Source: Rhodomicrobium sp. R_RK_3 (GTDB taxonomy: Bacteria > Pseudomonadota > Alphaproteobacteria > Rhizobiales > Rhodomicrobiaceae). Taken from it: a stretch of DNA of 64,000 nt. Below the pieces are notes generated by a model. It saw only the letters and a program-made list of their open reading frames with translations, ran no database searches and was not told the DNA's origin. A program made the position numbers and the translations under genes. Shown one piece after another: positions 1-64,000 of the stretch (its first letter is position 1; every line of letters begins with the position of its first letter). The stretch lies in assembly GCF_002198715.1 (NCBI RefSeq), contig NZ_MWLK01000032.1, positions 1-64,000 of the forward strand, in the 5' to 3' direction.

Positions 1-73
1 TACGAGATCACCGCAATCGTGATATGAGTCGTTTTCGTTGCGGATCCGCCAAACGGGGCGGAAGGATGGTTTC

Positions 74-3000
74 ATGCCGTCGCAACACGAAGGGCAAGCG
101 CGGGATGCCGATACGGCTCACGCCGAGCACGCTGTGACAAGCGCAGTCGGCGCCGCCTCCGCGCGGCGGTTTCCGATCGTCGGGATCGGTGCGTCCGCCG
201 GGGGTCTCGACGCCTTCAAGGCCTTTCTGGCGCCGCTGCCGGCCGATACCGGCATGGCTTTCATCCTCGTCCAGCATCTCGACCCGCTACATGCCAGCCT
301 GATGGGCGACCTGCTCGCCAGCCATACCCGCATGCCGGTGACGCAGGCCACCGAGGGCACCGTGGTCGAGCCGGACCGCATCTATCTTATCCCGCCGGGC
401 GTCTCGCTCGCCATCGAGGGCGGCAGGCTGCGGCTGACCGAGCCGACCGAACGCCACGGCGCGCGCATGGCCTTCGATTTCTTCCTGCGCTCGCTGGCCG
501 CCGACTGCGGCGAACGCGCCATCGCCGTCGTGCTGTCCGGCACCGGCTCGGACGGCACCGAGGGCATCAAGGCGATCAAGGCCAAGGGCGGCTTCGCCAT
601 CGTCCAGGATCCGGCCGACGCCGCCTTCGACGGCATGCCCAAAAGCGCCATCAAGACGCGGCAGGTCGATCTGATCCTGCCGGTGGCGGAGATCCCGGCC
701 GCGCTGGTGGTGCAGGCGGCGCGCGCCAACCTGCGCTCGACCAACGCCAAGACCGGGGAAAAGGCCAGCGGCGACAAGCAGTTCATGGAAATCCTCGAAC
801 TGGTGCGGGAGAAGACCGGCCAGGATTTCTCGCTCTACAAGACCGGCACGCTGACCCGGCGCATCGAGCGGCGCATGTCGCTCGCCAGCATCACCGACGC
901 CGCCGCCTATGTCGAGATGCTGCGGGGCGATCCGGGCGAATTGGACAGCCTCGCTCAGGATCTGCTGATCAACGTCACGCAATTCTTCCGCGATGCGACC
1001 GCCTTCGAAGTGCTCGCCGCCAACATTATCCCCGAGATGATCGCCGCCCAGCCGCTCGACCGGCCCTTGCGCATCTGGGTGCCCGGCTGCTCGACCGGCG
1101 AGGAAGTCTATTCGCTGACCATCCTGTTCCTGGAGGCGATCGGCAAATCCAAGCGCAACGTCAAGCTCCAAGTCTTTGCCTCCGACGTCGATGCGCATTC
1201 CGTCGCCTTCGCGCGCGCCGGCGTCTATGGCCGCGAGACCGAGCAGCAGATCAGCCCGGAGCGGCTGGCGCGTTTCTTCTCGCGCGAGGGCGACGGCTTC
1301 CGCGCCGTGCGCGACCTGCGCGAGGCCGTGGTCTTCACCGTGCAGGACCTGCTCGCCGACCCGCCCTTCTCGCGGCTCGACATGATCTCCTGCCGCAATG
1401 TGCTCATCTACCTGCGCGCCGATGCGCAGGAGCAGATCCTGTCGCTGTTCCACTTCGCCTTGCGCGTCGACGGCGTGCTGTTCCTCGGCCGCTCCGAGAC
1501 GGTCGGCAAGTTCTCCGACCGCTTCGAGGCGATCAGCAAGAAGCAGCGCATCTACCGCCACATCACCGACAGCCGCCCCGGCGAGGTCGAATTCCCGCCG
1601 AGCGGCCCAGCCAGGGAACGCCCAGGGCCGCCGGCCGCCCTCACCATCCGCAAGATGGTGCACCGGACCAATTTCGAGGATCTGGCCTCAAAGCTGCTGC
1701 TGAACGCCTTCGCGCCGCCCGCCGTGCTGGTCGACAAGAAATATGAGGCGCTGTTCTATTCCGGCGCCGTCGACCGCTTCCTGCATGTCGTGCCCGGCGA
1801 GGCCAATCGCAGCATTCTGGTGATGGCGCGCGACGGCCTCAGGCCAAAGCTGCGCGCCGCGCTCGAAGGCGCCCGCGAGACCAAGCAACTGACCTGGAAG
1901 CTGGGCGCGCAGGTGCGCCGCGACGGCGCTGCCTTCGGCGTGAAGATCGCCGTCCAGCCGGTTCCGGCGGAAGGCGTGTTTCTGGTCAGCTTCATCGAGG
2001 AGCCCGAGCGCGCGGCCCCGGCCTCCGACGTCCTGCAGGCGCCCGAGGACGCGACCCGCGTCATGCAGCTCGAGCAGGAGCTCGACGAGACCCGCAAGGA
2101 GCTCAACGCCGCCATCCGCGACCTGGAAATCTCCAACGAAGACCTGCGCGCCGCCAATGAGGAGGCGCTGTCGACCAATGAGGAGTTCCAGTCCACCAAC
2201 GAGGAGCTGGAGACCTCCAAGGAGGAATTGCAGTCGCTGAACGAGGAGCTGACCGCCCTCAACGCGCAATTGCAGGAGACGCTGGAGCAGCAGCGCGCCA
2301 CCGCCGCCGACATGCAGAACATCCTGAACTCGTCGGACGTGGCGACGCTGTTCCTGGATGCCGGCCTCAACATCCGCTTCTTCACGCCGGCGGCGCGCTC
2401 GCTGTTCGGCGTCATCAGCGCCGATATCGGCCGCCCGCTCGACGATCTCGCCCAGCGCTTCGACGACGACGCCCTCCTGGCCGACGCCCGCACCGTCTTC
2501 GCCAAGGCCGAGCCGATCCGGCGCGAAATCGAAAGCCATGACGGCAATTGGTATATCCGCTCGATCCTGCCCTACCGCATCAACGGCAATGAGGTCGAGG
2601 GCGTCGTCATCACCTTCGCCGGCATTTCCGAGATGAAGGCGGCCGAGCAGAAGATCGAGGCGGCCAAGGCCTATGCCGAGGCGATCATCGCCACCATCAA
2701 GCAGCCGCTCGTGGTGCTCGACGAGAATCTGCGCATCCTGTCCGCCAGCGCCTCCTTCTTCTCCGTGTTCGGCAATGCCGCGTCCAGCGTCGGCAAGCCA
2801 TTGACGCTGGGCGGGCAACTGGACCCGGAGGTGCTGGCCGCCTTCGTCGCCCCGGTCAAGATCGGCCAGCACGCTGACGATTTGGAGCTGACGCTGCAAC
2901 TGCCCAACCTCGGCACCCGCACCATGCGGCTCAGCGCGCGCGAGATCGTCACCAGCGTATCCGACCAGCGGCGTCTGCTGATCTCCATCGACGACGTCAC

Positions 3001-4807
3001 CGACGACAAGGTCAAGGCCGAAGCCCTCGCCGCCGCCAGGGACGAAGCCGAGCGCGCCAATCTGGCCAAATCGCGCTTCCTCGCGGCGGCCAGCCACGAT
3101 CTGCGCCAGCCCTTGCAGACCATGAACCTGCTGCAGGGGATGCTCGCCGACGGCGTCTCCGACCCGGTCACCTCGAAGCTGATCGACCGGCTCGACAACA
3201 CCGTCGTGGCGATGTCGAGCCTGCTGGACAAGCTGCTGAACGTGAACCAGCTCGAAGCCGGCGTCGTGCAGCCGCGCTTCACCGATTTCGCCATCAACGA
3301 CCTGCTCGGCCAGTTGCAGACCGAATTCGAGCTTCACACGCTAAGCCATGGCCTCGACCTGCGCGTCGTGCCGTGCAGCCTGACGGTGCACAGCGATCCG
3401 CGCCTGCTCGGCCAGATCCTGCGCAATTTGCTGTCAAACGCCACCAAATACACCAGCGAAGGCAGGGTGCTGATCGGCTGCCGCCGGCGCGGCGCCGATC
3501 TGAGCATCGAGGTCTGGGATACCGGCGTTGGCATTCCCGAGACCGAGCTGGGCGCGATCTTCAAGGAATTCCACCAGCTCGACAATCGCGTCGCCAAGCG
3601 CTCCAAGGGGCTCGGGCTCGGCCTGTCGATCGTGCAGCGCCTCGCCGATCTGCTCGATGCGCCGGTCAGCGTTCAATCACGCGTCGGACATGGCTCGGTG
3701 TTCCGGGTCAAGGTGCCAGTGGTGCCGGGTTCGGCGAGCGCCGGCATGGCGCCGCCGCTGCTCCTGGAACGGGCCAGCCCCGCCCCAGCCGAGCCGGCGC
3801 CGGCGCCGGCGGTGATTTCGGAGCGTGCCCATACCATCCTGGTCGTCGAGGACGATGCCGAGGTCCGCAATACGCTGAAACTGCTGCTCGACAGCCGGGG
3901 CTGCACCACCTATGCCGCCTATGACGGTGAGCAGGCGCTCGCCATCGCCGCCGAGCGCGGCATGAATCTCGACCTCATCGTCGCCGATTATAATCTGCCC
4001 GGCCCCAACGGCCTCGAAGTCGTCGCCCAGATCGAGGAGGCGGCGGGCCGCAAGATCCCCGCCATCCTGCTGACCGGCGACATTTCCGCCGCGACGCTCC
4101 TGGACATCGCCGGCAAGGGCCTCGTGCATCTCTACAAGCCGGCCGATGCGCGGACGCTGATCCGCCATATCAACGGCATGCTGGGCGGCCGCAAATCGAT
4201 GGCGCCGACGATCTTCGTCGTCGACGACGACCGCCAGCTCTGCGAGAGCATCGGCGAGATGCTGGAGACGCATGGCTACCGCGCCGAGACCTACCCGGAC
4301 GGCGCCGCCTTCCTGGCCTCCTATTCGCCCGACCAGGGCGGCTGCCTGATCGCCGACGTCAGGATGCCCGGCATCGGCGGCCTGCAATTGATCGAGCGGC
4401 TGGCCGGCATGAAGCCGGCTCTGCCCGTCATCATGATTACCGGCTATGGCGACGTGTCGATGGCGGTGACGGCGATGAAGGCGGGGGCTTTCGATTTCAT
4501 CGAAAAGCCGATCCAGCAGAGCGAATTGCTCGCCAGCATCGAGCGGGCCCTGCGCTTCTCGCATGAGGGGTCGCGCGTCTCGACCGAGCGTGTCGTCGCC
4601 GCCTCCAAGATCGGCAGCCTGACCGCGCGGCAGCGGCAGATCCTCGACATGGTGCTCGCCGGCGCGCCGAGCAAGAAGATCGCCCAGCAGCTCAACATCA
4701 GCCAGCGCACGGTCGACAACCACCGCGCCGCGATCATGCGCAAGTTCGGCGCGCGCTCGGTGTTCGCCCTGTTCCGCGTGGCGCTGGCGGCGGGCGAAGT
4801 GGAATAA
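74..4807 (+). CDS. CheB/CheR/PAS/histidine kinase/receiver/receiver-LuxR fusion protein
   Basis: This 1,577-residue sensor combines chemotaxis-type methylation modules with a complete phosphorelay. Domains in order: CheB methylesterase (about 33-215; GASAGG with Ser41, QHLDP with His68, GSDG for Asp), CheR methyltransferase (about 235-500, with a PGCSTGEEVYS SAM-binding motif), a long glutamate-rich coiled coil (about 662-750), two PAS regions, a HisKA domain (SHDLRQPLQ, His1008), HATPase, a receiver with Asp1305, a second receiver with Asp1428, and a FixJ/NarL-type HTH (about 1516-1570). The second receiver plus HTH (from position 4199) looks like a normally separate response regulator fused in frame. 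The ATG at 74 is chosen because similarity starts after it; an earlier in-frame start at 38 would add 12 residues. No transmembrane segment is evident, so it is probably cytosolic. The ligand is unknown. Domain calls are firm; a role in methylation-tuned signalling is inference. Confidence 0.93.
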   Translation: MPSQHEGQARDADTAHAEHAVTSAVGAASARRFPIVGIGASAGGLDAFKAFLAPLPADTGMAFILVQHLDPLHASLMGDLLASHTRMPVTQATEGTVVEPDRIYLIPPGVSLAIEGGRLRLTEPTERHGARMAFDFFLRSLAADCGERAIAVVLSGTGSDGTEGIKAIKAKGGFAIVQDPADAAFDGMPKSAIKTRQVDLILPVAEIPAALVVQAARANLRSTNAKTGEKASGDKQFMEILELVREKTGQDFSLYKTGTLTRRIERRMSLASITDAAAYVEMLRGDPGELDSLAQDLLINVTQFFRDATAFEVLAANIIPEMIAAQPLDRPLRIWVPGCSTGEEVYSLTILFLEAIGKSKRNVKLQVFASDVDAHSVAFARAGVYGRETEQQISPERLARFFSREGDGFRAVRDLREAVVFTVQDLLADPPFSRLDMISCRNVLIYLRADAQEQILSLFHFALRVDGVLFLGRSETVGKFSDRFEAISKKQRIYRHITDSRPGEVEFPPSGPARERPGPPAALTIRKMVHRTNFEDLASKLLLNAFAPPAVLVDKKYEALFYSGAVDRFLHVVPGEANRSILVMARDGLRPKLRAALEGARETKQLTWKLGAQVRRDGAAFGVKIAVQPVPAEGVFLVSFIEEPERAAPASDVLQAPEDATRVMQLEQELDETRKELNAAIRDLEISNEDLRAANEEALSTNEEFQSTNEELETSKEELQSLNEELTALNAQLQETLEQQRATAADMQNILNSSDVATLFLDAGLNIRFFTPAARSLFGVISADIGRPLDDLAQRFDDDALLADARTVFAKAEPIRREIESHDGNWYIRSILPYRINGNEVEGVVITFAGISEMKAAEQKIEAAKAYAEAIIATIKQPLVVLDENLRILSASASFFSVFGNAASSVGKPLTLGGQLDPEVLAAFVAPVKIGQHADDLELTLQLPNLGTRTMRLSAREIVTSVSDQRRLLISIDDVTDDKVKAEALAAARDEAERANLAKSRFLAAASHDLRQPLQTMNLLQGMLADGVSDPVTSKLIDRLDNTVVAMSSLLDKLLNVNQLEAGVVQPRFTDFAINDLLGQLQTEFELHTLSHGLDLRVVPCSLTVHSDPRLLGQILRNLLSNATKYTSEGRVLIGCRRRGADLSIEVWDTGVGIPETELGAIFKEFHQLDNRVAKRSKGLGLGLSIVQRLADLLDAPVSVQSRVGHGSVFRVKVPVVPGSASAGMAPPLLLERASPAPAEPAPAPAVISERAHTILVVEDDAEVRNTLKLLLDSRGCTTYAAYDGEQALAIAAERGMNLDLIVADYNLPGPNGLEVVAQIEEAAGRKIPAILLTGDISAATLLDIAGKGLVHLYKPADARTLIRHINGMLGGRKSMAPTIFVVDDDRQLCESIGEMLETHGYRAETYPDGAAFLASYSPDQGGCLIADVRMPGIGGLQLIERLAGMKPALPVIMITGYGDVSMAVTAMKAGAFDFIEKPIQQSELLASIERALRFSHEGSRVSTERVVAASKIGSLTARQRQILDMVLAGAPSKKIAQQLNISQRTVDNHRAAIMRKFGARSVFALFRVALAAGEVE

Positions 4808-4856
4808 TGGCTCGGCGCGCAATGCCAGCGGTACGATCCGGCCTCTCCTCCCCTCT

Positions 4857-4888
4857 ACTGTCATCCCCCCGAAAGCGGGGATGACAGT
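4857..4888. terminator. Inverted repeat between convergent genes, possible bidirectional terminator
   Basis: A 12-bp perfect stem (ACTGTCATCCCC and its complement) with an 8-nt loop lies in the 86-bp gap between the sensor kinase and the convergent end of nasA. No U-run follows on either strand. It resembles the short GTCATCCCC-type palindromes scattered in alphaproteobacterial intergenic DNA and could serve as a transcription end or mRNA 3' stabiliser for both genes. Confidence 0.5.
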
Positions 4889-4893
4889 GACGC

Positions 4894-7554
4894 CTACTCC
4901 GCCGCCGCCCTGAATGTCTGCGGCGTGTCCTTCAGCATCCGCTTGATCTCCGGCACGCAGGAGCCGCAATTGGTGCCCGCGCGCAGCACCAGCCCGACCG
5001 CCTCGGCGCTGTCGGCGCCTTGGGCGATGGCCGCCGCGATCCGCGCCGCGCGCACCTGGAAGCAGACGCAGACGATGCCGCCCTCCCGGTTGACCGCGCC
5101 GCTCGCCGGACGCCCGGCGAGGATGGCGCGGCGATCCTCCGGCGTCAGCCGCTGTTTCGACAGCAGCGAGGTCAGCCATTCGCCCGGCGGCTCAGCCGGC
5201 TCCGGCGCGACATGGATGGCGGCGATCAGCCGCCCGTCATCGAGGCGCGCCGCGCGGAAAATGCCGAGCCCCGCGTCCTCGAACTCCGCCAAGTCCCCCT
5301 GCCCCGCCAGCCCGCGCGCCCATGCGGCCAGTCCCTCCTCCGGCGCCTCCAGCGCGAAACCCGTCAAGAATCCCCCCGCGACCCGCGATGCCGACCAATA
5401 GGCGCAGCCATCGGGCCGCAGCATCTCCCGCGACAGGCAATAGCCCCAATGCGACGCCGCCAGCGGCCGGATGTGCGCCGGCGTCGCCTTGGATTCCGGC
5501 TGCCCCGACACCGGATCGGTGAGCGGCTGCACCAGCGCGCAGACCCTCGCCGCGCCGCTATTTTCCGCCGACCAATGCATCGGCGCGAACAACGATCCCG
5601 GCCGCTGCCCCTCAGCCAGCACCACCCGCAGCGCCACAGCGCCATAGGCCGTCTTCACTTCGGCAAGGCCGCCGCCCGCTAGCCCGAACCGCGCCGCATC
5701 CTCGGGATGGATCTCGACGAACGGCTCGGCAATGTGCTGCGACAGGCGCGCGGATTTGCCGGTGCGCGTCATGGTGTGCCACTGGTCGCGGATGCGGCCG
5801 GTGTTCAGCACCAGCGGCCAGTCCGCCGACACCGCCGCCGCCAGCCCCGCGCCGCCCGCCGCCACGAACTGCGCCTTGCCGTCCGGCGTGAAGAAGCGGC
5901 CATCGGCGAACAGCCGCCGCGTCGGCGCGCCGCCGCGTGGATGCGGCCACTGAAACGGGCGCATCTGCTCGCATTCGGCCTTGGTCATGCATTCGCGCGC
6001 GGAAATGTCGAAAGCGCGCTGGCCGTCATTCTCGAAACCCGACAGCGCCGCGTGCTCGCGGAAAATATCGGCCGGGCCGGCATAGGCGAAATCGCCGCCC
6101 CAGCCCAGATGCGCGGCGGCCTCGGCGAGGATGCGCCAGTCTGGCCGCGCCTCGCCGGGCAGCGGCAGGAAGGCGCGCTGGCGCGAAATCCGCCGCTCCG
6201 AATTGGTGACGGTGCCGTCCTTCTCGCCCCAGGCGGCGGCGGGCAGGCGGATATGGGCAAGCGCCGCCGTGTCGGTCGAGGCGACGTTTTCCGAGATCAC
6301 GAACAGCTCGAGTTTTGTAAGCGCCGCCCGCGCGCCATCGGCGTCGGGCAGGCTGACGGCGGGATTGGTGCCCATCACCCAGAGCGCCTTGATCTGCCCA
6401 CGCTGGATCGCCTCGAACATCTGCACCGCCTTCAGCCCCGGCCCGGCGACGAGGTTCGGGGCGTTCCAGAAGCGGCGCACGCGGCTCCGCTCGGCTTCGG
6501 AGAAGTCCATATGGGCGGCGAGCATGTTGGCCATGCCGCCCACCTCGCGGCCGCCCATCGCATTGGGCTGGCCGGTCAAGGAGAGCGGGCCGCAGCCGGT
6601 CTTGCCGATCCGGCCGGTCGCCAGATGGCAATTGAGGATGGCGTTGACCTTGTCCGTCCCTTGCGCCGACTGGTTGACGCCCTGGCTGTAGCAGGAGACG
6701 ACGCGCGGCGTCTCCGCCCACCAGCGGTAGAAGCGCTCGATCTCGGCGGCGTCCAGGCCGGTCGCCGCGCTGACGTCACCCGACTGCGCGCGCGCCTCGG
6801 CCAGCGCGGTTTCGAACCCGTTCGTATGCGCCTCGATGAACTCCGCGTCGAGCGCACCGTGGTCCGCCAGCCAGACCAGCAGCCCGTTCCACAAGGCGAT
6901 GTCGGAGCCGGGGGCGATGGAGAGCTGCAGATCCGAGCCCTCGGTGGTCGCCGTGGCGCGCGGGTCGATATTGACGACGCGGGCGCTACGCTCGCGCGCC
7001 TTCTGGATGCGCTGATAGAGGATGGGGTGGCACCAGGCGGCGTTCGATCCCGCCAGCACGATCAGATCGGCCACGTCCAAATCCTCATAGCATTGCGGCA
7101 CCACATCCGCGCCGAAAGCCCGCTTGTGCCCCGCGACGGAGGACGCCATGCACAGCCGCGAATTGGTGTCGACATGCGGCGTGCCGATAAAGCCCTTGGC
7201 CAGCTTGTTGGCGACGTAATAGTCCTCGGTCAGCAACTGGCCGGAGAGGTAGAAGGCGATCGCTTCCGGCCCATGCTCCGCCGCGATGCGGCGGAAACCT
7301 GCCGCCAATTCCGCGAGCGCCGCGTCCCAGCCGACGCGCGCGCCGCCGATTTCCGGGTGGAGCAGCCGCCCCTCCAGATCGATGGTTTCGCCGAGGGCGG
7401 CGCCCTTGACGCAGAGCCGCCCGTAATTGGCCGGATGGGTGACGTCGCCCAGAATGACCGCATTGCCGAGCCCGTCGGGCTTGGCCATCACGCCGCAGCC
7501 GACGCCGCAATAGGGACAGGTCGTCTTCACCGGCTTTGTCTCATGGAGCCGCAT
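4894..7554 (-). CDS. nasA: Assimilatory nitrate reductase catalytic subunit NasA
   Basis: This enzyme reduces nitrate to nitrite in the cytoplasm, using a bis-MGD molybdenum cofactor and an N-terminal [4Fe-4S] cluster (Cys13, Cys16, Cys20, Cys48 in CPYCGVGC...GRLCVKG). The middle of the 886-residue protein is a molybdopterin oxidoreductase plus a molydopterin-dinucleotide-binding domain. The C-terminus carries a BFD-like [2Fe-2S] domain (CVCF...CGSC, about residues 820-870), as in Klebsiella-type NasA. The start is fixed by a one-base TGATG overlap with the upstream flavoprotein gene, which implies translational coupling; the longer upstream frame has no similarity. It is the last gene of the nas operon, immediately downstream of the reductases that probably feed it electrons. 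There is no Tat signal, consistent with an assimilatory rather than a periplasmic enzyme. Confidence 0.96.
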   Translation of the reverse strand: MRLHETKPVKTTCPYCGVGCGVMAKPDGLGNAVILGDVTHPANYGRLCVKGAALGETIDLEGRLLHPEIGGARVGWDAALAELAAGFRRIAAEHGPEAIAFYLSGQLLTEDYYVANKLAKGFIGTPHVDTNSRLCMASSVAGHKRAFGADVVPQCYEDLDVADLIVLAGSNAAWCHPILYQRIQKARERSARVVNIDPRATATTEGSDLQLSIAPGSDIALWNGLLVWLADHGALDAEFIEAHTNGFETALAEARAQSGDVSAATGLDAAEIERFYRWWAETPRVVSCYSQGVNQSAQGTDKVNAILNCHLATGRIGKTGCGPLSLTGQPNAMGGREVGGMANMLAAHMDFSEAERSRVRRFWNAPNLVAGPGLKAVQMFEAIQRGQIKALWVMGTNPAVSLPDADGARAALTKLELFVISENVASTDTAALAHIRLPAAAWGEKDGTVTNSERRISRQRAFLPLPGEARPDWRILAEAAAHLGWGGDFAYAGPADIFREHAALSGFENDGQRAFDISARECMTKAECEQMRPFQWPHPRGGAPTRRLFADGRFFTPDGKAQFVAAGGAGLAAAVSADWPLVLNTGRIRDQWHTMTRTGKSARLSQHIAEPFVEIHPEDAARFGLAGGGLAEVKTAYGAVALRVVLAEGQRPGSLFAPMHWSAENSGAARVCALVQPLTDPVSGQPESKATPAHIRPLAASHWGYCLSREMLRPDGCAYWSASRVAGGFLTGFALEAPEEGLAAWARGLAGQGDLAEFEDAGLGIFRAARLDDGRLIAAIHVAPEPAEPPGEWLTSLLSKQRLTPEDRRAILAGRPASGAVNREGGIVCVCFQVRAARIAAAIAQGADSAEAVGLVLRAGTNCGSCVPEIKRMLKDTPQTFRAAAE

Positions 7555-9125
7555 CAATAGACATCCTGCTGATAGCGACCATCCGCCTTGAGCTTGCCGA
7601 CAAAAGCCCTGGCCGCCGTCTCGCTCATGCCGCCATGCACGGCGACGGACTCGGCCAGCGCGTTTTCCACATCCTTGGCCATGCGCTTGGCATCGCCGCA
7701 GACATAGACATGCGCCCCCTCGCCGAGCCACGCCCAGAGTTTGGCGCCCGCTTCGCGCATCTTGTCCTGCACATAGACCTTGCGCTCGCCGTCGCGCGAC
7801 CAGGCGGTCGACAGATGCGTCAGCACCCCGTCGACGGCGAATTGGTGGATTTCCTCGCGGTAGAAGAAGTCGCAATGCTCGCGCTGATGGCCGAAGAACA
7901 GCCAGTTCCTGCCCGGCGCGGCGGTCGCCTTGCGGTGCCAGAGGAAGGAGCGGAAGGGGGCGATGCCGGTGCCCGGCCCGACCATGATGATCGGCGTCGC
8001 GGGATCGGCGGGCAGGCCGAAGCCGTGCGCCTTCTGAATGTAGACTTTGACGCGTGCGCCGGGCGTCAGCCGGTCGGCCAGGAAGGTCGAGGCGACGCCG
8101 AGGCGGCCGCGCTCGCCGATGGCATAGCGGACGGCGTCGACAGTCAGCGCGAGCTTGCCGGGCGTCGCCGCCGGGGAAGACGAGATGGAATAGAGGCGCG
8201 GTTGAAGCGGCTCGAGGCTTTCCAGGAAGGCTTCCGGGTCGGGATGGACGGGCGCGAATTTCTCCAGCGCCGCCAGCACGTCGAGCGTCGCGGCATCGCC
8301 GTCCGGGTCGCCGCCTTGGGCCAGAAGCTTCGCCTTGCGCCTCCGCTCGCCGCCGGTGACGTAGCCCATCAGCTCGAACAGCATGTCGGGGGCGAGGCCG
8401 AGCGAATAATCCTCGATCAGCGCGGCGCGCAGCGTTTTGCCGCCGACCGGGAAATCGGCGGGCGCGCGCATGGCGGCGAGCACCGCGTCCGCGAGGGCGG
8501 GGTCGTTCTGGGCGAACAGGCCAAAGCTGTCGCCGGGCGCGTAGTCGAGGCCGCAGCCATCGAGGTCGAATTCGACGTGCCGCGCGTCCTTCTCGGAGGT
8601 CTCGCCGGTGAGCCGCCGGGCGCCGAGGAAGGTGGCCTCGACGGGGGCTTCACGCGAATAGCCCGGGATCGCGGCGGGTTTCGGCGTTTCCGCCACGACT
8701 GCCGCCGGAGCCACACCCCCTGCCTCGGCCAGCAGCGTTTTCAGCATCCGGCTGGTTTCCTTGCCGCCGGGGACGCAGAGATTCTGCCGGGCCTCCTCGC
8801 CCTTGAACAGCTTCTCCGCATAGCTCTCGCAGAGATAGCCGCATTGGCCGCAATCCTGCTGCGCCATCGCGGCGAAAAGCTTTCTCGGCAAGGGGCGGTT
8901 CTCCGCGAGGGTCATACGCTCGGGCAAAGGCATGGCGGGATCGTGCCAGGGCGCGCCGTCATCGGCCTCGGCTGGTGCGGGGGTAGTTTGCGGCGTCTCA
9001 AAGGACAGCAGCCCGGCGAAGAAGCCGTTCAGCCATGCCCGCTGCGCATCCGAAAAGGGCGCCGTCGGCGGGATCAGCGGGGCATCTTGCGGCGGCACGA
9101 AGGCTTGCGGCGCTTGGATGGTCAT
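7554..9125 (-). CDS. Iron-sulfur/FAD reductase (sulfite reductase alpha-like), probable electron donor for nitrate/nitrite reduction
   Basis: The protein has 523 residues. About residues 85-120 carry a four-cysteine [4Fe-4S] motif (CGQCGYLCESYA...NLCVPGG). This is followed by a CysJ/cytochrome P450 reductase-type FAD and NAD(P)H module (LYSISSSP for FAD, MVGPGTGIAPFRSF for nucleotide, C-terminal aromatic ending DVY). The flavodoxin (FMN) domain of true CysJ is absent; the iron-sulfur segment takes its place. Homologues are usually annotated sulfite reductase subunit alpha, but no sulfite reductase is nearby. Its position between nirA (ATGA 4-base overlap) and nasA (TGATG overlap) argues that it moves electrons from NAD(P)H, possibly via ferredoxin, to NirA and/or NasA. 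The domain assignment is seen; the partner assignment is inference. Confidence 0.85.
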   Translation of the reverse strand: MTIQAPQAFVPPQDAPLIPPTAPFSDAQRAWLNGFFAGLLSFETPQTTPAPAEADDGAPWHDPAMPLPERMTLAENRPLPRKLFAAMAQQDCGQCGYLCESYAEKLFKGEEARQNLCVPGGKETSRMLKTLLAEAGGVAPAAVVAETPKPAAIPGYSREAPVEATFLGARRLTGETSEKDARHVEFDLDGCGLDYAPGDSFGLFAQNDPALADAVLAAMRAPADFPVGGKTLRAALIEDYSLGLAPDMLFELMGYVTGGERRRKAKLLAQGGDPDGDAATLDVLAALEKFAPVHPDPEAFLESLEPLQPRLYSISSSPAATPGKLALTVDAVRYAIGERGRLGVASTFLADRLTPGARVKVYIQKAHGFGLPADPATPIIMVGPGTGIAPFRSFLWHRKATAAPGRNWLFFGHQREHCDFFYREEIHQFAVDGVLTHLSTAWSRDGERKVYVQDKMREAGAKLWAWLGEGAHVYVCGDAKRMAKDVENALAESVAVHGGMSETAARAFVGKLKADGRYQQDVY

Positions 9126-10900
9126 TCAGCGGCCTCCACCGCGTCGAAGAGGGCATTTAGTGCCTCCGGCTCGTGGCGGCGGGTGAAAGCCTGGAAGGAT
9201 TCCCCGGCGCCCGCGCGTCCGGCCATATAGCCGCGCAGCATTTTTTCGACGAGGCGCGGGCAATCTTCTGCCTTCACATCGTGGAAGACCTCGCGGCCGA
9301 TCATGGCATCCGGTCCGAAGCCGCCGCCGACCAGCACATGGAAGCCCTCGACGGTGTCGTCGCTGCCTTCCAGCGGCACGCGCGTGGCGAGCAGTCCGAT
9401 GTCGCCGATATAATGCTGGGCGCAGGAATGGTGGCAGCCGGTCAGGTGGATGTTGACGGGCGCATCCATCGCGACGCGCGGCTCGACCCAATCCGCGATG
9501 GCCATTGCCGTGCCTTTGGTGTCGGAGGCGGCGAATTTGCAGCCCTTATTGCCGGTGCAGGCGATAAGCCCGGCGCGCACGCTGGTCGCCTTGGCGGTGA
9601 GGCCGATCTCGCGCAGCCGCGCTTCAACGGTCTCGGCATTCTCGGCGCGCACGCCCGAGATCAGCAAGTTTTGCCAGACCGTCAGCCGGATATCGCCGTC
9701 GCCGAGCGCGCGGGAAATTTCCGCGATGCCGCGCATCTGGGCCGACGTCATTTTGCCGACCGGCAGCACCACGCCGACCCAGACCAGTCCGTCCTGCGAT
9801 TGCGGATGCACGCCGACATGCGCCTGCCTATCCTGGCGCGGCGGCGCGATCACCGCCTCATCCGGCAGCCGGGCGAGCTTGCGGCCGAGTTTCTCCTCGA
9901 CGGCGGCGAGGAATTTCTCAAAGCCCCAGGCGTCGAGCAGATATTTCAGCCGCGCCTTGGTCCGGTTGGTGCGGTCGCCGTGGTCGATATAGACGCGCAC
10001 GATGGCGTCGGCCACCCTGACGGCCTCGTCCGGCTTGACGTACGCGCCCGTCGGGCGGGCGAAATCCTGATGGCCGGTGATGCCGCCGAGGCCGAGCCGG
10101 AACCAGACGCCCGGCTCCGCGCCACCCGTCACCGTGACGGCGGTGAAGGCGATGTCGTTGGTGTCCTCCAGCACGGGGATGATGCCGCCGCCGTCGAAGC
10201 CGACATTGAATTTGCGCGGCAGGCCGTAAAGCGTGCGGTTGTTGAGGATGTGGTGATGCCACGCCCGCGCATAAGGGCGCGTGTCGATCAGCTCCTGCGG
10301 GTCGATGCCCGCCGTCGGCGCGCCGGTGACATTGCGGATATTGTCCGCGCCCGCGCCCTTGCAGGCAAGGCCGATCTCCGACAGGCGCTCGATCAGCGCG
10401 GGGCCCTGCGCCGCTGGGATCTCGCGGATCTGCAGATTGGCCCGGGTCGTCACATGCGCGAAGCCGCCGCCATGGCGCTCGGCGAGATCCGCGACACCGG
10501 CGAATTGCCAGTGCTTCAGGATGCCGTTCGGGATGCGCAGCCGGCACATGAAGAAATCTTCGTTCGGCGCGACGTAGAACAAGCCGTGGAAGCGCCAGCG
10601 GAAATTATCGACGCCCTTCGGGAATTGCCCGGCCTCCGCCTCCGATTTCAGCCGCGTATAGGCATCGAACGGGTGATCGTCGCGCTTGGCCTTCTCTTCA
10701 TTGACGAGCTTCTTGCCATCGGCCTCGGTACGCGCCATGGCCTTCAGATGCGGCGCGTCGGGACCGGTCGGCTCAGCGGTGCCGGAGCCCAGCGCGCCGA
10801 GCGGCTTCAGCCCTTTCGCGACACGTCCCGCCTGCACGCCGGAGACGAAGCCTTCGAGATAGCGGCGCTGTTCCTCGGAAAAATCCTGTGCGCCCATCAT
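9122..10900 (-). CDS. nirA: Ferredoxin-type assimilatory nitrite reductase NirA
   Basis: This enzyme carries out the six-electron reduction of nitrite to ammonium at a sirohaem coupled to a [4Fe-4S] cluster. The cluster and sirohaem ligands are visible as Cys448, Cys454, Cys489 and Cys493 (CTGNKGC and CHHSC; C-x5-C-x34-C-x3-C, the nitrite/sulfite reductase signature). The 592-residue length and the tandem ferrodoxin-like half-domains match the NirA family; the N-terminal extension (about 100 residues) is typical of alphaproteobacterial forms. The start at 10900 has a second ATG at 10897; both overlap the end of the upstream FAD oxidoreductase. The stop overlaps the next gene by ATGA. Sulfite reductase is the alternative for this superfamily, but the setting inside a nitrate operon favours nitrite. 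Confidence 0.93.
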   Translation of the reverse strand: MMGAQDFSEEQRRYLEGFVSGVQAGRVAKGLKPLGALGSGTAEPTGPDAPHLKAMARTEADGKKLVNEEKAKRDDHPFDAYTRLKSEAEAGQFPKGVDNFRWRFHGLFYVAPNEDFFMCRLRIPNGILKHWQFAGVADLAERHGGGFAHVTTRANLQIREIPAAQGPALIERLSEIGLACKGAGADNIRNVTGAPTAGIDPQELIDTRPYARAWHHHILNNRTLYGLPRKFNVGFDGGGIIPVLEDTNDIAFTAVTVTGGAEPGVWFRLGLGGITGHQDFARPTGAYVKPDEAVRVADAIVRVYIDHGDRTNRTKARLKYLLDAWGFEKFLAAVEEKLGRKLARLPDEAVIAPPRQDRQAHVGVHPQSQDGLVWVGVVLPVGKMTSAQMRGIAEISRALGDGDIRLTVWQNLLISGVRAENAETVEARLREIGLTAKATSVRAGLIACTGNKGCKFAASDTKGTAMAIADWVEPRVAMDAPVNIHLTGCHHSCAQHYIGDIGLLATRVPLEGSDDTVEGFHVLVGGGFGPDAMIGREVFHDVKAEDCPRLVEKMLRGYMAGRAGAGESFQAFTRRHEPEALNALFDAVEAAE

Positions 10901-12102
10901 GCGGCCTCCGCATAGGCCTGGCCGAAGGCCAGCATGGCGCGGCGCGCGCCGAGCGGCGCGCCCGAGCGGATCAGGTCGAGATACCAGAAGGAATCGTCGG
11001 TATCGCCGTAGAGGATGGCGCCCGCGAGCCGCCCGTCGCGGATGACGAGCTTGCGGTAGGCCGGGATGAGATCGTCGCGCAGGATGATGGCTTCCGCGCC
11101 GATGCCTTCGAAGTCGCCCGCCGAGAACACGGGCACGCCGGAGACCTTTAGGTTCGCCGCCGGCACGGACCCCGCATAGTCAACCGCTTCCCCGCAGAGA
11201 TGCCCGGCAAGCGTCGCCGCCTGCTCATAGGCCGGCTCGACGAGGCCATAGCAGGCGCCGCGATGCTCCGCGCATTCGCCGATGGCGTAGATGCCGGGCC
11301 GCGAGGTCGCTAGGCGGTCATCGATCAGGATGCCACGATTGACGGCGAGCCCGGCGCTCTTGCCCAGCCCGGTGCGCGGCCGGACGCCCGCCGCCATGAC
11401 GACGAGCCCGCATGGCAATTCGCGGCCATCCTTCAGCGTGACGCATGCCACGGCGCCTTGTCCTGAGATGGCGGCGGTCTGCGCCCCGAGCAGCAGTTCG
11501 ATGCCTTTCGCGCGCAGGGCATCAGCCAGCAACGCCGCCGCTTCGGCGTCGAGCTGACGCTCCATCAGCCGGTCCATGAGGTGGATGAGCGTGACCTTGA
11601 TGCCCAGCTTGGCCAGCCCGTAAGCCGCCTCGATGCCGAGCAAGCCGCCGCCGATCACCACCGCCGGCGCTCCGGCCCGCGCCGCCGCCAGCATGACCGC
11701 GACATCGGCCGCCGTGCGGAACGTCACCACGCCGGGCAGGTTCGCGCCAGGGACCGGCAGCCGGATCGGATCGGAACCGGTCGCCAGCACGCAGGCATCG
11801 AAATGGCGCACCAAGCCGCTGGCGCAGGTCACGCTCTTGCCCGCCGGATCGAGTGTCACGACCTCATCGCCCGTCACCAGCTCGATGCCGAGATCGGCAT
11901 ACCATTCGGCCGGGCGCAATTGCACGTCCGCCCAGGCGATCTCGCCCGCCAGCATGGGCGAGAGCAGGATGCGGTTATAGCCCGCCTCCGGCTCCGCCCC
12001 GATCACGGTCACCGCGAAGGCATCGACATCGCGCGCGAAAAATTCCTGCAGGAACCGCACGCTCGCCATGCCATTGCCGACGACGACGATGGATTTCGTC
12101 AT
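10897..12102 (-). CDS. NAD(P)/FAD-dependent oxidoreductase (NirB N-terminal/rubredoxin reductase-like)
   Basis: A 401-residue pyridine nucleotide-disulfide oxidoreductase. It has an N-terminal Rossmann FAD motif (VVVGNGMASVRF), a central NAD(P) motif (VIGGGLLGIEAAYGLAKLG) and a C-terminal FAD contact (YAIGECAEHRG). The sequence resembles the N-terminal half of NirB, without the BFD and sirohaem domains. In Bradyrhizobium a gene of this type (Flp) lies beside a globin and the nitrate reductase and is reported to take part in nitrate/nitrite assimilation and NO handling. Here it sits between globin and nirA, overlapping the start of nirA. It may donate electrons to NasA, or reduce the globin as a stand-alone NO dioxygenase reductase. 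The family is certain; the partner is inferred. Confidence 0.88.
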   Translation of the reverse strand: MTKSIVVVGNGMASVRFLQEFFARDVDAFAVTVIGAEPEAGYNRILLSPMLAGEIAWADVQLRPAEWYADLGIELVTGDEVVTLDPAGKSVTCASGLVRHFDACVLATGSDPIRLPVPGANLPGVVTFRTAADVAVMLAAARAGAPAVVIGGGLLGIEAAYGLAKLGIKVTLIHLMDRLMERQLDAEAAALLADALRAKGIELLLGAQTAAISGQGAVACVTLKDGRELPCGLVVMAAGVRPRTGLGKSAGLAVNRGILIDDRLATSRPGIYAIGECAEHRGACYGLVEPAYEQAATLAGHLCGEAVDYAGSVPAANLKVSGVPVFSAGDFEGIGAEAIILRDDLIPAYRKLVIRDGRLAGAILYGDTDDSFWYLDLIRSGAPLGARRAMLAFGQAYAEAA

Positions 12103-12123
12103 ATGCTGCTCACCCTGCCCTGT

Positions 12124-12549
12124 TCATTCCGCCATCGCCGCCGCGTCATAGGCCTCGGAAATCATGTAGCCGGAGAGGGTCGAATAGGCCCTCGCCCAGG
12201 CGGTGGCGGTATCCGGCGTCCACTGATCGCCGAGGCCCTTTTCCAGCGTCCACAGCAGCGCCTCGCCGACCGGGCCGTAATGGTCGGGCTGCACGCCATA
12301 GCCGACATGCTTCTTGGCGAGTGCGCTCGCCGCCGGCAGGATCGTCACGAGGTCGCTCAGGCCGCCGACGACATAGCCGAGCGTGCCCATCAGCTTGCGG
12401 CCCTGCTCGGTCATGTCGGACTGGAAGAGCGGTTTCACCTCGGGCGCGATCTCGAACAGCCGGCCGTAGAACAGCGCGGCCGCCTGATCGGAGATGGGCT
12501 TCACTTGGGCAAAGCTGGACTGGATCAATGCAACGTCATGCGCATTCAT
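12124..12549 (-). CDS. Single-domain bacterial haemoglobin
   Basis: A 141-residue globin of the Vitreoscilla/flavohaemoglobin-N-terminal type. The proximal (F8) histidine is His81 in KKHVGYGV. Gln49, in the TEQGRKLM segment, occupies the likely distal E7 region, as in VHb. There is no attached reductase domain. It lies 21 bases upstream of the FAD oxidoreductase in the nitrate operon, the arrangement seen in Bradyrhizobium, where the operon globin protects against nitric oxide produced during nitrate assimilation. A strong AGGAGG-type ribosome binding site precedes it. NO detoxification, with the neighbouring oxidoreductase as reductase, is the most likely role; oxygen binding is not excluded. 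Confidence 0.93.
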   Translation of the reverse strand: MNAHDVALIQSSFAQVKPISDQAAALFYGRLFEIAPEVKPLFQSDMTEQGRKLMGTLGYVVGGLSDLVTILPAASALAKKHVGYGVQPDHYGPVGEALLWTLEKGLGDQWTPDTATAWARAYSTLSGYMISEAYDAAAMAE

Positions 12550-12567
12550 GCAGATCTCCTCCTCGGG

Positions 12568-13371
12568 TCAGGCGGCTTCGACGAAGCCATGGCGCTCATA
12601 CAGAAATTCCAGCACGCGCTGGCGCGCGCGGATGTAGGCCGGGTCCGCGACCAGCTCGAGGCGCTTCCTCGGGCGCGGCAGATCGACGGTCAGGATCTCG
12701 CCGATCTTGGCGGCCGGGCCGTTGGTCATCATGACGATGCGGTCCGAGAGCAGCACGGCCTCGTCGACGTCGTGGGTGATCATGATGACGGTGTTCTGCA
12801 ACCCGGCATGGATGGCCATGACCTGATCCTGGAGATGGGCGCGGGTCAGCGCGTCGAGCGCGCCGAAGGGCTCGTCCATCAGCAGCACCTTCGGCTCCAT
12901 CGCCAGGGCGCGCGCGATGCCGACGCGCTGCTTCATGCCGCCGGAGATTTCGGACGGGCGCTTGTCCCTGGCGTGGGCCATCTGCACCAGTTCGAGCTTC
13001 TCCATGGTCCACAGATGCCGCTCGGCCCGCGATTTCGTGCGGAAGAACACCTTGTCGACGCCGATGCGGACATTGTCGTAGACGCTGAGCCAGGGCAGCA
13101 GGGAGTGGTTCTGAAACACCACGGCGCGGTCGGGGCCGGGCGCGTCGACCACCTTGTTCTCCAGGAACACCACGCCGCTGGTGACGCGGGTCAGCCCCGC
13201 GATGAGATTCAGCATCGTGGATTTGCCGCAGCCGGAATGGCCGATGATGGAGACGAATTCGCCCTTCTCGACGGCGAGGTCGACGCCCTTCAGCACGACC
13301 GAGCTCTGGCCGCCGCGCTCGAACGCCTTGTCGACCTGTTCCAGTTTCAGAAGCGGTTTTTGCGGGATCAT
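12568..13371 (-). CDS. nrtC: Nitrate ABC transporter ATP-binding protein
   Basis: This 267-residue ATPase powers nitrate import. Walker A is GHSGCGKST (residues 44-52), the Q-loop follows (VVFQNHSLLPW), the ABC signature is ISGGMKQR (142-149), Walker B is VLLMDEP (162-168) and the H-loop is MITHDVDEA. The ATG at 13371 is preceded by a GAGGAG ribosome binding site ten bases after the permease stop; an upstream in-frame start would run into the permease gene. The sequence is of the NrtD/SsuB/TauB type, and lacks the C-terminal sensor domain of cyanobacterial NrtC. It is co-transcribed with nrtA and nrtB. Confidence 0.94.
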   Translation of the reverse strand: MIPQKPLLKLEQVDKAFERGGQSSVVLKGVDLAVEKGEFVSIIGHSGCGKSTMLNLIAGLTRVTSGVVFLENKVVDAPGPDRAVVFQNHSLLPWLSVYDNVRIGVDKVFFRTKSRAERHLWTMEKLELVQMAHARDKRPSEISGGMKQRVGIARALAMEPKVLLMDEPFGALDALTRAHLQDQVMAIHAGLQNTVIMITHDVDEAVLLSDRIVMMTNGPAAKIGEILTVDLPRPRKRLELVADPAYIRARQRVLEFLYERHGFVEAA

Positions 13372-13381
13372 GCTGGTCTCC

Positions 13382-14305
13382 TCAAACGCCAGGTGCGCCG
13401 CGCGCGGCAATCCGTCCGACGAGCGCGACAAGCCGGTCGAGCAGGAAGCCGACGACGCCGATATAGACGAGGGCGACGATGATGTCGGACAGCCGCGAGG
13501 AGTTCCACGCGTCCCAGATGAAGAAGCCGATGCCGACGCCGCCGGTCAGCATTTCCGCCGCCACGATGGCGAGCCACGACAGGCCGACGCCGATGCGCAG
13601 GCCGGTGAAGATGTAGGGCGCGGCCGACGGCAGCATGATGCGCCAGAAGAATTCGAGCTGGTTGAGGCGCAAGACGGCGGCAACGTTGCGGTAATCCTGC
13701 GGGATGTTGCGGATGCCGACGGCGGTGTTGATGATGATCGGCCAGATCGCGGTGATGAAGATGACGAAGATCGCCGAAGGGTTGGCGTCGCGGAAGGCGG
13801 CGAGCGAGAGCGGCAGCCAGGCGAGCGGCGGCACGGTGCGCAGCACCTGGAAGATCGGATCGAGCCCGCGCATCGCCCATTGGCTCTGGCCGACCAGCGC
13901 GCCGAGCGCGATGCCGGCGATGGCGGCGAGGCCGAAGCCATAGGCGACCCGCTCGAGGCTCACGAGCACGCGCCAGCCGAGGCCGAGGTCCTGCGGGCCG
14001 TAATTGAAGAAGGGCGAGACGATCAGATCCTTGCTGTCCGCCCAGATTTTCGTCGGCGACGGCAGGCTGGAATTGGGGGCTGATGTGGCGAGCTGCCAGA
14101 AGACCAGCATGAGGAACAGCACGATCAGCGGCGGCACGACGGCGGTCGCTACGGCCTTGGCCTGTTTCAGCGCAGCGCCGGCGAAATCATAGCGCGCGGG
14201 CGGCGCGGCCGGGGGGGCCGCGTCTGATGGGAGGGGCACGGAACCGGCGCGCGTCACCTTGACGGCGCCGCGGAGCGCTTCGGCATTGATCAGAGGTCGG
14301 GTCAT
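13382..14305 (-). CDS. nrtB: Nitrate ABC transporter permease
   Basis: A 307-residue inner-membrane permease of the NrtB/SsuC family. A cytosolic N-terminus of about 55 residues is followed by six predicted hydrophobic segments, and an EAA-type coupling loop near LEFFWRIMLPSAAPYIFTG contacts the ATPase. It lies between nrtA and nrtC. A perfect 12-bp stem-loop separates it from nrtA. Substrate specificity (nitrate, perhaps nitrite) is taken from the operon, since the family also includes sulfonate, taurine and bicarbonate permeases. Confidence 0.93.
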   Translation of the reverse strand: MTRPLINAEALRGAVKVTRAGSVPLPSDAAPPAAPPARYDFAGAALKQAKAVATAVVPPLIVLFLMLVFWQLATSAPNSSLPSPTKIWADSKDLIVSPFFNYGPQDLGLGWRVLVSLERVAYGFGLAAIAGIALGALVGQSQWAMRGLDPIFQVLRTVPPLAWLPLSLAAFRDANPSAIFVIFITAIWPIIINTAVGIRNIPQDYRNVAAVLRLNQLEFFWRIMLPSAAPYIFTGLRIGVGLSWLAIVAAEMLTGGVGIGFFIWDAWNSSRLSDIIVALVYIGVVGFLLDRLVALVGRIAARGAPGV

Positions 14306-14323
14306 GGCAAGCTCCGTGAAAGG

Positions 14324-14354
14324 CCGGCCCTCTCCGCCGCTTGGAGAGGGCCGG
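14324..14354 (-). promoter_or_regulatory. Stem-loop between nrtA and nrtB
   Basis: A perfect 12-bp stem (CCGGCCCTCTCC and its complement) with a 7-nt loop fills the 60-bp gap between the binding protein and permease genes. No U-run follows, so it is unlikely to be a full terminator. In ABC operons such hairpins often stabilise the binding-protein mRNA and lower expression of the membrane components. The CCCTCTCC core also matches a dispersed repeat seen elsewhere in this window. Confidence 0.5.
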
Positions 14355-14365
14355 ACGGCCAGGCA

Positions 14366-15685
14366 TCAGACTTCGGCGCGTTTGATGGAGAGCGATTTCA
14401 GATAGGCCATGGGATCGGCCGGATCGAACACCTTGCCGTCGAAGAAGGTCTCGGCCCCGCGCGACGTGCCCTCCGGCGCGGCGACACCCAGATCCTTGGC
14501 GGCCGCCCGCCAGATGTCCTCGCGGTTGACCTTGTCGACGAGGGCATTGATGTCGGTCTTGGCCTCGAACTTGCCCCAGCGGATATCCTCGGCGACGAAC
14601 CAGGCATCGTGGCTCTTATAGGGATAGGAGGCAAAGCCCTCCCAGAACTTCATATATTGCTTGGTGCCGGTCTCGACGCGGCCATTGCCGTAATCGTAAT
14701 CGCCCTTGAGGCGGCCGACGATGTCGGCGACGGGCACGTTGAACCACTGCCGCTTGCCGACGATCTCGGCGAGTTCGGCGCGGTTCTCCATCTTGTCGCA
14801 CCAGATCTGCGCTTCCATCACGGCGGTGAGGATGGCCTTGGCGGCGTTGGGGTTCTTGTCGACGAAATCGGCGCGCAGGGTCAGCGCCTTTTCCGGATGC
14901 TTGGACCAGATCTCGCCGGTGGCGCAGGCGGTGTAGCCGATGCCCTGGTTGACCAACTGGCCATTCCAGGGCTCGCCGACGCAGAAGGCATCCATATTGC
15001 CGACCTTCATGTTCGCCACCATCTGCGGCGGCGGCACGACGATGGTCTGCACGTCCTTGTCCGGGTCGATGCCGCCGGCGGCCAGCCAGTAGCGCATCCA
15101 CAAATCATGCGTGCCGCCGGGGAAGGTGACGGCGACCTTGACCTCCTTGCCCTCGGCCTTCTTCTTGGCGAAAGCGGCCTTCAGCGAGGAGGCATCGACG
15201 CTCGCCTTGAGGTCCTGATATTCGTTGGAGACCGAGATCGCCTGCGCGTCGAGATTCAGCCGCGCCAGGATGTACATCGGCGTCGGCACGTTGTTCTGCG
15301 TAACCTTGCCGGTCGAGATCAGATAGGGCATGGGCGTCAGGATATGCGCGCCGTCGATGCCGTTCGCCGCGCCGCCGAGCACGAGATTGTCGCGCGTCGC
15401 GCCCCAGGAGGCCTGCTTGTTCACCTCGACATCGGGCATGCCGTATTTGGCGAAGAGCTTCTTCTCCTTCGCCACGACGAGCGGGCCCGCATCCATCAGC
15501 GCGATATAGCCGAGCACGGCTTTGGTCGTCTCGGGACCGGCCGCCCAGGCGACATGGGCGCCGAAGGGGAAGGCGGTTTTGGCGGCGGCCAGCACGGCGG
15601 CGGCGCCGGCGCCCTTCAGCACGGCGCGGCGCGAGGCATGTTTTTTGGTCAGAATGGTCTTCAGATCGCCTGTCACTTTGCTCAT
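14366..15685 (-). CDS. nrtA: Nitrate-binding periplasmic protein NrtA, Tat-type signal
   Basis: This 439-residue CmpA/NrtA-family protein delivers nitrate to the NrtBC importer. The N-terminus has a twin-arginine signal (ASRRAVLKG, then a hydrophobic stretch ending AWAAG), so it is probably exported folded. Conserved NrtA segments include YIALMDAGPLVVA at the start of the mature protein and the GGIDPDKDVQTIVVPPP block in the middle. It is the first structural gene after the regulated leader. Its neighbour NasS shares the same fold but has no signal peptide. Bicarbonate binding (CmpA) is an alternative for the family, but the operon settles on nitrate. Confidence 0.95.
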   Translation of the reverse strand: MSKVTGDLKTILTKKHASRRAVLKGAGAAAVLAAAKTAFPFGAHVAWAAGPETTKAVLGYIALMDAGPLVVAKEKKLFAKYGMPDVEVNKQASWGATRDNLVLGGAANGIDGAHILTPMPYLISTGKVTQNNVPTPMYILARLNLDAQAISVSNEYQDLKASVDASSLKAAFAKKKAEGKEVKVAVTFPGGTHDLWMRYWLAAGGIDPDKDVQTIVVPPPQMVANMKVGNMDAFCVGEPWNGQLVNQGIGYTACATGEIWSKHPEKALTLRADFVDKNPNAAKAILTAVMEAQIWCDKMENRAELAEIVGKRQWFNVPVADIVGRLKGDYDYGNGRVETGTKQYMKFWEGFASYPYKSHDAWFVAEDIRWGKFEAKTDINALVDKVNREDIWRAAAKDLGVAAPEGTSRGAETFFDGKVFDPADPMAYLKSLSIKRAEV

Positions 15686-15771
15686 CCTTCTCGATCACCC
15701 CTGTGGTTGCGCCGGGCATTCCCCGCTGCCGTCGAACATCCCGCGTCCGGACGCTCGGGCTCCGGACAAAC

Positions 15772-15834
15772 AAAAAGCGCCGCGTCGAAAGGCCGGCCTG
15801 GAACATGCCCAAGCTCTCCTTCGACTGGCGGCGC
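15772..15834 (-). terminator. Leader intrinsic terminator (attenuator) upstream of nrtA
   Basis: Read on the minus strand, a 5' arm beginning GCGCCGC (15834-15828) pairs with GCGGCGC (15783-15777). A further TCGAA/TTCGA helix (15825-15821 with 15790-15786) sits above a small internal loop. TTTTT follows at 15776-15772. The hairpin lies about 85 bases before the nrtA start, so transcription from the upstream promoter would stop here unless it is prevented. A second small inverted repeat (15745-15767) follows it. Confidence 0.75.
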
Positions 15835-15860
15835 TGCCTCAGCGGCCCCTCATCGGGCCG
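15825..15860 (-). promoter_or_regulatory. Tandem hairpin antiterminator element, probable NasT (ANTAR) target
   Basis: Two adjacent hairpins are visible in the leader RNA. P1 (15860-15843) is CGGCCC, hexaloop GATGAG, GGGCCG. P2 (15842-15825) is CTGAGGC, hexaloop AGCGCC, GCCAG, with a two-base bulge. ANTAR proteins bind two-hairpin motifs with six-base loops carrying A at position 1 and G at position 4. P2 fits both positions; P1 has G4 but G at position 1. P2 contains the 5' arm of the downstream terminator, so forming P2 would block termination. This is the expected architecture for NasT control; binding is inferred. Confidence 0.7.
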
Positions 15861-15920
15861 TTATGTTCGATGGGTGCGCTCTCCGGGCCGTCATTGGCCA
15901 CGCACCGACGGCAGGTTGTA

Positions 15921-15936
15921 TACAAAAAACGTGCCA
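15921..15936 (-). promoter_or_regulatory. Sigma54-like promoter for the nrtA-nasA operon
   Basis: The minus strand reads TGGCACGTTTTTTGTA. It matches the RpoN consensus TGGCACG-N4-TTGCA except for T in place of C at the -12 GC. Transcription would start near 15910 and run through the antiterminator and terminator to nrtA. This fits dual nitrogen control: NtrC/RpoN for ammonium limitation and NasS/NasT for nitrate. No clear NtrC palindrome was found upstream within the 130 bases to nasS. Confidence 0.6.
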
Positions 15937-16071
15937 GTTTCGGTGCGGCTAAATAATATGCTGAAAGCAACGCGCTAGTGGAAGCCGTGCGATCTGACGG
16001 AATCGGGGTTGATGGAGTTTTGTGCAGTGCGGAAATTTTTTGCTTAGCAACACGCCATTGGCGATGGGTGG

Positions 16072-17274
16072 CTATTTTCCGGGCACGCCGAAAGGAAGCC
16101 CGCCGCCGAGCCGAATAGGGCCGAGACTGCCGGGTATATCCGATGGCCCTGCAAGGGTCTCGTCCTTGCTATCGGAAAGCGGCGCGGACAGGCCGAGCCG
16201 GGCGGCGGCCAGCCGGAAAATGTCGGGCCGGTAGACCTGCCGCGCCACTAAAGCGGGGTCCATATCCGGCTCGATCTGCCGCCAGCGCTCCATCTGCCGG
16301 ACCATCCATTCCGCGTGCGAAAGCCAGGGGAAATTGGCGGCATAGCGCGAGAAGACGAGGAAATCCGGGTTGGGCCTTGCCGCCTCGCCCTTGGCGCGGA
16401 CCAGATTGCCGGCCAGCGCGTCGTAAAGCATCGGCTCGGCGACGCCGATGTGGCGCGGCTCGGCCAGCAGATGCGCCGCCTCGACAAAATTGCCGCGATC
16501 CTCCAGCCACGCCGCCGCCTTCAGCAGCGCACAGACCAGCGCGATCAGCAAATCCGGTTTTTTCGCCGCCCAATCCTCGCGCACGCCGAGCACCTTTTCC
16601 GGGCTGTTCGGCCAGAGGTGGTTCTTCGCCGCGATGATGCGCCCCTGCCCTGCCTCGACCGAGATCCGCCCCCAGGGCGCGCCGACGCAGAAGCCGTCGA
16701 TGCGGCCTTCGGCGAGACTGTCGGCGATCAAGGGCGGCGGAATGACGACGAGGTTGACGTCATTATCCGGGTCGATGCCGGCCGAGGCGAGCCAGCAGCG
16801 CATATCGTAATTATGACAGGAGAACGGATAGACCATGCCCAGCGTCAGCGGGATCGCACCCGCCGCCCGCCGGGCCGTGACGACGCGCGCCAGCGCCCAG
16901 GCAGCACGCATTCCGCCCGCATCCGTATCGGCCGGATCGGCGGCGTGCATTTCGGCAAATAGCTCCTCCGAGACCACGATGACATTGCCGTTCAGATTGA
17001 GCGCCATCGGCGCGATCACCGGCGTCGGCGGGCGCCCGAGCCCGAGCGTCGATGCGATTGCCATCGGGGCAAGCAGATGCGCGCAATCGAAAATGCCCAT
17101 CTCGAGCTTGTCGCGGATATTGGCCCAGGACGCTTCCTTATGCAGCCGCAGCGAAAAACCCTGCTCGGTGTCAAAACCCTTCCGCGCCGCGACGACCAGC
17201 GGCGCGCAATCGACGAGCGGGATGAAGCCCGCATGGATGATGGGCAGGCCGCCGTCTTCCGTGTCGTCCGGCAT
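16072..17274 (-). CDS. nasS: Nitrate/nitrite sensor NasS (NrtA-like, cytoplasmic)
   Basis: A 400-residue member of the NrtA/CmpA fold (IIHAGFIPLVDCAPLVVAA near the start, GIDPDNDVNLVVIPPP in the middle). It starts directly with the mature domain and has no signal peptide, so it stays in the cytoplasm. In Azotobacter, Paracoccus and Bradyrhizobium NasS holds the antiterminator NasT inactive until nitrate or nitrite binds. Its ATG lies three bases after the nasT stop, so the pair is co-translated. The gene order nasT-nasS-leader-nrtA suggests autonomous expression of the regulator pair, with the assimilation operon under its control. Confidence 0.93.
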   Translation of the reverse strand: MPDDTEDGGLPIIHAGFIPLVDCAPLVVAARKGFDTEQGFSLRLHKEASWANIRDKLEMGIFDCAHLLAPMAIASTLGLGRPPTPVIAPMALNLNGNVIVVSEELFAEMHAADPADTDAGGMRAAWALARVVTARRAAGAIPLTLGMVYPFSCHNYDMRCWLASAGIDPDNDVNLVVIPPPLIADSLAEGRIDGFCVGAPWGRISVEAGQGRIIAAKNHLWPNSPEKVLGVREDWAAKKPDLLIALVCALLKAAAWLEDRGNFVEAAHLLAEPRHIGVAEPMLYDALAGNLVRAKGEAARPNPDFLVFSRYAANFPWLSHAEWMVRQMERWRQIEPDMDPALVARQVYRPDIFRLAAARLGLSAPLSDSKDETLAGPSDIPGSLGPIRLGGGLPFGVPGK

Positions 17275-17277
17275 GGC

Positions 17278-17901
17278 CTATTCCTTCAGCAATTCATAAG
17301 CGCTGATCAGGCTTTCCGCGACTTCGCCCATGCGCTTGTTCTGGTTCATCGCCGCCCGCCGCAGCAGCGCATAGGCGTCTTCCTCGCTGAGCCCCCTGCT
17401 CTTCATCAACAGCGCCTTGGCGCGGTCGATGATCTTGCGCTCCTTCAGCGCGACCTTGGCCGATTCCAACTCCGCCTTCAGCGCGTCGAAGGCGCGGAAA
17501 CGGGCGATGGTCATGTCGAGGATCGGCTTGACGCGCTCCTTCTTCAGCCCGTCGACGATATAGGCGGAAACGCCCGCATCGATCGCAGCCTCGATGGTGG
17601 AACGGTCGCTCTGATCGACGAACATGGCGATCGGCCGCTTGACCGCGCGCGACATCTGGAACATCTGCTCCAGCACGTCGCGGCTCGGATTTTCGAGGTC
17701 GATGATGATGATTTCGGGGTCGATGGCGTAGACCTGCTCGATCAGCCCGGTGGTCTTGGTGACCAGCGTGACATTGGCAAAGCCCGCCTCGCGCAAGCCC
17801 GCTTCCAGGATCGCGCGCCTCGCCGGGTCCTCGTCGATGACGAGGATGCGCAGGGCCTGATCGGTTTGCAAGCTTTCGGCGGCCAAGGCTTCGCTCTCCA
17901 T
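17278..17901 (-). CDS. nasT: ANTAR-domain antiterminator NasT
   Basis: A 207-residue response-regulator-like protein. The N-terminal pseudo-receiver (ILVIDEDPARR; IIIIDLENPSRD) is followed by a C-terminal ANTAR RNA-binding domain (about 150-205: RAKALLMKSRGLSEEDAYALLRR, abbreviated here as RAKALLM...EEDAYALLRR). When released from NasS it binds two-hairpin leaders and prevents termination. A matching leader lies just downstream of nasS. The start at 17901 (ATG, MESEALAAES) is preferred; an upstream in-frame TTG at 17988 would add 29 residues without similarity. No strong ribosome binding site is visible for either, so the exact start is uncertain. Confidence 0.92.
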   Translation of the reverse strand: MESEALAAESLQTDQALRILVIDEDPARRAILEAGLREAGFANVTLVTKTTGLIEQVYAIDPEIIIIDLENPSRDVLEQMFQMSRAVKRPIAMFVDQSDRSTIEAAIDAGVSAYIVDGLKKERVKPILDMTIARFRAFDALKAELESAKVALKERKIIDRAKALLMKSRGLSEEDAYALLRRAAMNQNKRMGEVAESLISAYELLKE

Positions 17902-18037
17902 CTTGCCCAAGGGGTCGCGCAGATTGTCCGCCAAGCCGGTGACGGCACAAGCGATATTGTCCCGATGTGGCTGTAAGTCCAGGGCCAATCGGCGCGCGAG
18001 CGGGATTAGCCGTGCCGCGCGCGCTGAAAATGCGGCT

Positions 18038-18090
18038 CCCCCTCACCCGGCCGCCTGACGGCGTCCGCCCTCTCCCGCAAAGTGAGAGGG
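18038..18090. repeat. Dispersed intergenic repeat, CCCTCACCC...CCGCCCTCTCC type
   Basis: The segment reads CCCCCTCACCCGGCCG, then GCGTCCGCCCTCTCCC and a GAGAGGG complement, forming a hairpin. Related copies occur at 24073-24121 and within 57500-57600, always between genes. It is a small palindromic element, possibly structured at the RNA level. It lies in the 340-bp gap between nasT and the LysR gene. Confidence 0.6.
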
Positions 18091-18125
18091 CCAAGCTTTT
18101 CCGGATATTTAGGACCTCTCCCTCC

Positions 18126-18234
18126 CGTCGTCCGGACACCGCGAAGCGGTGAGCCGGGACCCAATGGCCGGGCAGCCAGCACGGCGCCAGCCGAGAGGCG
18201 AGTAGGCCCCGGCTCTGCCGGCCGGGGCGACGGA
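18126..18234. repeat. 109-bp dispersed repeat, copy 1 (inverted relative to copy 2)
   Basis: This sequence aligns without length change to the reverse complement of 47763-47871. Shared blocks in order: CGTCGTCC, CCGGGACCCA(A/T)TGGC, GGCGAGTAGGCCCCGGCTCT and GGCCGGGGCGACGGA. The unconserved spacers keep the same lengths. The last two blocks form a hairpin (GCCCCGGC with GCCGGGGC). It abuts the 3' end of the LysR gene (18242). It is a non-coding mobile-type or REP-like element; no transposase is near. Confidence 0.75.
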
Positions 18235-18241
18235 TGAGATT

Positions 18242-19126
18242 TTACAGCCCCGCGCTCAGCATCGAGACCAGCGCGCGTTCGGCCGTCTTCTGCGTGCGGT
18301 TCTTGTGGCGCACCAAGGCGAATTCGCGCTGCGGCAGGTCGATGGCGATGGGCCTCAACACACCCGCCGCGATGTCGCGCGCCACCACATGCTCCGAAAT
18401 GATCGTCGCGCCCGCCCCCGCCTCGACGGCCTCGCGCACGGCCTCGTTGCTCGGAAGTTCCAGGAAAACCCGGAGCTGGTCGAGCGGGATGCCCTCGCGC
18501 CGGGCCAGCGCCTCGAGTACGCCGCGCGTGCCGGAGCCTTCCTCGCGGATCACCCAGGAGACGGCGCGCAGGTCGATGCCGCCGGAGGGCAGCATCGGCG
18601 GCGCCGGATAGTTCGATGAGACGACCAGCACCAGCCGGTCGAGATCGACGCGCTGGCGGGTGAGCGCCGGATGCGCCGTGCTGCCTTCCACCAGCCCCAG
18701 ATCGGCGGCGGCCTCGGCGACCGCCATCTCGACGCCGCGCGTATTGCCGATGGTCACGCTCAGCCGGACGTCAGGATAGGCGGCATGGAAGCTCGCCAGA
18801 CGGCGCGGCAGCCAGTAGGTGGCGATGGTCTGGCTGGCGGCGATGGCAAGGCTCCCGCGCGGCGTCGCCGAAAGGTCCTCGAGCACGGAGCGCGCGGTCG
18901 CGGCGCGGTCGAGCACGGCGCGAGCTTCCGGCAGGAAGCGGCGGCCGGTCTCGGTCAGCTCAATGCCGCGCCCCACCCGGTCGAACAGCTTTGCCCCGTA
19001 GCGGGTCTCCAGCGCGCCGATGGCGGCCGAGACCGCCGATTGGGTCATGCCAACGCTTTCGGCCGCCCGCGTCATGTGCCCGCGCTCGGCGACGGCGATA
19101 AAAATGCGGAGCTGATCGAGTGTCAT
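18242..19126 (-). CDS. LysR-family regulator, CysL/YeiE-like, divergent from soeABC
   Basis: A 294-residue LysR protein: winged HTH at residues 1-60 (MTLDQLRIFIAVAERGHMTR), linker helix, then a substrate-binding domain typical of the CysB/CysL/YeiE branch (SLAIAASQTIATYWLPRRL; VIREEGSGTRGVLE). The GSGTR motif is the usual anion-binding loop. Members of this branch sense sulfite or other sulfur oxyanions. It is transcribed divergently from the sulfite dehydrogenase operon across 120 bases, so control of soeABC by sulfite is a reasonable inference. The ATG at 19126 begins the conserved HTH; longer in-frame extensions overlap the neighbouring promoter. Confidence 0.9.
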   Translation of the reverse strand: MTLDQLRIFIAVAERGHMTRAAESVGMTQSAVSAAIGALETRYGAKLFDRVGRGIELTETGRRFLPEARAVLDRAATARSVLEDLSATPRGSLAIAASQTIATYWLPRRLASFHAAYPDVRLSVTIGNTRGVEMAVAEAAADLGLVEGSTAHPALTRQRVDLDRLVLVVSSNYPAPPMLPSGGIDLRAVSWVIREEGSGTRGVLEALARREGIPLDQLRVFLELPSNEAVREAVEAGAGATIISEHVVARDIAAGVLRPIAIDLPQREFALVRHKNRTQKTAERALVSMLSAGL

Positions 19127-19159
19127 GATCGGATTAAGAGATATTTCCGATTGGTCTGA

Positions 19160-19172
19160 CAATATTAAATTG
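19160..19172. promoter_or_regulatory. AT-rich palindrome in the lysR-soeA divergent promoter region
   Basis: CAAT-ATTAA-ATTG lies in the middle of the 120-bp region between the divergent start codons, in an AT-rich stretch (19127-19200) that contrasts with the GC-rich surroundings. A wider pair, ATATT at 19140 and AATAT at 19161, overlaps it. LysR proteins bind imperfect palindromes of this kind between divergent genes. No exact T-N11-A box was confirmed. Confidence 0.3.
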
Positions 19173-19246
19173 TTGGATCGATGAATCGAGTGCTGCCATT
19201 GTCGATAGAATCTGGTGCTCGTAATTTGCCGTTTTGGGGTGACGCG

Positions 19247-22114
19247 ATGGCGTTCGTGCCGTCCGAGAGGGATTTGGTTTCCGCCGAGCGCGAGGACGCC
19301 CAGCGCCACAGCCTCGACCGCTCGCCCTACGTCTCCGACCGCATCGCCAAGACCACCTGCTATATGTGCGCCTGCCGCTGCGGCATCGACGTGCATCTGC
19401 GCGACGGCAAGGTCCGCTATATCGAGGGCAACCGCGACCATCCGATCAACCGGGGCGTCTTATGCGCCAAGGGGTCGGCGGGGATCATGCAGCATTACTC
19501 GCCCGCGCGGCTGCGCGCGCCGCTGCTGCGGACCGGCCCGCGAGGCTCCGGCGAATTCAAGGAGATTTCCTGGGACGAGGCGCTGGCGCTCGCCGTGTCG
19601 TGGTTGAAGCCGGTGCGCGAGACCAATCCGTGCAAGCTCGCCTTCTTCACCGGGCGCGACCAGAGCCAGTCGCTGACCTCCTGGTGGGCGCAGCAATTCG
19701 GCACGCCGAATTACGCCGCGCATGGCGGCTTCTGCTCGGTGAACATGGCGGCGGCGGGGATTTATACGCTCGGCGGCGCGTTCTGGGAGTTCGGCTCCCC
19801 GGACTGGGACAAGACGAAGTACTTTATGCTGTTCGGCATCGCGGAGGACCATGATTCCAATCCGCTGAAGCTGGGGCTGGCCAAGCTGAAGCGGCGCGGC
19901 GTGAAGACCGTCGCGGTCAATCCGGTGCGGACCGGGTATAACGCCGTGGCCGATGAATGGGTGGGCATAACCCCGGGGACGGACGGGCTGTTCGTCTTGG
20001 CGCTGGCGCATGAGCTGATGCGCAGCGGCGAGGTCGATGTCGATTTCCTCATCCGCTATTCGAACGCTCCCTGGCTGGTCGTCTGCGATGAGGGCAAGGA
20101 CGGGCATGGCCTGTTCGCGCGGGACGCGGACGGCAAGGCGCTGATCTTGGACCGCGCCACAGGTGCTTTGCGCGCCTTCGATGCCTTGGATGCCAAGCCC
20201 GCGCTGAAAGGCGCCGTCACCTTGCCCGATGGCAGGACGGCGCGGCCCGTTTTCGAACTGCTTGCCGAGCATCTTTTGCTTGCCGAGCACAGCCCCGACG
20301 CGGTCGCCGAGCGCTGCGGCATCCCCGCCGCCACCATCCGCCGCATCGCCGCCGAGCTGGCCCATACCGCCTTCCGCGAGGAAATCATCGTCGAGCAGCC
20401 CTGGACCGATCTGCGCGGCGTCCGCCATGAGCGCTTCATCGGCCGCCCGGTCAGCTTCCATGCCATGCGCGGCATCTCGGCCCATTCCAACGGCTTTCAG
20501 ACCTGCCGCGCCCTGCATGTGCTGCAATTGCTGCTCGGCAGCGTCGATTGCCCCGGCGGCTTCCGCTTCAAGCCGCCCTATCCGAAGGGCATCGACGCGC
20601 ACGCCCGCCCGCATCACGCCTGGTCGCCCAATGCGCCCTTGAGCGGGCCGCATCTCGGGTTTCCGCGCGGCCCCGAGGATCTCGCCATCGATGCCGATGG
20701 CCAGCCGACGCGCATCGACAAGGCCTTCTCCTGGGACGCGCCGCTCGCCGCGCACGGCATGATGCACATGGTCATCTCCAACGCCCATGCGCGCGACCCT
20801 TACGGCATCGACGTGCTGTTCCTGTACATGGCCAACATGGCCTGGAACTCCTCAATGAACACGGCGGGCGTCATGGCCATGCTGGCCGACAAGGATGAGA
20901 GCGGCGACTACGTCATCCCCAAGATCATCTATTCGGACGCCTATTCCTCGGAGATGGTCGCCTATGCCGATCTGGTGCTGCCGGACACGACCTATCTGGA
21001 GCGGCACGACTGCATCTCGCTGCTCGACCGCCCGATCTCGGAGCCGGACGCGGCGGGCGATGCCATCCGCTGGCCGGTGATCGAGCCCGACCGTGAGGTG
21101 CGCGGCTTCCAATCGGTGCTGATCGACCTGGGCGCACGGCTGAAGCTGCCGGGCTTCACCGATGCCGACGGCAAGGCGGTCTACAAGGATTACGCCGACT
21201 ACATCGTCAACCATCAGCGCCGCCCCGGCGTCGGTCCGCTCTCCGGATGGCGGGGCAATGGCTGCGAGACCGGGCGGGGCGCACCCAATCCGGGGCAGCT
21301 CGACCGCTATATCGCGAATGGCGGCTTCTCGACCACCCACGTCCCGGAAAGCGCGCGCTATTTCAAAGCCTTCAACGCCGACTATCAGCAATGGGCGATC
21401 GGCATGGGCTTCTTCGACGCGGTGGTGCCCTATGCCTACCAGCTCTATCTTGAGCCGCTGGCCAAGTTCCGCCTCACCGCGCAAGGCTTCGGCGAGCGCC
21501 AGCCGCCGGACCATCTGCGCGACCGCATCGCCAAGAGTTTCGATCCGCTGCCGGTCTGGTATCCGCCCTTCGAGGGCGAGCTGGACGGCGGCTTCCCCCT
21601 GCACGCGATCACCCAGCGCCCGGCCGCCATGTATCACGCCTGGGGCTCGCAGAATGCCTGGCTGCGGCAAATCCACGGCAAGAATCCGCTCTATGTCCCC
21701 GGCATCGTCTGCGACGAACACGATCTCCGCGACGGCGACTGGGTCTGGCTGACCTCGCGGCATGGCCGGATCAAGGTGCCGGTCGCGCGCATGGACGCCG
21801 TCAACGGCCGCACGGTCTGGACCTGGAACGCCATCGGCAAGCGCAAGGGCGCCTGGGCGCTGTCGCCGGACGCGCCTGAGGCGACGAAAGGCTTTTTGCT
21901 CAATCATCTCATCGGCGAGCTGATGCCCGAGCAGCCGGACGGTATGCGCTGGTCGAACTCCGATCCGATCACCGGGCAGGCCGCCTGGTACGACCTGCGC
22001 GTCCGGCTGGAAAAGGCCGCGCCCGAAGATGCCAGCGAGCCCGCCTTCCCCGAACTGGACTCGCCGGTCCCCGAAGGCCCGTACCAAGTCGCCTATGGCA
22101 AGGAGTGGACATGA
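19247..22114 (+). CDS. soeA: Sulfite dehydrogenase molybdopterin subunit SoeA
   Basis: A 955-residue bis-MGD molybdoenzyme. It has an N-terminal [4Fe-4S] motif with Cys38, Cys41, Cys45 and Cys73 (CYMCACRC...VLCAKG), a molybdopterin oxidoreductase core and a C-terminal molydopterin-binding domain. There is no Tat signal, so the enzyme faces the cytoplasm, as known for SoeABC, which oxidises sulfite to sulfate and passes electrons to the quinone pool. The ATG at 19247, after GGGGTGA, is preferred over the ATG at 19181, which would place the start only 54 bases from the divergent LysR gene. It overlaps soeB by ATGA. Other CISM-family substrates (polysulfide, thiosulfate, formate) are alternatives. 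The LysR neighbour and the cytoplasmic location support sulfite. Confidence 0.82.
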   Translation: MAFVPSERDLVSAEREDAQRHSLDRSPYVSDRIAKTTCYMCACRCGIDVHLRDGKVRYIEGNRDHPINRGVLCAKGSAGIMQHYSPARLRAPLLRTGPRGSGEFKEISWDEALALAVSWLKPVRETNPCKLAFFTGRDQSQSLTSWWAQQFGTPNYAAHGGFCSVNMAAAGIYTLGGAFWEFGSPDWDKTKYFMLFGIAEDHDSNPLKLGLAKLKRRGVKTVAVNPVRTGYNAVADEWVGITPGTDGLFVLALAHELMRSGEVDVDFLIRYSNAPWLVVCDEGKDGHGLFARDADGKALILDRATGALRAFDALDAKPALKGAVTLPDGRTARPVFELLAEHLLLAEHSPDAVAERCGIPAATIRRIAAELAHTAFREEIIVEQPWTDLRGVRHERFIGRPVSFHAMRGISAHSNGFQTCRALHVLQLLLGSVDCPGGFRFKPPYPKGIDAHARPHHAWSPNAPLSGPHLGFPRGPEDLAIDADGQPTRIDKAFSWDAPLAAHGMMHMVISNAHARDPYGIDVLFLYMANMAWNSSMNTAGVMAMLADKDESGDYVIPKIIYSDAYSSEMVAYADLVLPDTTYLERHDCISLLDRPISEPDAAGDAIRWPVIEPDREVRGFQSVLIDLGARLKLPGFTDADGKAVYKDYADYIVNHQRRPGVGPLSGWRGNGCETGRGAPNPGQLDRYIANGGFSTTHVPESARYFKAFNADYQQWAIGMGFFDAVVPYAYQLYLEPLAKFRLTAQGFGERQPPDHLRDRIAKSFDPLPVWYPPFEGELDGGFPLHAITQRPAAMYHAWGSQNAWLRQIHGKNPLYVPGIVCDEHDLRDGDWVWLTSRHGRIKVPVARMDAVNGRTVWTWNAIGKRKGAWALSPDAPEATKGFLLNHLIGELMPEQPDGMRWSNSDPITGQAAWYDLRVRLEKAAPEDASEPAFPELDSPVPEGPYQVAYGKEWT

Positions 22115-22887
22115 CCACCCTGCCCTCCGCGACGCGCAAAAAGCTCGGCCTCGTCATCGACCTCGACACCTGCGTCGGCTGCCATGCCTGCGTGGTCGCC
22201 TGCAAGGAGTGGAACACCGGCGGCTATGGCGCGCCGCTCTCCGACCAGGACGCCTATGGCGCCAGCCCCTCCGGCGCCTGGCTTAACCGTGTGCACAGCT
22301 TTGAGATTACGCCGGCCGCCACACGCTGTAAGGGAGGACAAGGACCGGCGCAATCTGCACAGATCGTGCATTTTCCCAAGTCCTGCCTCCATTGCGACGA
22401 TGCACCCTGCGTCACCGTCTGCCCGACCGGCGCGAGCTATAAGCGCGCCGAAGACGGCATCGTGCTGGTTGACGAAAGCATGTGCATCGGCTGCGGCCTC
22501 TGCGCCTGGGCCTGCCCTTACGGCGCGCGCGAGATGGACGCGGCGGCGGGCGTGATGAAGAAATGCACCCTCTGTGTCGACCGCATCTACAACGACAACA
22601 TTCCCGAGCCCGACCAGGTGCCCGCCTGCGTGCGCGCCTGCCCGGCGAGTGCCCGACATTTCGGCGATCTCGGCGATCCGGGCTCGGCGGTGAGCAAACT
22701 GGTGGCCGAACGGGGCGGCGTCGATCTGATGCCTGAGCAAGGGACGAGGCCGGTGAATAAATATCTGCCGCCGCGCGCCAAGGCGGACATCGACATCGAC
22801 GGCAATTTCCGGCTGGCCGAACTCGCCATGCCCGAGGCGACGGGCTTTCTCGGCTGGCTCGACCGCGCATTGGAGAGGCTCGGCTGA
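22111..22887 (+). CDS. soeB: Sulfite dehydrogenase iron-sulfur subunit SoeB
   Basis: A 258-residue DmsB-type protein with four cubane cluster motifs (CVGCHACVVAC, CLHCDDAPCVTVC, CIGCGLCAWAC, and CTLC...ACVRACP). It relays electrons from the molybdenum subunit to the membrane anchor. The ATG at 22111 overlaps the soeA stop and has an AAGGAG site five bases upstream inside soeA; a GTG at 22105 is a weaker alternative. No signal sequence is present, matching a cytoplasmic enzyme. Confidence 0.87.
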   Translation: MTTLPSATRKKLGLVIDLDTCVGCHACVVACKEWNTGGYGAPLSDQDAYGASPSGAWLNRVHSFEITPAATRCKGGQGPAQSAQIVHFPKSCLHCDDAPCVTVCPTGASYKRAEDGIVLVDESMCIGCGLCAWACPYGAREMDAAAGVMKKCTLCVDRIYNDNIPEPDQVPACVRACPASARHFGDLGDPGSAVSKLVAERGGVDLMPEQGTRPVNKYLPPRAKADIDIDGNFRLAELAMPEATGFLGWLDRALERLG

Positions 22888-22888
22888 G

Positions 22889-23812
22889 ATGCATCCCGCC
22901 CCCTCCATCATCCTGTTCTCGACGCTTTCGGGCGCAGGCTTCGGCATGATGATCTGGCTCGGCGCGGGCTTTGGACCGTCCAGCCGTGGCTTCGCCTTCT
23001 TCGCCTGCGGCCTCGCTTTGGCGCTGGCGACCGCCGGGCTCTTTGCCTCCCTGTGGCATTTGGGCAATCCGCGACGCGCCTGGCGCGCTTTGTCGCAGTG
23101 GCGCTCCTCCTGGCTGTCCAGGGAAGGGATTTTTTCTATCGCCGCCCTCGCATGTTTTGGAATTTACGCCCTGCTTTGGGCGGCCGGTCAGGGTAGGTTC
23201 ATCTTCCCAGGCGTATGCGGGGCTATGTTTGCCCTCGCGACCATCTACGCAACGTCGATGATCTATGCCGGCATCGAGGCGGTGCCGCGCTGGTCGAAAT
23301 CGCCGACGCCCGCGCTTTTCGTGGCCTATGCCACGGCAGGCGGCGGGCTCGGCGTGACCGTGGCCGCGCTCCCCTTCACCGACCCGCCGCTGGCGACGCT
23401 CGCCGTGAGCGCCGCGCTGCTGATCGCCGCCGCCGCCGTCGCGCTGTGGTGGCGGATGCGCGCCGCCGCCATCGGCCTCGACGCCGACGGGTCGACGCCG
23501 GAGACCGCCATCGGCCTGCCGGCTCTCGGCCGGGCACGGCTGTTCGAATCCCCGCATTCCTCGCCGAATTACCTGTTCAAGGAAATGGTCTTCCGCATCG
23601 GGCGCAAACATGCGGACAAGCTGCGCCGCCTGGCATTTGGCGCTGCCTTCATCCTGCCGCTTCTGCTTCTCGGCATCGCCGCTGCGATGCCGTCCTGGTC
23701 GCCGGTCTTGTGGCTTGCATTACCGGTTCATCTGGCTGGCGTGGCTGCGTCGCGCTGGCTGTTTTTTGCCGAGGCCGAACATGTGGTCTCGCTCTACTAC
23801 GGATACCGCTGA
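22889..23812 (+). CDS. soeC: Sulfite dehydrogenase membrane anchor SoeC (DmsC/NrfD type)
   Basis: A 307-residue hydrophobic protein of the DmsC family with about eight transmembrane segments, starting one base after the soeB stop. Typical features are the N-terminal MHPAPSIILFSTLSGAGFG helix and the WHLGNPRRAWRAL loop, which is common to DMSO reductase anchors. It should anchor SoeAB on the cytoplasmic side and pass electrons to quinone. Nothing unusual was seen. Confidence 0.88.
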   Translation: MHPAPSIILFSTLSGAGFGMMIWLGAGFGPSSRGFAFFACGLALALATAGLFASLWHLGNPRRAWRALSQWRSSWLSREGIFSIAALACFGIYALLWAAGQGRFIFPGVCGAMFALATIYATSMIYAGIEAVPRWSKSPTPALFVAYATAGGGLGVTVAALPFTDPPLATLAVSAALLIAAAAVALWWRMRAAAIGLDADGSTPETAIGLPALGRARLFESPHSSPNYLFKEMVFRIGRKHADKLRRLAFGAAFILPLLLLGIAAAMPSWSPVLWLALPVHLAGVAASRWLFFAEAEHVVSLYYGYR

Positions 23813-23830
23813 GAGGACCTCCGGAATCCA

Positions 23831-24034
23831 ATGGGTCAGATTATGAACATGCTGAACGCGTTACTGTCGAAATTCTCCATCAAGGATGCCACCGAGCGTT
23901 ACCGGCCGGAGCAGCATTACATGCGCGGGCCGGGACCGAAGGCGAAAGCCAAGGCGAACGGACGCCCCGACACGGACCATACCGACGCCGCCACCCTCCG
24001 CCAGCCGCAGCGAACGCAGACGCGGCGGGCCTAG
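23831..24034 (+). CDS. Small hypothetical protein downstream of soeC
   Basis: This 67-residue frame starts 18 bases after the soeC stop. The N-terminal half (MNMLNALLSKFSIKDATERY from the second ATG) looks like a real amphipathic helix. The C-terminal half is basic and low in complexity. The ribosome binding site is weak. It could be a small accessory of the soe operon or a chance frame. I do not recognise a family. Confidence 0.35.
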   Translation: MGQIMNMLNALLSKFSIKDATERYRPEQHYMRGPGPKAKAKANGRPDTDHTDAATLRQPQRTQTRRA

Positions 24035-24072
24035 CGGGACCGATTTCCGCCGGAGAGGCCGGGCGCGTTGCT

Positions 24073-24230
24073 CCCCTCTCCCGGTCGCTTCGCGCCCGCC
24101 CTCTCCCACCAGGGGAGAGGGCCATGCCGCGCCAGATGAGATCCACAATATCGCCGCCCTGCACACTTGCCCTCTCCCCTCGAGGAAGAGGGCTCCCGCC
24201 GAAGGCCGGTGGTGAGGGGGCCTTCTTTCC
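24073..24230. repeat. Hairpin repeats between the soe operon and the convergent LysM gene
   Basis: This gap holds a copy of the CCGCCCTCTCC-type repeat (24073-24121), ending in a CCCTCTCC...GGGGAGAGGG hairpin. A second hairpin begins at CCCTCTCCCCTCGAGG near 24172. The two probably end transcription from both sides. No long U-run is present. Confidence 0.55.
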
Positions 24231-24232
24231 CG

Positions 24233-26926
24233 CTACCCCAGCCACCCCGTGCGGCGGAAACGTCGGTCGGGTAATGGCAGGCCGCCATTCCTCGCAAAGC
24301 GGATCAAATCCTCCAGCGAATCCGGCGGCAGCGAGGAGGTGCCTGAATCCACCACCGCGAAACGGCCACTCTCGTCCGGCGCCAGCAATTGCAGGCCCCA
24401 ATAGCGGTAGCCCTCGACCAGCCCCGCATCCTGCTCGCCGAACCAGGCCAGCAACTCGCCCGGTCGCAATTGCAGATGATCCGAGAGCGCCTGCATGACC
24501 CGCGCCGGCATCGGCCCGCTGCCGAAATCGACGAGCGCCCGCGCGATCTCCGTGCTGACCCCGGCCCGCTCCAGATAGCTGACATGCATCGCCTCGAGCG
24601 CAACGCGCTGTCCCCGCTGCTCGCCCATCGCGACCAGCGTCAGCACGCCGCTGCCGACCTGCGTCACGGCATTGCCCCAGAAGACGAGGCGCGCGGCCGC
24701 AGCGCTCTCCAGGCATGGGATCGAGGCAGCCGTCTGCGGCGTCCCGGCGGCAAGCGAAGCGACGCCGCGCAGGAAGGCGTCATCCGCGAGCACATCGACG
24801 CCCGAGGCCAGGTTGAGCACGCCGAAGGCCCGCACATGCCAGCGCAAGGCGGTCATCATCAAGCCGCCGGGATGGCGCGCCCCGGGCGCCGACGGCCGCA
24901 TGGCGGGCGATAGCGCGGTGATCTCGCTGCGCGTGAGCCCCGCCAGTCCATGGCGCCCGGCATGAATACCGGTCAGCGCCAGCGCGTCTCGCAGCCGGAG
25001 GCCCAGCGCGTCGAGCAGCGTCATGCCTTGCGGCGTGCAATCCTCCAGGCCGCGCGACAGCCCGGTGCCGAGCCCGCATCCCGAGCCGATATCGGCGGCG
25101 GTGAAGCCATGGAAGGCACGCGGCGCGCTGCGGCTGCAATTGGCGAGCATACGGGCAAAGAAGCGGCCCGGGCCGACCAGCGCATAGGGATCCGCCGCAC
25201 TGCCGCTCTCCTGCCCGCGCAGGGTCTCGCTGCGCAGCGCCTCGAAGAACGCCGCCTGCGAGCCGAGCACCAGTTCGATCTCATCGTCGCGGCCCTCGCC
25301 GGGCAAGCCGCCGGCCGCCAAAAGACTGGGAAAGCCGATGAGGTCCTGCGCATTCTCGCCCAGCGCCAGCATCACGCGCATGAGCTGGCGCCCGTCATCG
25401 TCGAGACGCTCGATATCCTCACTCAGCTCACGGCGCAGGCTGACCCCATACGGCCCGACGACCTCGAGCGTTCGCCGCAACGCCACCTGCGGCTGCGCGA
25501 TCAACCCGCCCCAGGCGGCGGCGGGGCCGGCGGCGGGATAGGCGGTCTCGGCGAATTCGCGCACGCTGGCGCGGACGCGCTCCTTCAGCGCGTCGATGGC
25601 GACGGTGATGGTGGCGGCGAGCGCCGGGTCCTGGCCGAGGCAGAGCATGGCAAGCGGCAGGGCGATGCCGTCGCCGTCGATGATCGAGCGCGAGACATGG
25701 TGAAAACCCTGATCGTTCACCTGCCGCGCGATGGCGGCGACCGGCGCGGCGCCCATTGGCCCTCGGCTGGCATTGTCGGCGACGGCGGCGAGATCGCCGA
25801 ACACCGCCTCCTTCATGCTGGGATCGATGTAGAAAGCGGGCGTGCCGGCAGGATTGCCGGTCCAGCTATGCCACGCGCCAAATCCGAGATGGGTGACGAT
25901 ATGCGAAACCGTCGGCTCGGCGGCGATGAGAATGCGCGCGGCGGTGAGCGGATCGGCCGGGCCGTACGCGGCGAGATCGGCCAGCAATTGCGCGGCGGCG
26001 GCGGGTCCGTGCTCGGCATAGGCGATGGCGAGTTGGGCGGCGGCATATTGTGGATGACCGGTGCGGAAATCGGCCTCCGCCATGTCCAAGGCGTCGAAGA
26101 AAAGCTGGTCCTGCGGGCCGTAGACGAACAGCATCCGGTATTGGCCGTCGATCGCCTGGGGGGTGGGCGTGGCGTCGGCGACGGCGATGAAGATCGCCAG
26201 GATCTCCGCTTCCAGCGCGTCGCTGTCGCCCGTATCGGTCAGATCGTGAAGCCGGTCGATGATCTCGTGCGTCCGGCCCTGGCTGCGCCAAAGCTGGACC
26301 GCCGCCGCGCCGCGGCTGTCGACGATGGCGGCGAATGCCTCCTCGCCCTCGGGCCGGCGGGCCAGCAGATCGGCCTGCAGGGCGGGCAGCAGATCCTCCG
26401 GCGTCGAGGCGAGGCTGGTCGCGTAGAGGATTTCGTCCAGCACCAGCGTTTCCAGCCGGGCCGGATCGGCGGCCGAGGCCATTTCGCGCGCGAGCGCAAG
26501 GCGGGTCTCGTCGAGGAAGGCCAGCACCGTCCCGGCCGCGAGGGGCGTGTCCTCACGCAAATTCGGGTTGGCAATCAATGCGTCAGCGACGCTCTGCCCG
26601 TGCTCCCCGGCGATCTGGGCCAGCCGGTCGCCGGACACCGTGACATATTCCGTCTTGCCGAAAGTGCCGTCGGCGGCCGGGCGCTTCGTGCCGCCGTCGC
26701 CATGGGCGCTCTCGCTGAAAACCGTGAGCAGGAAACCGCCGGCGCCATTCGCCGCCATGCCATCCGGCGTGTCGTCGCCGTCGCCGGAATGCCGTTCCCG
26801 CTTCTCCTGCTCGATCTGGATGGCGTCGGAAAATTGCGCGGCGGCTCCGCTCTTGCCGCCCGCATCCGTGCTGTCCGGTTCGCCCGGGATGGCGGGGCTG
26901 CCCCCGATGCTATCGGCCGAATGCAT
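24233..26926 (-). CDS. Large protein of unknown function with LysM-like domain
   Basis: 897 residues, not recognised as any characterised protein. Residues 1-88 are acidic, glycine-rich and probably disordered. Residues 93-139 form a LysM-like motif (VTVSGDRLAQIAGEHG, then ALIANPNL and AAGTVLAFLD). The remaining 750 residues are alanine-rich and mostly helical, with many YGPADP/ARILIAAEP-type helices and no catalytic motif I can name. No signal peptide or membrane segment is evident, so it would have to be intracellular or exported by another route. The ATG at 26926 is chosen for its GGAGGAAG site; a TTG at 26941 is an alternative. It lies downstream of, and in the same direction as, the haem peroxidase, separated by 250 bases with two hairpins. 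LysM could bind glycan; that is only inference. Confidence 0.75.
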   Translation of the reverse strand: MHSADSIGGSPAIPGEPDSTDAGGKSGAAAQFSDAIQIEQEKRERHSGDGDDTPDGMAANGAGGFLLTVFSESAHGDGGTKRPAADGTFGKTEYVTVSGDRLAQIAGEHGQSVADALIANPNLREDTPLAAGTVLAFLDETRLALAREMASAADPARLETLVLDEILYATSLASTPEDLLPALQADLLARRPEGEEAFAAIVDSRGAAAVQLWRSQGRTHEIIDRLHDLTDTGDSDALEAEILAIFIAVADATPTPQAIDGQYRMLFVYGPQDQLFFDALDMAEADFRTGHPQYAAAQLAIAYAEHGPAAAAQLLADLAAYGPADPLTAARILIAAEPTVSHIVTHLGFGAWHSWTGNPAGTPAFYIDPSMKEAVFGDLAAVADNASRGPMGAAPVAAIARQVNDQGFHHVSRSIIDGDGIALPLAMLCLGQDPALAATITVAIDALKERVRASVREFAETAYPAAGPAAAWGGLIAQPQVALRRTLEVVGPYGVSLRRELSEDIERLDDDGRQLMRVMLALGENAQDLIGFPSLLAAGGLPGEGRDDEIELVLGSQAAFFEALRSETLRGQESGSAADPYALVGPGRFFARMLANCSRSAPRAFHGFTAADIGSGCGLGTGLSRGLEDCTPQGMTLLDALGLRLRDALALTGIHAGRHGLAGLTRSEITALSPAMRPSAPGARHPGGLMMTALRWHVRAFGVLNLASGVDVLADDAFLRGVASLAAGTPQTAASIPCLESAAAARLVFWGNAVTQVGSGVLTLVAMGEQRGQRVALEAMHVSYLERAGVSTEIARALVDFGSGPMPARVMQALSDHLQLRPGELLAWFGEQDAGLVEGYRYWGLQLLAPDESGRFAVVDSGTSSLPPDSLEDLIRFARNGGLPLPDRRFRRTGWLG

Positions 26927-27053
26927 GTCCGCTTCCTCCAAACGTCAAGCCACCCCTTTGGGGGAACAGAATTGGGAGCTCCACCAAATGGCGAGCCCCA
27001 GGACAGCCCTAGGTCAGCCGCGGCCTGGCATAATAGTGGAAGTTTAAACAAAC

Positions 27054-27078
27054 GGCCATCGGCATTACACCGATGGCC
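27054..27078 (-). terminator. Stem-loop, 9-bp perfect stem, between peroxidase and LysM gene
   Basis: GGCCATCGG and CCGATGGCC flank a 7-nt loop. On the minus strand it is followed by GTTTGTTT. It may be a weak terminator after the peroxidase gene, or a leader hairpin for the LysM gene 130 bases downstream. Confidence 0.5.
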
Positions 27079-27106
27079 ATAAGTAAAGATGCGCCTTACT
27101 GTTGAT

Positions 27107-27149
27107 AAATCGCAGCTTCACTCCTCTTCGGGGGAGGATGCTGCGATTT
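27107..27149 (-). terminator. Stem-loop downstream of the haem peroxidase gene
   Basis: AAATCGCAGC and GCTGCGATTT flank an inner CTCCTC/GAGG helix, giving a long near-perfect hairpin 30 bases after the peroxidase stop. AT-rich ends on both sides make it a plausible bidirectional terminator, though the U-run is short. Confidence 0.6.
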
Positions 27150-27178
27150 GATCTCAAGCTGATCGGGACGGGCGCGGA

Positions 27179-29314
27179 TTAATCGCCGTAGGCAACGCCG
27201 GCATCCCGCAGGAAGTTGGCGATCGCGTAGCGGTCGCCGCCATCCCGGCCGTAGCGCGTCGGATAGGAGCCGCTGCCCTTGATCTGCGGACGGTAGTCCA
27301 GCCCCTTGCCGGTCGCCTCGCGATAATGCTCGAGCAGGCCGGTGAGCACTTCGCCGACGATGGCCGCGCCGACCGGGCCGAGGCGGTGGCCGCCATCATA
27401 GCCGTTGTCCTCGTCGTCATAGCGGCGCGGACCGCCATAGGGGCCTTGCGCCGAGGTCCGCCGGAAGCCGCCATCGCGGTGCCGGAAGTCGCCGCTGACC
27501 CGCTCGCCGTCCCCATCCTGCAGGCGGTGCAGATGGGTGCGGCTGCCGAAGACGCTGGCTTCCTGCAGCACATAGTACCAGAGCGGCGTCTCGCCATCGC
27601 CGAGGAAATGCTGGACGCGCTCGTCCGGCCGCAGCAGATAGGCGCGCCACGGCTCGCCGCGATAGGGCGCGCCCCGGCCGAGCAACCCGCGCGAGGCGAG
27701 CGCCGGCAGCATCTCCTCCGCGACGCGCTGGCCCGAAGGCAGGCGCAGGGTCACGCCGCGAATGAGGTTGCGGGCCGCCAGCGAGCCGAGATCGTCTTCG
27801 CCGACGACATTGCTGCGGCCGAGCCTGTGCAGGCTGCGCACCAGTTCGGGATCGATGCGGCGCGCCCAGTTGAAGCCGTAGGGCGTCTCGCGGTCGAGAT
27901 GGAAGAAATAGCGCCAGTCGACCAGATGGCGCGGGGCCACCGGCTCGAAGGCGCGCGGGGCGCCGTCGCGGCCATCGGAGAGCAGATAGGTCTCGACGCC
28001 CTCGCGCAGCACATAGCGGTCGCGCACCTGGCTGTGGCCGAAGCGGAAGGCGGCGGCGGAGAATTCCACCGGGATATAGGCGTCGCGCACGCGGCCGTCA
28101 TGATCGCGGAAGCCGCCGGGGAAGTAGAAGTCGCGGCCCTTCTTGAACAGGCTGGCGGTGTGCTGCGGACCGATCACCCAGGGCAGATAATCCTCGGCGA
28201 TCATCCGGTGGTAGAAATGGATGACGTGGTCCTTGGCGATGGCGAAGATCTTGGCCTTGGCGTTGTCGGGCAGCGCCTCGGCCAGCTCCTGCGTGTCGCA
28301 GGAGCGCTCGCCCCGGCAGAATTCGCGCCGCTCGTCGCCGAAATCGCGCTCGACCAGAATATCGACCGTGCGGTTGTGGAAGGCGACGAACGCCGCATGG
28401 AGCTGGGACAGCACGACATTCTCGTCGTCGCGCGGATCGCCGAGCAGGGCGACGGCATCGCCGCCGGCCGGGCCGTCATAATGGCCGGCGCGGGTGCGGA
28501 ACAGGTCGTAGCGCGGCGCCTCGCCTTCGGTCAGCAGCCGCCCGACGCGGATATAGGGCAGCCGGTAGAGATGCGGCGTGCGCTCGGGGCCGCCGCCATA
28601 GACGCTGTCGAGGTCGAGATCGGGCGTGCGGGAATTCTCCAGGTCGTCATCGCCCCGGATCTCGCGGCCGAGCTGGCTCCGCGCGTCGAAGGTGACGTCA
28701 TGATTGATGAATTGGCCGAAAAACGTGTAGCCCGCCGGAGTCTCGCTGTCGCCGGCCGGATCGCCCGGCTCGCCATCCTCGACCATCGAGCGGCCGAGCG
28801 CCTTCAGCGCGCCGATCGAGGGCGCGTGCTCGCCGGCTTCGGGGAAGAGGCGGCCAAAGCCCCGGGCCTGTTTCTCGGCATAGCTGCGGAACGGGGCGTG
28901 ATCCTCGTCGCGGTCAAAGTCCCGGTCGTCGCGCTCGCGGTCGCGCTCTTCCTCGCGCTCCTCATAGCGGCGCTCTTCGGCGAAGAAGCGCTTATGCGTG
29001 GGATATGGCACGGAGCGCGTGATATAGGGCGCGCCCTCGTCGCCGGGGCCGCTTTCGACGAAATCGGGGCGGCCGTAATAGGTCTTGCGCTCGGGCAGCG
29101 GCGGCCAGCCGACGCGCGGGGCGTAGAGCGGCTCATAGGGCTGCCCCTCGCCGGGGGTGTTGAACATGCCGCTGTCGTTTTGCGGACCGGCATAAGCGGG
29201 ATGACCGGCGGCCAGCCATCCGCAGAAGGCCGCGGCGATCACCGCGCTGCCGGATGCGGGGACAGATCGGTTGAACGCGCGGGAAAGCGCGGACCGGAAC
29301 GCGGGAAAACTCAT
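27179..29314 (-). CDS. Secreted animal-type haem peroxidase
   Basis: A 711-residue member of the peroxidase-cyclooxygenase (animal haem peroxidase) superfamily. A signal peptide ends near AAGHPAYA. The distal haem motif FGQFINHD has His205. The arginine region is GDPRDDEN, followed by LHAAFVAFHNR. The proximal motif FRFGHS has His427. These match the distal His, catalytic Arg and proximal His arrangement of the superfamily. A highly charged Arg/Glu/Asp stretch (around residues 110-140) is unusual. It would act in the periplasm or outside the cell on halides, pseudohalides or phenols; the substrate is unknown. A TAAGGAG site precedes the ATG. The gene may be co-transcribed with the LysM gene downstream. 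Confidence 0.88.
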   Translation of the reverse strand: MSFPAFRSALSRAFNRSVPASGSAVIAAAFCGWLAAGHPAYAGPQNDSGMFNTPGEGQPYEPLYAPRVGWPPLPERKTYYGRPDFVESGPGDEGAPYITRSVPYPTHKRFFAEERRYEEREEERDRERDDRDFDRDEDHAPFRSYAEKQARGFGRLFPEAGEHAPSIGALKALGRSMVEDGEPGDPAGDSETPAGYTFFGQFINHDVTFDARSQLGREIRGDDDLENSRTPDLDLDSVYGGGPERTPHLYRLPYIRVGRLLTEGEAPRYDLFRTRAGHYDGPAGGDAVALLGDPRDDENVVLSQLHAAFVAFHNRTVDILVERDFGDERREFCRGERSCDTQELAEALPDNAKAKIFAIAKDHVIHFYHRMIAEDYLPWVIGPQHTASLFKKGRDFYFPGGFRDHDGRVRDAYIPVEFSAAAFRFGHSQVRDRYVLREGVETYLLSDGRDGAPRAFEPVAPRHLVDWRYFFHLDRETPYGFNWARRIDPELVRSLHRLGRSNVVGEDDLGSLAARNLIRGVTLRLPSGQRVAEEMLPALASRGLLGRGAPYRGEPWRAYLLRPDERVQHFLGDGETPLWYYVLQEASVFGSRTHLHRLQDGDGERVSGDFRHRDGGFRRTSAQGPYGGPRRYDDEDNGYDGGHRLGPVGAAIVGEVLTGLLEHYREATGKGLDYRPQIKGSGSYPTRYGRDGGDRYAIANFLRDAGVAYGD

Positions 29315-29442
29315 GACCAGACTCCTTACCTAAGCCGGAGTTTCCCGCGCGGGAATTAAAGAAAAGTGAAATATTCTCAATTTGAATAAAAAGCTTCAGT
29401 CCACTGAGGTGCGGACTGGCGATCAGATCTCCTGAACGCAAA

Positions 29443-29474
29443 GGGCCGGCCGGACATTGCTGCCCGACCGGCCC
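29443..29474 (-). terminator. GC-rich stem-loop after the DUF3309 gene
   Basis: GGGCCGGTCGG and CCGGCCGGCCC form a strong hairpin about 27 bases after the DUF3309 stop and just upstream of the peroxidase promoter region, followed by TTTGCG. It is a probable terminator for the 30.6-29.5 kb unit. Confidence 0.6.
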
Positions 29475-29500
29475 GAAGGCGAATGCGGTTCCTGCGAAAT

Positions 29501-29659
29501 CTAAACGCGGCCGACCAAGGCGAGGACCAAGAGCACCACGAGCACCAGCCCGAGAATGCCCGAGGGTCCATAACCCCAGGCGCGGCTATAGGGCCACGCC
29601 GGGAATACGCCGACCAGCAACAAAATCAGAATGACGAGCAGTAAAGTCGAAGACGTCAT
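29501..29659 (-). CDS. DUF3309 family small membrane protein
   Basis: A 52-residue hydrophobic protein (MTSSTLLLVILILLLVG, PAWPYSRAWGYGPSG, then a second hydrophobic segment ending GRV). This is the DUF3309 pattern: two membrane segments around a conserved WPYSRxWGYGPSG loop. It has a GAAGGGG ribosome binding site. Function is unknown; members are common in stress-induced loci of alphaproteobacteria. It follows the membrane protein gene at 29699 by 39 bases and may share its transcript. Confidence 0.85.
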   Translation of the reverse strand: MTSSTLLLVILILLLVGVFPAWPYSRAWGYGPSGILGLVLVVLLVLALVGRV

Positions 29660-29698
29660 GATTACCCCTTCTTTGCTGAAAGACCGAGGCAGCCTGGC

Positions 29699-30574
29699 TT
29701 AGCGCCAGGTGCCGTCGTCCCGGTGTCTGCCGCCGGACGTGCCGCCCCACCAGGCGGCAAGACCTGCTGCGAACATGATGAAAACGATCCAGAAGCCGGC
29801 GAAGGAGGTCGCCTTGCGCGCATTGTCGGCGACTTCGAGCGCCTTGGCCTTGGCGTTGTCATAGGCCTGCCGGACGCGGGCCTCGGCTTCTTCCGGCGTC
29901 AGACCGGTGCGATCGTGCAGGAGCTGGGCGAGATATTGCCGGTCCTGATCGGGAAGCGAGCCCTGCGCCAGGCCATTGGCCAGGATGCGGCCGATCTCGC
30001 GGCGCGTTGCCTCGGTGGTCTCGGGCTGCTGCTGGGTGCCGGTATTGGGCTGAGCGCCGCTCGGGCGCAGCAGGGTATCGACGATATAGGCCGGGTCGGC
30101 CTCGCGGGCGCCGGTCGCGGCGGTCTGGCCGACGAACTGGGCGGCCTGTCCGGCGACCTGCGCGCCGGTGCGGGCGGCGCTGCTGGCGGCCATGCCGGCG
30201 ATGGCGAGGCCGGCGACGATCGCCAGAGCCCAGACCGCGATGCCGGTGACGCCGTCGCGGAAGGCGACTTCATCGGGCATGGCGTCGGGGGTGCGGGGGC
30301 GCAGGCGGGCGGCGATATAGGCGCCCATGCCGATCGAATAGATCTGCACCAGCGCGAACCAGACGGCGGCGGCGATGGTCAGCTTGACGGCGGAGTCCGA
30401 GTTGAACTCATAGGGCGAAACCGAGATCAGCCCGATGGCGGAGCCGAAGGTCAGAAGCAGCCACGACAGGGCGGTGGCGGTGATGGCGCCGACAATGATG
30501 CCGGACCAATCGATATAGGAGGTCGGCTCGACCGTAATGACCTCGGCAGGGACGGCCTGCATGGCTGGAGACAT
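29699..30574 (-). CDS. Membrane protein with four predicted helices (PhnA-like annotation in relatives)
   Basis: 291 residues. Hydrophobic segments are near residues 20-45, 60-85, 105-130 and at the C-terminus (FAGFWIVFIMFAAGLAAWWGG). Between them lies a soluble region (about 150-245) rich in Gln/Ala/Arg. Similar proteins in Hyphomicrobiales are labelled PhnA-like, but there is no relation to phosphonate metabolism. The start at 30574 has a GAGGAA site; longer frames lack similarity. A GGAAC-N17-CATT promoter-like pair lies upstream, divergent from the ferritin-like gene. Stress-related function is inferred. Confidence 0.75.
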   Translation of the reverse strand: MSPAMQAVPAEVITVEPTSYIDWSGIIVGAITATALSWLLLTFGSAIGLISVSPYEFNSDSAVKLTIAAAVWFALVQIYSIGMGAYIAARLRPRTPDAMPDEVAFRDGVTGIAVWALAIVAGLAIAGMAASSAARTGAQVAGQAAQFVGQTAATGAREADPAYIVDTLLRPSGAQPNTGTQQQPETTEATRREIGRILANGLAQGSLPDQDRQYLAQLLHDRTGLTPEEAEARVRQAYDNAKAKALEVADNARKATSFAGFWIVFIMFAAGLAAWWGGTSGGRHRDDGTWR

Positions 30575-30643
30575 GGCATTTCCTCGGATGAATTGAGAGT
30601 GCTGACGCGGGCTGCGCGGACACGAGTACCGTTCGGTCAGGCT

Positions 30644-30669
30644 AATGCCGGGGGTCGGATGAAAGTTCC
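30644..30669 (-). promoter_or_regulatory. EcfG-like promoter for the 30574 gene
   Basis: On the minus strand GGAAC (30669-30665), a 17-base spacer and CATT (30647-30644) approximate the EcfG general-stress sigma consensus GGAAC-N16/17-CGTT, with one mismatch in the -10. A second such site points the other way 80 bases away. Confidence 0.4.
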
Positions 30670-30748
30670 GCCGCAGACCGCCCGGCGGGCCGCCGCTCCA
30701 GGCGCCTTGGGGGCATCGCGATTCCCGGCGCGCGCGATGTCCGGCCAC

Positions 30749-30774
30749 GGAACGCCGGAGGTCTGCGCGGGGTT
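30749..30774 (+). promoter_or_regulatory. EcfG-like promoter for the ferritin-like gene at 30817
   Basis: GGAAC (30749-30753), a 17-base spacer and GGTT (30771-30774) match the EcfG consensus with one mismatch. It lies 43 bases before the ATG, a natural promoter distance. The downstream gene family (DUF892) is often part of the general stress response. Confidence 0.5.
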
Positions 30775-30816
30775 AATCCAGCTCGCAGCAGTCAAACGCC
30801 ATCGGAGGCCACTAAA

Positions 30817-31311
30817 ATGGCAGAAGCACCCACGAATTTGAACGAGCTCTTCATGCACACGCTGAAGGATGTCTATTACGCCGAAAACCAGATCACCAAG
30901 GCGCTGCCGAAAATGGCGGCCAAGGCGACATCGGCCGAATTGCGCAAGGGTTTCGAGACCCATCTCACCGAGACCAAGCAGCAGATCAAGCGGCTGGAAC
31001 AGGTCTTCAAGCTGTGCGGGGAGAAGCCGAGCGGCGAGAAATGCCCGGCCATCGAGGGCATTCTGGAGGAAGGCGCCGAGCTGATGAGCGAGATCAAGCC
31101 GGGCGAAACCCTCGACGCGGCGATGATTGCCGCCGCCCAGGCCGTCGAGCATTATGAGATCGCCCGCTATGGCGCGCTGGTGGCCTGGGCCAAGGAGCTC
31201 GGCATGACCGACGCCCGCAACCTGCTGCGCGATACGCTCGGCGAGGAGAAGGACACCGACAGCAAGCTGAACCGGCTCGCCGAGGATAAGCTCAACAAGA
31301 AGGCGGCTTGA
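30817..31311 (+). CDS. YciE/YciF-family ferritin-like protein (DUF892)
   Basis: A 164-residue four-helix bundle protein of the DUF892 family (LKDVYYAENQITKALPKMA; HLTETKQQIKRLEQVF; AQAVEHYEIARYG). The Glu/His positions of the di-iron site (YYAEN, THLTE, EHYE) are all present. YciE/YciF proteins are stress-induced and possibly store or handle iron, or scavenge peroxide. An EcfG-like promoter lies upstream. The gene leads into the LigD-type polymerase 70 bases downstream. A second paralogue is encoded at 34010-34510. Confidence 0.93.
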   Translation: MAEAPTNLNELFMHTLKDVYYAENQITKALPKMAAKATSAELRKGFETHLTETKQQIKRLEQVFKLCGEKPSGEKCPAIEGILEEGAELMSEIKPGETLDAAMIAAAQAVEHYEIARYGALVAWAKELGMTDARNLLRDTLGEEKDTDSKLNRLAEDKLNKKAA

Positions 31312-31381
31312 GGGTCAGGACTTGGCATCAAGGAGGGCGGCGCGGTGCGCCGCTCTTCCCCGTAAGCACAGGAGCGGCAGC

Positions 31382-32323
31382 GTGGTTCAGGATACGGACG
31401 TCAAGGCGCCGGCGCGCAGCGAAGTGGCGGGCGTGCGGCTGTCGAGCCCCGACAAGGTTTTGTTTCCCAAGCAGGGACTGACGAAGGCGGACCTCGCCGC
31501 CTATTACGAGATCGCCGGCGAGCGGATGCTGGCTCAGAGCGCCGGTCGGCCGCTCAGCCTCGTGCGCTGTCCGCAAGGGCGCTCCAGCAAATGCTTTTTC
31601 CAGAAGCACGACCAGGGCGGCTTCCCCGACGCGATCAAATCGATCGAGATCACCGAAGGCTCCGGCACGCTCGCGAGCTATTATTATCTCGACAATCTCG
31701 CCTCGATCATCGCCGGGGTGCAGATGGGCGTCTTGGAATTCCACATCTGGGGCTGCCACATCGACCGGCTCGAGCAGCCCGACCGGCTGGTCTTCGACCT
31801 CGACCCGGACGAGACGCTGCAATTCGCCGACGTGCAGCAGGCGGCGGCCGACGTCCGCGACCGGCTCGCCGCGCTCGGCCTGAAAAGCTGGCCGCTTCTG
31901 ACCGGCGGCAAGGGCATCCACGTCGTCGCCCCGCTCGCCCGGCGCGGCGGCTGGGACGATCTGAAGATTTTCGCGCGCGGCTTTGCCCGGACGCTGGTCG
32001 ATGCGGAGCCGGAGCGCTTCCTTGCCAAAGCCAGCAAGGCCAGCCGCAAGGGCCGCATCTTCATCGACTGGCTTCGTAATGACCGCGGCTCAACCGCCAT
32101 CTCCCCCTACTCTACCCGCGCCCGCGAAGGCGCGCCCATCGCCATGCCGGTCACCTGGGACGAGCTTCCCAGCATCGCAAGCGCTCACATCTTCACGCTC
32201 GGCAATGCCGCCGCGCGGCTGCGCGAGCCCGACCCCTGGGCGGATATGGGCAAGGCCAGCCAATCGCTGACCAAGGCGATGGTGGCGAAGATGGAAGCCG
32301 CCGCCGGCGGGCCGTCCCGTTAA
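31382..32323 (+). CDS. Stand-alone LigD-type DNA polymerase/primase
   Basis: A 313-residue protein corresponding only to the archaeo-eukaryotic primase-type polymerase domain of LigD. It has the catalytic aspartates VFDLDPDE, the nucleotide-binding TGGKGIHVVAPL block (His) and the RIFIDWLRN motif, whose third Asp completes the metal site. Ligase and nuclease domains are absent. In bacterial non-homologous end joining this domain fills gaps and adds nucleotides, with Ku and LigD; neither is in this window. The GTG at 31382 is chosen for its AGGAGC site; the frame continues upstream to a TTG without similarity. It probably shares the transcript of the ferritin-like gene. Confidence 0.9.
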   Translation: MVQDTDVKAPARSEVAGVRLSSPDKVLFPKQGLTKADLAAYYEIAGERMLAQSAGRPLSLVRCPQGRSSKCFFQKHDQGGFPDAIKSIEITEGSGTLASYYYLDNLASIIAGVQMGVLEFHIWGCHIDRLEQPDRLVFDLDPDETLQFADVQQAAADVRDRLAALGLKSWPLLTGGKGIHVVAPLARRGGWDDLKIFARGFARTLVDAEPERFLAKASKASRKGRIFIDWLRNDRGSTAISPYSTRAREGAPIAMPVTWDELPSIASAHIFTLGNAAARLREPDPWADMGKASQSLTKAMVAKMEAAAGGPSR

Positions 32324-32420
32324 TCCGCGCGAAACGATATTTGCCGGTTTGATCGGCGGCTTTAGGCAGCGGTCAACCCGAATGCTGTAATCCGGTCGCC
32401 GCGGGTCAGAGGCCGCGCGG

Positions 32421-33896
32421 ATGTTCGAATTCTACGGCAGCATCGGCCGCCGGCGGTTTTTCTGGGCCGCCACGGTCAGGATCGGCCTCTTCGTCGCGAG
32501 CGTCGCCGGCTTCCCCTTCCTGCTGAAGGCGCTCGCAATCGTCACCAAGTGCCAGAGCGTCGGTGGCGCCTGCGGGGCGCTCGGCCTCGTCGCCTCCGTT
32601 GCCTTCAAGCCGCTGGCCTTCGCGCTGCTGGTGTTCTCCTTCATCGGCATATCCGTCCGCCGCGCCCGCGATGCCGGGCTGCCCGGCTGGGCCGGCCTGT
32701 TCGTGCCGCTGCTGCTTGCCGCCGATCAAGGCTTCCTGGTGCTGACCGGCGCGCCCTGGTCCCTCGCCTTCATCTCTGGCGCGATGGGTCCGCAGGTGCC
32801 GCGCTTCCTCCTGCTCGGCCTCGCCTGCATCGCCTTCCTGTGCGCATTGCCGGCGCGGGAGACGGCGTCCGGCAATTCGTTCGGCGCGCCGGGCTGGATC
32901 GCCTTCGGCCTTGCGCTGTTCATAGCCGCCCATGCGACGCTGGTCATTCTCGCCAGCATCCCGGCGGCATTCCCGGCCGTCATCGCGCTCGGGAAGGTGC
33001 TCGCGCCGACCCTGCCGCTGCTGCCGATGGCGATGATCGCGCTCGTCATCCTGCTGGCCTGGATGGCATGGCGGGCGCGCGGCACCGGCAGATCCGGACC
33101 CGCCCACCCGCGCGCTACGGGCCCCAGGCTGCCCGTCCGGACTTTGCTGGCGCTGGCGCTGCTCGTCACCGTCGGCGTCTTCATTGCGGTGCACGGCCCG
33201 GCATGGCCGATAGCTCTGCTGACGCAATCGACGACGGCGGTCGCCCCGACGCTGTTGCTCTATGGCTTGCTGGTGGCGGCCGTCTTCCTCGCCGTGACGC
33301 GCCCCCGGCCCGCCAGCTTCGCGCTGCTCGCCCTTGCCTTGCTGCCCTTCGCCCAATGGGCCTATGCACATTGGGCGGCGACGAAAGCGCATGAGAAGGA
33401 GCGCGCCGCCATCGCCGCCATCGCGACCACCCGCCTCACGCGCATTCCCGCGACGCTGGTGGTCGAGTCGCCGCATGTCGCGGGCTTGCGCGAGGCCTGG
33501 GCGATCCCCGGCATCGAGCGCGTCATATCGAAAGGCGCCTACGGCTCGGGCCTCATGCAGTTCGACCGGCCGCCGGCCCGCGGCTCCGCGCCCCCGGCCC
33601 AGCCGGTCGCCGCGCTGCCAGGCGAATATCTCCTGTTGAGGATCGGCCGCGCCAGCCGCTTCGCCGTCGCGCGCCAGGCCTATGCGGCGGCGGGCGGCCC
33701 GCTGGAGCTGAGGCGGATCGATCCGGGGCGCGACGACCTCGTCGCCATCTGGTACCGCACTTACGACCCGCCGCCGGCCCGTCTGCCGCTGCTGACGACG
33801 AGCGGCTGGTATCGCGGCACCAACAGCGCCGTCTCCGGGGACATCGACGCCAGCATCCGCAGCTTTCTCAGCCGGGCGCTGGCAGCCGCCGGGTGA
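32421..33896 (+). CDS. Membrane protein with N-terminal DUF805-like region
   Basis: 491 residues. The N-terminus (MFEFYGSIGRRRFFWAATVR; RRARDAGLPGWAGL) fits DUF805, usually a compact four-helix membrane domain. Here it is followed by further membrane segments to about residue 320 and then a soluble C-terminal part (ESPHVAGLREAW; AALPGEYLLLRIGRASRFAV) that I do not recognise. The total is far longer than ordinary DUF805 proteins (about 120 residues). It starts 97 bases after the polymerase gene. A convergent terminator follows. Function is unknown. Confidence 0.75.
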   Translation: MFEFYGSIGRRRFFWAATVRIGLFVASVAGFPFLLKALAIVTKCQSVGGACGALGLVASVAFKPLAFALLVFSFIGISVRRARDAGLPGWAGLFVPLLLAADQGFLVLTGAPWSLAFISGAMGPQVPRFLLLGLACIAFLCALPARETASGNSFGAPGWIAFGLALFIAAHATLVILASIPAAFPAVIALGKVLAPTLPLLPMAMIALVILLAWMAWRARGTGRSGPAHPRATGPRLPVRTLLALALLVTVGVFIAVHGPAWPIALLTQSTTAVAPTLLLYGLLVAAVFLAVTRPRPASFALLALALLPFAQWAYAHWAATKAHEKERAAIAAIATTRLTRIPATLVVESPHVAGLREAWAIPGIERVISKGAYGSGLMQFDRPPARGSAPPAQPVAALPGEYLLLRIGRASRFAVARQAYAAAGGPLELRRIDPGRDDLVAIWYRTYDPPPARLPLLTTSGWYRGTNSAVSGDIDASIRSFLSRALAAAG

Positions 33897-33922
33897 GCCG
33901 CGCGGCGTTGCGCATCGGACGC

Positions 33923-33966
33923 AAAAAAAGCCACCGGGCAGCAAGCGGATGGCCTGCTGCCCGGTG
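33923..33966 (-). terminator. Intrinsic terminator of the second ferritin-like gene
   Basis: On the minus strand CACCGGGCAGCA and TGCTGCCCGGTG form a perfect 12-bp stem with an 11-nt loop. GGC and then seven T follow (33929-33923). It is a textbook terminator for the gene ending at 34010, and its hairpin may also end the convergent DUF805 transcript. Confidence 0.9.
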
Positions 33967-34009
33967 ACTTGATCCAACTAGCGGAGACTGCGCGCGAACG
34001 CGCCAGCCG

Positions 34010-34510
34010 TTACGCTGCCTTCTGGTTGACGGAGCCTTCAGCCATGGAGCTCAGCTTCTTGTCGGTGGCGACTTCCTCGCCGAGATTCTGCTGAAGCAGG
34101 GCGACGACGTCATTGCGGCCGAGCTGCTTGGCCCAGGCGATCAACGTGCCGTAGCGCGCGATCTCATAATGTTCGACGGCCTGAGCGGAGGCGATCAGCG
34201 CGGCGTCGAGCACCTTGTCATCGACATCGCCCGCGACGTCCTCGCCCTCTTCGAGAATGCCGTCGATGGCCGGGCAGGTGACCTCTTTCGGGGTCTGGCC
34301 GAGCATTTCGAAGATTTTCTCAAGCCGTGCGATCTGGCCTTCGGTCTCGGTCAGATGGGTTTGGAAACCCTGCTTGAGCTGCGGGTCGGTTGCCTTGTCC
34401 ATCATGTCGGGCAGAGCGTCGGTGATCTGGTGTTCGGCGTAGTAAATGTCCTGCAAATTGTGCAGGAACAAGTCATCGAGTGTGTGAATGTCGTTTGAAA
34501 ACAGTCCCAT
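34010..34510 (-). CDS. YciE/YciF-family ferritin-like protein, second copy (DUF892)
   Basis: A 166-residue paralogue of the protein at 30817 (LHNLQDIYYAEHQITDALPDMM; HLTETEGQIARLEKIFEM; SAQAVEHYEIARYG). The di-iron-type Glu/His residues are kept. It is monocistronic, with a clear terminator. Upstream a GGAAC motif (34579-34583, minus strand) is present but lacks the expected CGTT, so EcfG control is not shown. The two copies frame the LigD/DUF805 genes. Confidence 0.92.
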   Translation of the reverse strand: MGLFSNDIHTLDDLFLHNLQDIYYAEHQITDALPDMMDKATDPQLKQGFQTHLTETEGQIARLEKIFEMLGQTPKEVTCPAIDGILEEGEDVAGDVDDKVLDAALIASAQAVEHYEIARYGTLIAWAKQLGRNDVVALLQQNLGEEVATDKKLSSMAEGSVNQKAA

Positions 34511-34695
34511 AGCGCGTTTATCCTTGGTTTGGGTGTGATTTCATCCCCAGCGAACGCGTTCCGCGCGCAAGGTGTGACTGTCAACGCAGGCACAGTCGGA
34601 AAGGTTGCGGGGTGTTTTTGGTGGTGAGGCCGGCACGGGGCGCCGATGCAGTTAGAGCGGCATCGGCTTGGACCGGATTTAATGCGCCCCTCAGC

Positions 34696-34803
34696 CGAAA
34701 TCCCCGCGAAGGCGGGGATCCAGTACGCCGCAGCGTAAGTGGTTAGGCAGAAAGCCAATTTCGAGTTTGTGAATACTGGATCCCCGCCTTCGCGGGGATT
34801 TCG
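34696..34803. repeat. 30-bp perfect inverted repeat with 48-bp spacer
   Basis: Arms at 34696-34725 and 34774-34803 are exact reverse complements. Each arm contains its own palindrome (ATCCCCGCGAAGGCGGGGAT). The rest of the 349-bp gap between the ferritin-like and sucD-like genes shows no gene. The nested-palindrome layout resembles a miniature element or a REP pair. It could act as a bidirectional terminator. Confidence 0.8.
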
Positions 34804-34859
34804 AAAAGTGCGGGCGTTGAACTGATCCCGCGCTGAGACCCTGCCCCCGAGGCAGTCCC

Positions 34860-35753
34860 TCAGGCCGGGATTGCCGTCGTGGCCGCGAGCGCCTGGCGCA
34901 TGGTCTCGCCGACCACGCTGGCATTGGGGGCGATGCGCACTCCGGCCGCCTTCAGCGCCGCGATCTTGCTCTCGACATTGCCCGCGCTGCCCGCCATGAA
35001 GGCCCCGGCATGGCCCATCCGGCGCTCGCGCGGCGCGTCGCGCCCGACGACCAGCGCGACGATCGGCTTGCGCGGCTTGAGGCGTGCGGTGAGCGCCGCC
35101 GCCTCCTCTTCCTCGGTGCCGCCGATCTCGCCGATCAGCACGACGCCGCGCGTATCCGGGTCATCGAGGAACAGCGCGAGGCAACTCTTCAGGTCGATGC
35201 CGTGGACGGGATCGCCACCGACGCCGACCGTGGTCGACTGGCCGAGGCCCGCCGCCGTCAATTGCGCCACCACCTCGCTGGTCAGCGAGGCCGAGCGGGA
35301 GGCGATGCCGATGCCGCCGCTCCTGGCGTTCACCGTCGACATCACGCCGAGCTGGGCAACGCCCGGCGCCAGCACGCCTTGCGAATTCGGCCCAACGAGG
35401 CGCGTCTTGGAGCCCTCGAGGGCCTGCCTGACGCGGATCATGTCGAGCACCGGCACCCGCTCGGTGACGCAGACCACCAGCCCGAGTTCCGCCTCGATGG
35501 CCTCGATCATGGCGGCGGCGGCAGTGGCCGGCGGCACGAAGATGATGCTGGCATTGGCCTCGGTCGCCGCCTTGGCGTCGCGGACGGTGTTGAACACCGG
35601 CAGATCGAGCGCGGTCTGGCCGCCCTTCCCCGGCGTCACCCCGGCGACGATCCTGGTGCCATAGGCGATCATGCGCTGTGTGTGGTAGCTGCCGGCATGG
35701 CCGGTCATGCCCTGGCAGATGACGCGGGTATCCGGCCCGACAAGGATCGCCAT
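34860..35753 (-). CDS. Succinyl/malyl-CoA ligase alpha subunit-like protein
   Basis: A 297-residue SucD/MtkB-family protein. It has an N-terminal CoA-binding Rossmann fold (VICQGMTGHAGSYHTQ) and a C-terminal ligase domain with the phospho-histidine loop RRMGHAGAFMAG. It forms the alpha subunit with the overlapping upstream gene. TGATG overlap fixes the start at 35753. The family makes acyl-CoA from a dicarboxylate, ATP and CoA. The location, beside a tricarboxylate-type transporter and Frc rather than beside TCA genes, suggests a dedicated catabolic ligase. Succinate, malate and oxalate are candidates. Confidence 0.82.
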   Translation of the reverse strand: MAILVGPDTRVICQGMTGHAGSYHTQRMIAYGTRIVAGVTPGKGGQTALDLPVFNTVRDAKAATEANASIIFVPPATAAAAMIEAIEAELGLVVCVTERVPVLDMIRVRQALEGSKTRLVGPNSQGVLAPGVAQLGVMSTVNARSGGIGIASRSASLTSEVVAQLTAAGLGQSTTVGVGGDPVHGIDLKSCLALFLDDPDTRGVVLIGEIGGTEEEEAAALTARLKPRKPIVALVVGRDAPRERRMGHAGAFMAGSAGNVESKIAALKAAGVRIAPNASVVGETMRQALAATTAIPA

Positions 35754-36937
35754 CACACCACCTCTTTCGAAACCATCGCGGCGGCACGGCGGGCGGCATC
35801 GCCGATGCTCGTGCCCTCGACGAATTTGATGCCGAAACTTTTCAGCCGGTCGCGGGCGAAATCGGCATTGTTGCCGGCAAGCCGCGCAACGACCGGCAGC
35901 GAGCGGTTGCCGCGCCGCATGGCGATGGCCATGCCCTCGACGATGGTATCGCAGCGCTGCATGCCGCCGCCATGCACATTCAGGAGCACGGCGCGCACGG
36001 CCTTATTGGCCAGGACCAGATTGAAGGCATAGGCGATGTCGAGGCTGGTGGCGGTGGTGCGCACATCCATGAAATTGGCAGGCCGCCCGCCGGCTTCGAC
36101 CAGCGCGTCGAGCGTCGCCAGCGCCAGCCCCGCGCCATTGACGACGACGCCGATATTGCCGTCGAGGGCGACATAGTTGATGTGGCGGCGGTCGGCCTGG
36201 AGCTCGGTCGGGTCGCCGTCGACATTGGCGTCGACCTGGCGCAGCGAGGCGAGATCGCGGTGGCGGAACAGCGCATTGTCGTCGACCGTCATCTTGGCGT
36301 CGACGGCGATGAAGCCGCCGCCCGGCGCGACGGCGAGCGGGTTGATCTCGATCAGGATGGCGTCGAATTCGATCAGCATGTTGGCGAGCCGCTCGATCAG
36401 CGCGGCGAGTTCGGCGGCGGAGACGGTGGCCGGGGCGATGCGGGCGGCGAGCCCGGCGAAATCGGCGACCGCCTTGTCGTCCTCGATGCGGATGGCGGTG
36501 CGCTGCAACTGGCCGCGATCCATCACCGCGCCGACCCTGCCGTCATCGACCGGCACGTTCGCGCCGAGCGCGACGATCTCGCCGGCGGCGCGGTCGACGG
36601 CGATGGCGATATAAAGATTGGTGATGGCGGTGACGGCTTCCTCGACATAGACCCAGCGCACCATCTCGCCGGCCAGGCCGGTCTGGCGCGTCACCAGCGG
36701 CTTGCCGAGCATGGCGGCGGCGGCGATGCGTGCGTCGCCCGCATTGTCGGCGAAGCGGATGCCGCCATTGGCGAAGCGGTCGCCGGCATGGATCTGCGCC
36801 TTGACGACATAGCGTCCGGGCGTCATAGACTGGACGACTTTCTGCGCGTCCTCCGCAGTCGCCGCGACGCGGCCCGCCGGGATGGCTACGCCGCGCCGGG
36901 AGAGCAGCTCCTTGGCCAGGAATTCGTGCATATGCAT
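35753..36937 (-). CDS. Succinyl/malyl-CoA ligase beta subunit-like protein, divergent
   Basis: A 394-residue ATP-grasp beta subunit (MHMHEFLAKELLSRRGV; YVVKAQIHAGDR; ILIEINPLAV; AVDAKMTVDDNALFR). The core CoA-ligase blocks are altered compared with SucC and MtkA: the usual NFLDVGGGA reads NFMDVRTTA, and the usual VNIFGGI reads LNVHGGGM. These loops lie near the phospho-histidine entry and acyl site, so substrate or mechanism may differ. It ends in a one-base overlap with the alpha subunit gene. The start at 36937 is used; 36931 is also possible. It is probably part of the tct operon. Confidence 0.82.
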   Translation of the reverse strand: MHMHEFLAKELLSRRGVAIPAGRVAATAEDAQKVVQSMTPGRYVVKAQIHAGDRFANGGIRFADNAGDARIAAAAMLGKPLVTRQTGLAGEMVRWVYVEEAVTAITNLYIAIAVDRAAGEIVALGANVPVDDGRVGAVMDRGQLQRTAIRIEDDKAVADFAGLAARIAPATVSAAELAALIERLANMLIEFDAILIEINPLAVAPGGGFIAVDAKMTVDDNALFRHRDLASLRQVDANVDGDPTELQADRRHINYVALDGNIGVVVNGAGLALATLDALVEAGGRPANFMDVRTTATSLDIAYAFNLVLANKAVRAVLLNVHGGGMQRCDTIVEGMAIAMRRGNRSLPVVARLAGNNADFARDRLKSFGIKFVEGTSIGDAARRAAAMVSKEVV

Positions 36938-36982
36938 GGCTGCAGGGCCTTCTATGAGGCAAGCAGTCTTCCTAAAAGGCGA

Positions 36983-37036
36983 AGCGCGTATTTGACCTTA
37001 CGCGCTCCGCTGGGTATTGGGCATGCCAAATACCAG
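36983..37036 (-). promoter_or_regulatory. Two consecutive hairpins between tctB and the ligase genes
   Basis: AGCGCGTA/TACGCGCT (36983-37006, 8-bp stem) is followed by a near-perfect palindrome around GGCATGCC (37010-37036; CTGGGTATTGGG with CCAAATACCAG). They lie in the 105-bp gap before the beta subunit gene. They could reduce read-through into the ligase genes or hold a regulator site, since GGTAT/ATACC halves resemble the operator-like palindrome upstream of tctA. Confidence 0.4.
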
Positions 37037-37042
37037 GGCTGT

Positions 37043-37561
37043 TTAATAGCCGATCAGCGCTTCAAGCGGCCCTTTGGGCAGCGGCACCAGAAACCAGACT
37101 TCGAACATCAGAAACAGCGCAACCGAGGTGCCGATGCCAACCAGAACCGCCTGCTGAATATGGGCACGCGAGGCGATCATGAACGCTGTTATGAAGATCG
37201 CGGAAGAAACATATATGCCCAGATACTGGATCGCCAGCACATAGATGAGCGTCGGCCCCAAAAGGAACAGCACGCGCTTGAAGGAATCCCTGCCGACAAA
37301 GCTTTCCTCGCCGCCGGGCTCGGCATGGACGAAGGCCCGCTGCAGGTTGACGAGGCTCGCCAGCGCCATGAACAGCGAGATGTAAAAGGGGAAAAACCCC
37401 GAGGCCGGGCCCGAGCCCTCGATCCAGCCGATGCCAATGCGCCAGCTATCCACCATGAACACGCTGCCGAGCGCGATGAACAGCAGCGACACCACCATGT
37501 CCATGGTGCGGTTGGTGGCGAGCGTCGGACCCGGATCAGCCTCTTCATTCAAATTCGACAT
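37043..37561 (-). CDS. tctB: Tripartite tricarboxylate transporter small membrane subunit TctB
   Basis: A 172-residue protein with four hydrophobic segments, of the TctB family (MVVSLLFIALGSVFMVDSW; GPASGFFPFYISL, a conserved TctB block; GPLEALIGY at the C-terminus). It forms the transporter with TctA, energised by an ion gradient, and receives substrate from TctC. GGGAGGAATTG precedes the ATG. The order here is tctA-tctC-tctB, unlike the usual tctC-tctB-tctA. Confidence 0.92.
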   Translation of the reverse strand: MSNLNEEADPGPTLATNRTMDMVVSLLFIALGSVFMVDSWRIGIGWIEGSGPASGFFPFYISLFMALASLVNLQRAFVHAEPGGEESFVGRDSFKRVLFLLGPTLIYVLAIQYLGIYVSSAIFITAFMIASRAHIQQAVLVGIGTSVALFLMFEVWFLVPLPKGPLEALIGY

Positions 37562-37647
37562 TCAATTCCTCCCTTGCGGCGCATCTCCGGCGCTTTTGAA
37601 AGCCCGTGGGGGGACGGCGGCTCAGCCGCCCCCACGGATCCGATCAA

Positions 37648-38664
37648 TCAGTTCGCGGCGGCGGCCAGGAAGCCGGCTTCCTTCATCAGCGCAAGGTGGC
37701 GCTTCTCGGCAGCTTCCAGCCAGGTGGTGAATTCGGGGCCGCTCATGAAGGTCTGGTTGAAGGCGCCGTCGGACATGAACTTCTTCCAGTCCTCGGTCTC
37801 GGCGACCTTCTTGAACAGATCGACATAATAGGCGACCTGCTCAGGCGTGGCGCCGGGCGAGGTGAAGATGCCGCGCAGCATCTGATATTCGGTATCGACG
37901 CCCGCTTCCTTGCAGGTCGGGATGTCGGACCAGGCCATATCCGCGGTCACCTTTTCCGTATAGGTGCTGCGCTTGCTGTCGAAGATGCACAGCGGACGGA
38001 GATTGCCGCCCTTCCACTGCGACACGGCCTCGATGGGATTGTTGACCGTGGAGTCGACGTGATTGCCGACGAGCTGGGTGGCGACTTCGCCGCCGCCCTT
38101 ATAGGGCACATAGGTGAACTTCTTAGGCGTGGTATTGGCTTCGAGCGCCACCGTGATGATCTGGTCTTCCTGCTTGGAGCCGGTGCCGCCCATCTTGAAC
38201 TTCTTGTCGTCGCCCGCCTTCACGGCCGCAACATATTCGGCGGCGGTCTTGTAGGGCGCCTGCGCGTTGACCCAGAGAATGAACTGGTCGAGCGACAGCA
38301 TCGCAACCGGCGTCATGTCCTTCCAGTTGAAGGGGACGCCCGTCGCCAGCGGCGTGGTGAACAGGTTGGACAGCGTGATGATGATCTTATGCGGATCGCC
38401 CTTGCTGCCCTTGACGTCGAGGAAGCCTTCAGCGCCCGCGCCGCCGCCCTTATTGACGACGACGATCGGCTGCTTGGTCAGATTATGCTTGGTGACGATG
38501 CCCTGGATGAAGCGGGCCATCAGATCGGCGCCGCCGCCGGTGCCGGCCGGGATAATGAAGGTGATGGGCTTTGCCGGTTCCCACGCCGCCGCTGCCACCG
38601 GGCCGGCCGTCGCACCGGCCGCCAATGCAATTGCGGTCATCACGCCTAATGGACGTTTACGCAT
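37648..38664 (-). CDS. tctC: Tripartite tricarboxylate transporter substrate-binding protein TctC (Bug family)
   Basis: A 338-residue periplasmic binding protein of the Bug/TctC family. A signal peptide ends near AGPVAAAA, and the mature part has the typical ITFIIPAGTGGGADLMAR binding loop and a KMGGTGSKQEDQI segment. The family binds carboxylates such as citrate, nicotinate or small diacids through the two beta-strand loops. It lies between tctA and tctB; GGGAGAAG precedes the ATG. Substrate is unknown; the neighbours suggest a short dicarboxylate. Confidence 0.92.
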   Translation of the reverse strand: MRKRPLGVMTAIALAAGATAGPVAAAAWEPAKPITFIIPAGTGGGADLMARFIQGIVTKHNLTKQPIVVVNKGGGAGAEGFLDVKGSKGDPHKIIITLSNLFTTPLATGVPFNWKDMTPVAMLSLDQFILWVNAQAPYKTAAEYVAAVKAGDDKKFKMGGTGSKQEDQIITVALEANTTPKKFTYVPYKGGGEVATQLVGNHVDSTVNNPIEAVSQWKGGNLRPLCIFDSKRSTYTEKVTADMAWSDIPTCKEAGVDTEYQMLRGIFTSPGATPEQVAYYVDLFKKVAETEDWKKFMSDGAFNQTFMSGPEFTTWLEAAEKRHLALMKEAGFLAAAAN

Positions 38665-38745
38665 AGTTGCTTCTCCCTAGTTAAGTCTGCGGCTCGCTTC
38701 GAGCCTTTATTCACCGGCTCATTCGATTGAGCCCTTTGCTTGCGG

Positions 38746-40269
38746 CTAGTCGATGGCGGCGGCGGGATGGCCGCCGAGGCCAGTCCGGATTTTGGAGATC
38801 GCCCAGGTGATCAGCGGCGAGAACAGCAAGAGCAGTCCCAGCGTCATGATCGAGCCGACCAGCCAGTTCGACCAGAACACCGTGAGGCTGCCCTGGCTGC
38901 CGAGCAGCGCCTGCCGGAACCCTTCCTCCGCCTTGTCGCCGAGCACGATGGCAAGCACCAGCGGCGCCAGCGGATAGTCGAGCTTCTGTAGAACATAGCC
39001 CATGATGCCAAAGCCGAGCATCAGCCAAATGTCGAACATGTTGTTGTTGACGGTATAGGCACCGACCGCGCAGATCACCAGGATGACCGGCACGATGATC
39101 GAGAACGGCACCCGGAGGATCGCGGCGAACAGCGGCACGCAGGTCAGGACGATGATCAGGCCGACGACATTGCCGAGATACATCGAGGCGATCAGGCCCC
39201 AGACGAATTCCTTCTGCTCGATGAACAGCATCGGTCCGGGCTGCAGGCCCCAGATCATCAGGCCGCCGAGCAGCACCGCCGCCGTCGGCGAGCCGGGAAT
39301 GCCGAGCGTCAGCATGGGCAGGAGCGCGCTGGTGCCGGCGGCATGGGCGGCGGTCTCGGGCGCGACGACGCCTTCGATTTCGCCCTTGCCGAAATTGTTG
39401 CCGTTCTTGGAGAAGCGCTTGGCGAGCGCATAGCTCATGAACGAGGCGGGCGTCGCGCCGCCCGGGGTGACGCCCATCCAGCAGCCGATGATGCAGCTCC
39501 GGATCGAGGTCGCCCAGTAGCGTAGCAGGCTCTTCCAGGTGTGGAGCACGACGCTCAGGCGGATGGTGGCGTGCTTGCCGCGGAATTGCAGGCCGCTTTC
39601 GACCGAGGACATCATTTCGGCGATGCCGAACAGGCCGATGACCGCGATCAGGAAGTCGAAGCCGGCGAGCAGTTCCTGGCTGCCGAAGGTCAGGCGCAGC
39701 GAGCCGGTCATCTGGTCGAGGCCGACCGCGCCGAGCGCAAAGCCGAGGCACATCGAGGCGACCGCCTTGAACGGCGAGCCCCGGCTGGTGCCGATGAAGC
39801 TTGCAAATGTCAGGAAGAAGACCGCGAAGAACTCAGCCGGTCCAAATCGCAACGCGAATTTGGCGATCAGCGGCGCGAGGAAGGTGATCATGATCACCGC
39901 GACCAGTGCGCCGACGAAGGACGAAGTGAAGGCCGCTGTCAGCGCCTGGTCCGCCCTGCCCTGCTGGGCCATGGGATGGCCGTCGAAGGTTGTCGCCACA
40001 GACCAGGGTTCTCCTGGTATATTAAAAAGAATGGAGGTGATCGCACCGCCGAACAACGCGCCCCAATAGATACAGGAGAGCATGATGATGGCCGAAGTCG
40101 GCGACATCGAGAATGTGAGGGGTAGTAGGATCGCCACGCCGTTGGCGCCGCCAAGTCCAGGCAGCACGCCGATAATCACGCCGAGCACGATGCCGATGAC
40201 CATCAGTACTATGTTATAAGGCGTCAGCGCGATCGAAAAACCATGTAGAAGGGAAACGACGTCTTCCAC
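38746..40269 (-). CDS. tctA: Tripartite tricarboxylate transporter large membrane subunit TctA
   Basis: A 507-residue protein with 10-12 hydrophobic segments and the TctA signatures GVLPGLGGANGVAILLPLTF and GALFGGAITSILFNIPGEP near the N-terminus, and a second inverted-repeat copy GVTPGGATPASFMSYA in the middle. The GTG at 40269 is chosen because AAGGAGAG lies ten bases upstream; the longer frame from 40326 has no similarity. It is the first gene of the leftward operon, preceded by a candidate promoter with an overlapping palindrome. Confidence 0.92.
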   Translation of the reverse strand: MEDVVSLLHGFSIALTPYNIVLMVIGIVLGVIIGVLPGLGGANGVAILLPLTFSMSPTSAIIMLSCIYWGALFGGAITSILFNIPGEPWSVATTFDGHPMAQQGRADQALTAAFTSSFVGALVAVIMITFLAPLIAKFALRFGPAEFFAVFFLTFASFIGTSRGSPFKAVASMCLGFALGAVGLDQMTGSLRLTFGSQELLAGFDFLIAVIGLFGIAEMMSSVESGLQFRGKHATIRLSVVLHTWKSLLRYWATSIRSCIIGCWMGVTPGGATPASFMSYALAKRFSKNGNNFGKGEIEGVVAPETAAHAAGTSALLPMLTLGIPGSPTAAVLLGGLMIWGLQPGPMLFIEQKEFVWGLIASMYLGNVVGLIIVLTCVPLFAAILRVPFSIIVPVILVICAVGAYTVNNNMFDIWLMLGFGIMGYVLQKLDYPLAPLVLAIVLGDKAEEGFRQALLGSQGSLTVFWSNWLVGSIMTLGLLLLFSPLITWAISKIRTGLGGHPAAAID

Positions 40270-40362
40270 GGGGCAGCTCTCCTTATTGCCGGCTTCCTCC
40301 GACCGTGAGCTGGATCGCTTCCGCACCAGTGCCCTTCAAGAGGGTTTATCTCTTCACGATCT

Positions 40363-40397
40363 GGTATGCAGCATACCGTTTTTTTGTCCGTCGCCAA
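40363..40397 (-). promoter_or_regulatory. Candidate tctA promoter with overlapping GntR-type operator
   Basis: On the minus strand TTGGCG (40397-40392), a 16-base spacer and TATGCT (40375-40370) form a sigma70-like promoter. A perfect palindrome GGTATGC-T-GCATACC (40377-40363) covers the -10. Palindromes of this kind are typical sites for GntR/FCD repressors, and one is encoded divergently at 40728. The palindrome is seen; its role is inferred. Confidence 0.5.
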
Positions 40398-40572
40398 TAT
40401 AATAAATCTGAAGTTTATGCAAAAATATCAGGCAAAGAGCGTTTCGGAGCCGACGCGGCCGTTCTGTAAAGTGTTGATACGCTTAACTTTATCGCCGCAT
40501 TTTGAGGAGTTCCCGCGATTTGTAAATTTTCATTACAACTCTTGACGGTCCTCCTTGCAGGATAGTGCGTCT

Positions 40573-40596
40573 TGGCATATGGTATGCCTGATGCCA
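40573..40596 (+). promoter_or_regulatory. Second operator-like site upstream of the GntR gene
   Basis: TGGCATATGGTATGCCTGATGCCA contains a perfect GGCATA-TGG-TATGCC palindrome and shares TGGTATGC with the site near tctA. It lies 130 bases before the GntR start. The 458-bp divergent region otherwise is AT-rich around 40400-40540 and shows no gene. Confidence 0.45.
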
Positions 40597-40727
40597 CGAA
40601 CATGGCGCGCGACCGCCTTGCTGGCGGTATAAAGCAGACGAGGGATGAGTGATCAGCAGCTTAGCGGGTGTGGGCGCAATCGGTCTAATGCGGATAATGT
40701 GCCGAACAACCGAATCGAGGATCGGCC

Positions 40728-41411
40728 GTGACCAACCATCTTAAGATTGCCCCTATCCAGCAAAACCCGAGCCTCAAGGCGCGGGCCTATGAAGCGTTGA
40801 AGCTGGCCATCACGGACATGAACATCTACGCGCCCGACGCCCAGCTCCGGCTGGACGAGCGCGACCTGTCGCAGCGTTTCGGCGTCAGCCGCACACCCTT
40901 GCGCGAGGCGCTGGCGCAGCTCGAATCGGAGGGGCTCGTCCGCATCGTCATGCGGCGCGGCATCTATATCAACCGCCGCACCAAGGCGGAAATCCTCGAC
41001 ATGATCACCGTCTGGGCCGCGCTCGAGAGCATGGCGGCGCGGCTCGCCACCAAGGAAGCGACCGACGCCGAACTGGCCGGCCTGCATGCGCTGGTCGATG
41101 TCTTCAACGTCGATGAAGTCTCCCAGCGCATGGGAGAGTATTCCGACGCCAATATCCGCTTCCATCAGGCCATCATCGCGCTCGGCGGCTGCAAGCTGAT
41201 CGAGGAGATCACCAACGGCCTGTTCTTCCATGTCCGCGCCATCCGGCAGCGAACGATTTTCGAGAATGAACGCGTCAAGCGGTCGATCGTCGACCACAAG
41301 GAGATCATCGCGGCGCTCGAGGCGCGCGACACGGAGCGGGCCGAGCGGCTCGTGCGGGAGCATACGCTCAAGCTGCGCGAGCACGTCGATCGCAATGTGA
41401 ATCTCGACTGA
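40728..41411 (+). CDS. GntR-family transcription regulator, FCD (FadR/VanR) type
   Basis: 227 residues: N-terminal winged HTH (LDERDLSQRFGVSRTPLREALAQLESEGLV, about 40-75; shown in part) and a C-terminal FCD helical domain with metal-ligand residues DANIRFHQ, DHKEIIAAL and REHTL. The FCD class usually responds to carboxylic acids. It sits between the tct/CoA-ligase operon (leftward) and frc/acyl-CoA ligase genes (rightward), so it probably controls both. Palindromes TGGTATGC-N-GCATACC type lie in its upstream region. Confidence 0.93.
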   Translation: MTNHLKIAPIQQNPSLKARAYEALKLAITDMNIYAPDAQLRLDERDLSQRFGVSRTPLREALAQLESEGLVRIVMRRGIYINRRTKAEILDMITVWAALESMAARLATKEATDAELAGLHALVDVFNVDEVSQRMGEYSDANIRFHQAIIALGGCKLIEEITNGLFFHVRAIRQRTIFENERVKRSIVDHKEIIAALEARDTERAERLVREHTLKLREHVDRNVNLD

Positions 41412-41452
41412 TCTGGGTCGAGGGCACAAAAGCGGATCTAGGGAGAAATGCA

Positions 41453-41722
41453 ATGTCGACTGCAATGGCAATAGCCACAGCCGATGCCAGCAGGGACGAA
41501 GCCGACCCGGCGCGCGCGCCGGAGCATCGCCTTCTCGCCGCCGGCCAAATGCTTGAACGCAATCGCTTAAAAATGATTTGCGGCCTGCCCGGCATCAATG
41601 CCGCGCATGATGACCGCCCGGCGCGGGCACACGGCCTGCGCCCGATCTCGCCCCGGCGTGAACGGACCGCCGCCGGCGCCGCCGCCAATGGCGGCCGGAT
41701 CGGGGCGGCTTCCCGGACTTAA
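41453..41722 (+). CDS. Small hypothetical frame between gntR and frc
   Basis: An 89-residue frame with a good GGGAGAA site eight bases before the ATG, in the 354-bp gap before frc. The sequence is Ala/Arg-rich and looks like chance coding in GC-rich DNA after about residue 45. It could be a leader peptide, or spurious. No family was recognised. Confidence 0.25.
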
Positions 41723-41765
41723 TCCCGTTTCATGCAATGAATTTCCTCAAATGCGAGAGGACGCA

Positions 41766-43043
41766 ATGAAAGCTCTAGACGGCGTCAAGATCCTCGACTT
41801 CACCCATGTGCAGTCCGGGCCGACCTGCACCCAGCTCCTGGCATGGCTGGGCGCGGACGTCATCAAGGTCGAGCGCCCCGGCGTCGGCGACGCCACCCGC
41901 AAGCAACTCGTGGATGTGCCGGGCGCGGACAGCCTCTATTTCACCATGCTCAACCACAATAAGCGCTCGATCACGCTGGACACCAAGAACCCGGCCGGCA
42001 AGGAGGTGCTGACCCGCCTCATCGAGGAATGCGACGTGCTGGTCGAGAATTTCGCCCCCGGCGCCATGGAGCGGATGGGCTTTGGCTGGGAGCAGGTGCA
42101 GAAAATCAACCCGCGCATGATCATGGCCTCGGTGAAGGGCTTCGGGCCGGGCAAATACGAGGACTGCAAGGTCTATGAGAATGTCGCCCAATGCGCGGGC
42201 GGCTCGGCCTCGACGACCGGTTTCCGCGACGGCCCGCCGCTGGTGACGGGCGCGCAGATCGGCGACAGCGGCACCGGCCTGCATCTGGCGCTCGGCATCG
42301 TCGCGGCGCTCTATCAGCGGCACGCCTCCGGGCGCGGCCAGAAAGTGCTCGTCGCCATGCAGGACGGCGTGCTGAACCTTGCCCGCGTCAAGCTGCGCGA
42401 CCAGCAGCGCCTGGCGGCCGGCCCCCTGACCGAATATTCGCAATATGGCGAGGGCATCCCCTTCGGCGACGCGGTACCGCGCGCCGGCAATGATTCCGGC
42501 GGCGGCCAGCCAGGGCGGATCCTGCGCTGCAAGGGCTGGGAGACCGACCCCAACGCCTATACCTATTTCATCACCCAAGCGCCGGTCTGGGAGAAGGTCT
42601 GCGACGTCATCGGCAAGCCGGAATGGAAGACCGACCCCGATTACAAGACGCCCGCCGCCCGCCTGACCCGCCTCAACCACATTTTCGAGACCATCGAGCA
42701 ATGGACGATGACCAAGACCAAGTTCGAGGTCATGGACATCTGCAATCCGCTCGACATCCCCGTCGGCCCGATCCTGTCGATGAAGGAAATCGCCGAGGAT
42801 GAGGGCTTGCGCAAGACCGGCACCGTGGTCGAGGTCGATCATCCCACGCGCGGCAAATATCTCAGCGTCGGCTGCCCGATCAAGATGTCGGACAGCCCGG
42901 TCGAGGTGACGCGCTCGCCGCTGCTGGGCGAGCATACGGACGAAATCCTAACGGCGGTGCTGGGCTATTCGGAGGAGCAGGTCGCCGCGATCAAGGCGGC
43001 CGGCGCAACCGAGGAGGCACAACGCGCCGCCGCGGCGGAGTAG
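41766..43043 (+). CDS. frc: Formyl-CoA:oxalate CoA-transferase
   Basis: A 425-residue class III CoA-transferase, close along its whole length to Oxalobacter Frc as I recall it: [15 protein letters not shown] near the start, [10 protein letters not shown]-type block ([15 protein letters not shown]), [20 protein letters not shown], and the glycine loop SGGGQPG. The catalytic Asp is Asp167 in AQIGDSGTG (Asp169 in Oxalobacter Frc). It moves CoA from formyl-CoA to oxalate, the first step of oxalate breakdown, normally followed by oxalyl-CoA decarboxylase. No decarboxylase is in the window. GAGAGGAC precedes the ATG. Other class III transferases are possible but less similar. Confidence 0.9.
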
Positions 43044-43155
43044 CGTCCCCCGCGCAATTTTTCCATCAAGCATGGGGCCCGTCGCGAGACGGGCCTTCAC
43101 CAATCACGAACACCGAATTTGGCGCGCAAACCGGCGCAGCTTAGGGAGGAACCGA

Positions 43156-45285
43156 ATGAGCGACAAGAAAACCGTCCGCCGCGTACTCGATGCCGTCAAG
43201 GCGTCAGGCCGAACCGCTCTGACCGCGCCCGAAGCCAAGCAGGTTTGCGACGCCTACGACATCCCGGTGCCGCAGGAAGGCATCGCCACCACGGCCGGGG
43301 CCGCCGCCGAACTCGCCGAGGGCATGGGATTCCCGGTGGTGATGAAGATCGTCTCGCCGGACATCCTGCATAAGACCGATGCCGGCGGCGTGGTGGTCGG
43401 CGTCGCCTCCGCCGAGCAGGCCCGCGCCACGTTCCAGACCATCCTCGACAATGCCAAGCGCTACAAGGCCGACGCCAGGATCGACGGCGTCCAGGTGCAG
43501 CAGATGCTGCCGTCCGGCGCCACCGAAGTCATCGTCGGCGCCATCACCGATCCCTCCTTCGGCAAGCTGGTCGCCTTCGGCCTCGGCGGCATCCTGGTCG
43601 AAGTGCTCAAGGACATCACCTTCCGCCTCGCTCCCGCCAGCACGTCCGACGCCGAAGCCATGCTCGACGGGCTGAAGGCGTCGGAAATCCTGCACGGCGT
43701 GCGCGGCCAGCCGGGCGTGAAGCGCGAGGCGCTGACGGACATCATCGAAAAGGTCTCCGCCCTCGTCACCGATTTCCCCGAGATCGCCGAAGTCGACCTC
43801 AACCCGATCTTCGCCACCCCCAAGGGCGCGACCGCCGTCGATGCCCGCATCGTGTGCGATTTCGAAGCCAAGACCGCGCGCTACCGTCCCGACGAGACCG
43901 AAATCCTGCGCGCCATGAACCGCATCTTCCATCCCAAGGCGGTGGCCGTCATCGGCGCCTCGGCCGAGACCGGCAAGATCGGCAATTCGGTCATGCGCAA
44001 CCTCATCAATGGCGGCTATAAGGGCACCATCGTCCCGGTGCATCCCAAGGCCGGCGAGATCCTCGGCGTGCAGGCCTACAAGTCGATCCTGGATTATCCG
44101 GGCGAGATCGATGTCGCCGTCTTCGCCGTGCCCGCCCATCTCTGCGTCGCCGCCATGGACGAGGTCGGGCGCAAGCAGGTGCCCGGCGCGGTAATGATCC
44201 CCTCGGGCTTCGCCGAGACCAACAACCAGGAGCTTCAGGACGAGCTGCTGGCCACGGCCCGCAAGCATGATGTGCGCGTGATGGGGCCGAACATCTACGG
44301 CTTCTACTACACGCCGGAAAATCTCTGCGCGACCTTCTGCACCGCCTTCGACGTCAAGGGCAAGGCGGCGCTGTCCTCGCAATCGGGCGGCGTCGGCATG
44401 TCGATCATCGGCTTTGCCCGCTCGACCAAGATGGGCGTCTCGGCCATCGTCGGCCTCGGCAACAAGTCGGACCTGGACGAGGACGATCTGCTTACCTTCT
44501 TCGAGCAGGACCCGAACACCCAGGCCATCGCCATGCATTGCGAGGACCTGAAGGACGGCCGCGCCTTCGCCGAAGTCGCCGCCCGCGTCTCGAAGAAGAA
44601 GCCGGTCATCATGCTGAAGGCGGGGCGCACCTCCTACGGCTCGAAGGCCGCCGCCAGCCATACCGGGGCGCTGGCCGGCAACGACAAGATCTATGACGAC
44701 GTGCTGCGCCAGGCCGGCGTCATCCGCGCGCCCTCGCTGCGCTCGATGCTGGAATTCGCGCGCGGCCTGCAGGTGCTGCCGACGCCGAAGGGCGAGAACG
44801 TGCTCATCATCACCGGCGCTGGCGGCTCGGGCGTGCTGCTGTCCGACGCCTGTTTCGACAACGGCCTCACCCTGATGAAGATGCCGGACGACCTCGACGC
44901 CGCCTTCCGCAAGTTCATCCCGCCTTTCGGCGCGGCGGGCAATCCGGTCGACATCACCGGCGGCGAGCCACCGCTGACCTATCAGAACACGGTGCGGCTC
45001 GGCCTCGAGGACGAGCGCATCCATGCGCTGATCCTGGGCTATTGGCACACCATCGTAACGCCGCCGCTGGTCTTTGCCGACAAGATGATCGAGGTCGTCA
45101 CCGAGGCGCGGGCCAAGGGCATCGACAAGCCGATCGTCGCCTCGCTGGTGGGTGACGTCGAGGTCGAGGACGCCTGCCAAAAACTCTACGACCATGGCAT
45201 CGTCGCCTATCCCTACACGACGGAGGTGCCGGTCGAGGTGCTCGGCGCGAAATATAAATGGGCGCGGGCGGCCGGCCTGCTTTAG
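43156..45285 (+). CDS. ADP-forming acyl-CoA ligase, fused beta-alpha subunits
   Basis: A 709-residue ligase. An N-terminal ATP-grasp (beta) domain comes first (about 10-235: FPVVMKIVSPDILHKTDAGGV, shown in part). It is followed by a CoA-binding Rossmann domain (AVAVIGASAETGKIGNSV), a succinyl-CoA ligase-like domain and the phospho-His loop AAASHTGALAG with His502. Relatives are called acetate-CoA ligase (ADP-forming); the beta-alpha order is one of the known permutations. It lies 112 bases after frc, behind a GGGAGGAA site. It could activate oxalate, formate, or the transported acid. The specific substrate cannot be read from sequence. Confidence 0.88.
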   Translation: MSDKKTVRRVLDAVKASGRTALTAPEAKQVCDAYDIPVPQEGIATTAGAAAELAEGMGFPVVMKIVSPDILHKTDAGGVVVGVASAEQARATFQTILDNAKRYKADARIDGVQVQQMLPSGATEVIVGAITDPSFGKLVAFGLGGILVEVLKDITFRLAPASTSDAEAMLDGLKASEILHGVRGQPGVKREALTDIIEKVSALVTDFPEIAEVDLNPIFATPKGATAVDARIVCDFEAKTARYRPDETEILRAMNRIFHPKAVAVIGASAETGKIGNSVMRNLINGGYKGTIVPVHPKAGEILGVQAYKSILDYPGEIDVAVFAVPAHLCVAAMDEVGRKQVPGAVMIPSGFAETNNQELQDELLATARKHDVRVMGPNIYGFYYTPENLCATFCTAFDVKGKAALSSQSGGVGMSIIGFARSTKMGVSAIVGLGNKSDLDEDDLLTFFEQDPNTQAIAMHCEDLKDGRAFAEVAARVSKKKPVIMLKAGRTSYGSKAAASHTGALAGNDKIYDDVLRQAGVIRAPSLRSMLEFARGLQVLPTPKGENVLIITGAGGSGVLLSDACFDNGLTLMKMPDDLDAAFRKFIPPFGAAGNPVDITGGEPPLTYQNTVRLGLEDERIHALILGYWHTIVTPPLVFADKMIEVVTEARAKGIDKPIVASLVGDVEVEDACQKLYDHGIVAYPYTTEVPVEVLGAKYKWARAAGLL

Positions 45286-45321
45286 CGGACCGACCGGCGC
45301 GCCGGCGCTACGAACCGAAGC

Positions 45322-45344
45322 CCGTCCCGGTGAGGCCGGGACGG
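45322..45344 (+). terminator. Stem-loop after the acyl-CoA ligase gene
   Basis: CCGTCCCGG and CCGGGACGG flank a 5-nt loop 37 bases after the stop. There is no U-run, so it may only stabilise the 3' end. Confidence 0.45.
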
Positions 45345-45430
45345 CGGCCGCATCGCGAAAGGCTTATCGACCGGCGCTGAGCCTGCTAATTTGCGGCCCG
45401 TGCCACAAATTTGGTCAGGAACCATCGCCG

Positions 45431-46534
45431 ATGCCCGCCCGCAGTCCATTCACGCCGCTCGTGCAATCCCTTCCCGCGACCGTGCCTTTCGTCGGCCCCG
45501 AGACGCAGGAGCGGCGGATGGGGCGCCGTTTCGCCGCCCGCATCGGCGCCAATGAGAGCGTCTTCGGTCCCTCGCCCGCCACCATCGCGGCGATGCGCGA
45601 GGCGGTGCCGGAGGTGTGGAAATACGCGGATCCGGAGAATTTCGAGCTGCGCACGGCCCTCGCCAAGCATCACGGCGTCGGGCCGGACAATATCGCCGTC
45701 GGCGAGGGCATCGACGGGCTGCTCGGCTATCTCGCCCATATGATCGTGCGCGAGGGCACGCCGGTCGTCACCTCGCAAGGCGCCTATCCGACCTTCAACT
45801 ACCACATCGCCTGCTATGGCGGCCGCTTCGAATTCGTGCCCTATCGCGGGGACCGGGAAGACCCCGAGGCGCTGATCGCCCGCGCCATCGAGACATCGGC
45901 GCCGCTGATCTATTTCGCCAATCCCGACAATCCGATGGGCAGTTGGAGCGACGCCGAGGCGGTCCAGGGCATGATCGACGCGGTGCCGGACGGGGCGGTC
46001 CTCTGTCTCGACGAGGCCTATATCGAATTCGCGCCCGATGGCGTCGCGCCGCCGATCGACGTGGCCAATCCGAGGGTGATCCGCTTCCGCACCTTCTCCA
46101 AGGCCTATGGCATGGCGGGGGCGCGGGTCGGCTACGGCATCGCGCATGAGGACATCGCGCTGGCCTTCAACAAGGTGCGCAACCATTTCGGCATCAACCG
46201 CGTGGCGCAGATCGGCGCGATGGCGGCGCTCGGCGATCAGGAATGGCTCTCCAAGGTGCGCGGCTGGGTCGGCGAGGCGCGGAACCGGATCGGCGAGATC
46301 GCGGCGGCGAGCGGTCTTTCGGCGCTGCCGAGCGCGACCAATTTCGTCACCGTGGATTGCGGCCGGGACGGCGTTTACGCCAAGCGGGTGGTGGAGGAGC
46401 TCGGCAAGCGCGGCATCTTCGTGCGCATGCCTTTCGCCGCGCCGCAAAACCGCTGCATCCGCATCTCCGCCGGCAAGCCTGCCGATCTTGACGCGCTGGC
46501 GGAGGCGCTTCCCGACGCGCTGCGGGCGATCTAG
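45431..46534 (+). CDS. PLP-dependent aminotransferase, HisC-like
   Basis: A 367-residue fold-type I aminotransferase of the histidinol-phosphate/aromatic aminotransferase group. The PLP lysine is Lys224 in FSKAYGMAGARVGY; other family blocks are ANESVFGPSPA, FANPDNPMGSW and LDEAYIEF. It lies after the acyl-CoA ligase with its own start region, so membership of that operon is uncertain. There are no histidine biosynthesis genes nearby. A role in amino acid or glyoxylate/glycine metabolism linked to the oxalate-type module is conceivable but not shown. Confidence 0.88.
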   Translation: MPARSPFTPLVQSLPATVPFVGPETQERRMGRRFAARIGANESVFGPSPATIAAMREAVPEVWKYADPENFELRTALAKHHGVGPDNIAVGEGIDGLLGYLAHMIVREGTPVVTSQGAYPTFNYHIACYGGRFEFVPYRGDREDPEALIARAIETSAPLIYFANPDNPMGSWSDAEAVQGMIDAVPDGAVLCLDEAYIEFAPDGVAPPIDVANPRVIRFRTFSKAYGMAGARVGYGIAHEDIALAFNKVRNHFGINRVAQIGAMAALGDQEWLSKVRGWVGEARNRIGEIAAASGLSALPSATNFVTVDCGRDGVYAKRVVEELGKRGIFVRMPFAAPQNRCIRISAGKPADLDALAEALPDALRAI

Positions 46535-46673
46535 CGCCCCATATACGCCGAGAAAGACAGATAGAACCGGACTCTCAGGCCCGTATGTCCGCCGGTCGAG
46601 GTGGCGGACATCGCGGCGAATCCGATCCGCTGGCCGACGGGAAACCGCAAGCCGCATCTCGAAAGGCCATCCC

Positions 46674-47699
46674 ATGCAGAACAGTCCGCCGCTCCCCGAC
46701 AAGGCCGGTGGCGCAAGCCGAAAATGGCGCTGCCTCACCATGTTGAGCGTGCTCGTCATCGCCTCATGGATGGCCGCCCCTCTCGCCTGCGCCGAAAGGC
46801 CATGGCTCTCGCCCAATTACCGGGACCATCCCCTCGCCGGCACCGTCTGGACCGCCGATTTCAAGCCCGTCACCGCGCAGCAGCTCGAGACCGCGGCGGC
46901 GCAGGCCAATTTCGTCCTGCTCGGCGAAATCCATAATAATGCCGACCATCACCGGCTGCAGGCGCAGATGATCGAGGCGCTGGTCCGCGCCGGACGGCGT
47001 CCGGCGGTGGTGTTCGAAATGATCCCCGCGAGCCTGCAGGCCGGATTGGATCGTCACCTGCAAAGCAGCCCGGCCGACGCCGCCGGGCTCGGCAAGTTCC
47101 TGAACTGGGAGGAGCGGGGCTGGCCGGACTGGGCCATCTATCAGCCGGTCGCCGAGGCGGCGCTTGCGGCAAAGCTGCCGCTCCGGGGCGGCGCGCTCGA
47201 TCGCGACACCAGCCGGGCCATCGGCAAATCCGACCCGTCGCAGGCAAAACTGATCCTGGATCTCGGGCTCGACCAGCCCGTGAGGCCCGAGGCCGTGGCG
47301 GGGCTTGCCAGGGAAATCGAAGACGGCCATTGCAACATGCTGCCCAAATCCGCCGTGAAGCCGATGATCATGGTGCAGCGGGCCGTGGACGCCCAATTGG
47401 CGAAAATCCTCCTCGGCGCCACGCCGAAAGACGGCGCGGTGCTGATCGCCGGCTCCGGCCACGCGCGAAAGGACTGGGCGGTGCCGACCTTTATCAAGCA
47501 GAAATTGCCGGATGCCTCAGTGATATCGATCGCGTTTTTCGAGGTCGATCCCGAGCGCCCCGCCGCCGCCGATTATGTCGACCCCATCGCCGGCCTCGGC
47601 GCGCCCTATGATTTCATCTATTTCACGCCAAAGGCCGATCTCGTCGACCGGTGCGCGGAAATGGCCGAGCAAATGGGCAAGATCAGGCCGAAGCCATGA
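46674..47699 (+). CDS. ChaN-family haem-binding/iron-regulated protein
   Basis: A 341-residue protein of the ChaN (PF04187-type) family: signal or anchor segment at residues 20-40 (LTMLSVLVIASWMAAPLACA), then LLGEIHNNADHHRLQ, VVFEMIPAS and LIAGSGHARKDW, which carry the conserved Glu/His/Asp residues. Cys39 near the end of the hydrophobic segment could be a lipid-attachment site. ChaN of Campylobacter binds cofacial haems; many members are called iron-regulated lipoproteins. It is apparently monocistronic, followed by a dispersed repeat. Function in haem uptake is inferred from the family. Confidence 0.85.
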   Translation: MQNSPPLPDKAGGASRKWRCLTMLSVLVIASWMAAPLACAERPWLSPNYRDHPLAGTVWTADFKPVTAQQLETAAAQANFVLLGEIHNNADHHRLQAQMIEALVRAGRRPAVVFEMIPASLQAGLDRHLQSSPADAAGLGKFLNWEERGWPDWAIYQPVAEAALAAKLPLRGGALDRDTSRAIGKSDPSQAKLILDLGLDQPVRPEAVAGLAREIEDGHCNMLPKSAVKPMIMVQRAVDAQLAKILLGATPKDGAVLIAGSGHARKDWAVPTFIKQKLPDASVISIAFFEVDPERPAAADYVDPIAGLGAPYDFIYFTPKADLVDRCAEMAEQMGKIRPKP

Positions 47700-47762
47700 T
47701 GCCGGTCCCTGCGCTCCGCGCTCGAATGCGCCGCAGCCCAGCCCACTCCCAGTAGAATTAAC

Positions 47763-47871
47763 TCCGTCGCCCCGGCCGTTAGAGCCGGGGCCTACTCGCC
47801 GCTCCACGAGCATGGTGCCAGCGGTCCTGCCAATGGGTCCCGGTCCGGCCTTACGGCCGCCCGGGACGACG
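47763..47871. repeat. 109-bp dispersed repeat, copy 2
   Basis: This is the reverse-complement partner of 18126-18234, with identical total length and conserved blocks (TCCGTCGCCCCGGCC, AGAGCCGGGGCCTACTCGCC, GCCA(A/T)TGGGTCCCGG, GGACGACG). It fills the gap between convergent ends of the ChaN-like and sugar-dehydrogenase-like genes. Its outer hairpins may end transcription from both sides. Confidence 0.75.
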
Positions 47872-47909
47872 AGAGAGGATAGGCAGGAGCGCCCGAATTA
47901 ACGCGGGCC

Positions 47910-49262
47910 TCACTGCCCCACGGACGTGACGTTCTGGTCGCCGCCGGTCACGCGCCAGACGGTGTTGCCGACGTCGTCGGCGACGAGCAGCGCGCCGCTC
48001 TTGTCGATGGCGACGCCGACCGGACGGCCGCGCGCCTCGCCATCGGCATTCAGGAACCCGGTGACCACGTCCTCCGCCATGCCGTTCGGGCGCCCGCCGC
48101 TGAACGGCACGTAGACGACCTTGTAGCCGTTGAACTGGTCACGGTCCCAACTGCCATGCTCGCCGACGAAGGCACCGCCCCGGTATTTCTGCGGCAGGGT
48201 CTCAGCCGTGTTGAAGGCGAGTCCGAGCGGCGCGACATGCGAGCTCAGCGCATAATCGGGAACGATCGCCTTCTCGACGAGGTCCGGGCGCTGCGGCATG
48301 ACTCGCGGGTCGATGTTCTTGCCGAAATAGCTGTAGGGCCAGCCGTAGAAGCCGCCATCCTTCACCGAGGTCATGTAGTCCGGCACGAGATTGGGGCCAA
48401 GCTCGTCACGTTCGTTGACGACGGTCCACAGCGCGCCGCTTTCCGGCTCGAAGGTCAGGCCGTTGGGATTGCGCAGCCCGCTCGCGAAAATGCGCCAGCG
48501 GCCGGTCGCGCGGTCCACCTCCCAGATGGCGGCGCGGTTCAACTCCGCCCCGATGCCGTTCTCGGTGATGTTGCTGTTCGAGCCGACGCCGACATAGAGC
48601 AGCGACCCGTCGGGGCTCGCCACCAGGCTCTTGGTCCAGTGATGGTCGATGGGGCCGCCGGGAAGCGGCGTCAGCACGGTGCCCGGGGCGGTGATCTTGG
48701 TGTCGCCCGTCGTGTAGGGATAGCGGACGATGGCATCGGTGTTGGCGACATAGAAATCGTTGCCGACCAGCGCCACGCCGAAGGGCGAGGTGAGGTGATC
48801 GAGGAAGACGCTCTGCGTCTCCGGCTTGCCGTCGCCGCCGGGGCGGAGCAGCGTGATGCGGTTGCTCGGGCCGGTATCGCCGCCCGAGGTGACCCAGGAC
48901 TCGATCCAGCCCATGACAATGTCCTTGGGCCGGTGGATCGGGTTGGGCCAGGGCGCCTTCGATTCGACCACCAGGATGTCGCCATTGGGGAGCGTGTAGA
49001 GCGAGCGAGGATGCTGCAGGCCGGTTGCCAGCGCCTCGATCTTCAGCCCCTCCGCGACCACCGGTTTCTCGCCGGCCTTCCAGCCGACCACCGGCGCCAG
49101 ATGCATCGGCGGGAAGAGATATTGCTGCGGCGCGGGCAGTTTCGGGTTCGGCCCGATCTGGCTGGCGGTGTCGAACGGCTCCTCCTTGCAGGCGGCAAGG
49201 CTGAGAGCGGCCGTTGCGGCGAGGGCGAGGCCGAGGCGCCTGCCGGTCAAAAATTTAGTCAT
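47910..49262 (-). CDS. PQQ-dependent sugar dehydrogenase (sorbosone dehydrogenase)-like lipoprotein
   Basis: A 450-residue six-bladed beta-propeller of the glucose/sorbosone dehydrogenase family. The lipobox is LSLAAC with Cys24 or nearby, so it is anchored in the membrane facing the periplasm. Family blocks include LQHPRSLYTLPNGDILVVE, GLRNPNGLTFEPESGALWTVV (shown in part) and FVGEHGSWDRDQFNGYKVVYV. It would oxidise an aldose or related sugar with PQQ. The start at 49262 overlaps the end of the DUF2231 gene by eight bases. DUF2231 proteins often partner such dehydrogenases and may take the electrons. Confidence 0.88.
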   Translation of the reverse strand: MTKFLTGRRLGLALAATAALSLAACKEEPFDTASQIGPNPKLPAPQQYLFPPMHLAPVVGWKAGEKPVVAEGLKIEALATGLQHPRSLYTLPNGDILVVESKAPWPNPIHRPKDIVMGWIESWVTSGGDTGPSNRITLLRPGGDGKPETQSVFLDHLTSPFGVALVGNDFYVANTDAIVRYPYTTGDTKITAPGTVLTPLPGGPIDHHWTKSLVASPDGSLLYVGVGSNSNITENGIGAELNRAAIWEVDRATGRWRIFASGLRNPNGLTFEPESGALWTVVNERDELGPNLVPDYMTSVKDGGFYGWPYSYFGKNIDPRVMPQRPDLVEKAIVPDYALSSHVAPLGLAFNTAETLPQKYRGGAFVGEHGSWDRDQFNGYKVVYVPFSGGRPNGMAEDVVTGFLNADGEARGRPVGVAIDKSGALLVADDVGNTVWRVTGGDQNVTSVGQ

Positions 49263-49710
49263 GAGCCATGACTCCCTCGCTGTGGCGGTAGACCATGGAC
49301 CGGCCCATCCAACCCGTGAAGACAAGGATGAGGACGACAGCGGCGGAGAGCACGAGCCCCCAGGGAACCACCGACGTCCAGGCGTCGCGCGTGTGCACCA
49401 GCAGATTGAGCGTCGCCAGCAGCAGCGCGATGATATTGCCGAGGGCATGGGGCCATGCGGGCGCCTGCTCGCGGATCAGCCGGTCGCCCATGAAATCGAA
49501 CAGTCCGGCCAGCGCGGCGAGCCAGCCCAGGACGACGCCGGCGGCGAGCAGCCAGGCGGAAAAGTCCGCCCACATCATATCGGCGGTCCGCCAATAGGCC
49601 AGATCGGTCAGCAAAGCTCCGACGAAACAGACGATCGGGAAGGGAACGAGGATGGGATGGATCGGCAGCTTGGCGACCCGCGCCGTCGCCCGGGGGGTAT
49701 CAAGCGCCAT
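49255..49710 (-). CDS. DUF2231 membrane protein
   Basis: A 151-residue protein with four membrane segments and the DUF2231 pattern (LPIHPILVPFPIVCFVGALLTDL; WPHALGNIIALLLATLN). The histidines in PIHPILV and WPHALGN are candidate haem ligands, though this is not established. It overlaps the sugar dehydrogenase-like gene by eight bases, so the two are translationally coupled and probably functionally linked. Confidence 0.88.
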   Translation of the reverse strand: MALDTPRATARVAKLPIHPILVPFPIVCFVGALLTDLAYWRTADMMWADFSAWLLAAGVVLGWLAALAGLFDFMGDRLIREQAPAWPHALGNIIALLLATLNLLVHTRDAWTSVVPWGLVLSAAVVLILVFTGWMGRSMVYRHSEGVMAHD

Positions 49711-50041
49711 GGGAGACCCTCCATGCCGGCGGGAGGCACGGGGCGCGCTCCGGTCTGGCGCGCCTGCGATTGCGGCATGGAATCGTCATGGGACCTCTCC
49801 TCCGTCACGGCCGGACCGCGATGCCGGCTCCAGGCAGATGGGAAGATCCCCGCCGCGGCTTTTGCTGGCGCTTGCTGCGGTTTGATTGCCGTTGCCCATT
49901 TGCGCGGCGTTTCGAGGCTTTCGCTCAACGATGCGCGCGCTCCCGCGTTAGCCTTGCACCACGCGACGGCCCGCGCGCGCCCGACCGGCGCGAGCGGCGG
50001 AGCGTTGGCCGCGGCGGCCACAGCGCAAATGGGAGCTTAAG
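49711..50041. other. 331-bp gap, no gene seen
   Basis: This is the divergent region between the DUF2231 gene and the SnoaL-like gene. It is GC-rich with frames open on several strands, but none has a ribosome binding site or recognisable product. No clear promoter or palindrome was identified. Confidence 0.5.
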
Positions 50042-50437
50042 ATGGACGATCAAAACCTGCGGGCGGCCCTGGAGCGTCACTGGGCGGCGTCCGACGCGGG
50101 CGATTTCGAGGCCGAGCACGACATCTACCGCGAGGACGCGGTGCTGGATTACCCGCAATCGGGCGAACGGATTCGCGGCCGCAGCAATATTCAGGAAAGC
50201 CGGATGGTGCAACCGGATGACAAGCGCTTTACCGTCAAGCGCATCATCGGCAGCGGTGCGCTCTGGGTCACCGAATTCATCCTGACCTATGACGGTATCC
50301 CCTCTTACGCGGTCAGCATCATGCAGTTCCGCGAGGGGCTGGTCGCCAGCGAGACGCAATATTTCGCCGACCGCTTCGACCCTGCCCCCTCGCGCGCGCA
50401 TCTTGTCGAGCCAGCGGGCGAGACGGACCGGCGGTGA
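50042..50437 (+). CDS. SnoaL/NTF2-like protein
   Basis: A 131-residue protein of the nuclear transport factor 2 fold (LRAALERHWAASDAGDFEAEHDIYREDAVLDYPQSG, shown from its start; IRGRSNIQESR; VSIMQFREGLVASETQYF). Such proteins are small cone-shaped enzymes or binding proteins. No partner gene is near and the neighbour downstream is convergent. The substrate is unknown. Confidence 0.85.
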   Translation: MDDQNLRAALERHWAASDAGDFEAEHDIYREDAVLDYPQSGERIRGRSNIQESRMVQPDDKRFTVKRIIGSGALWVTEFILTYDGIPSYAVSIMQFREGLVASETQYFADRFDPAPSRAHLVEPAGETDRR

Positions 50438-50464
50438 TGGGGGTGAGAAGCCTGGCGCCCGCCC

Positions 50465-52852
50465 TCACCCCGCGAAGGCGATGAACATCGCCGAGGTCCA
50501 GACCTTGGCGTCGTCGATCTGGCGGGCCTGGAAATAGACCGGCCTAAAGCCGTGCGGCCCATTTGCCGGCGCGATCTCGATGGTGCCGGACACATCGCGC
50601 GGCGCCGGCCTTTCGCTCATGCGCTCCAGAGCCAGGAACATCTCGACGCCCGGCAGCGCTTTCCGCATCCGCGAGGCGGCGATCAGCTCCCCGCCCGATA
50701 CCTCCCAGGCAAAGCTGGGGCAATGGGCGAACGGATTGCCCTTGGCCGGGTCGCCGACCTTCACATAGCCGTCGATGGTGCCCTCGACCGAAATCCGGGC
50801 GCCCCCCAGGCCCGACACGTCCAGCTCGATGGCGTCAGCGTCGCCGAAGGTGTCGCTGCGGAAGGCGAGCACGCTGGTGCCCTCGCGCCAGCAGCTCTCC
50901 TCCAGATGCTCGAAGCCGAGGGCCTGGAACGCGTTGATGACGCCGTTATGGACCGTGATCCTGCCCTTCCACGCCGCCGAACGGTAGCGGTCCTTGATCC
51001 GCGCGCCGCCCCAGCGCAGGCGGATTTTGCGCTCGGAATAGCCGAGTTCCTGCTGCAAATCGCGGTGCCAGAACGGCCCGTCATGGTCCGACGCGATGAT
51101 CTCGTCCCAGCCGGCATCGCCGAGGAAGCGATAGGCGATGATGGCGGGGCCGGTATGGGCGAAGGCGTCGCCCATCTTGTGCCTGCCGCAGCGGGTGAGG
51201 CCGAATGTCCGCTCGCCGGTTGCCGCGAATGTGTGCCGGGCCCGCAGGGCGCGGGCGATGGCGGCGCGGGTCAGGGCCGGGGCGATCACGCCGGTGATGC
51301 CGCCCTTGGTACCGAACACCGCGGTGCCGGGCACCCCGCCACCGCACCGGCCGCGATGCTCGTCGCCCGCCATCGAGGCGCCGAGCTGATAGCCGCGCTG
51401 CATCGCCTCCTGGTAGAGCCAGCCGAAATGCCCCCAGGACGAGCCGATCTCGGCGAGCCGCTCCAGCCCGGGATGGTGCCAGTCGAGATTGCAGCGCCGC
51501 CCGCCGACATGCGGGATCAGCAAATGCCCCTCCGGGTCGCCTGCGTAAGCCGCCCAGAGTTCCTCGACCGGCCAGGCGCCCGGCACCGCCGCGCCGCCCT
51601 TCATGTCCTCGTTCCATTCGACCGAGCGCACATGCTCGCCGGTCTTCAGATAGGGAAATTCCGGCGTGCCGTCATGCAGGAAGACCACATTGCGGTCGCC
51701 GCCGGCGCAGGAGCTGCCCGACCATTCGACGCCGGGATAAGCGACGAAGCGGCCGTCCTGGTTGATCTCGGAGATCAGTTCGACGGTCTTCTCCCAGCGC
51801 GGCGTGGTGATGTTGAAATCATTATGGGCAAAGGCCAGCACGTCCAGCCCGGCGACGTCGCGGCCATAGGTCAGGTTGTAGGTGGTGGAATTGGTGCCGA
51901 TGGTGTCCTCGCTATGAACGTGCAGATCGGCGTAGAAGACGCGCGGCGCCTCGAAATTCTCCTCGATGGCGACATAGAAGGATTTTGCCGCGACGCGCGG
52001 GCGGCCTGGCAGGCGGGCCGTGACGACGAGTTCGCCGGCGCGGTTTGTCGGCATGTCCTCCAAAAGCGTGACGCACCAGCCCTTGCCCGGATGGGTGATC
52101 TTGCGGGCGTAGAAGGACTCGCCGTCGAGCGCGGCGGTGACCTCGAAATCCTCGCGCAGCGCCCAGCAGGTGTTGCCCCAGGCATCCTCCGCGCGCAGGC
52201 GCAGCGGCAGCCGCTCGCCCGCCTTGACGATGCGCGAGCCGGTCCACTGGATCTGCGCCGGCGGCCCCGGCTCGACCTGCAGCACGATGTCCGACGCCAC
52301 GGCGGCAAAGCGCGAGGTGCCGAGCGGATCGACATAGCAGCGGATGCGGAAATCCTGCTCGACGAAGGTCTGCACGCGGGTGCCGGGACCGCCGAGGCGG
52401 CGGTCGCCGAGCCGGATGAGGATATGGTCGCCGGCCTTCAGATAGCCGTCCACGACATCGACGATGATCGCCTTCTGATAGGGCCGCTCATGCCCCTTCT
52501 GGTCGAAGCGGAGTTTTAGCGCCTGCACCGTCGCGGGCGACTGGCCCTCGACCAGCCGTCCCGCCTGATATTCGGCGCTGATATAGTTGGCTCCCGCCGG
52601 CTCGCTGGTCTGGAACAGCGCCCAGTCGGAATAGAACTTCATGGTCGCCTTGAACCATGAGCCGTCGGCCATGCCGGCCGCGCCGACTTCGTAGTCGATG
52701 ACGATCTCCTGCCAGGAGCCCGCCTCCATCCGGTCCAGATTGCAGCTCACCCGGCCAAGGAACGGCATGTCCTTGGTGATCTCGTAGAGCCCGGCCGGCG
52801 CGGTATGCGGGCCGAGCGCCGCATCCAGTTCCTCGCGCGTACGCTTCCTCAT
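50465..52852 (-). CDS. DUF3604 PHP-like metal-dependent protein
   Basis: A 795-residue protein. The N-terminal half (about 1-310) has beta-rich Ig-like character. From about residue 315 a PHP-like segment begins with FYADLHVHSEDTIGT, the metal-ligand His-x-His motif, followed by AFAHNDFNITT, YPGVEWSG and LIPHVGGRR, which carry further His/Asp/Glu. This is the DUF3604 pattern. It has no signal peptide. It lies ten bases after the DASS-type transporter gene, so the pair probably handles one imported anion; hydrolysis of an ester or phosphoester is possible. The reaction is unknown. Confidence 0.8.
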   Translation of the reverse strand: MRKRTREELDAALGPHTAPAGLYEITKDMPFLGRVSCNLDRMEAGSWQEIVIDYEVGAAGMADGSWFKATMKFYSDWALFQTSEPAGANYISAEYQAGRLVEGQSPATVQALKLRFDQKGHERPYQKAIIVDVVDGYLKAGDHILIRLGDRRLGGPGTRVQTFVEQDFRIRCYVDPLGTSRFAAVASDIVLQVEPGPPAQIQWTGSRIVKAGERLPLRLRAEDAWGNTCWALREDFEVTAALDGESFYARKITHPGKGWCVTLLEDMPTNRAGELVVTARLPGRPRVAAKSFYVAIEENFEAPRVFYADLHVHSEDTIGTNSTTYNLTYGRDVAGLDVLAFAHNDFNITTPRWEKTVELISEINQDGRFVAYPGVEWSGSSCAGGDRNVVFLHDGTPEFPYLKTGEHVRSVEWNEDMKGGAAVPGAWPVEELWAAYAGDPEGHLLIPHVGGRRCNLDWHHPGLERLAEIGSSWGHFGWLYQEAMQRGYQLGASMAGDEHRGRCGGGVPGTAVFGTKGGITGVIAPALTRAAIARALRARHTFAATGERTFGLTRCGRHKMGDAFAHTGPAIIAYRFLGDAGWDEIIASDHDGPFWHRDLQQELGYSERKIRLRWGGARIKDRYRSAAWKGRITVHNGVINAFQALGFEHLEESCWREGTSVLAFRSDTFGDADAIELDVSGLGGARISVEGTIDGYVKVGDPAKGNPFAHCPSFAWEVSGGELIAASRMRKALPGVEMFLALERMSERPAPRDVSGTIEIAPANGPHGFRPVYFQARQIDDAKVWTSAMFIAFAG

Positions 52853-52862
52853 GGCGCGCCCC

Positions 52863-54431
52863 TCAGAACGGCCAGGGCGCGGATGGGTCCCACAAGGGCA
52901 CGCCGAGATAGGCGTACCAGGGCGTCATCACGACGATGCCGTAGGCGATGCCGATCAGCACCGACACCCAGCCCGCCCGCGCGTAGTCCGCCGTCGAGAA
53001 ATGCCCTGCGCCATAGGCGATGACGGCGGCGGTGATCTGGGTCGGCAGGATGTAGGCGAAGCTGTCGGTGTCGGCGACCAGCATGGTGAAGGCGACCGGA
53101 TGCAGGCCGACTTTCGGCGCCATGGCGAACAGGATCGGCGCCAGCAGCGCCACCGCCGCCACGTTGGAGAGCATGCCGATGCGGATGATATGCGTGCCGA
53201 CCATCATGATGAGCAGGATCATCCACCAACTGTGCCCGACCACCGCCGTCTGGATGCCCGAGGCCAGCCAGTCGGCGAGGCCCGATTTCGACATGGCGCC
53301 GGTCATGGTCAGCGCGCCGCCGAGCAGCAGGAAGGTGCCCCAGATGGTGCGGTCCTGCACCTCCTTCCAGGTGAAGGGGAAGAGGCCCGGAATGAACAGG
53401 ATCATGATGCCGATCAGGCCGATGATACCGAGCGGATATTGGTGGAGCTGGTAGATCGGGCTGCCCTTGCCGAGCGCGAACATCAGCGCGCCGCCGATCA
53501 GCAGGATGAGCAGCAGCCACTCCGCCCGGCTCATCGGCCCCATCTCCTGGTGCATCTTGTGCACCTGCTCATAGCCGCCTGAAATGGCGACCTTGCTGGC
53601 GCGGAAATGATAGCGCAGCCAAAGCTGGGTCAGCACGAACATGCCCAGATACGGCACCTGCATGACGAACCAGTCGACATAGCCGAGCTTGAAATTGGCT
53701 TTGCCGAAGATGTCGACCAGGATCAGGTTCGGCAGATGCGCGGTCATGATGACCATGCCGCAGATCATGGCGCCGTAGACCAGCGACTGGATCACGATCA
53801 TCTTTCTGGCGGCGCGCTCCTCCTCGGTGTCGCCGAACAGCCTGGCGACGCCGTCGACGATGCTGAGCAGCGTTGCCGAGCGGGCGTTGGCGGCGGGCAC
53901 GAACAGCGCCAGCACCAGGTTGACGCCGAAGAAGCCCCAGACCACGCGGCCGGCATTGGTCGCCTTGACCTTGTCGAGGATGGCGAGGGCGATGCGCCGG
54001 TCGAGTTTTAGGAGCTGCAGGAAGGCGCCCGCCATGAAGGCGAACAGGCACAGCCACACGACTTCGTTGGTGAAGCCGGCGAAGGCCGTCGCCATGGGCG
54101 GATTGTTGTCGGTCCAGGCAAGGCCCTTGGTCAGGACCAGCAGCAGCGGAATGGAAATGCCGGTGACGCCCACCGGCATCGCCTCCGACACCCACATGAT
54201 GCTGGCCCAGACCACCACGGCCAGCACCGCCTTGCCTTCCCAGGAGAGCCCGGCCGGCAGCGGCATGACCGCAAGGATCAGCACGAAGCCGAGCCAGGCG
54301 CAGGCAAAGCCGGCGACGACGCTGGAGGGCTGGCGGCCGGAGGCGCGGATATTATCGGAGACATACCGCCAGCCGTCTTCGAAGAGGCCGCCCGGCGCTG
54401 CGTAGTGACTCTGCGCGATATTGTCGGCCAT
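52863..54431 (-). CDS. DASS/SLC13-family anion transporter
   Basis: A 522-residue membrane protein with about 12 hydrophobic segments and DASS blocks (MWVSEAMPVGVTGISIPLLLV; LFVPAANARSATLLSIV, equivalent to the SNT-type substrate loop; VGTHIIRIGML). These carriers move di- and tricarboxylates or sulfate with sodium or protons. The ATG at 54431 is used; a longer frame has no similarity. It is followed directly by the DUF3604 gene. Substrate unknown. Confidence 0.88.
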   Translation of the reverse strand: MADNIAQSHYAAPGGLFEDGWRYVSDNIRASGRQPSSVVAGFACAWLGFVLILAVMPLPAGLSWEGKAVLAVVVWASIMWVSEAMPVGVTGISIPLLLVLTKGLAWTDNNPPMATAFAGFTNEVVWLCLFAFMAGAFLQLLKLDRRIALAILDKVKATNAGRVVWGFFGVNLVLALFVPAANARSATLLSIVDGVARLFGDTEEERAARKMIVIQSLVYGAMICGMVIMTAHLPNLILVDIFGKANFKLGYVDWFVMQVPYLGMFVLTQLWLRYHFRASKVAISGGYEQVHKMHQEMGPMSRAEWLLLILLIGGALMFALGKGSPIYQLHQYPLGIIGLIGIMILFIPGLFPFTWKEVQDRTIWGTFLLLGGALTMTGAMSKSGLADWLASGIQTAVVGHSWWMILLIMMVGTHIIRIGMLSNVAAVALLAPILFAMAPKVGLHPVAFTMLVADTDSFAYILPTQITAAVIAYGAGHFSTADYARAGWVSVLIGIAYGIVVMTPWYAYLGVPLWDPSAPWPF

Positions 54432-54845
54432 GCCCTGCCACCTTCTCTCAAGCATCGCGATTTGCGTTACTAAGAGTGCGGCCCTGTAACCCACTTGGTC
54501 AATAAATCGAAGGTTGTGCGAAACACATCTTCAAACAAATCCTAAGCTTAGGAATTTGAATGCGAAATACTTTTTCGTAACATCCCCATAAGCAGAACTA
54601 CGTATCGGATTTTTATTTGAGATTTGCCGTTTCTTCGTGGCATTTGAAGATCACATTTGCTCCAGCAAAGATAGAACTTCCAATCGATCATATCAGTATT
54701 TCTCCAGATGCAAGAGAGTACAGCATTCGCACAAAATATTGAAAATTCTCAAGGAAACATCGTCGCCTGAATAGATCGTAACCTTGACCGGAAGCGGCAG
54801 GGCAAGCGCTTTTATTCACTGGGGCGAATAGGTTAGGGCGATTCC
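54432..54845. other. 414-bp AT-rich divergent intergenic region
   Basis: The region between the DASS gene and the TAXI gene is markedly richer in A/T than any other stretch of comparable size here. It holds a perfect palindrome TCCTAAGCTTAGGA (54540-54553) and several A/T tracts. It probably contains promoters for both divergent genes. No coding frame is supported. The composition break could mark an old insertion or a nucleoid-protein binding zone. Confidence 0.6.
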
Positions 54846-56066
54846 ATGATAAAAGCACTGTCCAGCAGGCCTTGGCTCCGATTGCACCGGAAGGACGCCA
54901 GGGGGAGGATCGGCCTTGCCGGGCTTTTCATGCTGTGCCTGCCGCTCGTCCAGCCGGCGGCGGCGCAGGCGCCGGAGACCCCGCTCGTCTTCGCGCAGGC
55001 CCAGCCGGGCCGCGCCCCGCAAGGCGGAGCGTTGGCGGGCAAGGGCAGCGAGGTGGAAAACGACCTGCGCCTGCGCACCAACAATTGGTCGGTGTCGATT
55101 CTGGGCGGCTACATGACCGGCGTGCTCATCCGCATGGCCGTCGACCTGCAAACCGCCTTCGAGGATGGCGATGAGCTGCGCATCCTGCCCATCGTCAGCC
55201 ACGGCGCCAAGCAGAACGTGCTGGACCTGCTCTATCTCAAGGGCGCCGATATCGCCATCACCCATGCCGACGTCTTCGAGGAGCTGAAAAAGGAAGGGCA
55301 GATCAAAAATATCGACAAGCGGGTGCAATATATTTCGCAGCTTCACATTTCCGGCGTGCATGTGCTGGTGCGGCCGGAGATCAAGACCCTCAAGGATCTG
55401 GAAGGCAAGAAGGTCGGCTTTCACGGCGTCGGCTCGGGCGTCGATGCCACCGCCTCGATCCTGTTTCCAAGGCTCGGCGTCAAGCCGGTGAAGGTCAATG
55501 TGCCGAACTCGGTCGGGCTGGAAAAGCTCAAGAACGGCGAGATCTCGGGACTGGTGCATTTGCTGACGCGGAGCGACGTCTTCCTGACCAAGATCCCGGC
55601 GGAGCTGGGCCTGCACCTGCTGAACATCGAATATGACGACAAATTCGCCGACTATTACACGCCCTATACGATCGAGCAGGCCGAATATCCCAACCTCATC
55701 CCGCCGGGGCAGAAGGTCGAAACGCTTGGCCTTCCCGCCGTGCTCGCGGTCTATAACTGGCCGCGCGAAACCGACCGCTACCGGCGCGTGGAACGCTTCA
55801 TCCAATATTACTTCACCAATTTCGACAAGCTGAAGCAGCCGCCCTATCAGCCCGACTGGAAAGGCGTCAATCTCGGCGCCAAGGTGCCGGGCTGGACCCG
55901 CTATCCGGTGGCGGAGGAGGCGCTGGCAAAACTCGCCCGGCATGAGCTGATCACCGGAACCAACCCGCCCGCCGGGGTCGAGACGGCGTCGGAGCTGATG
56001 GACCCGAGACAGCGCCAGCTCTTCAACGAATTCCTGGAGTGGAAGAAGCAGCAGGGCAAGCGATAG
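54846..56066 (+). CDS. TAXI-family TRAP transporter solute-binding protein
   Basis: A 406-residue protein of the TAXI family (LRLRTNNWSVSILGGYMTGV; ADIAITHADVFEEL; KKVGFHGVGSGVDATA; AVYNWPRETDRYRRV). A hydrophobic signal (LAGLFMLCLPLVQPAAAQA) directs it to the periplasm. TAXI proteins bind small carboxylates such as glutamate and hand them to fused DctQM (TRAP) permeases. No TRAP permease is found in the window, so this is an orphan binder, or it acts as a receptor. It is followed after 11 bases by a Sel1-like protein. Confidence 0.87.
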   Translation: MIKALSSRPWLRLHRKDARGRIGLAGLFMLCLPLVQPAAAQAPETPLVFAQAQPGRAPQGGALAGKGSEVENDLRLRTNNWSVSILGGYMTGVLIRMAVDLQTAFEDGDELRILPIVSHGAKQNVLDLLYLKGADIAITHADVFEELKKEGQIKNIDKRVQYISQLHISGVHVLVRPEIKTLKDLEGKKVGFHGVGSGVDATASILFPRLGVKPVKVNVPNSVGLEKLKNGEISGLVHLLTRSDVFLTKIPAELGLHLLNIEYDDKFADYYTPYTIEQAEYPNLIPPGQKVETLGLPAVLAVYNWPRETDRYRRVERFIQYYFTNFDKLKQPPYQPDWKGVNLGAKVPGWTRYPVAEEALAKLARHELITGTNPPAGVETASELMDPRQRQLFNEFLEWKKQQGKR

Positions 56067-56077
56067 CGCGGTTTGAG

Positions 56078-56863
56078 ATGACACGCACGGCAAGAGTGCT
56101 GTTCGGGATGCGCGCCGTTCGCCTTGGCTGGGCCGGATGGCCGCGCCCCGGCCTGACGGCCGTCGCGGCGCTGCTTTGCGGCCTCGGCGCCGCCCCGCAC
56201 GGCGCGCTGGCGAAAGGCCCTGAGATCGTGACGATTCCGGAGGTCTGGGTGGCGCCCGAGAGCGAGCTGCCGCTGGTGATTCTCGTCCGCTCGGGCGAGC
56301 CGCTGCCCTCCAAGGCGATGCTGCTGGTGCGCAATCTGCCGGCCGATGTCACGCTGAGCGAGGGCCGTGAATTCGGACCGGGGGTCTGGGTGGTGCCGCT
56401 GAACGCCCTGCCCCGGCTCCGGCTGCGCGCCCCCGCCAGGATGAGCCAGAACCCGGTCACGCTGAGTCTGGTGACGATCGAGGGCAAGCCGCTCGCCCAG
56501 GCCAGCGTGATGCTGTTCGTCGCGCCGCCGCCGGGCAAGGACGATCAACTGCCGACCGCCGCCCTGCCGGTCCCGCAACTCTTTCCCGCCGACCGGGCTT
56601 TGGGGAGCAAACTGATGGAGAAGGGCAATGAATTTATCGGTGCCGGCAATGTCGCCGCCGCCCGCCAATTCTACCAGCGCGCCGCCGACCGCGGCTTGCC
56701 GGAAGCCGCCTTCGCGCTCGCCGCGACCTATGACCCGCGCGAGCTGGCGCGGCTGAAGATCATCAGCGTTCAGCCCGATCCGGTGCTGGCGAAGAAATGG
56801 TACGAGCGGGCGCGCGAACTCGGCGCGCCGGGTGTCGAGGCGCGGTTGCAGGCCCTGCCCTAA
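56078..56863 (+). CDS. Exported Sel1-like repeat protein
   Basis: A 261-residue protein with an N-terminal export signal (TAVAALLCGLGAAPHGALA), a beta-rich central part (residues 50-150: VIPEVWVAPESELPLVI-type strands, abbreviated) and a C-terminal Sel1-like helical hairpin (about 185-255: GNVAAARQFYQRAADRGLPEAAFALA; KKWYERARELGAPGVEA). Sel1 repeats mediate protein binding. It lies 11 bases after the TAXI gene and is probably co-transcribed. The paired function is unknown. Confidence 0.8.
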   Translation: MTRTARVLFGMRAVRLGWAGWPRPGLTAVAALLCGLGAAPHGALAKGPEIVTIPEVWVAPESELPLVILVRSGEPLPSKAMLLVRNLPADVTLSEGREFGPGVWVVPLNALPRLRLRAPARMSQNPVTLSLVTIEGKPLAQASVMLFVAPPPGKDDQLPTAALPVPQLFPADRALGSKLMEKGNEFIGAGNVAAARQFYQRAADRGLPEAAFALAATYDPRELARLKIISVQPDPVLAKKWYERARELGAPGVEARLQALP

Positions 56864-56892
56864 AACCGGGTCGGTTGGGTTGACATCAGTGC

Positions 56893-56920
56893 TGTCATTC
56901 CCGCCTTCGCGGGAATGACA
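56893..56920. terminator. Perfect 12-bp palindromic hairpin after the Sel1 gene
   Basis: TGTCATTCCCGC and its complement flank a CTTC loop, 30 bases after the Sel1 stop. The rest of the 341-bp gap to 57205 holds a second small inverted repeat (TGCAGCGC at 57015 and GCGCTGCA at 57038) and no supported gene. The sequence is of the GTCATTCCCGC type that recurs in alphaproteobacterial intergenic DNA. Confidence 0.6.
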
Positions 56921-57204
56921 AAGCGGATGGGGTCAGGCCGCGAGTCGCCGATAGCGCGCGGCGCGCTCCGCCTGCCCGCCCGCTTTCGCGGATGCGTCCC
57001 CGCCAATGCTGCACTGCAGCGCATAGCTGCTAGGCGGGCGCTGCATGGTCAATCCGCCAACGTCTTGTTTCCGGCCACTTTTCCCTGTAGCACTCTGTGC
57101 AGACGGTTGTTTGTCCCCGAAAATCGGCACTGGGCATATTGTATACCACGCCAATTCATCATATCTCTGGGTCAATGCTGCAACGCACAAGACGGAGAAT
57201 GATC

Positions 57205-57417
57205 ATGAGCACCCATCACAGCAATGTCGCCTCTGGCCTTTTCGACAATGTCGATACGGGTGACTGGGGAAAGCGCACGCTCGACGCCGTCCGCACGGTT
57301 TTCGAGGCCATGGCCACCGGCCGCAAGGCCGCGCACGACTACCGCCGTCTCTCCGCGCATCATCAGCCGCAGGAGGCGATCCAGACGGTCTTCAAGACCC
57401 ATTTCAGCAAGCGCTAG
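57205..57417 (+). CDS. Small hypothetical protein upstream of fdsGBAD
   Basis: A 70-residue protein (MSTHHSNVASGLFDNVDTGD; ends FKTHFSKR) with GGAG seven bases before the ATG at 57205; an ATG at 57199 is too close to the site. The composition is balanced, hydrophilic, with helix-forming segments, unlike chance frames. A terminator-like structure follows. It resembles short conserved hypothetical proteins of alphaproteobacteria. No function can be given. Confidence 0.7.
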   Translation: MSTHHSNVASGLFDNVDTGDWGKRTLDAVRTVFEAMATGRKAAHDYRRLSAHHQPQEAIQTVFKTHFSKR

Positions 57418-57422
57418 ACGCG

Positions 57423-57491
57423 GCCCCCGCGCCTTCGGGCGCGCCATATGAAGACGCAGCCTCGTTCCGAGCGATCGGCGCGGGGCTTTTT
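57423..57491 (+). terminator. Probable terminator of the small gene at 57205
   Basis: Two alternative structures are visible: a short CGCGCC-TTCG-GGCGCG hairpin (57428-57443), and a longer pairing of GCCCCCGCGCC (57423 on) with GGCGCGGGGC (57477-57486), followed by TTTTT (57487-57491). The longer one is a good intrinsic terminator. Confidence 0.65.
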
Positions 57492-57499
57492 GTTGGGGC

Positions 57500-57600
57500 G
57501 CGGAAAAAGCCCCCTCACCCGGCCGCTTCGCGTCCGCCCTCTCCTTCGAGGGGAGAGCGGCTCCCGCCGCAAGACGGGTGGGTGAGGGGGCTTTTTCCGC
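57500..57600. repeat. Intergenic element with 21-bp perfect terminal inverted repeats
   Basis: Arms at 57500-57520 and 57580-57600 are exact reverse complements (beginning GCGGAAAAAGCCCCCTCACC). The interior holds the CCGGCCGCTTCGCGTCCGCC and CCCTCTCC...GGGGAGAG hairpin found at 18038 and 24073. It is the most complete copy of this dispersed family. The remaining DNA to fdsG (57601-57736) should hold the fds promoter; none was pinned down. Confidence 0.75.
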
Positions 57601-57736
57601 CCCGCAACACCTTCCACCACCCCTCTTCAACCGCCCCCGTCGATAGGCTTTTGCTATCGCACAACGGGAGAGCTGCATTGATTATGGGATGCGTTTCCAA
57701 GCAAAATCTTCGCAGGAAACCCAGGAAGGATTGTGA

Positions 57737-58216
57737 ATGGCAGTGGAGCTTTCCGCTCGGGAGATCGGAGACCGGGTCGGCGCCATCGTCGACGCTTGCG
57801 CGAGCCTTGAAGGGCCGCTGCTGCCGATCCTGCACGGCGTCCAGGCCGAATTCGGCTTCGTGCCGCAAACGGCGCTGCGCCTGATTGCGGACCGGCTCAA
57901 TCTCAGCCGCGCCGAAGTGCATGGCGTGATGACCTTCTACCATGATTTTCGCGAGGAGCCCGCCGGGCGGCATGTGCTGAAACTGTGCCGGGCCGAGGCC
58001 TGCCAGTCCATGGGCGGCGACGAGATCGCCGAGCGCGCCAAGGCGCAGCTCGGCGTGGATTGGCACGGAACGACGCCGAACGGCGCCGTTACGCTGGAAC
58101 CCGTCTTCTGCCTTGGCCTGTGCTCCTGCGCCCCCGCCGCCATGGTCGATGGCCGTGTCGTCGGCCGGCTCAACGATGACCGCATCGACGCAGTGATCGA
58201 GCAGGTGCGCGCATGA
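57737..58216 (+). CDS. fdsG: NAD-dependent formate dehydrogenase gamma subunit FdsG
   Basis: A 159-residue NuoE-like thioredoxin-fold [2Fe-2S] protein. The four cluster cysteines are in LCRAEACQSMG and VFCLGLCSCAP. It passes electrons within the FdsGBA complex that oxidises formate with NAD in the cytoplasm. It is the first gene of fdsGBAD; its stop overlaps the fdsB start by four bases. Confidence 0.94.
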   Translation: MAVELSAREIGDRVGAIVDACASLEGPLLPILHGVQAEFGFVPQTALRLIADRLNLSRAEVHGVMTFYHDFREEPAGRHVLKLCRAEACQSMGGDEIAERAKAQLGVDWHGTTPNGAVTLEPVFCLGLCSCAPAAMVDGRVVGRLNDDRIDAVIEQVRA

Positions 58217-59769
58217 GCACGCTCGTTTACGTCCCCCGCGATTCCGGCGCGCTTGCCGTCGGCGCCGACGATGTTGCCGCCGCCATCGCGCGCGAGGCCG
58301 CCAAACGCAAGCTCGACGTAACCATCATCCGCAACGGCACGCGCGGCATGAGCTGGCTCGAGCCGCTGGTCGAAGTGGCAACCCCGCATGGCCGCGTGGC
58401 CTACGGGCCGGTCACCGTCGCCGATGTCGTCTCGCTGTTCGATTTCGGCTTCCTTAAGGGCGACTGGCACCGGCTCGGCCAGGGGCACACCGAGCAGATC
58501 CCGTTCTTCAAGACCCAGACGCGGCTGACCTTTGCCCGCTGCGGCATCACCGATCCGCTCTCCATCGCCGATTACGAGGCGCATGGCGGCCTCGCGGGCC
58601 TGCACAAAGCCATTGCCATGCCCCCGGCCGAAATCGTCGCGACCGTGACCGAATCCGGCCTGCGCGGACGCGGCGGCGCGGGCTTCCCGACCGGCATCAA
58701 ATGGAAGACCACCGCCGAGGCCAAGGCGCCACAGAAATACATCGTCTGCAACGCCGACGAGGGCGACAGCGGCACCTTCGCCGACCGCATGATTATGGAG
58801 GGCGACCCGTTCGTGCTGATCGAGGGCATGGCCATCGCCGGCATCGCGACGGGCTCGACCAAGGGCTATGTCTATCTGCGCTCCGAATATCCGGATGCCA
58901 TCGCCGTGATGAGCGAGGCGGTCAAGCTCGCCCGCGACTTTGGGATGCTCGGGCCCAAGGTGTTCGGCTCGGACTATGCGTTCGACATGGAAATCCGCTC
59001 CGGCGCGGGCGCTTATGTCTGCGGCGAGGAAACCTCGCTGCTGAACAGCCTCGAAGGCAAGCGCGGCGTCGTGCGCGCCAAGCCGCCGCTGCCGGCGCAT
59101 CAGGGCTTCCTTGCCCGCCCGACCGTGGTCAACAACGTCATCTCGCTGGCCAGCGTGCCGATCATCCTCGACAAGGGCGCTGCCTTCTACCGCGATTTCG
59201 GCATGGGCCGCTCGCGCGGCACCATCCCCTTGCAGATCGCCGGCAATGTGAAGCATGGCGGCCTCTACGAAACCGCCTTCGGCCTGACGCTCGGCGAAAT
59301 CGTCGACGGCATCGGCGGCGGCACCTTCACCGGGCGGCCGGTGAAGGCGGTGCAGGTCGGCGGACCGCTCGGGGCCTATTTCCCGCGCGCGCTGTTCGAT
59401 ACGCCCTTCGACTACGAAGCCTTCGCCAAGGCGGACGGCCTCATCGGCCATGCCGGCATCGTCGTCTTCGACGACAGCGCCGACATGCTGAAGCAGGCCC
59501 GCTTCGCCATGGAATTCTGCGCCATCGAATCCTGCGGCAAGTGTACGCCCTGCCGCATCGGCGCGGTGCGCGGCGTCGAAGTGGCCGACAAGATCCTCCA
59601 TGGCGAGGAGCCGGCCAAGCAGATCGCGCTGCTGACTGACCTTTGCAACACCATGAAATTCGGGTCGCTTTGCGCTCTGGGCGGTTTCACGCCCTATCCG
59701 GTGATGAGCGCCTTGACCCATTTCCCCGAAGATTTTCAGCCGCGCACATTCGCCGTGGCAGCGGAGTAA
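58213..59769 (+). CDS. fdsB: NAD-dependent formate dehydrogenase beta subunit FdsB
   Basis: A 518-residue NuoF-like flavoprotein. An N-terminal thioredoxin-like extension (about 1-110) is followed by the FMN/NAD site (GLRGRGGAGFPTGIKWK; NADEGDSGTF; GAGAYVCGEETSLLNSLEG) and a C-terminal [4Fe-4S] motif ESCGKCTPCRIG. This subunit reduces NAD. ATGA overlap with fdsG implies coupled translation. Six bases separate its stop from fdsA. Confidence 0.95.
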   Translation: MSTLVYVPRDSGALAVGADDVAAAIAREAAKRKLDVTIIRNGTRGMSWLEPLVEVATPHGRVAYGPVTVADVVSLFDFGFLKGDWHRLGQGHTEQIPFFKTQTRLTFARCGITDPLSIADYEAHGGLAGLHKAIAMPPAEIVATVTESGLRGRGGAGFPTGIKWKTTAEAKAPQKYIVCNADEGDSGTFADRMIMEGDPFVLIEGMAIAGIATGSTKGYVYLRSEYPDAIAVMSEAVKLARDFGMLGPKVFGSDYAFDMEIRSGAGAYVCGEETSLLNSLEGKRGVVRAKPPLPAHQGFLARPTVVNNVISLASVPIILDKGAAFYRDFGMGRSRGTIPLQIAGNVKHGGLYETAFGLTLGEIVDGIGGGTFTGRPVKAVQVGGPLGAYFPRALFDTPFDYEAFAKADGLIGHAGIVVFDDSADMLKQARFAMEFCAIESCGKCTPCRIGAVRGVEVADKILHGEEPAKQIALLTDLCNTMKFGSLCALGGFTPYPVMSALTHFPEDFQPRTFAVAAE

Positions 59770-59774
59770 GACCC

Positions 59775-62648
59775 ATGGGCTTGATGCAGACCATTGATTT
59801 CGGCACCCCGGCCAGCAAAGCCGAAAAGGCGGTGACGCTCACCATCGACGGCTTCGAAGTCACCGTGCCCGAAGGCACCTCGATCATGCGCGCCGCCATG
59901 GAGGCCGGCATCGCGGTGCCAAAACTCTGCGCCACCGACATGGTGGACGCCTTCGGCTCGTGCCGCCTCTGCCTCGTCGAGATCGAGGGCCGCAACGGCA
60001 CGCCCGCCTCCTGCACGACCCCGGTCGCGCAAGGCATCAATGTCCACACCCAGACCGGCCGCCTGAAGGATCTGCGCCGCGGCGTGATGGAGCTCTACAT
60101 CTCCGACCATCCGCTCGACTGCCTGACCTGCGCCGCCAATGGCGATTGCGAGCTCCAGACCCAGGCCGGCGTCGTGGGCCTGCGCGATGTGCGCTACGGC
60201 TATGACGGCGACAATCACGTCAAGGCGCGCACCAGCACCGGCCTCGTCAACACCGAATGGATGCCGAAGGACGAGAGCAACCCCTATTTCACCTATGACC
60301 CGTCCAAATGCATCGTCTGCTCGCGCTGCGTCCGCGCCTGCGAGGAAGTGCAAGGCACCTTCGCGCTGACCATCGAGGGCCGCGGCTTCGGCTCGCGGGT
60401 CTCGGCGGGGATGCACGAGGCGTTCCTGGAATCGGAATGCGTCTCGTGCGGCGCCTGCGTGCAGGCCTGCCCGACGGCGACCTTGCAGGAAAAATCCGTC
60501 ATCGAGATCGGCCAGCCCGAGCATTCGGTGGTGACGACCTGCGCCTATTGCGGCGTCGGCTGCTCGTTCAAGGCAGAGATGCGCGGCGACGAGCTGGTGC
60601 GGATGGTGCCGTTCAAGGGCGGCAAGGCAAATCGCGGCCATAGCTGCGTCAAGGGGCGCTTCGCCTATGGCTATGCCAGCCACAAGGACCGCATCCTCAA
60701 TCCGATGATCCGCGAAAAGATCACCGATCCCTGGCGCGAAGTGTCCTGGGAAGAGGCCATCGCGCACACAGCCAGCGAGTTCAAGCGGCTCCAGAACACC
60801 TATGGCCGCGCCTCGATCGGCGGCATCACCTCCTCGCGCTGCACCAATGAGGAAACCTATCTGGTGCAAAAGCTGATCCGCGCCGGCTTCGGCAACAACA
60901 ATGTCGACACCTGCGCCCGCGTCTGCCATTCGCCGACCGGCTACGGGCTGAAGACCACATACGGCACCTCCGCCGGCACGCAGGATTTCGACAGCGTCGA
61001 GCATTCCGACGTCATCATGGTGATCGGCGCCAACCCGACCGACGGTCATCCGGTATTCGCCTCGCGCATGAAGAAGCGCCTGCGCGCCGGGGCGAAACTC
61101 ATCGTGGTCGATCCGCGCCGCACCGACCTCGTGCGCTCGCCCCATATCCAGGCCGCGCACCACCTGCCGCTGCGTCCGGGCACCAATGTCGCCGTGGTGA
61201 CGTCGCTCGCCCATGTCATCGTCACCGAAGGGCTGTTCGACGAAGCCTTCATCCGCGAGCGTTGCGACTGGTCCGAATTCGAGCATTGGGCCGCCTTCGT
61301 CGCCGAGGAGCGCAACAGCCCGGAGGAGGTGTCAAAAATCTCCGGCGTGCCGGCCGAGACCATCCGCGCCGCCGCCCGCCTGTTCGCCACCGGCGGCAAT
61401 GGCGCCATCTATTACGGCCTCGGCGTCACCGAGCACAGCCAGGGCTCGACCACGGTGATGGCCATCGCCAACCTCGCCATGGCGACCGGCAATCTCGGCC
61501 GCCCCGGCGTCGGCGTGAACCCGCTGCGCGGCCAGAACAACGTGCAGGGCGCCTGCGACATGGGCTCCTTCCCGCATGAGCTGCCCGGCTACCGCCACAT
61601 CTCCGACGACGCGACGCGCGACCTGTTCGAGAAGCTGTGGGGCGTGACGCTCGACGCCGAGCCGGGCCTGCGCATCCCGAACATGCTCGACGCCGCCGTC
61701 GACGGCACCTTCCGCGGCATCTACATCCAGGGCGAGGACATTTTGCAGTCCGACCCGGACACCAAGCACGTCGCCGCCGGTCTTGCCGCCATGGACTGCG
61801 TCGTGGTGCAGGACCTGTTCCTGAACGAGACGGCGAATTACGCCCATGTCTTCCTGCCCGGCTCGACCTTCCTCGAAAAGGACGGCACCTTCACCAATGC
61901 CGAGCGCCGCATCAACCGCGTCCGCAAGGTGATGGCCCCGAAGAACGGCTATGGCGACTGGGAGATCACCCAATTGCTCGCCAAGGCGATGGGGCTGGCC
62001 TGGAACTATGCCCATCCCTCGCAGATCATGGACGAGATCGCCGCCACGACGCCGAGCTTTGCCGGGGTGAACTACCGGATGCTCGACCAGGGAGGCTCCG
62101 TGCAATGGCCGTGCAACGAGAAGGCGCCGAGCGGCACGCCGATCATGCATATTGGCGGCTTCTCGCGCGGCAAGGGCAAGTTCATCGTCACCGAATATGT
62201 GCCGACCGACGAGAAGACCGGACCGCGCTTCCCGCTATTGCTGACCACAGGTCGAATCCTTGCCCATTACAATGTCGGCGCGCAGACCCGGCGCACGGCG
62301 AACACCGCCTGGCATCCGGAGGATATGCTGGAAATCCATCCGCATGACGCCGAGGAGCGCGGCGTGCGCGACGGCGACTGGGTGCGCCTGACCAGCCGCG
62401 CGGGCGAAACGGCGCTCCGCGCCAAGATCACCGACCGCGTGGCGCCGGGCGTCATCTACACGACCTTCCACCACGCCGAGACCCAGGCCAATGTCGTGAC
62501 CACCGATTATTCCGACTGGGCGACCAACTGCCCGGAATACAAGGTCACGGCGGCGCAGGTCTCGCCGTCCAACGGTCCGGCGGATTGGCAGCGCGATTAC
62601 AACGATCAGGCGCGCCGGTCGCGCCGCATCCTGAACGCGGCGGAGTGA
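59775..62648 (+). CDS. fdsA: NAD-dependent formate dehydrogenase alpha (catalytic) subunit FdsA
   Basis: A 957-residue enzyme. Its N-terminal part is NuoG-like: a [2Fe-2S] ferredoxin fold (VPKLCATDM...SCRLC), a His-Cys [4Fe-4S] region (HPLDCLTCAANGDC) and two further clusters (CIVCSRCVRAC; CVSCGACVQAC). The catalytic part has another [4Fe-4S] motif (CAYCGVGC) and binds bis-MGD. The metal ligand is cysteine, Cys384 in ARVCHSPTGYG, not selenocysteine. It oxidises formate to CO2 and feeds electrons to FdsB. The ATG at 59775 is preceded by GGAGTAAGACCC; a longer overlapping frame inside fdsB lacks similarity. Confidence 0.96.
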   Translation: MGLMQTIDFGTPASKAEKAVTLTIDGFEVTVPEGTSIMRAAMEAGIAVPKLCATDMVDAFGSCRLCLVEIEGRNGTPASCTTPVAQGINVHTQTGRLKDLRRGVMELYISDHPLDCLTCAANGDCELQTQAGVVGLRDVRYGYDGDNHVKARTSTGLVNTEWMPKDESNPYFTYDPSKCIVCSRCVRACEEVQGTFALTIEGRGFGSRVSAGMHEAFLESECVSCGACVQACPTATLQEKSVIEIGQPEHSVVTTCAYCGVGCSFKAEMRGDELVRMVPFKGGKANRGHSCVKGRFAYGYASHKDRILNPMIREKITDPWREVSWEEAIAHTASEFKRLQNTYGRASIGGITSSRCTNEETYLVQKLIRAGFGNNNVDTCARVCHSPTGYGLKTTYGTSAGTQDFDSVEHSDVIMVIGANPTDGHPVFASRMKKRLRAGAKLIVVDPRRTDLVRSPHIQAAHHLPLRPGTNVAVVTSLAHVIVTEGLFDEAFIRERCDWSEFEHWAAFVAEERNSPEEVSKISGVPAETIRAAARLFATGGNGAIYYGLGVTEHSQGSTTVMAIANLAMATGNLGRPGVGVNPLRGQNNVQGACDMGSFPHELPGYRHISDDATRDLFEKLWGVTLDAEPGLRIPNMLDAAVDGTFRGIYIQGEDILQSDPDTKHVAAGLAAMDCVVVQDLFLNETANYAHVFLPGSTFLEKDGTFTNAERRINRVRKVMAPKNGYGDWEITQLLAKAMGLAWNYAHPSQIMDEIAATTPSFAGVNYRMLDQGGSVQWPCNEKAPSGTPIMHIGGFSRGKGKFIVTEYVPTDEKTGPRFPLLLTTGRILAHYNVGAQTRRTANTAWHPEDMLEIHPHDAEERGVRDGDWVRLTSRAGETALRAKITDRVAPGVIYTTFHHAETQANVVTTDYSDWATNCPEYKVTAAQVSPSNGPADWQRDYNDQARRSRRILNAAE

Positions 62649-62655
62649 GGACCCG

Positions 62656-62907
62656 ATGTCGTCGTCGACCGCTGACAGGCTCGTCTACATGGCCAACCAG
62701 ATCGCGACCTTCTTCGCATCGCAGCCGCAAGAGGAAGCGGTGCAGGGCGTGGTCGAGCATATCAACAGTTTCTGGGACCCGCGCATGCGGGAACAGCTCT
62801 TCGCGATTGCGGAGAAGGGCGGCTCCGGCCTCAGCCCGCTGGTTCTCGAAGCGATGCCCCAGATCCGCAAGGTCCGGCCGAACCTCACCGTGCCGGGCCA
62901 CGCCTGA
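62656..62907 (+). CDS. fdsD: Formate dehydrogenase delta subunit FdsD
   Basis: An 83-residue protein (LVYMANQIATFFASQPQEEA; HINSFWDPRMREQLF) typical of FdsD, a small subunit needed for activity or assembly of FdsGBA. It lies seven bases after fdsA and ends the operon; a terminator follows. No fdsC (sulfur-transfer chaperone) gene is present between fdsA and fdsD, where it occurs in many bacteria. Confidence 0.92.
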   Translation: MSSSTADRLVYMANQIATFFASQPQEEAVQGVVEHINSFWDPRMREQLFAIAEKGGSGLSPLVLEAMPQIRKVRPNLTVPGHA

Positions 62908-62910
62908 TAA

Positions 62911-62939
62911 GGCGGGCCGCGTTGGCCCGCCGATTTTCT
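62911..62939 (+). terminator. Intrinsic terminator of fdsGBAD
   Basis: GGCGGGCC and GGCCCGCC form an 8-bp stem with a 5-nt loop, followed by GATTTTCT, three bases after the fdsD stop. It closes the operon. Confidence 0.85.
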
Positions 62940-62977
62940 ACCCGTACGCCTCTCCCTCCCCCCCTTGGCTGCCCCGT

Positions 62978-63433
62978 TCAAAATTCCTGCGAATGGGGCA
63001 GCTTGGCTTGGGTCAGCCAGAATTCGTTGACGTTTCTGATAAGGCTTTCGAACTCGTCCAACTGGACCGGCTTGGTAAGGAAGCAATTCGCCTGAAGCTG
63101 ATAGCTTTTGACGATGTCGTCGTGCATGTCGGATGTCGTCAGGATGACCGTGGGAATGCTCCGGAGCGTCTGGTCTCGCTTGATCCGCGCCAGCACCTCG
63201 CGCCCATCCATCTTGGGCAGGTTCAGATCCAGCAGGATGAGGTCGGGGCGCGGAGCCTCGCTATGGGCATCCTGCCGCAGCAAATACGCCATCGCTTCCA
63301 CGCCATCCATGGCCACGTGAAGATTGATGCTCGGATTGGCACCCTTGAACGCTTCCAGCGTCAGCCGGATGTCTCCAAGACTATCCTCGACCAGCAGCAC
63401 TTCGATGGGGGGAGCGTCACCGAACATCGTCAT
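62978..63433 (-). CDS. Rcp1-type single-domain response regulator
   Basis: A 151-residue receiver-only protein: acidic residues in LLVEDSLGDIRL, phospho-acceptor Asp in LILLDLNLPKMDG, Thr in VILTTSDMH and Lys in CFLTKPV. It has no output domain. Rcp1-like regulators often work with bacteriophytochrome-type or other hybrid kinases. A paralogue is encoded divergently at 63829. The kinase is not nearby; the large sensor at the left end of the window is too distant to assign. It converges with fdsD. Confidence 0.92.
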   Translation of the reverse strand: MTMFGDAPPIEVLLVEDSLGDIRLTLEAFKGANPSINLHVAMDGVEAMAYLLRQDAHSEAPRPDLILLDLNLPKMDGREVLARIKRDQTLRSIPTVILTTSDMHDDIVKSYQLQANCFLTKPVQLDEFESLIRNVNEFWLTQAKLPHSQEF

Positions 63434-63828
63434 TTCCGCCTTTTCAAACTTACCGCCGCAGGCAAGGAGCAGGCGGCCTCATCCCGCTCGCATGGGCTCT
63501 TCGGTCAGTGGGTGGCGGGCCGTGTCCGTTGCGTCGCGTCGCTCTCCGCAAGAGGACGGCCAGCAACAGTTTTGACTCTGGCGGATGAATCAAACGGGCT
63601 CAAATCTACTAAAAGTCAATATAACGCGGATTGACCGGCAATCTCCGGCGATAATCACCAAACATAAGGCCGGTCAGGACTCTTCATCTTCCTCTAACCA
63701 GCAATGCGGAAATGCATGGTCTCCACATTGCGGGACAGCGGCAAGCGCTCGGATCTTAACCCGAACACGCAATCGTAGCGGCGACGCACCCATACCGGCC
63801 GCCGCAGCCCGCGCAACGGAGGAAGCTC
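63434..63828. other. 395-bp divergent region between two response regulator genes
   Basis: Nothing with coding support is seen. The stretch 63570-63690 is AT-richer than its surroundings and probably holds the promoters of both regulators. A GGAGGAAG ribosome binding site lies at its right end. No clear sigma motif was confirmed. Confidence 0.5.
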
Positions 63829-64000
63829 ATGAGATCGTTTGAGGTAGGGCCCATCGAGGTTCTCCTGGTCGAAGACAGTCTCGGCGATGTCCGCCTGACG
63901 CGGCAGGCCTTCCGCGACGCCAATTGTGCGATCAACCTCAATGTGGCTTTCGACGGCGTGGAGGCGATGGAATTTCTGGCGCAAACGGGCGCCTACGACA
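63829..64000 (+). CDS. Rcp1-type response regulator, cut by window end
   Basis: The first 57 residues of a receiver protein, starting at ATG 63829 behind GGAGGAAG. IEVLLVEDSLGDVRLTRQAF and NVAFDGVEAMEFL align closely with the divergent gene at 62978, so the two are paralogues, probably from a local duplication followed by inversion. The phospho-acceptor Asp lies beyond the window edge. Confidence 0.85.
   Translation, partial: MRSFEVGPIEVLLVEDSLGDVRLTRQAFRDANCAINLNVAFDGVEAMEFLAQTGAYD

What the first reader, a model, noticed from the sequence alone, without database searches (positions are those of the whole stretch)
15772..15936. Complete NasT-type antitermination leader with mutually exclusive P2 and terminator
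Seen: two adjacent hairpins with 6-nt loops (GATGAG, AGCGCC), directly followed by a terminator whose 5' arm (15834-15818) lies partly within hairpin P2 (15842-15825). Known: ANTAR proteins bind two-hairpin motifs with A1/G4 hexaloops and thereby block a terminator. nasS and nasT are directly upstream. The P1 loop deviates (G1 rather than A1), which could show a relaxed consensus in this lineage.
Basis: partly seen in the sequence, partly recalled or inferred. Interest (0 to 1): 0.65.

Follow-up and report, generated by a model that had tools for sequence, protein, structure and literature searches.

The report
Three-hairpin nitrate-responsive antitermination leader
Between the nitrate-sensor genes nasT-nasS and the nitrate-uptake operon this bacterium has an RNA switch that probably lets transcription continue only when the protein NasT holds it open; the switch is of a known kind, but it carries an extra, third NasT-style hairpin at the very start of the RNA that recurs in many relatives.

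Summary
Confirmed. On the minus strand, between nasS and the nrtABC/nas operon, lies a leader with an exact sigma-54 promoter (15936-15921, +1 near 15910), hexaloop hairpins P1 (15860-15843, GATGAG) and P2 (15838-15827, AGCGCC), and a -35 kcal/mol terminator whose 5' arm takes over P2. Folding the growing transcript keeps P1 formed, and P2 only until the terminator's 3' arm appears. A covariance model from 43 other nasTS-downstream leaders, window excluded, ranks this site first in its 5.8-Mb genome. The same layout lies behind nasTS in most Hyphomicrobiales examined outside Bradyrhizobium. G1 in a hexaloop is a recurrent minority variant (4/43 P1, 6/43 P2); G4 is nearly invariant. A P0 at +6..+16 occurs in 10/34 leaders of the order (shuffled 0.8) and in 8/11 leaders of other alphaproteobacterial orders (shuffled 0.15). 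It probably loads NasT early; that step is inferred. By-product: Rfam's 'narK RNA' (RF03032) is itself a NasT-type leader.

The parts
15921..15936 (-). sigma-54 type promoter TGGCACGTTTTTTGTA (-24/-12); predicted +1 near 15910
   Evidence: only exact match to TGGCACN5TTGYW in the window, both strands; promoters of the same type in front of nearly all relatives' leaders
15886..15899 (-). P0: GGCC-AATGAC-GGCC, A1/G4 hexaloop, loop starting at +16; sits inside an outer helix 15906-15900 with 15879-15873
   Evidence: enrichment of such a hairpin at +6..+16 in relatives
15843..15860 (-). P1: CGGCCC-GATGAG-GGGCCG, G1/G4 hexaloop (recruitment hairpin)
15827..15838 (-). P2: GGC-AGCGCC-GCC, A1/G4 hexaloop (antiterminator hairpin)
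15771..15835 (-). intrinsic terminator: stem 15835-15818 with 15792-15776, U-tract 15776-15772; 5' arm overlaps P2
   Evidence: -35.3 kcal/mol; folding series
17278..17988 (-). nasT: receiver + ANTAR RNA-binding protein
   Evidence: Pfam PF00072 and PF03861; PDB relatives 6wsh/6ww6 EutV, 4akk NasR, 1s8n
16072..17274 (-). nasS: NrtA-like nitrate/nitrite sensor, no signal peptide apparent in the sequence
   Evidence: PF13379 1.2e-72; sequence
14366..15685 (-). nrtA: first gene of the controlled operon, with a Tat-like signal sequence
   Evidence: PF13379 9e-107; 64-83% identical orthologues behind nasTS in many genomes
4894..14305 (-). rest of the presumed controlled operon: nrtB, nrtC, globin, FAD reductase, NIR_SIR nitrite reductase, flavoprotein reductase, molybdopterin nitrate reductase (NasC type, 7560-4894)
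   Evidence: that they form one transcript is inferred from order and strand

Best explanation
A NasT-dependent transcription-antitermination leader for the nitrate-assimilation operon. Under nitrogen limitation sigma-54 RNA polymerase starts at about 15910 (inferred from the promoter). The RNA folds P0, then P1, then P2; unless something holds P2, the stronger terminator takes P2's loop and 3' arm and transcription stops at the U-tract 15776-15772. With nitrate or nitrite, NasS lets go of NasT (shown in Paracoccus, not here); free NasT binds the hexaloops through G4, is recruited at P0 and/or P1 and passes to P2, which keeps the terminator from forming, so the operon is read. Shown here: the parts, their conservation, and the mutual exclusion in silico. 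Inferred: NasT binding, the loading role of P0, and the nitrate response.
For: Gene order nasT-nasS-leader-nrtABC-nas. The same P1-P2-terminator layout behind nasTS in relatives, P2-terminator overlap 5-14 nt throughout. Held-out model: best site in own genome, E 0.016. At E<=0.01 the motif is found in 64 of 294 order genomes, 63 of which are also NasT-positive. Outer P1 pairs, not needed for selection: 25 cells changed on both sides, covariation 0.66 against 0.19 shuffled, 0/500. P2 pairing falls from 0.81 to 0 as the terminator arm emerges. Exact sigma-54 promoter. NasT keeps the EutV Tyr164 and Met172 positions (roles from PMC8934654). P0 enrichment also in lineages not used for the model: 8/11 against 0.15 expected. 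In Paracoccus NasT binds the nasA leader and NasS-NasT comes apart with nitrate (PMC3795266), and a leader hairpin is needed for induction (PMC5424462).
Against: P1 has G1 where the published consensus has A1, and changing A1 lowered induction and binding in EutV's target (PMC3369931). The P1-P2 linker is 4 nt, just under the 5-12 nt of the eut leaders, though short linkers are normal among these relatives. No expression, RNA-end or binding data exist for this organism. The model score, 30.4 bits, is lower than that of the best relatives (up to 49.5). The 43 seed hairpins were picked by pairing, so the inner-stem counts are biased.
Confidence: 0.93

Rival explanations
1. It is only the rho-independent terminator of the nasTS operon; the hexaloops are incidental and nrtABC is driven by a separate promoter downstream of it.
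For: The terminator lies about 300 nt behind nasS and is very strong.
Against: A sigma-54 promoter lies between nasS and the terminator, not behind it. P1 and P2 with constrained loops overlap the terminator in dozens of genomes; loop positions 1, 2 and 4 are far from random in a count that put no condition on the P1 loop.
Confidence: 0.03
2. The antitermination reading is right for P1-P2, but P0 is not a NasT site: it is a general 5'-end hairpin (for example 5'-end protection).
For: Some relatives have a 5'-end hairpin with a 4- or 5-nt loop, for example G110, G140, G210. Many leaders have no P0. In the window P0 lies 25 nt from P1, beyond the linker range tested for eut.
Against: Among hexaloops at the 5' end the A1/G4 class is singled out: 18 of 42 against 42 of 976 in nasS coding DNA, Fisher p 7e-13, and 8/11 leaders in other orders. 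The narK-type leaders and L180/L187 use a hairpin at this same place as their only hexaloop upstream of P2.
Confidence: 0.3
3. Another factor, such as the genome's AmiR-like ANTAR protein (G000:C15), is the cognate regulator rather than NasT.
For: A second ANTAR gene exists.
Against: It sits beside an amide/ABC-type receptor cluster; the leader's position behind nasTS is conserved.
Confidence: 0.02

Closest known systems
NasT-regulated nasA leader of Paracoccus denitrificans (PMC3795266, PMC5424462) and nosR/nirA leaders of Bradyrhizobium diazoefficiens (PMC6759348)
   Same: nasTS next to a nas operon, leader hairpins, NasT binding, release of NasT from NasS by nitrate, antitermination
   Different: The passages read do not describe a 5'-terminal third A1/G4 hexaloop; the sequences of those leaders were not compared here
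EutV/NasR/AmiR dual-hexaloop ANTAR targets (PMC3369931, PMC8934654)
   Same: P1 folded in both states, P2 inside the terminator, G4 in every loop
   Different: P1 has G1; linker 4 nt; an extra hexaloop P0; the sensor is a separate binding protein (NasS) rather than a kinase or a NIT domain
Rfam RF03032 narK RNA
   Same: sigma-54 promoter, 5'-end A1/G4 hexaloop, second A1/G4 hexaloop overlapping a terminator, NasT in all 16 genomes above the gathering score
   Different: Two hairpins only, the first at the position of P0; the window does not match the model

Membership tests
ANTAR-target antitermination leader (NasT type) | two adjacent stem-loops with 6-nt loops | tested here: met
ANTAR-target antitermination leader (NasT type) | G at loop position 4 in both loops | tested here: met
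   G15851 in P1, G15832 in P2 (also G15892 in P0)
ANTAR-target antitermination leader (NasT type) | A at loop position 1 in both loops (published consensus; treated here as a preference, not as defining) | tested here: not met
   P2 has A1, P1 has G1. G1 occurs in 4/43 P1 and 6/43 P2 loops of nasTS-downstream relatives, and A1 makes no specific contact in the EutV-RNA structure
ANTAR-target antitermination leader (NasT type) | intrinsic terminator whose 5' arm overlaps P2, so that the two exclude each other | tested here: met
ANTAR-target antitermination leader (NasT type) | cognate ANTAR protein encoded nearby | tested here: met
   nasT 17988-17278
ANTAR-target antitermination leader (NasT type) | binding by the ANTAR protein and inducer-dependent read-through | not testable with these tools
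   needs gel shift, RNA-end mapping or a reporter
Rfam RF03032 narK RNA | match to the covariance model at the gathering score | tested here: not met
   no RF03032 match in the window, also at a permissive threshold

The most novel reading that the evidence does not exclude
NasT leaders of Alphaproteobacteria often carry three ANTAR hexaloops: a 5'-terminal loading hairpin P0 made within the first 30 nt or so after a sigma-54 start, then P1, then P2, with NasT passed along the chain to the antiterminator. Such a three-step relay is not described in the ANTAR papers read here.
Probability: 0.5. Interest if true: 0.6.

Novelty: new variant of a known kind. Interest (0 to 1): 0.45.

Why it matters
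It ties nitrate assimilation in a large group of soil bacteria to a defined RNA switch that can be tested base by base. It also shows a regular feature that was not looked for, a promoter-proximal third hexaloop, which bears on an open question about ANTAR proteins: how a dimer that can hold only one loop at a time (PMC8934654) reaches the antiterminator hairpin in time. And it gives a function to an Rfam motif, narK RNA.

Tried and rejected
Rfam at gathering and permissive thresholds on the window: only chance hits. The generic terminator scan missed this terminator because it allows loops of at most 8 nt. A second NasT site in the own genome: nothing above 21.6 bits. NtrC-site pattern: no match near the promoter at up to 3 mismatches, and in the window no more matches than chance. 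Idea that P0 compensates for G1 in P1: rejected by inspection, since L174, L182 and L193 have G1 and no A1/G4 P0. The covariation table as a whole was set aside for the inner stems because the hairpins had been selected by pairing; only the two outer P1 pairs are used. Most Bradyrhizobium nasTS loci have no such terminator behind nasS, so they were left out. The paper that described narK RNA is not in the library.

Full report
Observation. The minus strand between nasS and nrtA was read and folded. A scan for hairpins with 6-nt loops between 15960 and 15800 gives three whose fourth loop base is G and which lie upstream of or in the terminator's 5' arm: P0 GGCC-AATGAC-GGCC (15899-15886), P1 CGGCCC-GATGAG-GGGCCG (15860-15843) and P2 GGC-AGCGCC-GCC (15838-15827). 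The terminator stem is 15835-15818 with 15792-15776, -35.3 kcal/mol, followed by the U-tract 15776-15772. Its 5' arm contains the P2 loop and 3' arm, 9 nt of overlap. Only 2 of 200 shuffles of the leader fold as well.

Mutual exclusion. Base-pair probabilities were computed for transcripts of growing length from 15910. P0 is formed throughout (0.82-1.00) and P1 nearly so (0.93 or more at most steps, lowest 0.68). P2 reaches 0.81 when the RNA ends at 15826, varies between 0.08 and 0.72 while the terminator loop and part of its 3' arm are made, and is 0.00 when the RNA ends at 15775. P2 alone is worth -4.3 kcal/mol, so it needs help to persist. This is the arrangement of the eut leader: P1 folded in both states, P2 buried in the terminator (PMC8934654).

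Surroundings. nasT has a receiver and an ANTAR domain. Its closest solved relatives include EutV and NasR. Aligned to EutV, the tyrosine and methionine that the EutV paper assigns to loop binding are present (Tyr164, Met172); of the two lysines K143 is kept and K147 is an arginine (residue numbers by counting in the alignment with an offset of 2). nasS is an NrtA-like protein whose sequence begins without an apparent signal peptide, while the next gene, nrtA, begins with a Tat-like signal. Downstream on the same strand follow nrtB, nrtC, a globin, an FAD reductase, a nitrite-reductase-type protein, a flavoprotein and a molybdopterin nitrate reductase. The only exact sigma-54 promoter match in the window is at 15936-15921, giving +1 near 15910.

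Comparison. 140 loci, nearly all carrying NasT relatives, were collected with the search for related loci and from one genome per genus in the order. With the window, 137 allowed the end of nasS to be placed. In 93 a terminator-like hairpin was found within 560 nt; the strong ones more than 170 nt behind nasS were kept, 72 loci. Most of these have P1 and P2 with loops close to AAnGAC and AAnGCC and a P2-terminator overlap of 5-14 nt. A search for the hairpin next to P2 with any loop length and any loop sequence gives mainly 6-nt loops, or 4-nt loops that are the same loops with positions 1 and 6 able to pair; among the 36 plain hexaloops 34 have A1 and 35 have G4. Most Bradyrhizobium loci do not show this layout behind nasS.

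Model. 43 P1-P2 sequences, window excluded, were aligned and made into a covariance model. It finds the window's site first in the whole genome, 30.4 bits, E 0.016, the next site 21.6 bits. In 294 genomes of the order, 64 have a hit at E 0.01 or better, and 63 of these appear in the NasT-positive list (seeds come from some of these genomes, so this is partly built in). Because the hairpins were chosen by pairing, only the two outer P1 pairs, which were not required, are used as covariation evidence: 80% paired, 25 double changes, covariation score 0.66 against 0.19 shuffled, 0 of 500 shuffles.

G1. G1 occurs in 4 of the 43 other P1 loops and 6 of the 43 P2 loops, T1 once. The EutV-RNA structure shows G4 stacking on Tyr164 and no specific contact to A1, yet changing A1 in the eut leader lowered induction and binding. 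So G1 is tolerated in this lineage but may cost affinity. Leaders with G1 in P1 whose positions 1 and 6 cannot pair are the window and L174.

P0. In 45 leaders the 70 nt upstream of P1 hold 13 A1/G4 hexaloop hairpins with at least 4 pairs, against 1.8 +- 1.4 in shuffles, while the other loop classes have at most 5 each. Anchored on the sigma-54 promoter, these loops mostly start at +7 to +16. After removing near-duplicates and leaders in which P1 itself is 5'-terminal, 10 of 34 leaders of the order have such a hairpin at +6..+16, against 0.83 in shuffles, 0 of 1000 reaching 10. The model was then run over other orders of the class; these leaders were not used to build anything, and 8 of 11 have P0, against 0.15 expected, 0 of 1000. 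Hexaloops in the first 36 nt are A1/G4 in 18 of 42 cases against 42 of 976 in nasS coding DNA of the same genomes (a few of the 18 are P1 itself, for example L166, L183, L192). In three loci, L177, L180 and L187, P0 and P2 are present without an adjacent P1 hexaloop, a plain helix lying between them. The window's P0 loop, AATGAC, is one of the commonest P1 loops of the relatives.

Interpretation of P0. The EutV work proposes that a dimer holds one loop at a time, loads on P1 (the recruitment hairpin) and moves to P2. A further G4 hexaloop at the 5' end is then naturally a first loading point, available as soon as about 25 nt of RNA exist. This is inference; P0 could instead be a general 5'-end hairpin, since some relatives have a 5'-end hairpin with a shorter loop.

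narK RNA. Rfam's RF03032 came up as a sub-threshold hit on one relative. Its consensus reads as a sigma-54 promoter, a hexaloop AACGGC at +13 and a second hexaloop AAAGAC. The genomes over the gathering score, 16 of 398 in the phylum, all encode NasT, and their sequences show the second hexaloop at the foot of a terminator-like inverted repeat with a T-run. So narK RNA looks like a two-hairpin NasT-type leader. A library search found no occurrence of 'narK RNA' or 'narK motif' in the papers listed, and the paper that described the motif is not held, so whether this has been said before could not be checked.

Verdict. The finding is right in observation and interpretation. The leader is a NasT-type ANTAR antitermination leader under a sigma-54 promoter; it differs from the textbook form by G1 in P1 and by P0. 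NasT binding, nitrate response and the role of P0 remain to be shown at the bench.

Noticed in passing
L268-L283 around position 1500 (RF03032 hits); L069:7974-8043: Rfam 'narK RNA' RF03032 is a sigma-54 promoter plus two A1/G4 hexaloops with an overlapping terminator; all 16 genomes above its gathering score carry NasT.
   Followed up: partly
L177, L180, L187, upstream of the leader terminator: A leader form with P0 and P2 but no adjacent P1 hexaloop; an ordinary helix fills the gap and may bring P0 next to P2.
   Followed up: no
window 14366-17274: Mosaic locus: the window's NasS is closest to the Filomicrobium type (57%), whose downstream nrtA is only about 33% like the window's, while the window's NrtA is 64-83% like that of other genera.
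   Followed up: no
window 17278-17988: NasT: similarity to most relatives starts only at residue 35-46, so the true start is probably downstream of the TTG at 17988; the receiver lacks the CheY Lys-Pro (YIVDG instead of YVVKP), in line with control by NasS rather than by phosphate.
   Followed up: no
G000:C15:25354-25491 (L002): Second ANTAR gene of the genome, AmiR-like, beside an amide/branched-chain-type binding protein and an ABC permease.
   Followed up: partly
G276:C12:123889; G012:C23:168855; G290:C1:760981; G131:C1:789199: Extra P1-P2 model hits, one just behind nasT and others about 4-5 kb downstream of the first leader, suggesting a second NasT site in the same cluster in some genomes.
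   Followed up: no
L064-L142, Bradyrhizobium loci: Most Bradyrhizobium nasTS loci have no strong terminator leader directly behind nasS, unlike the other families.
   Followed up: no
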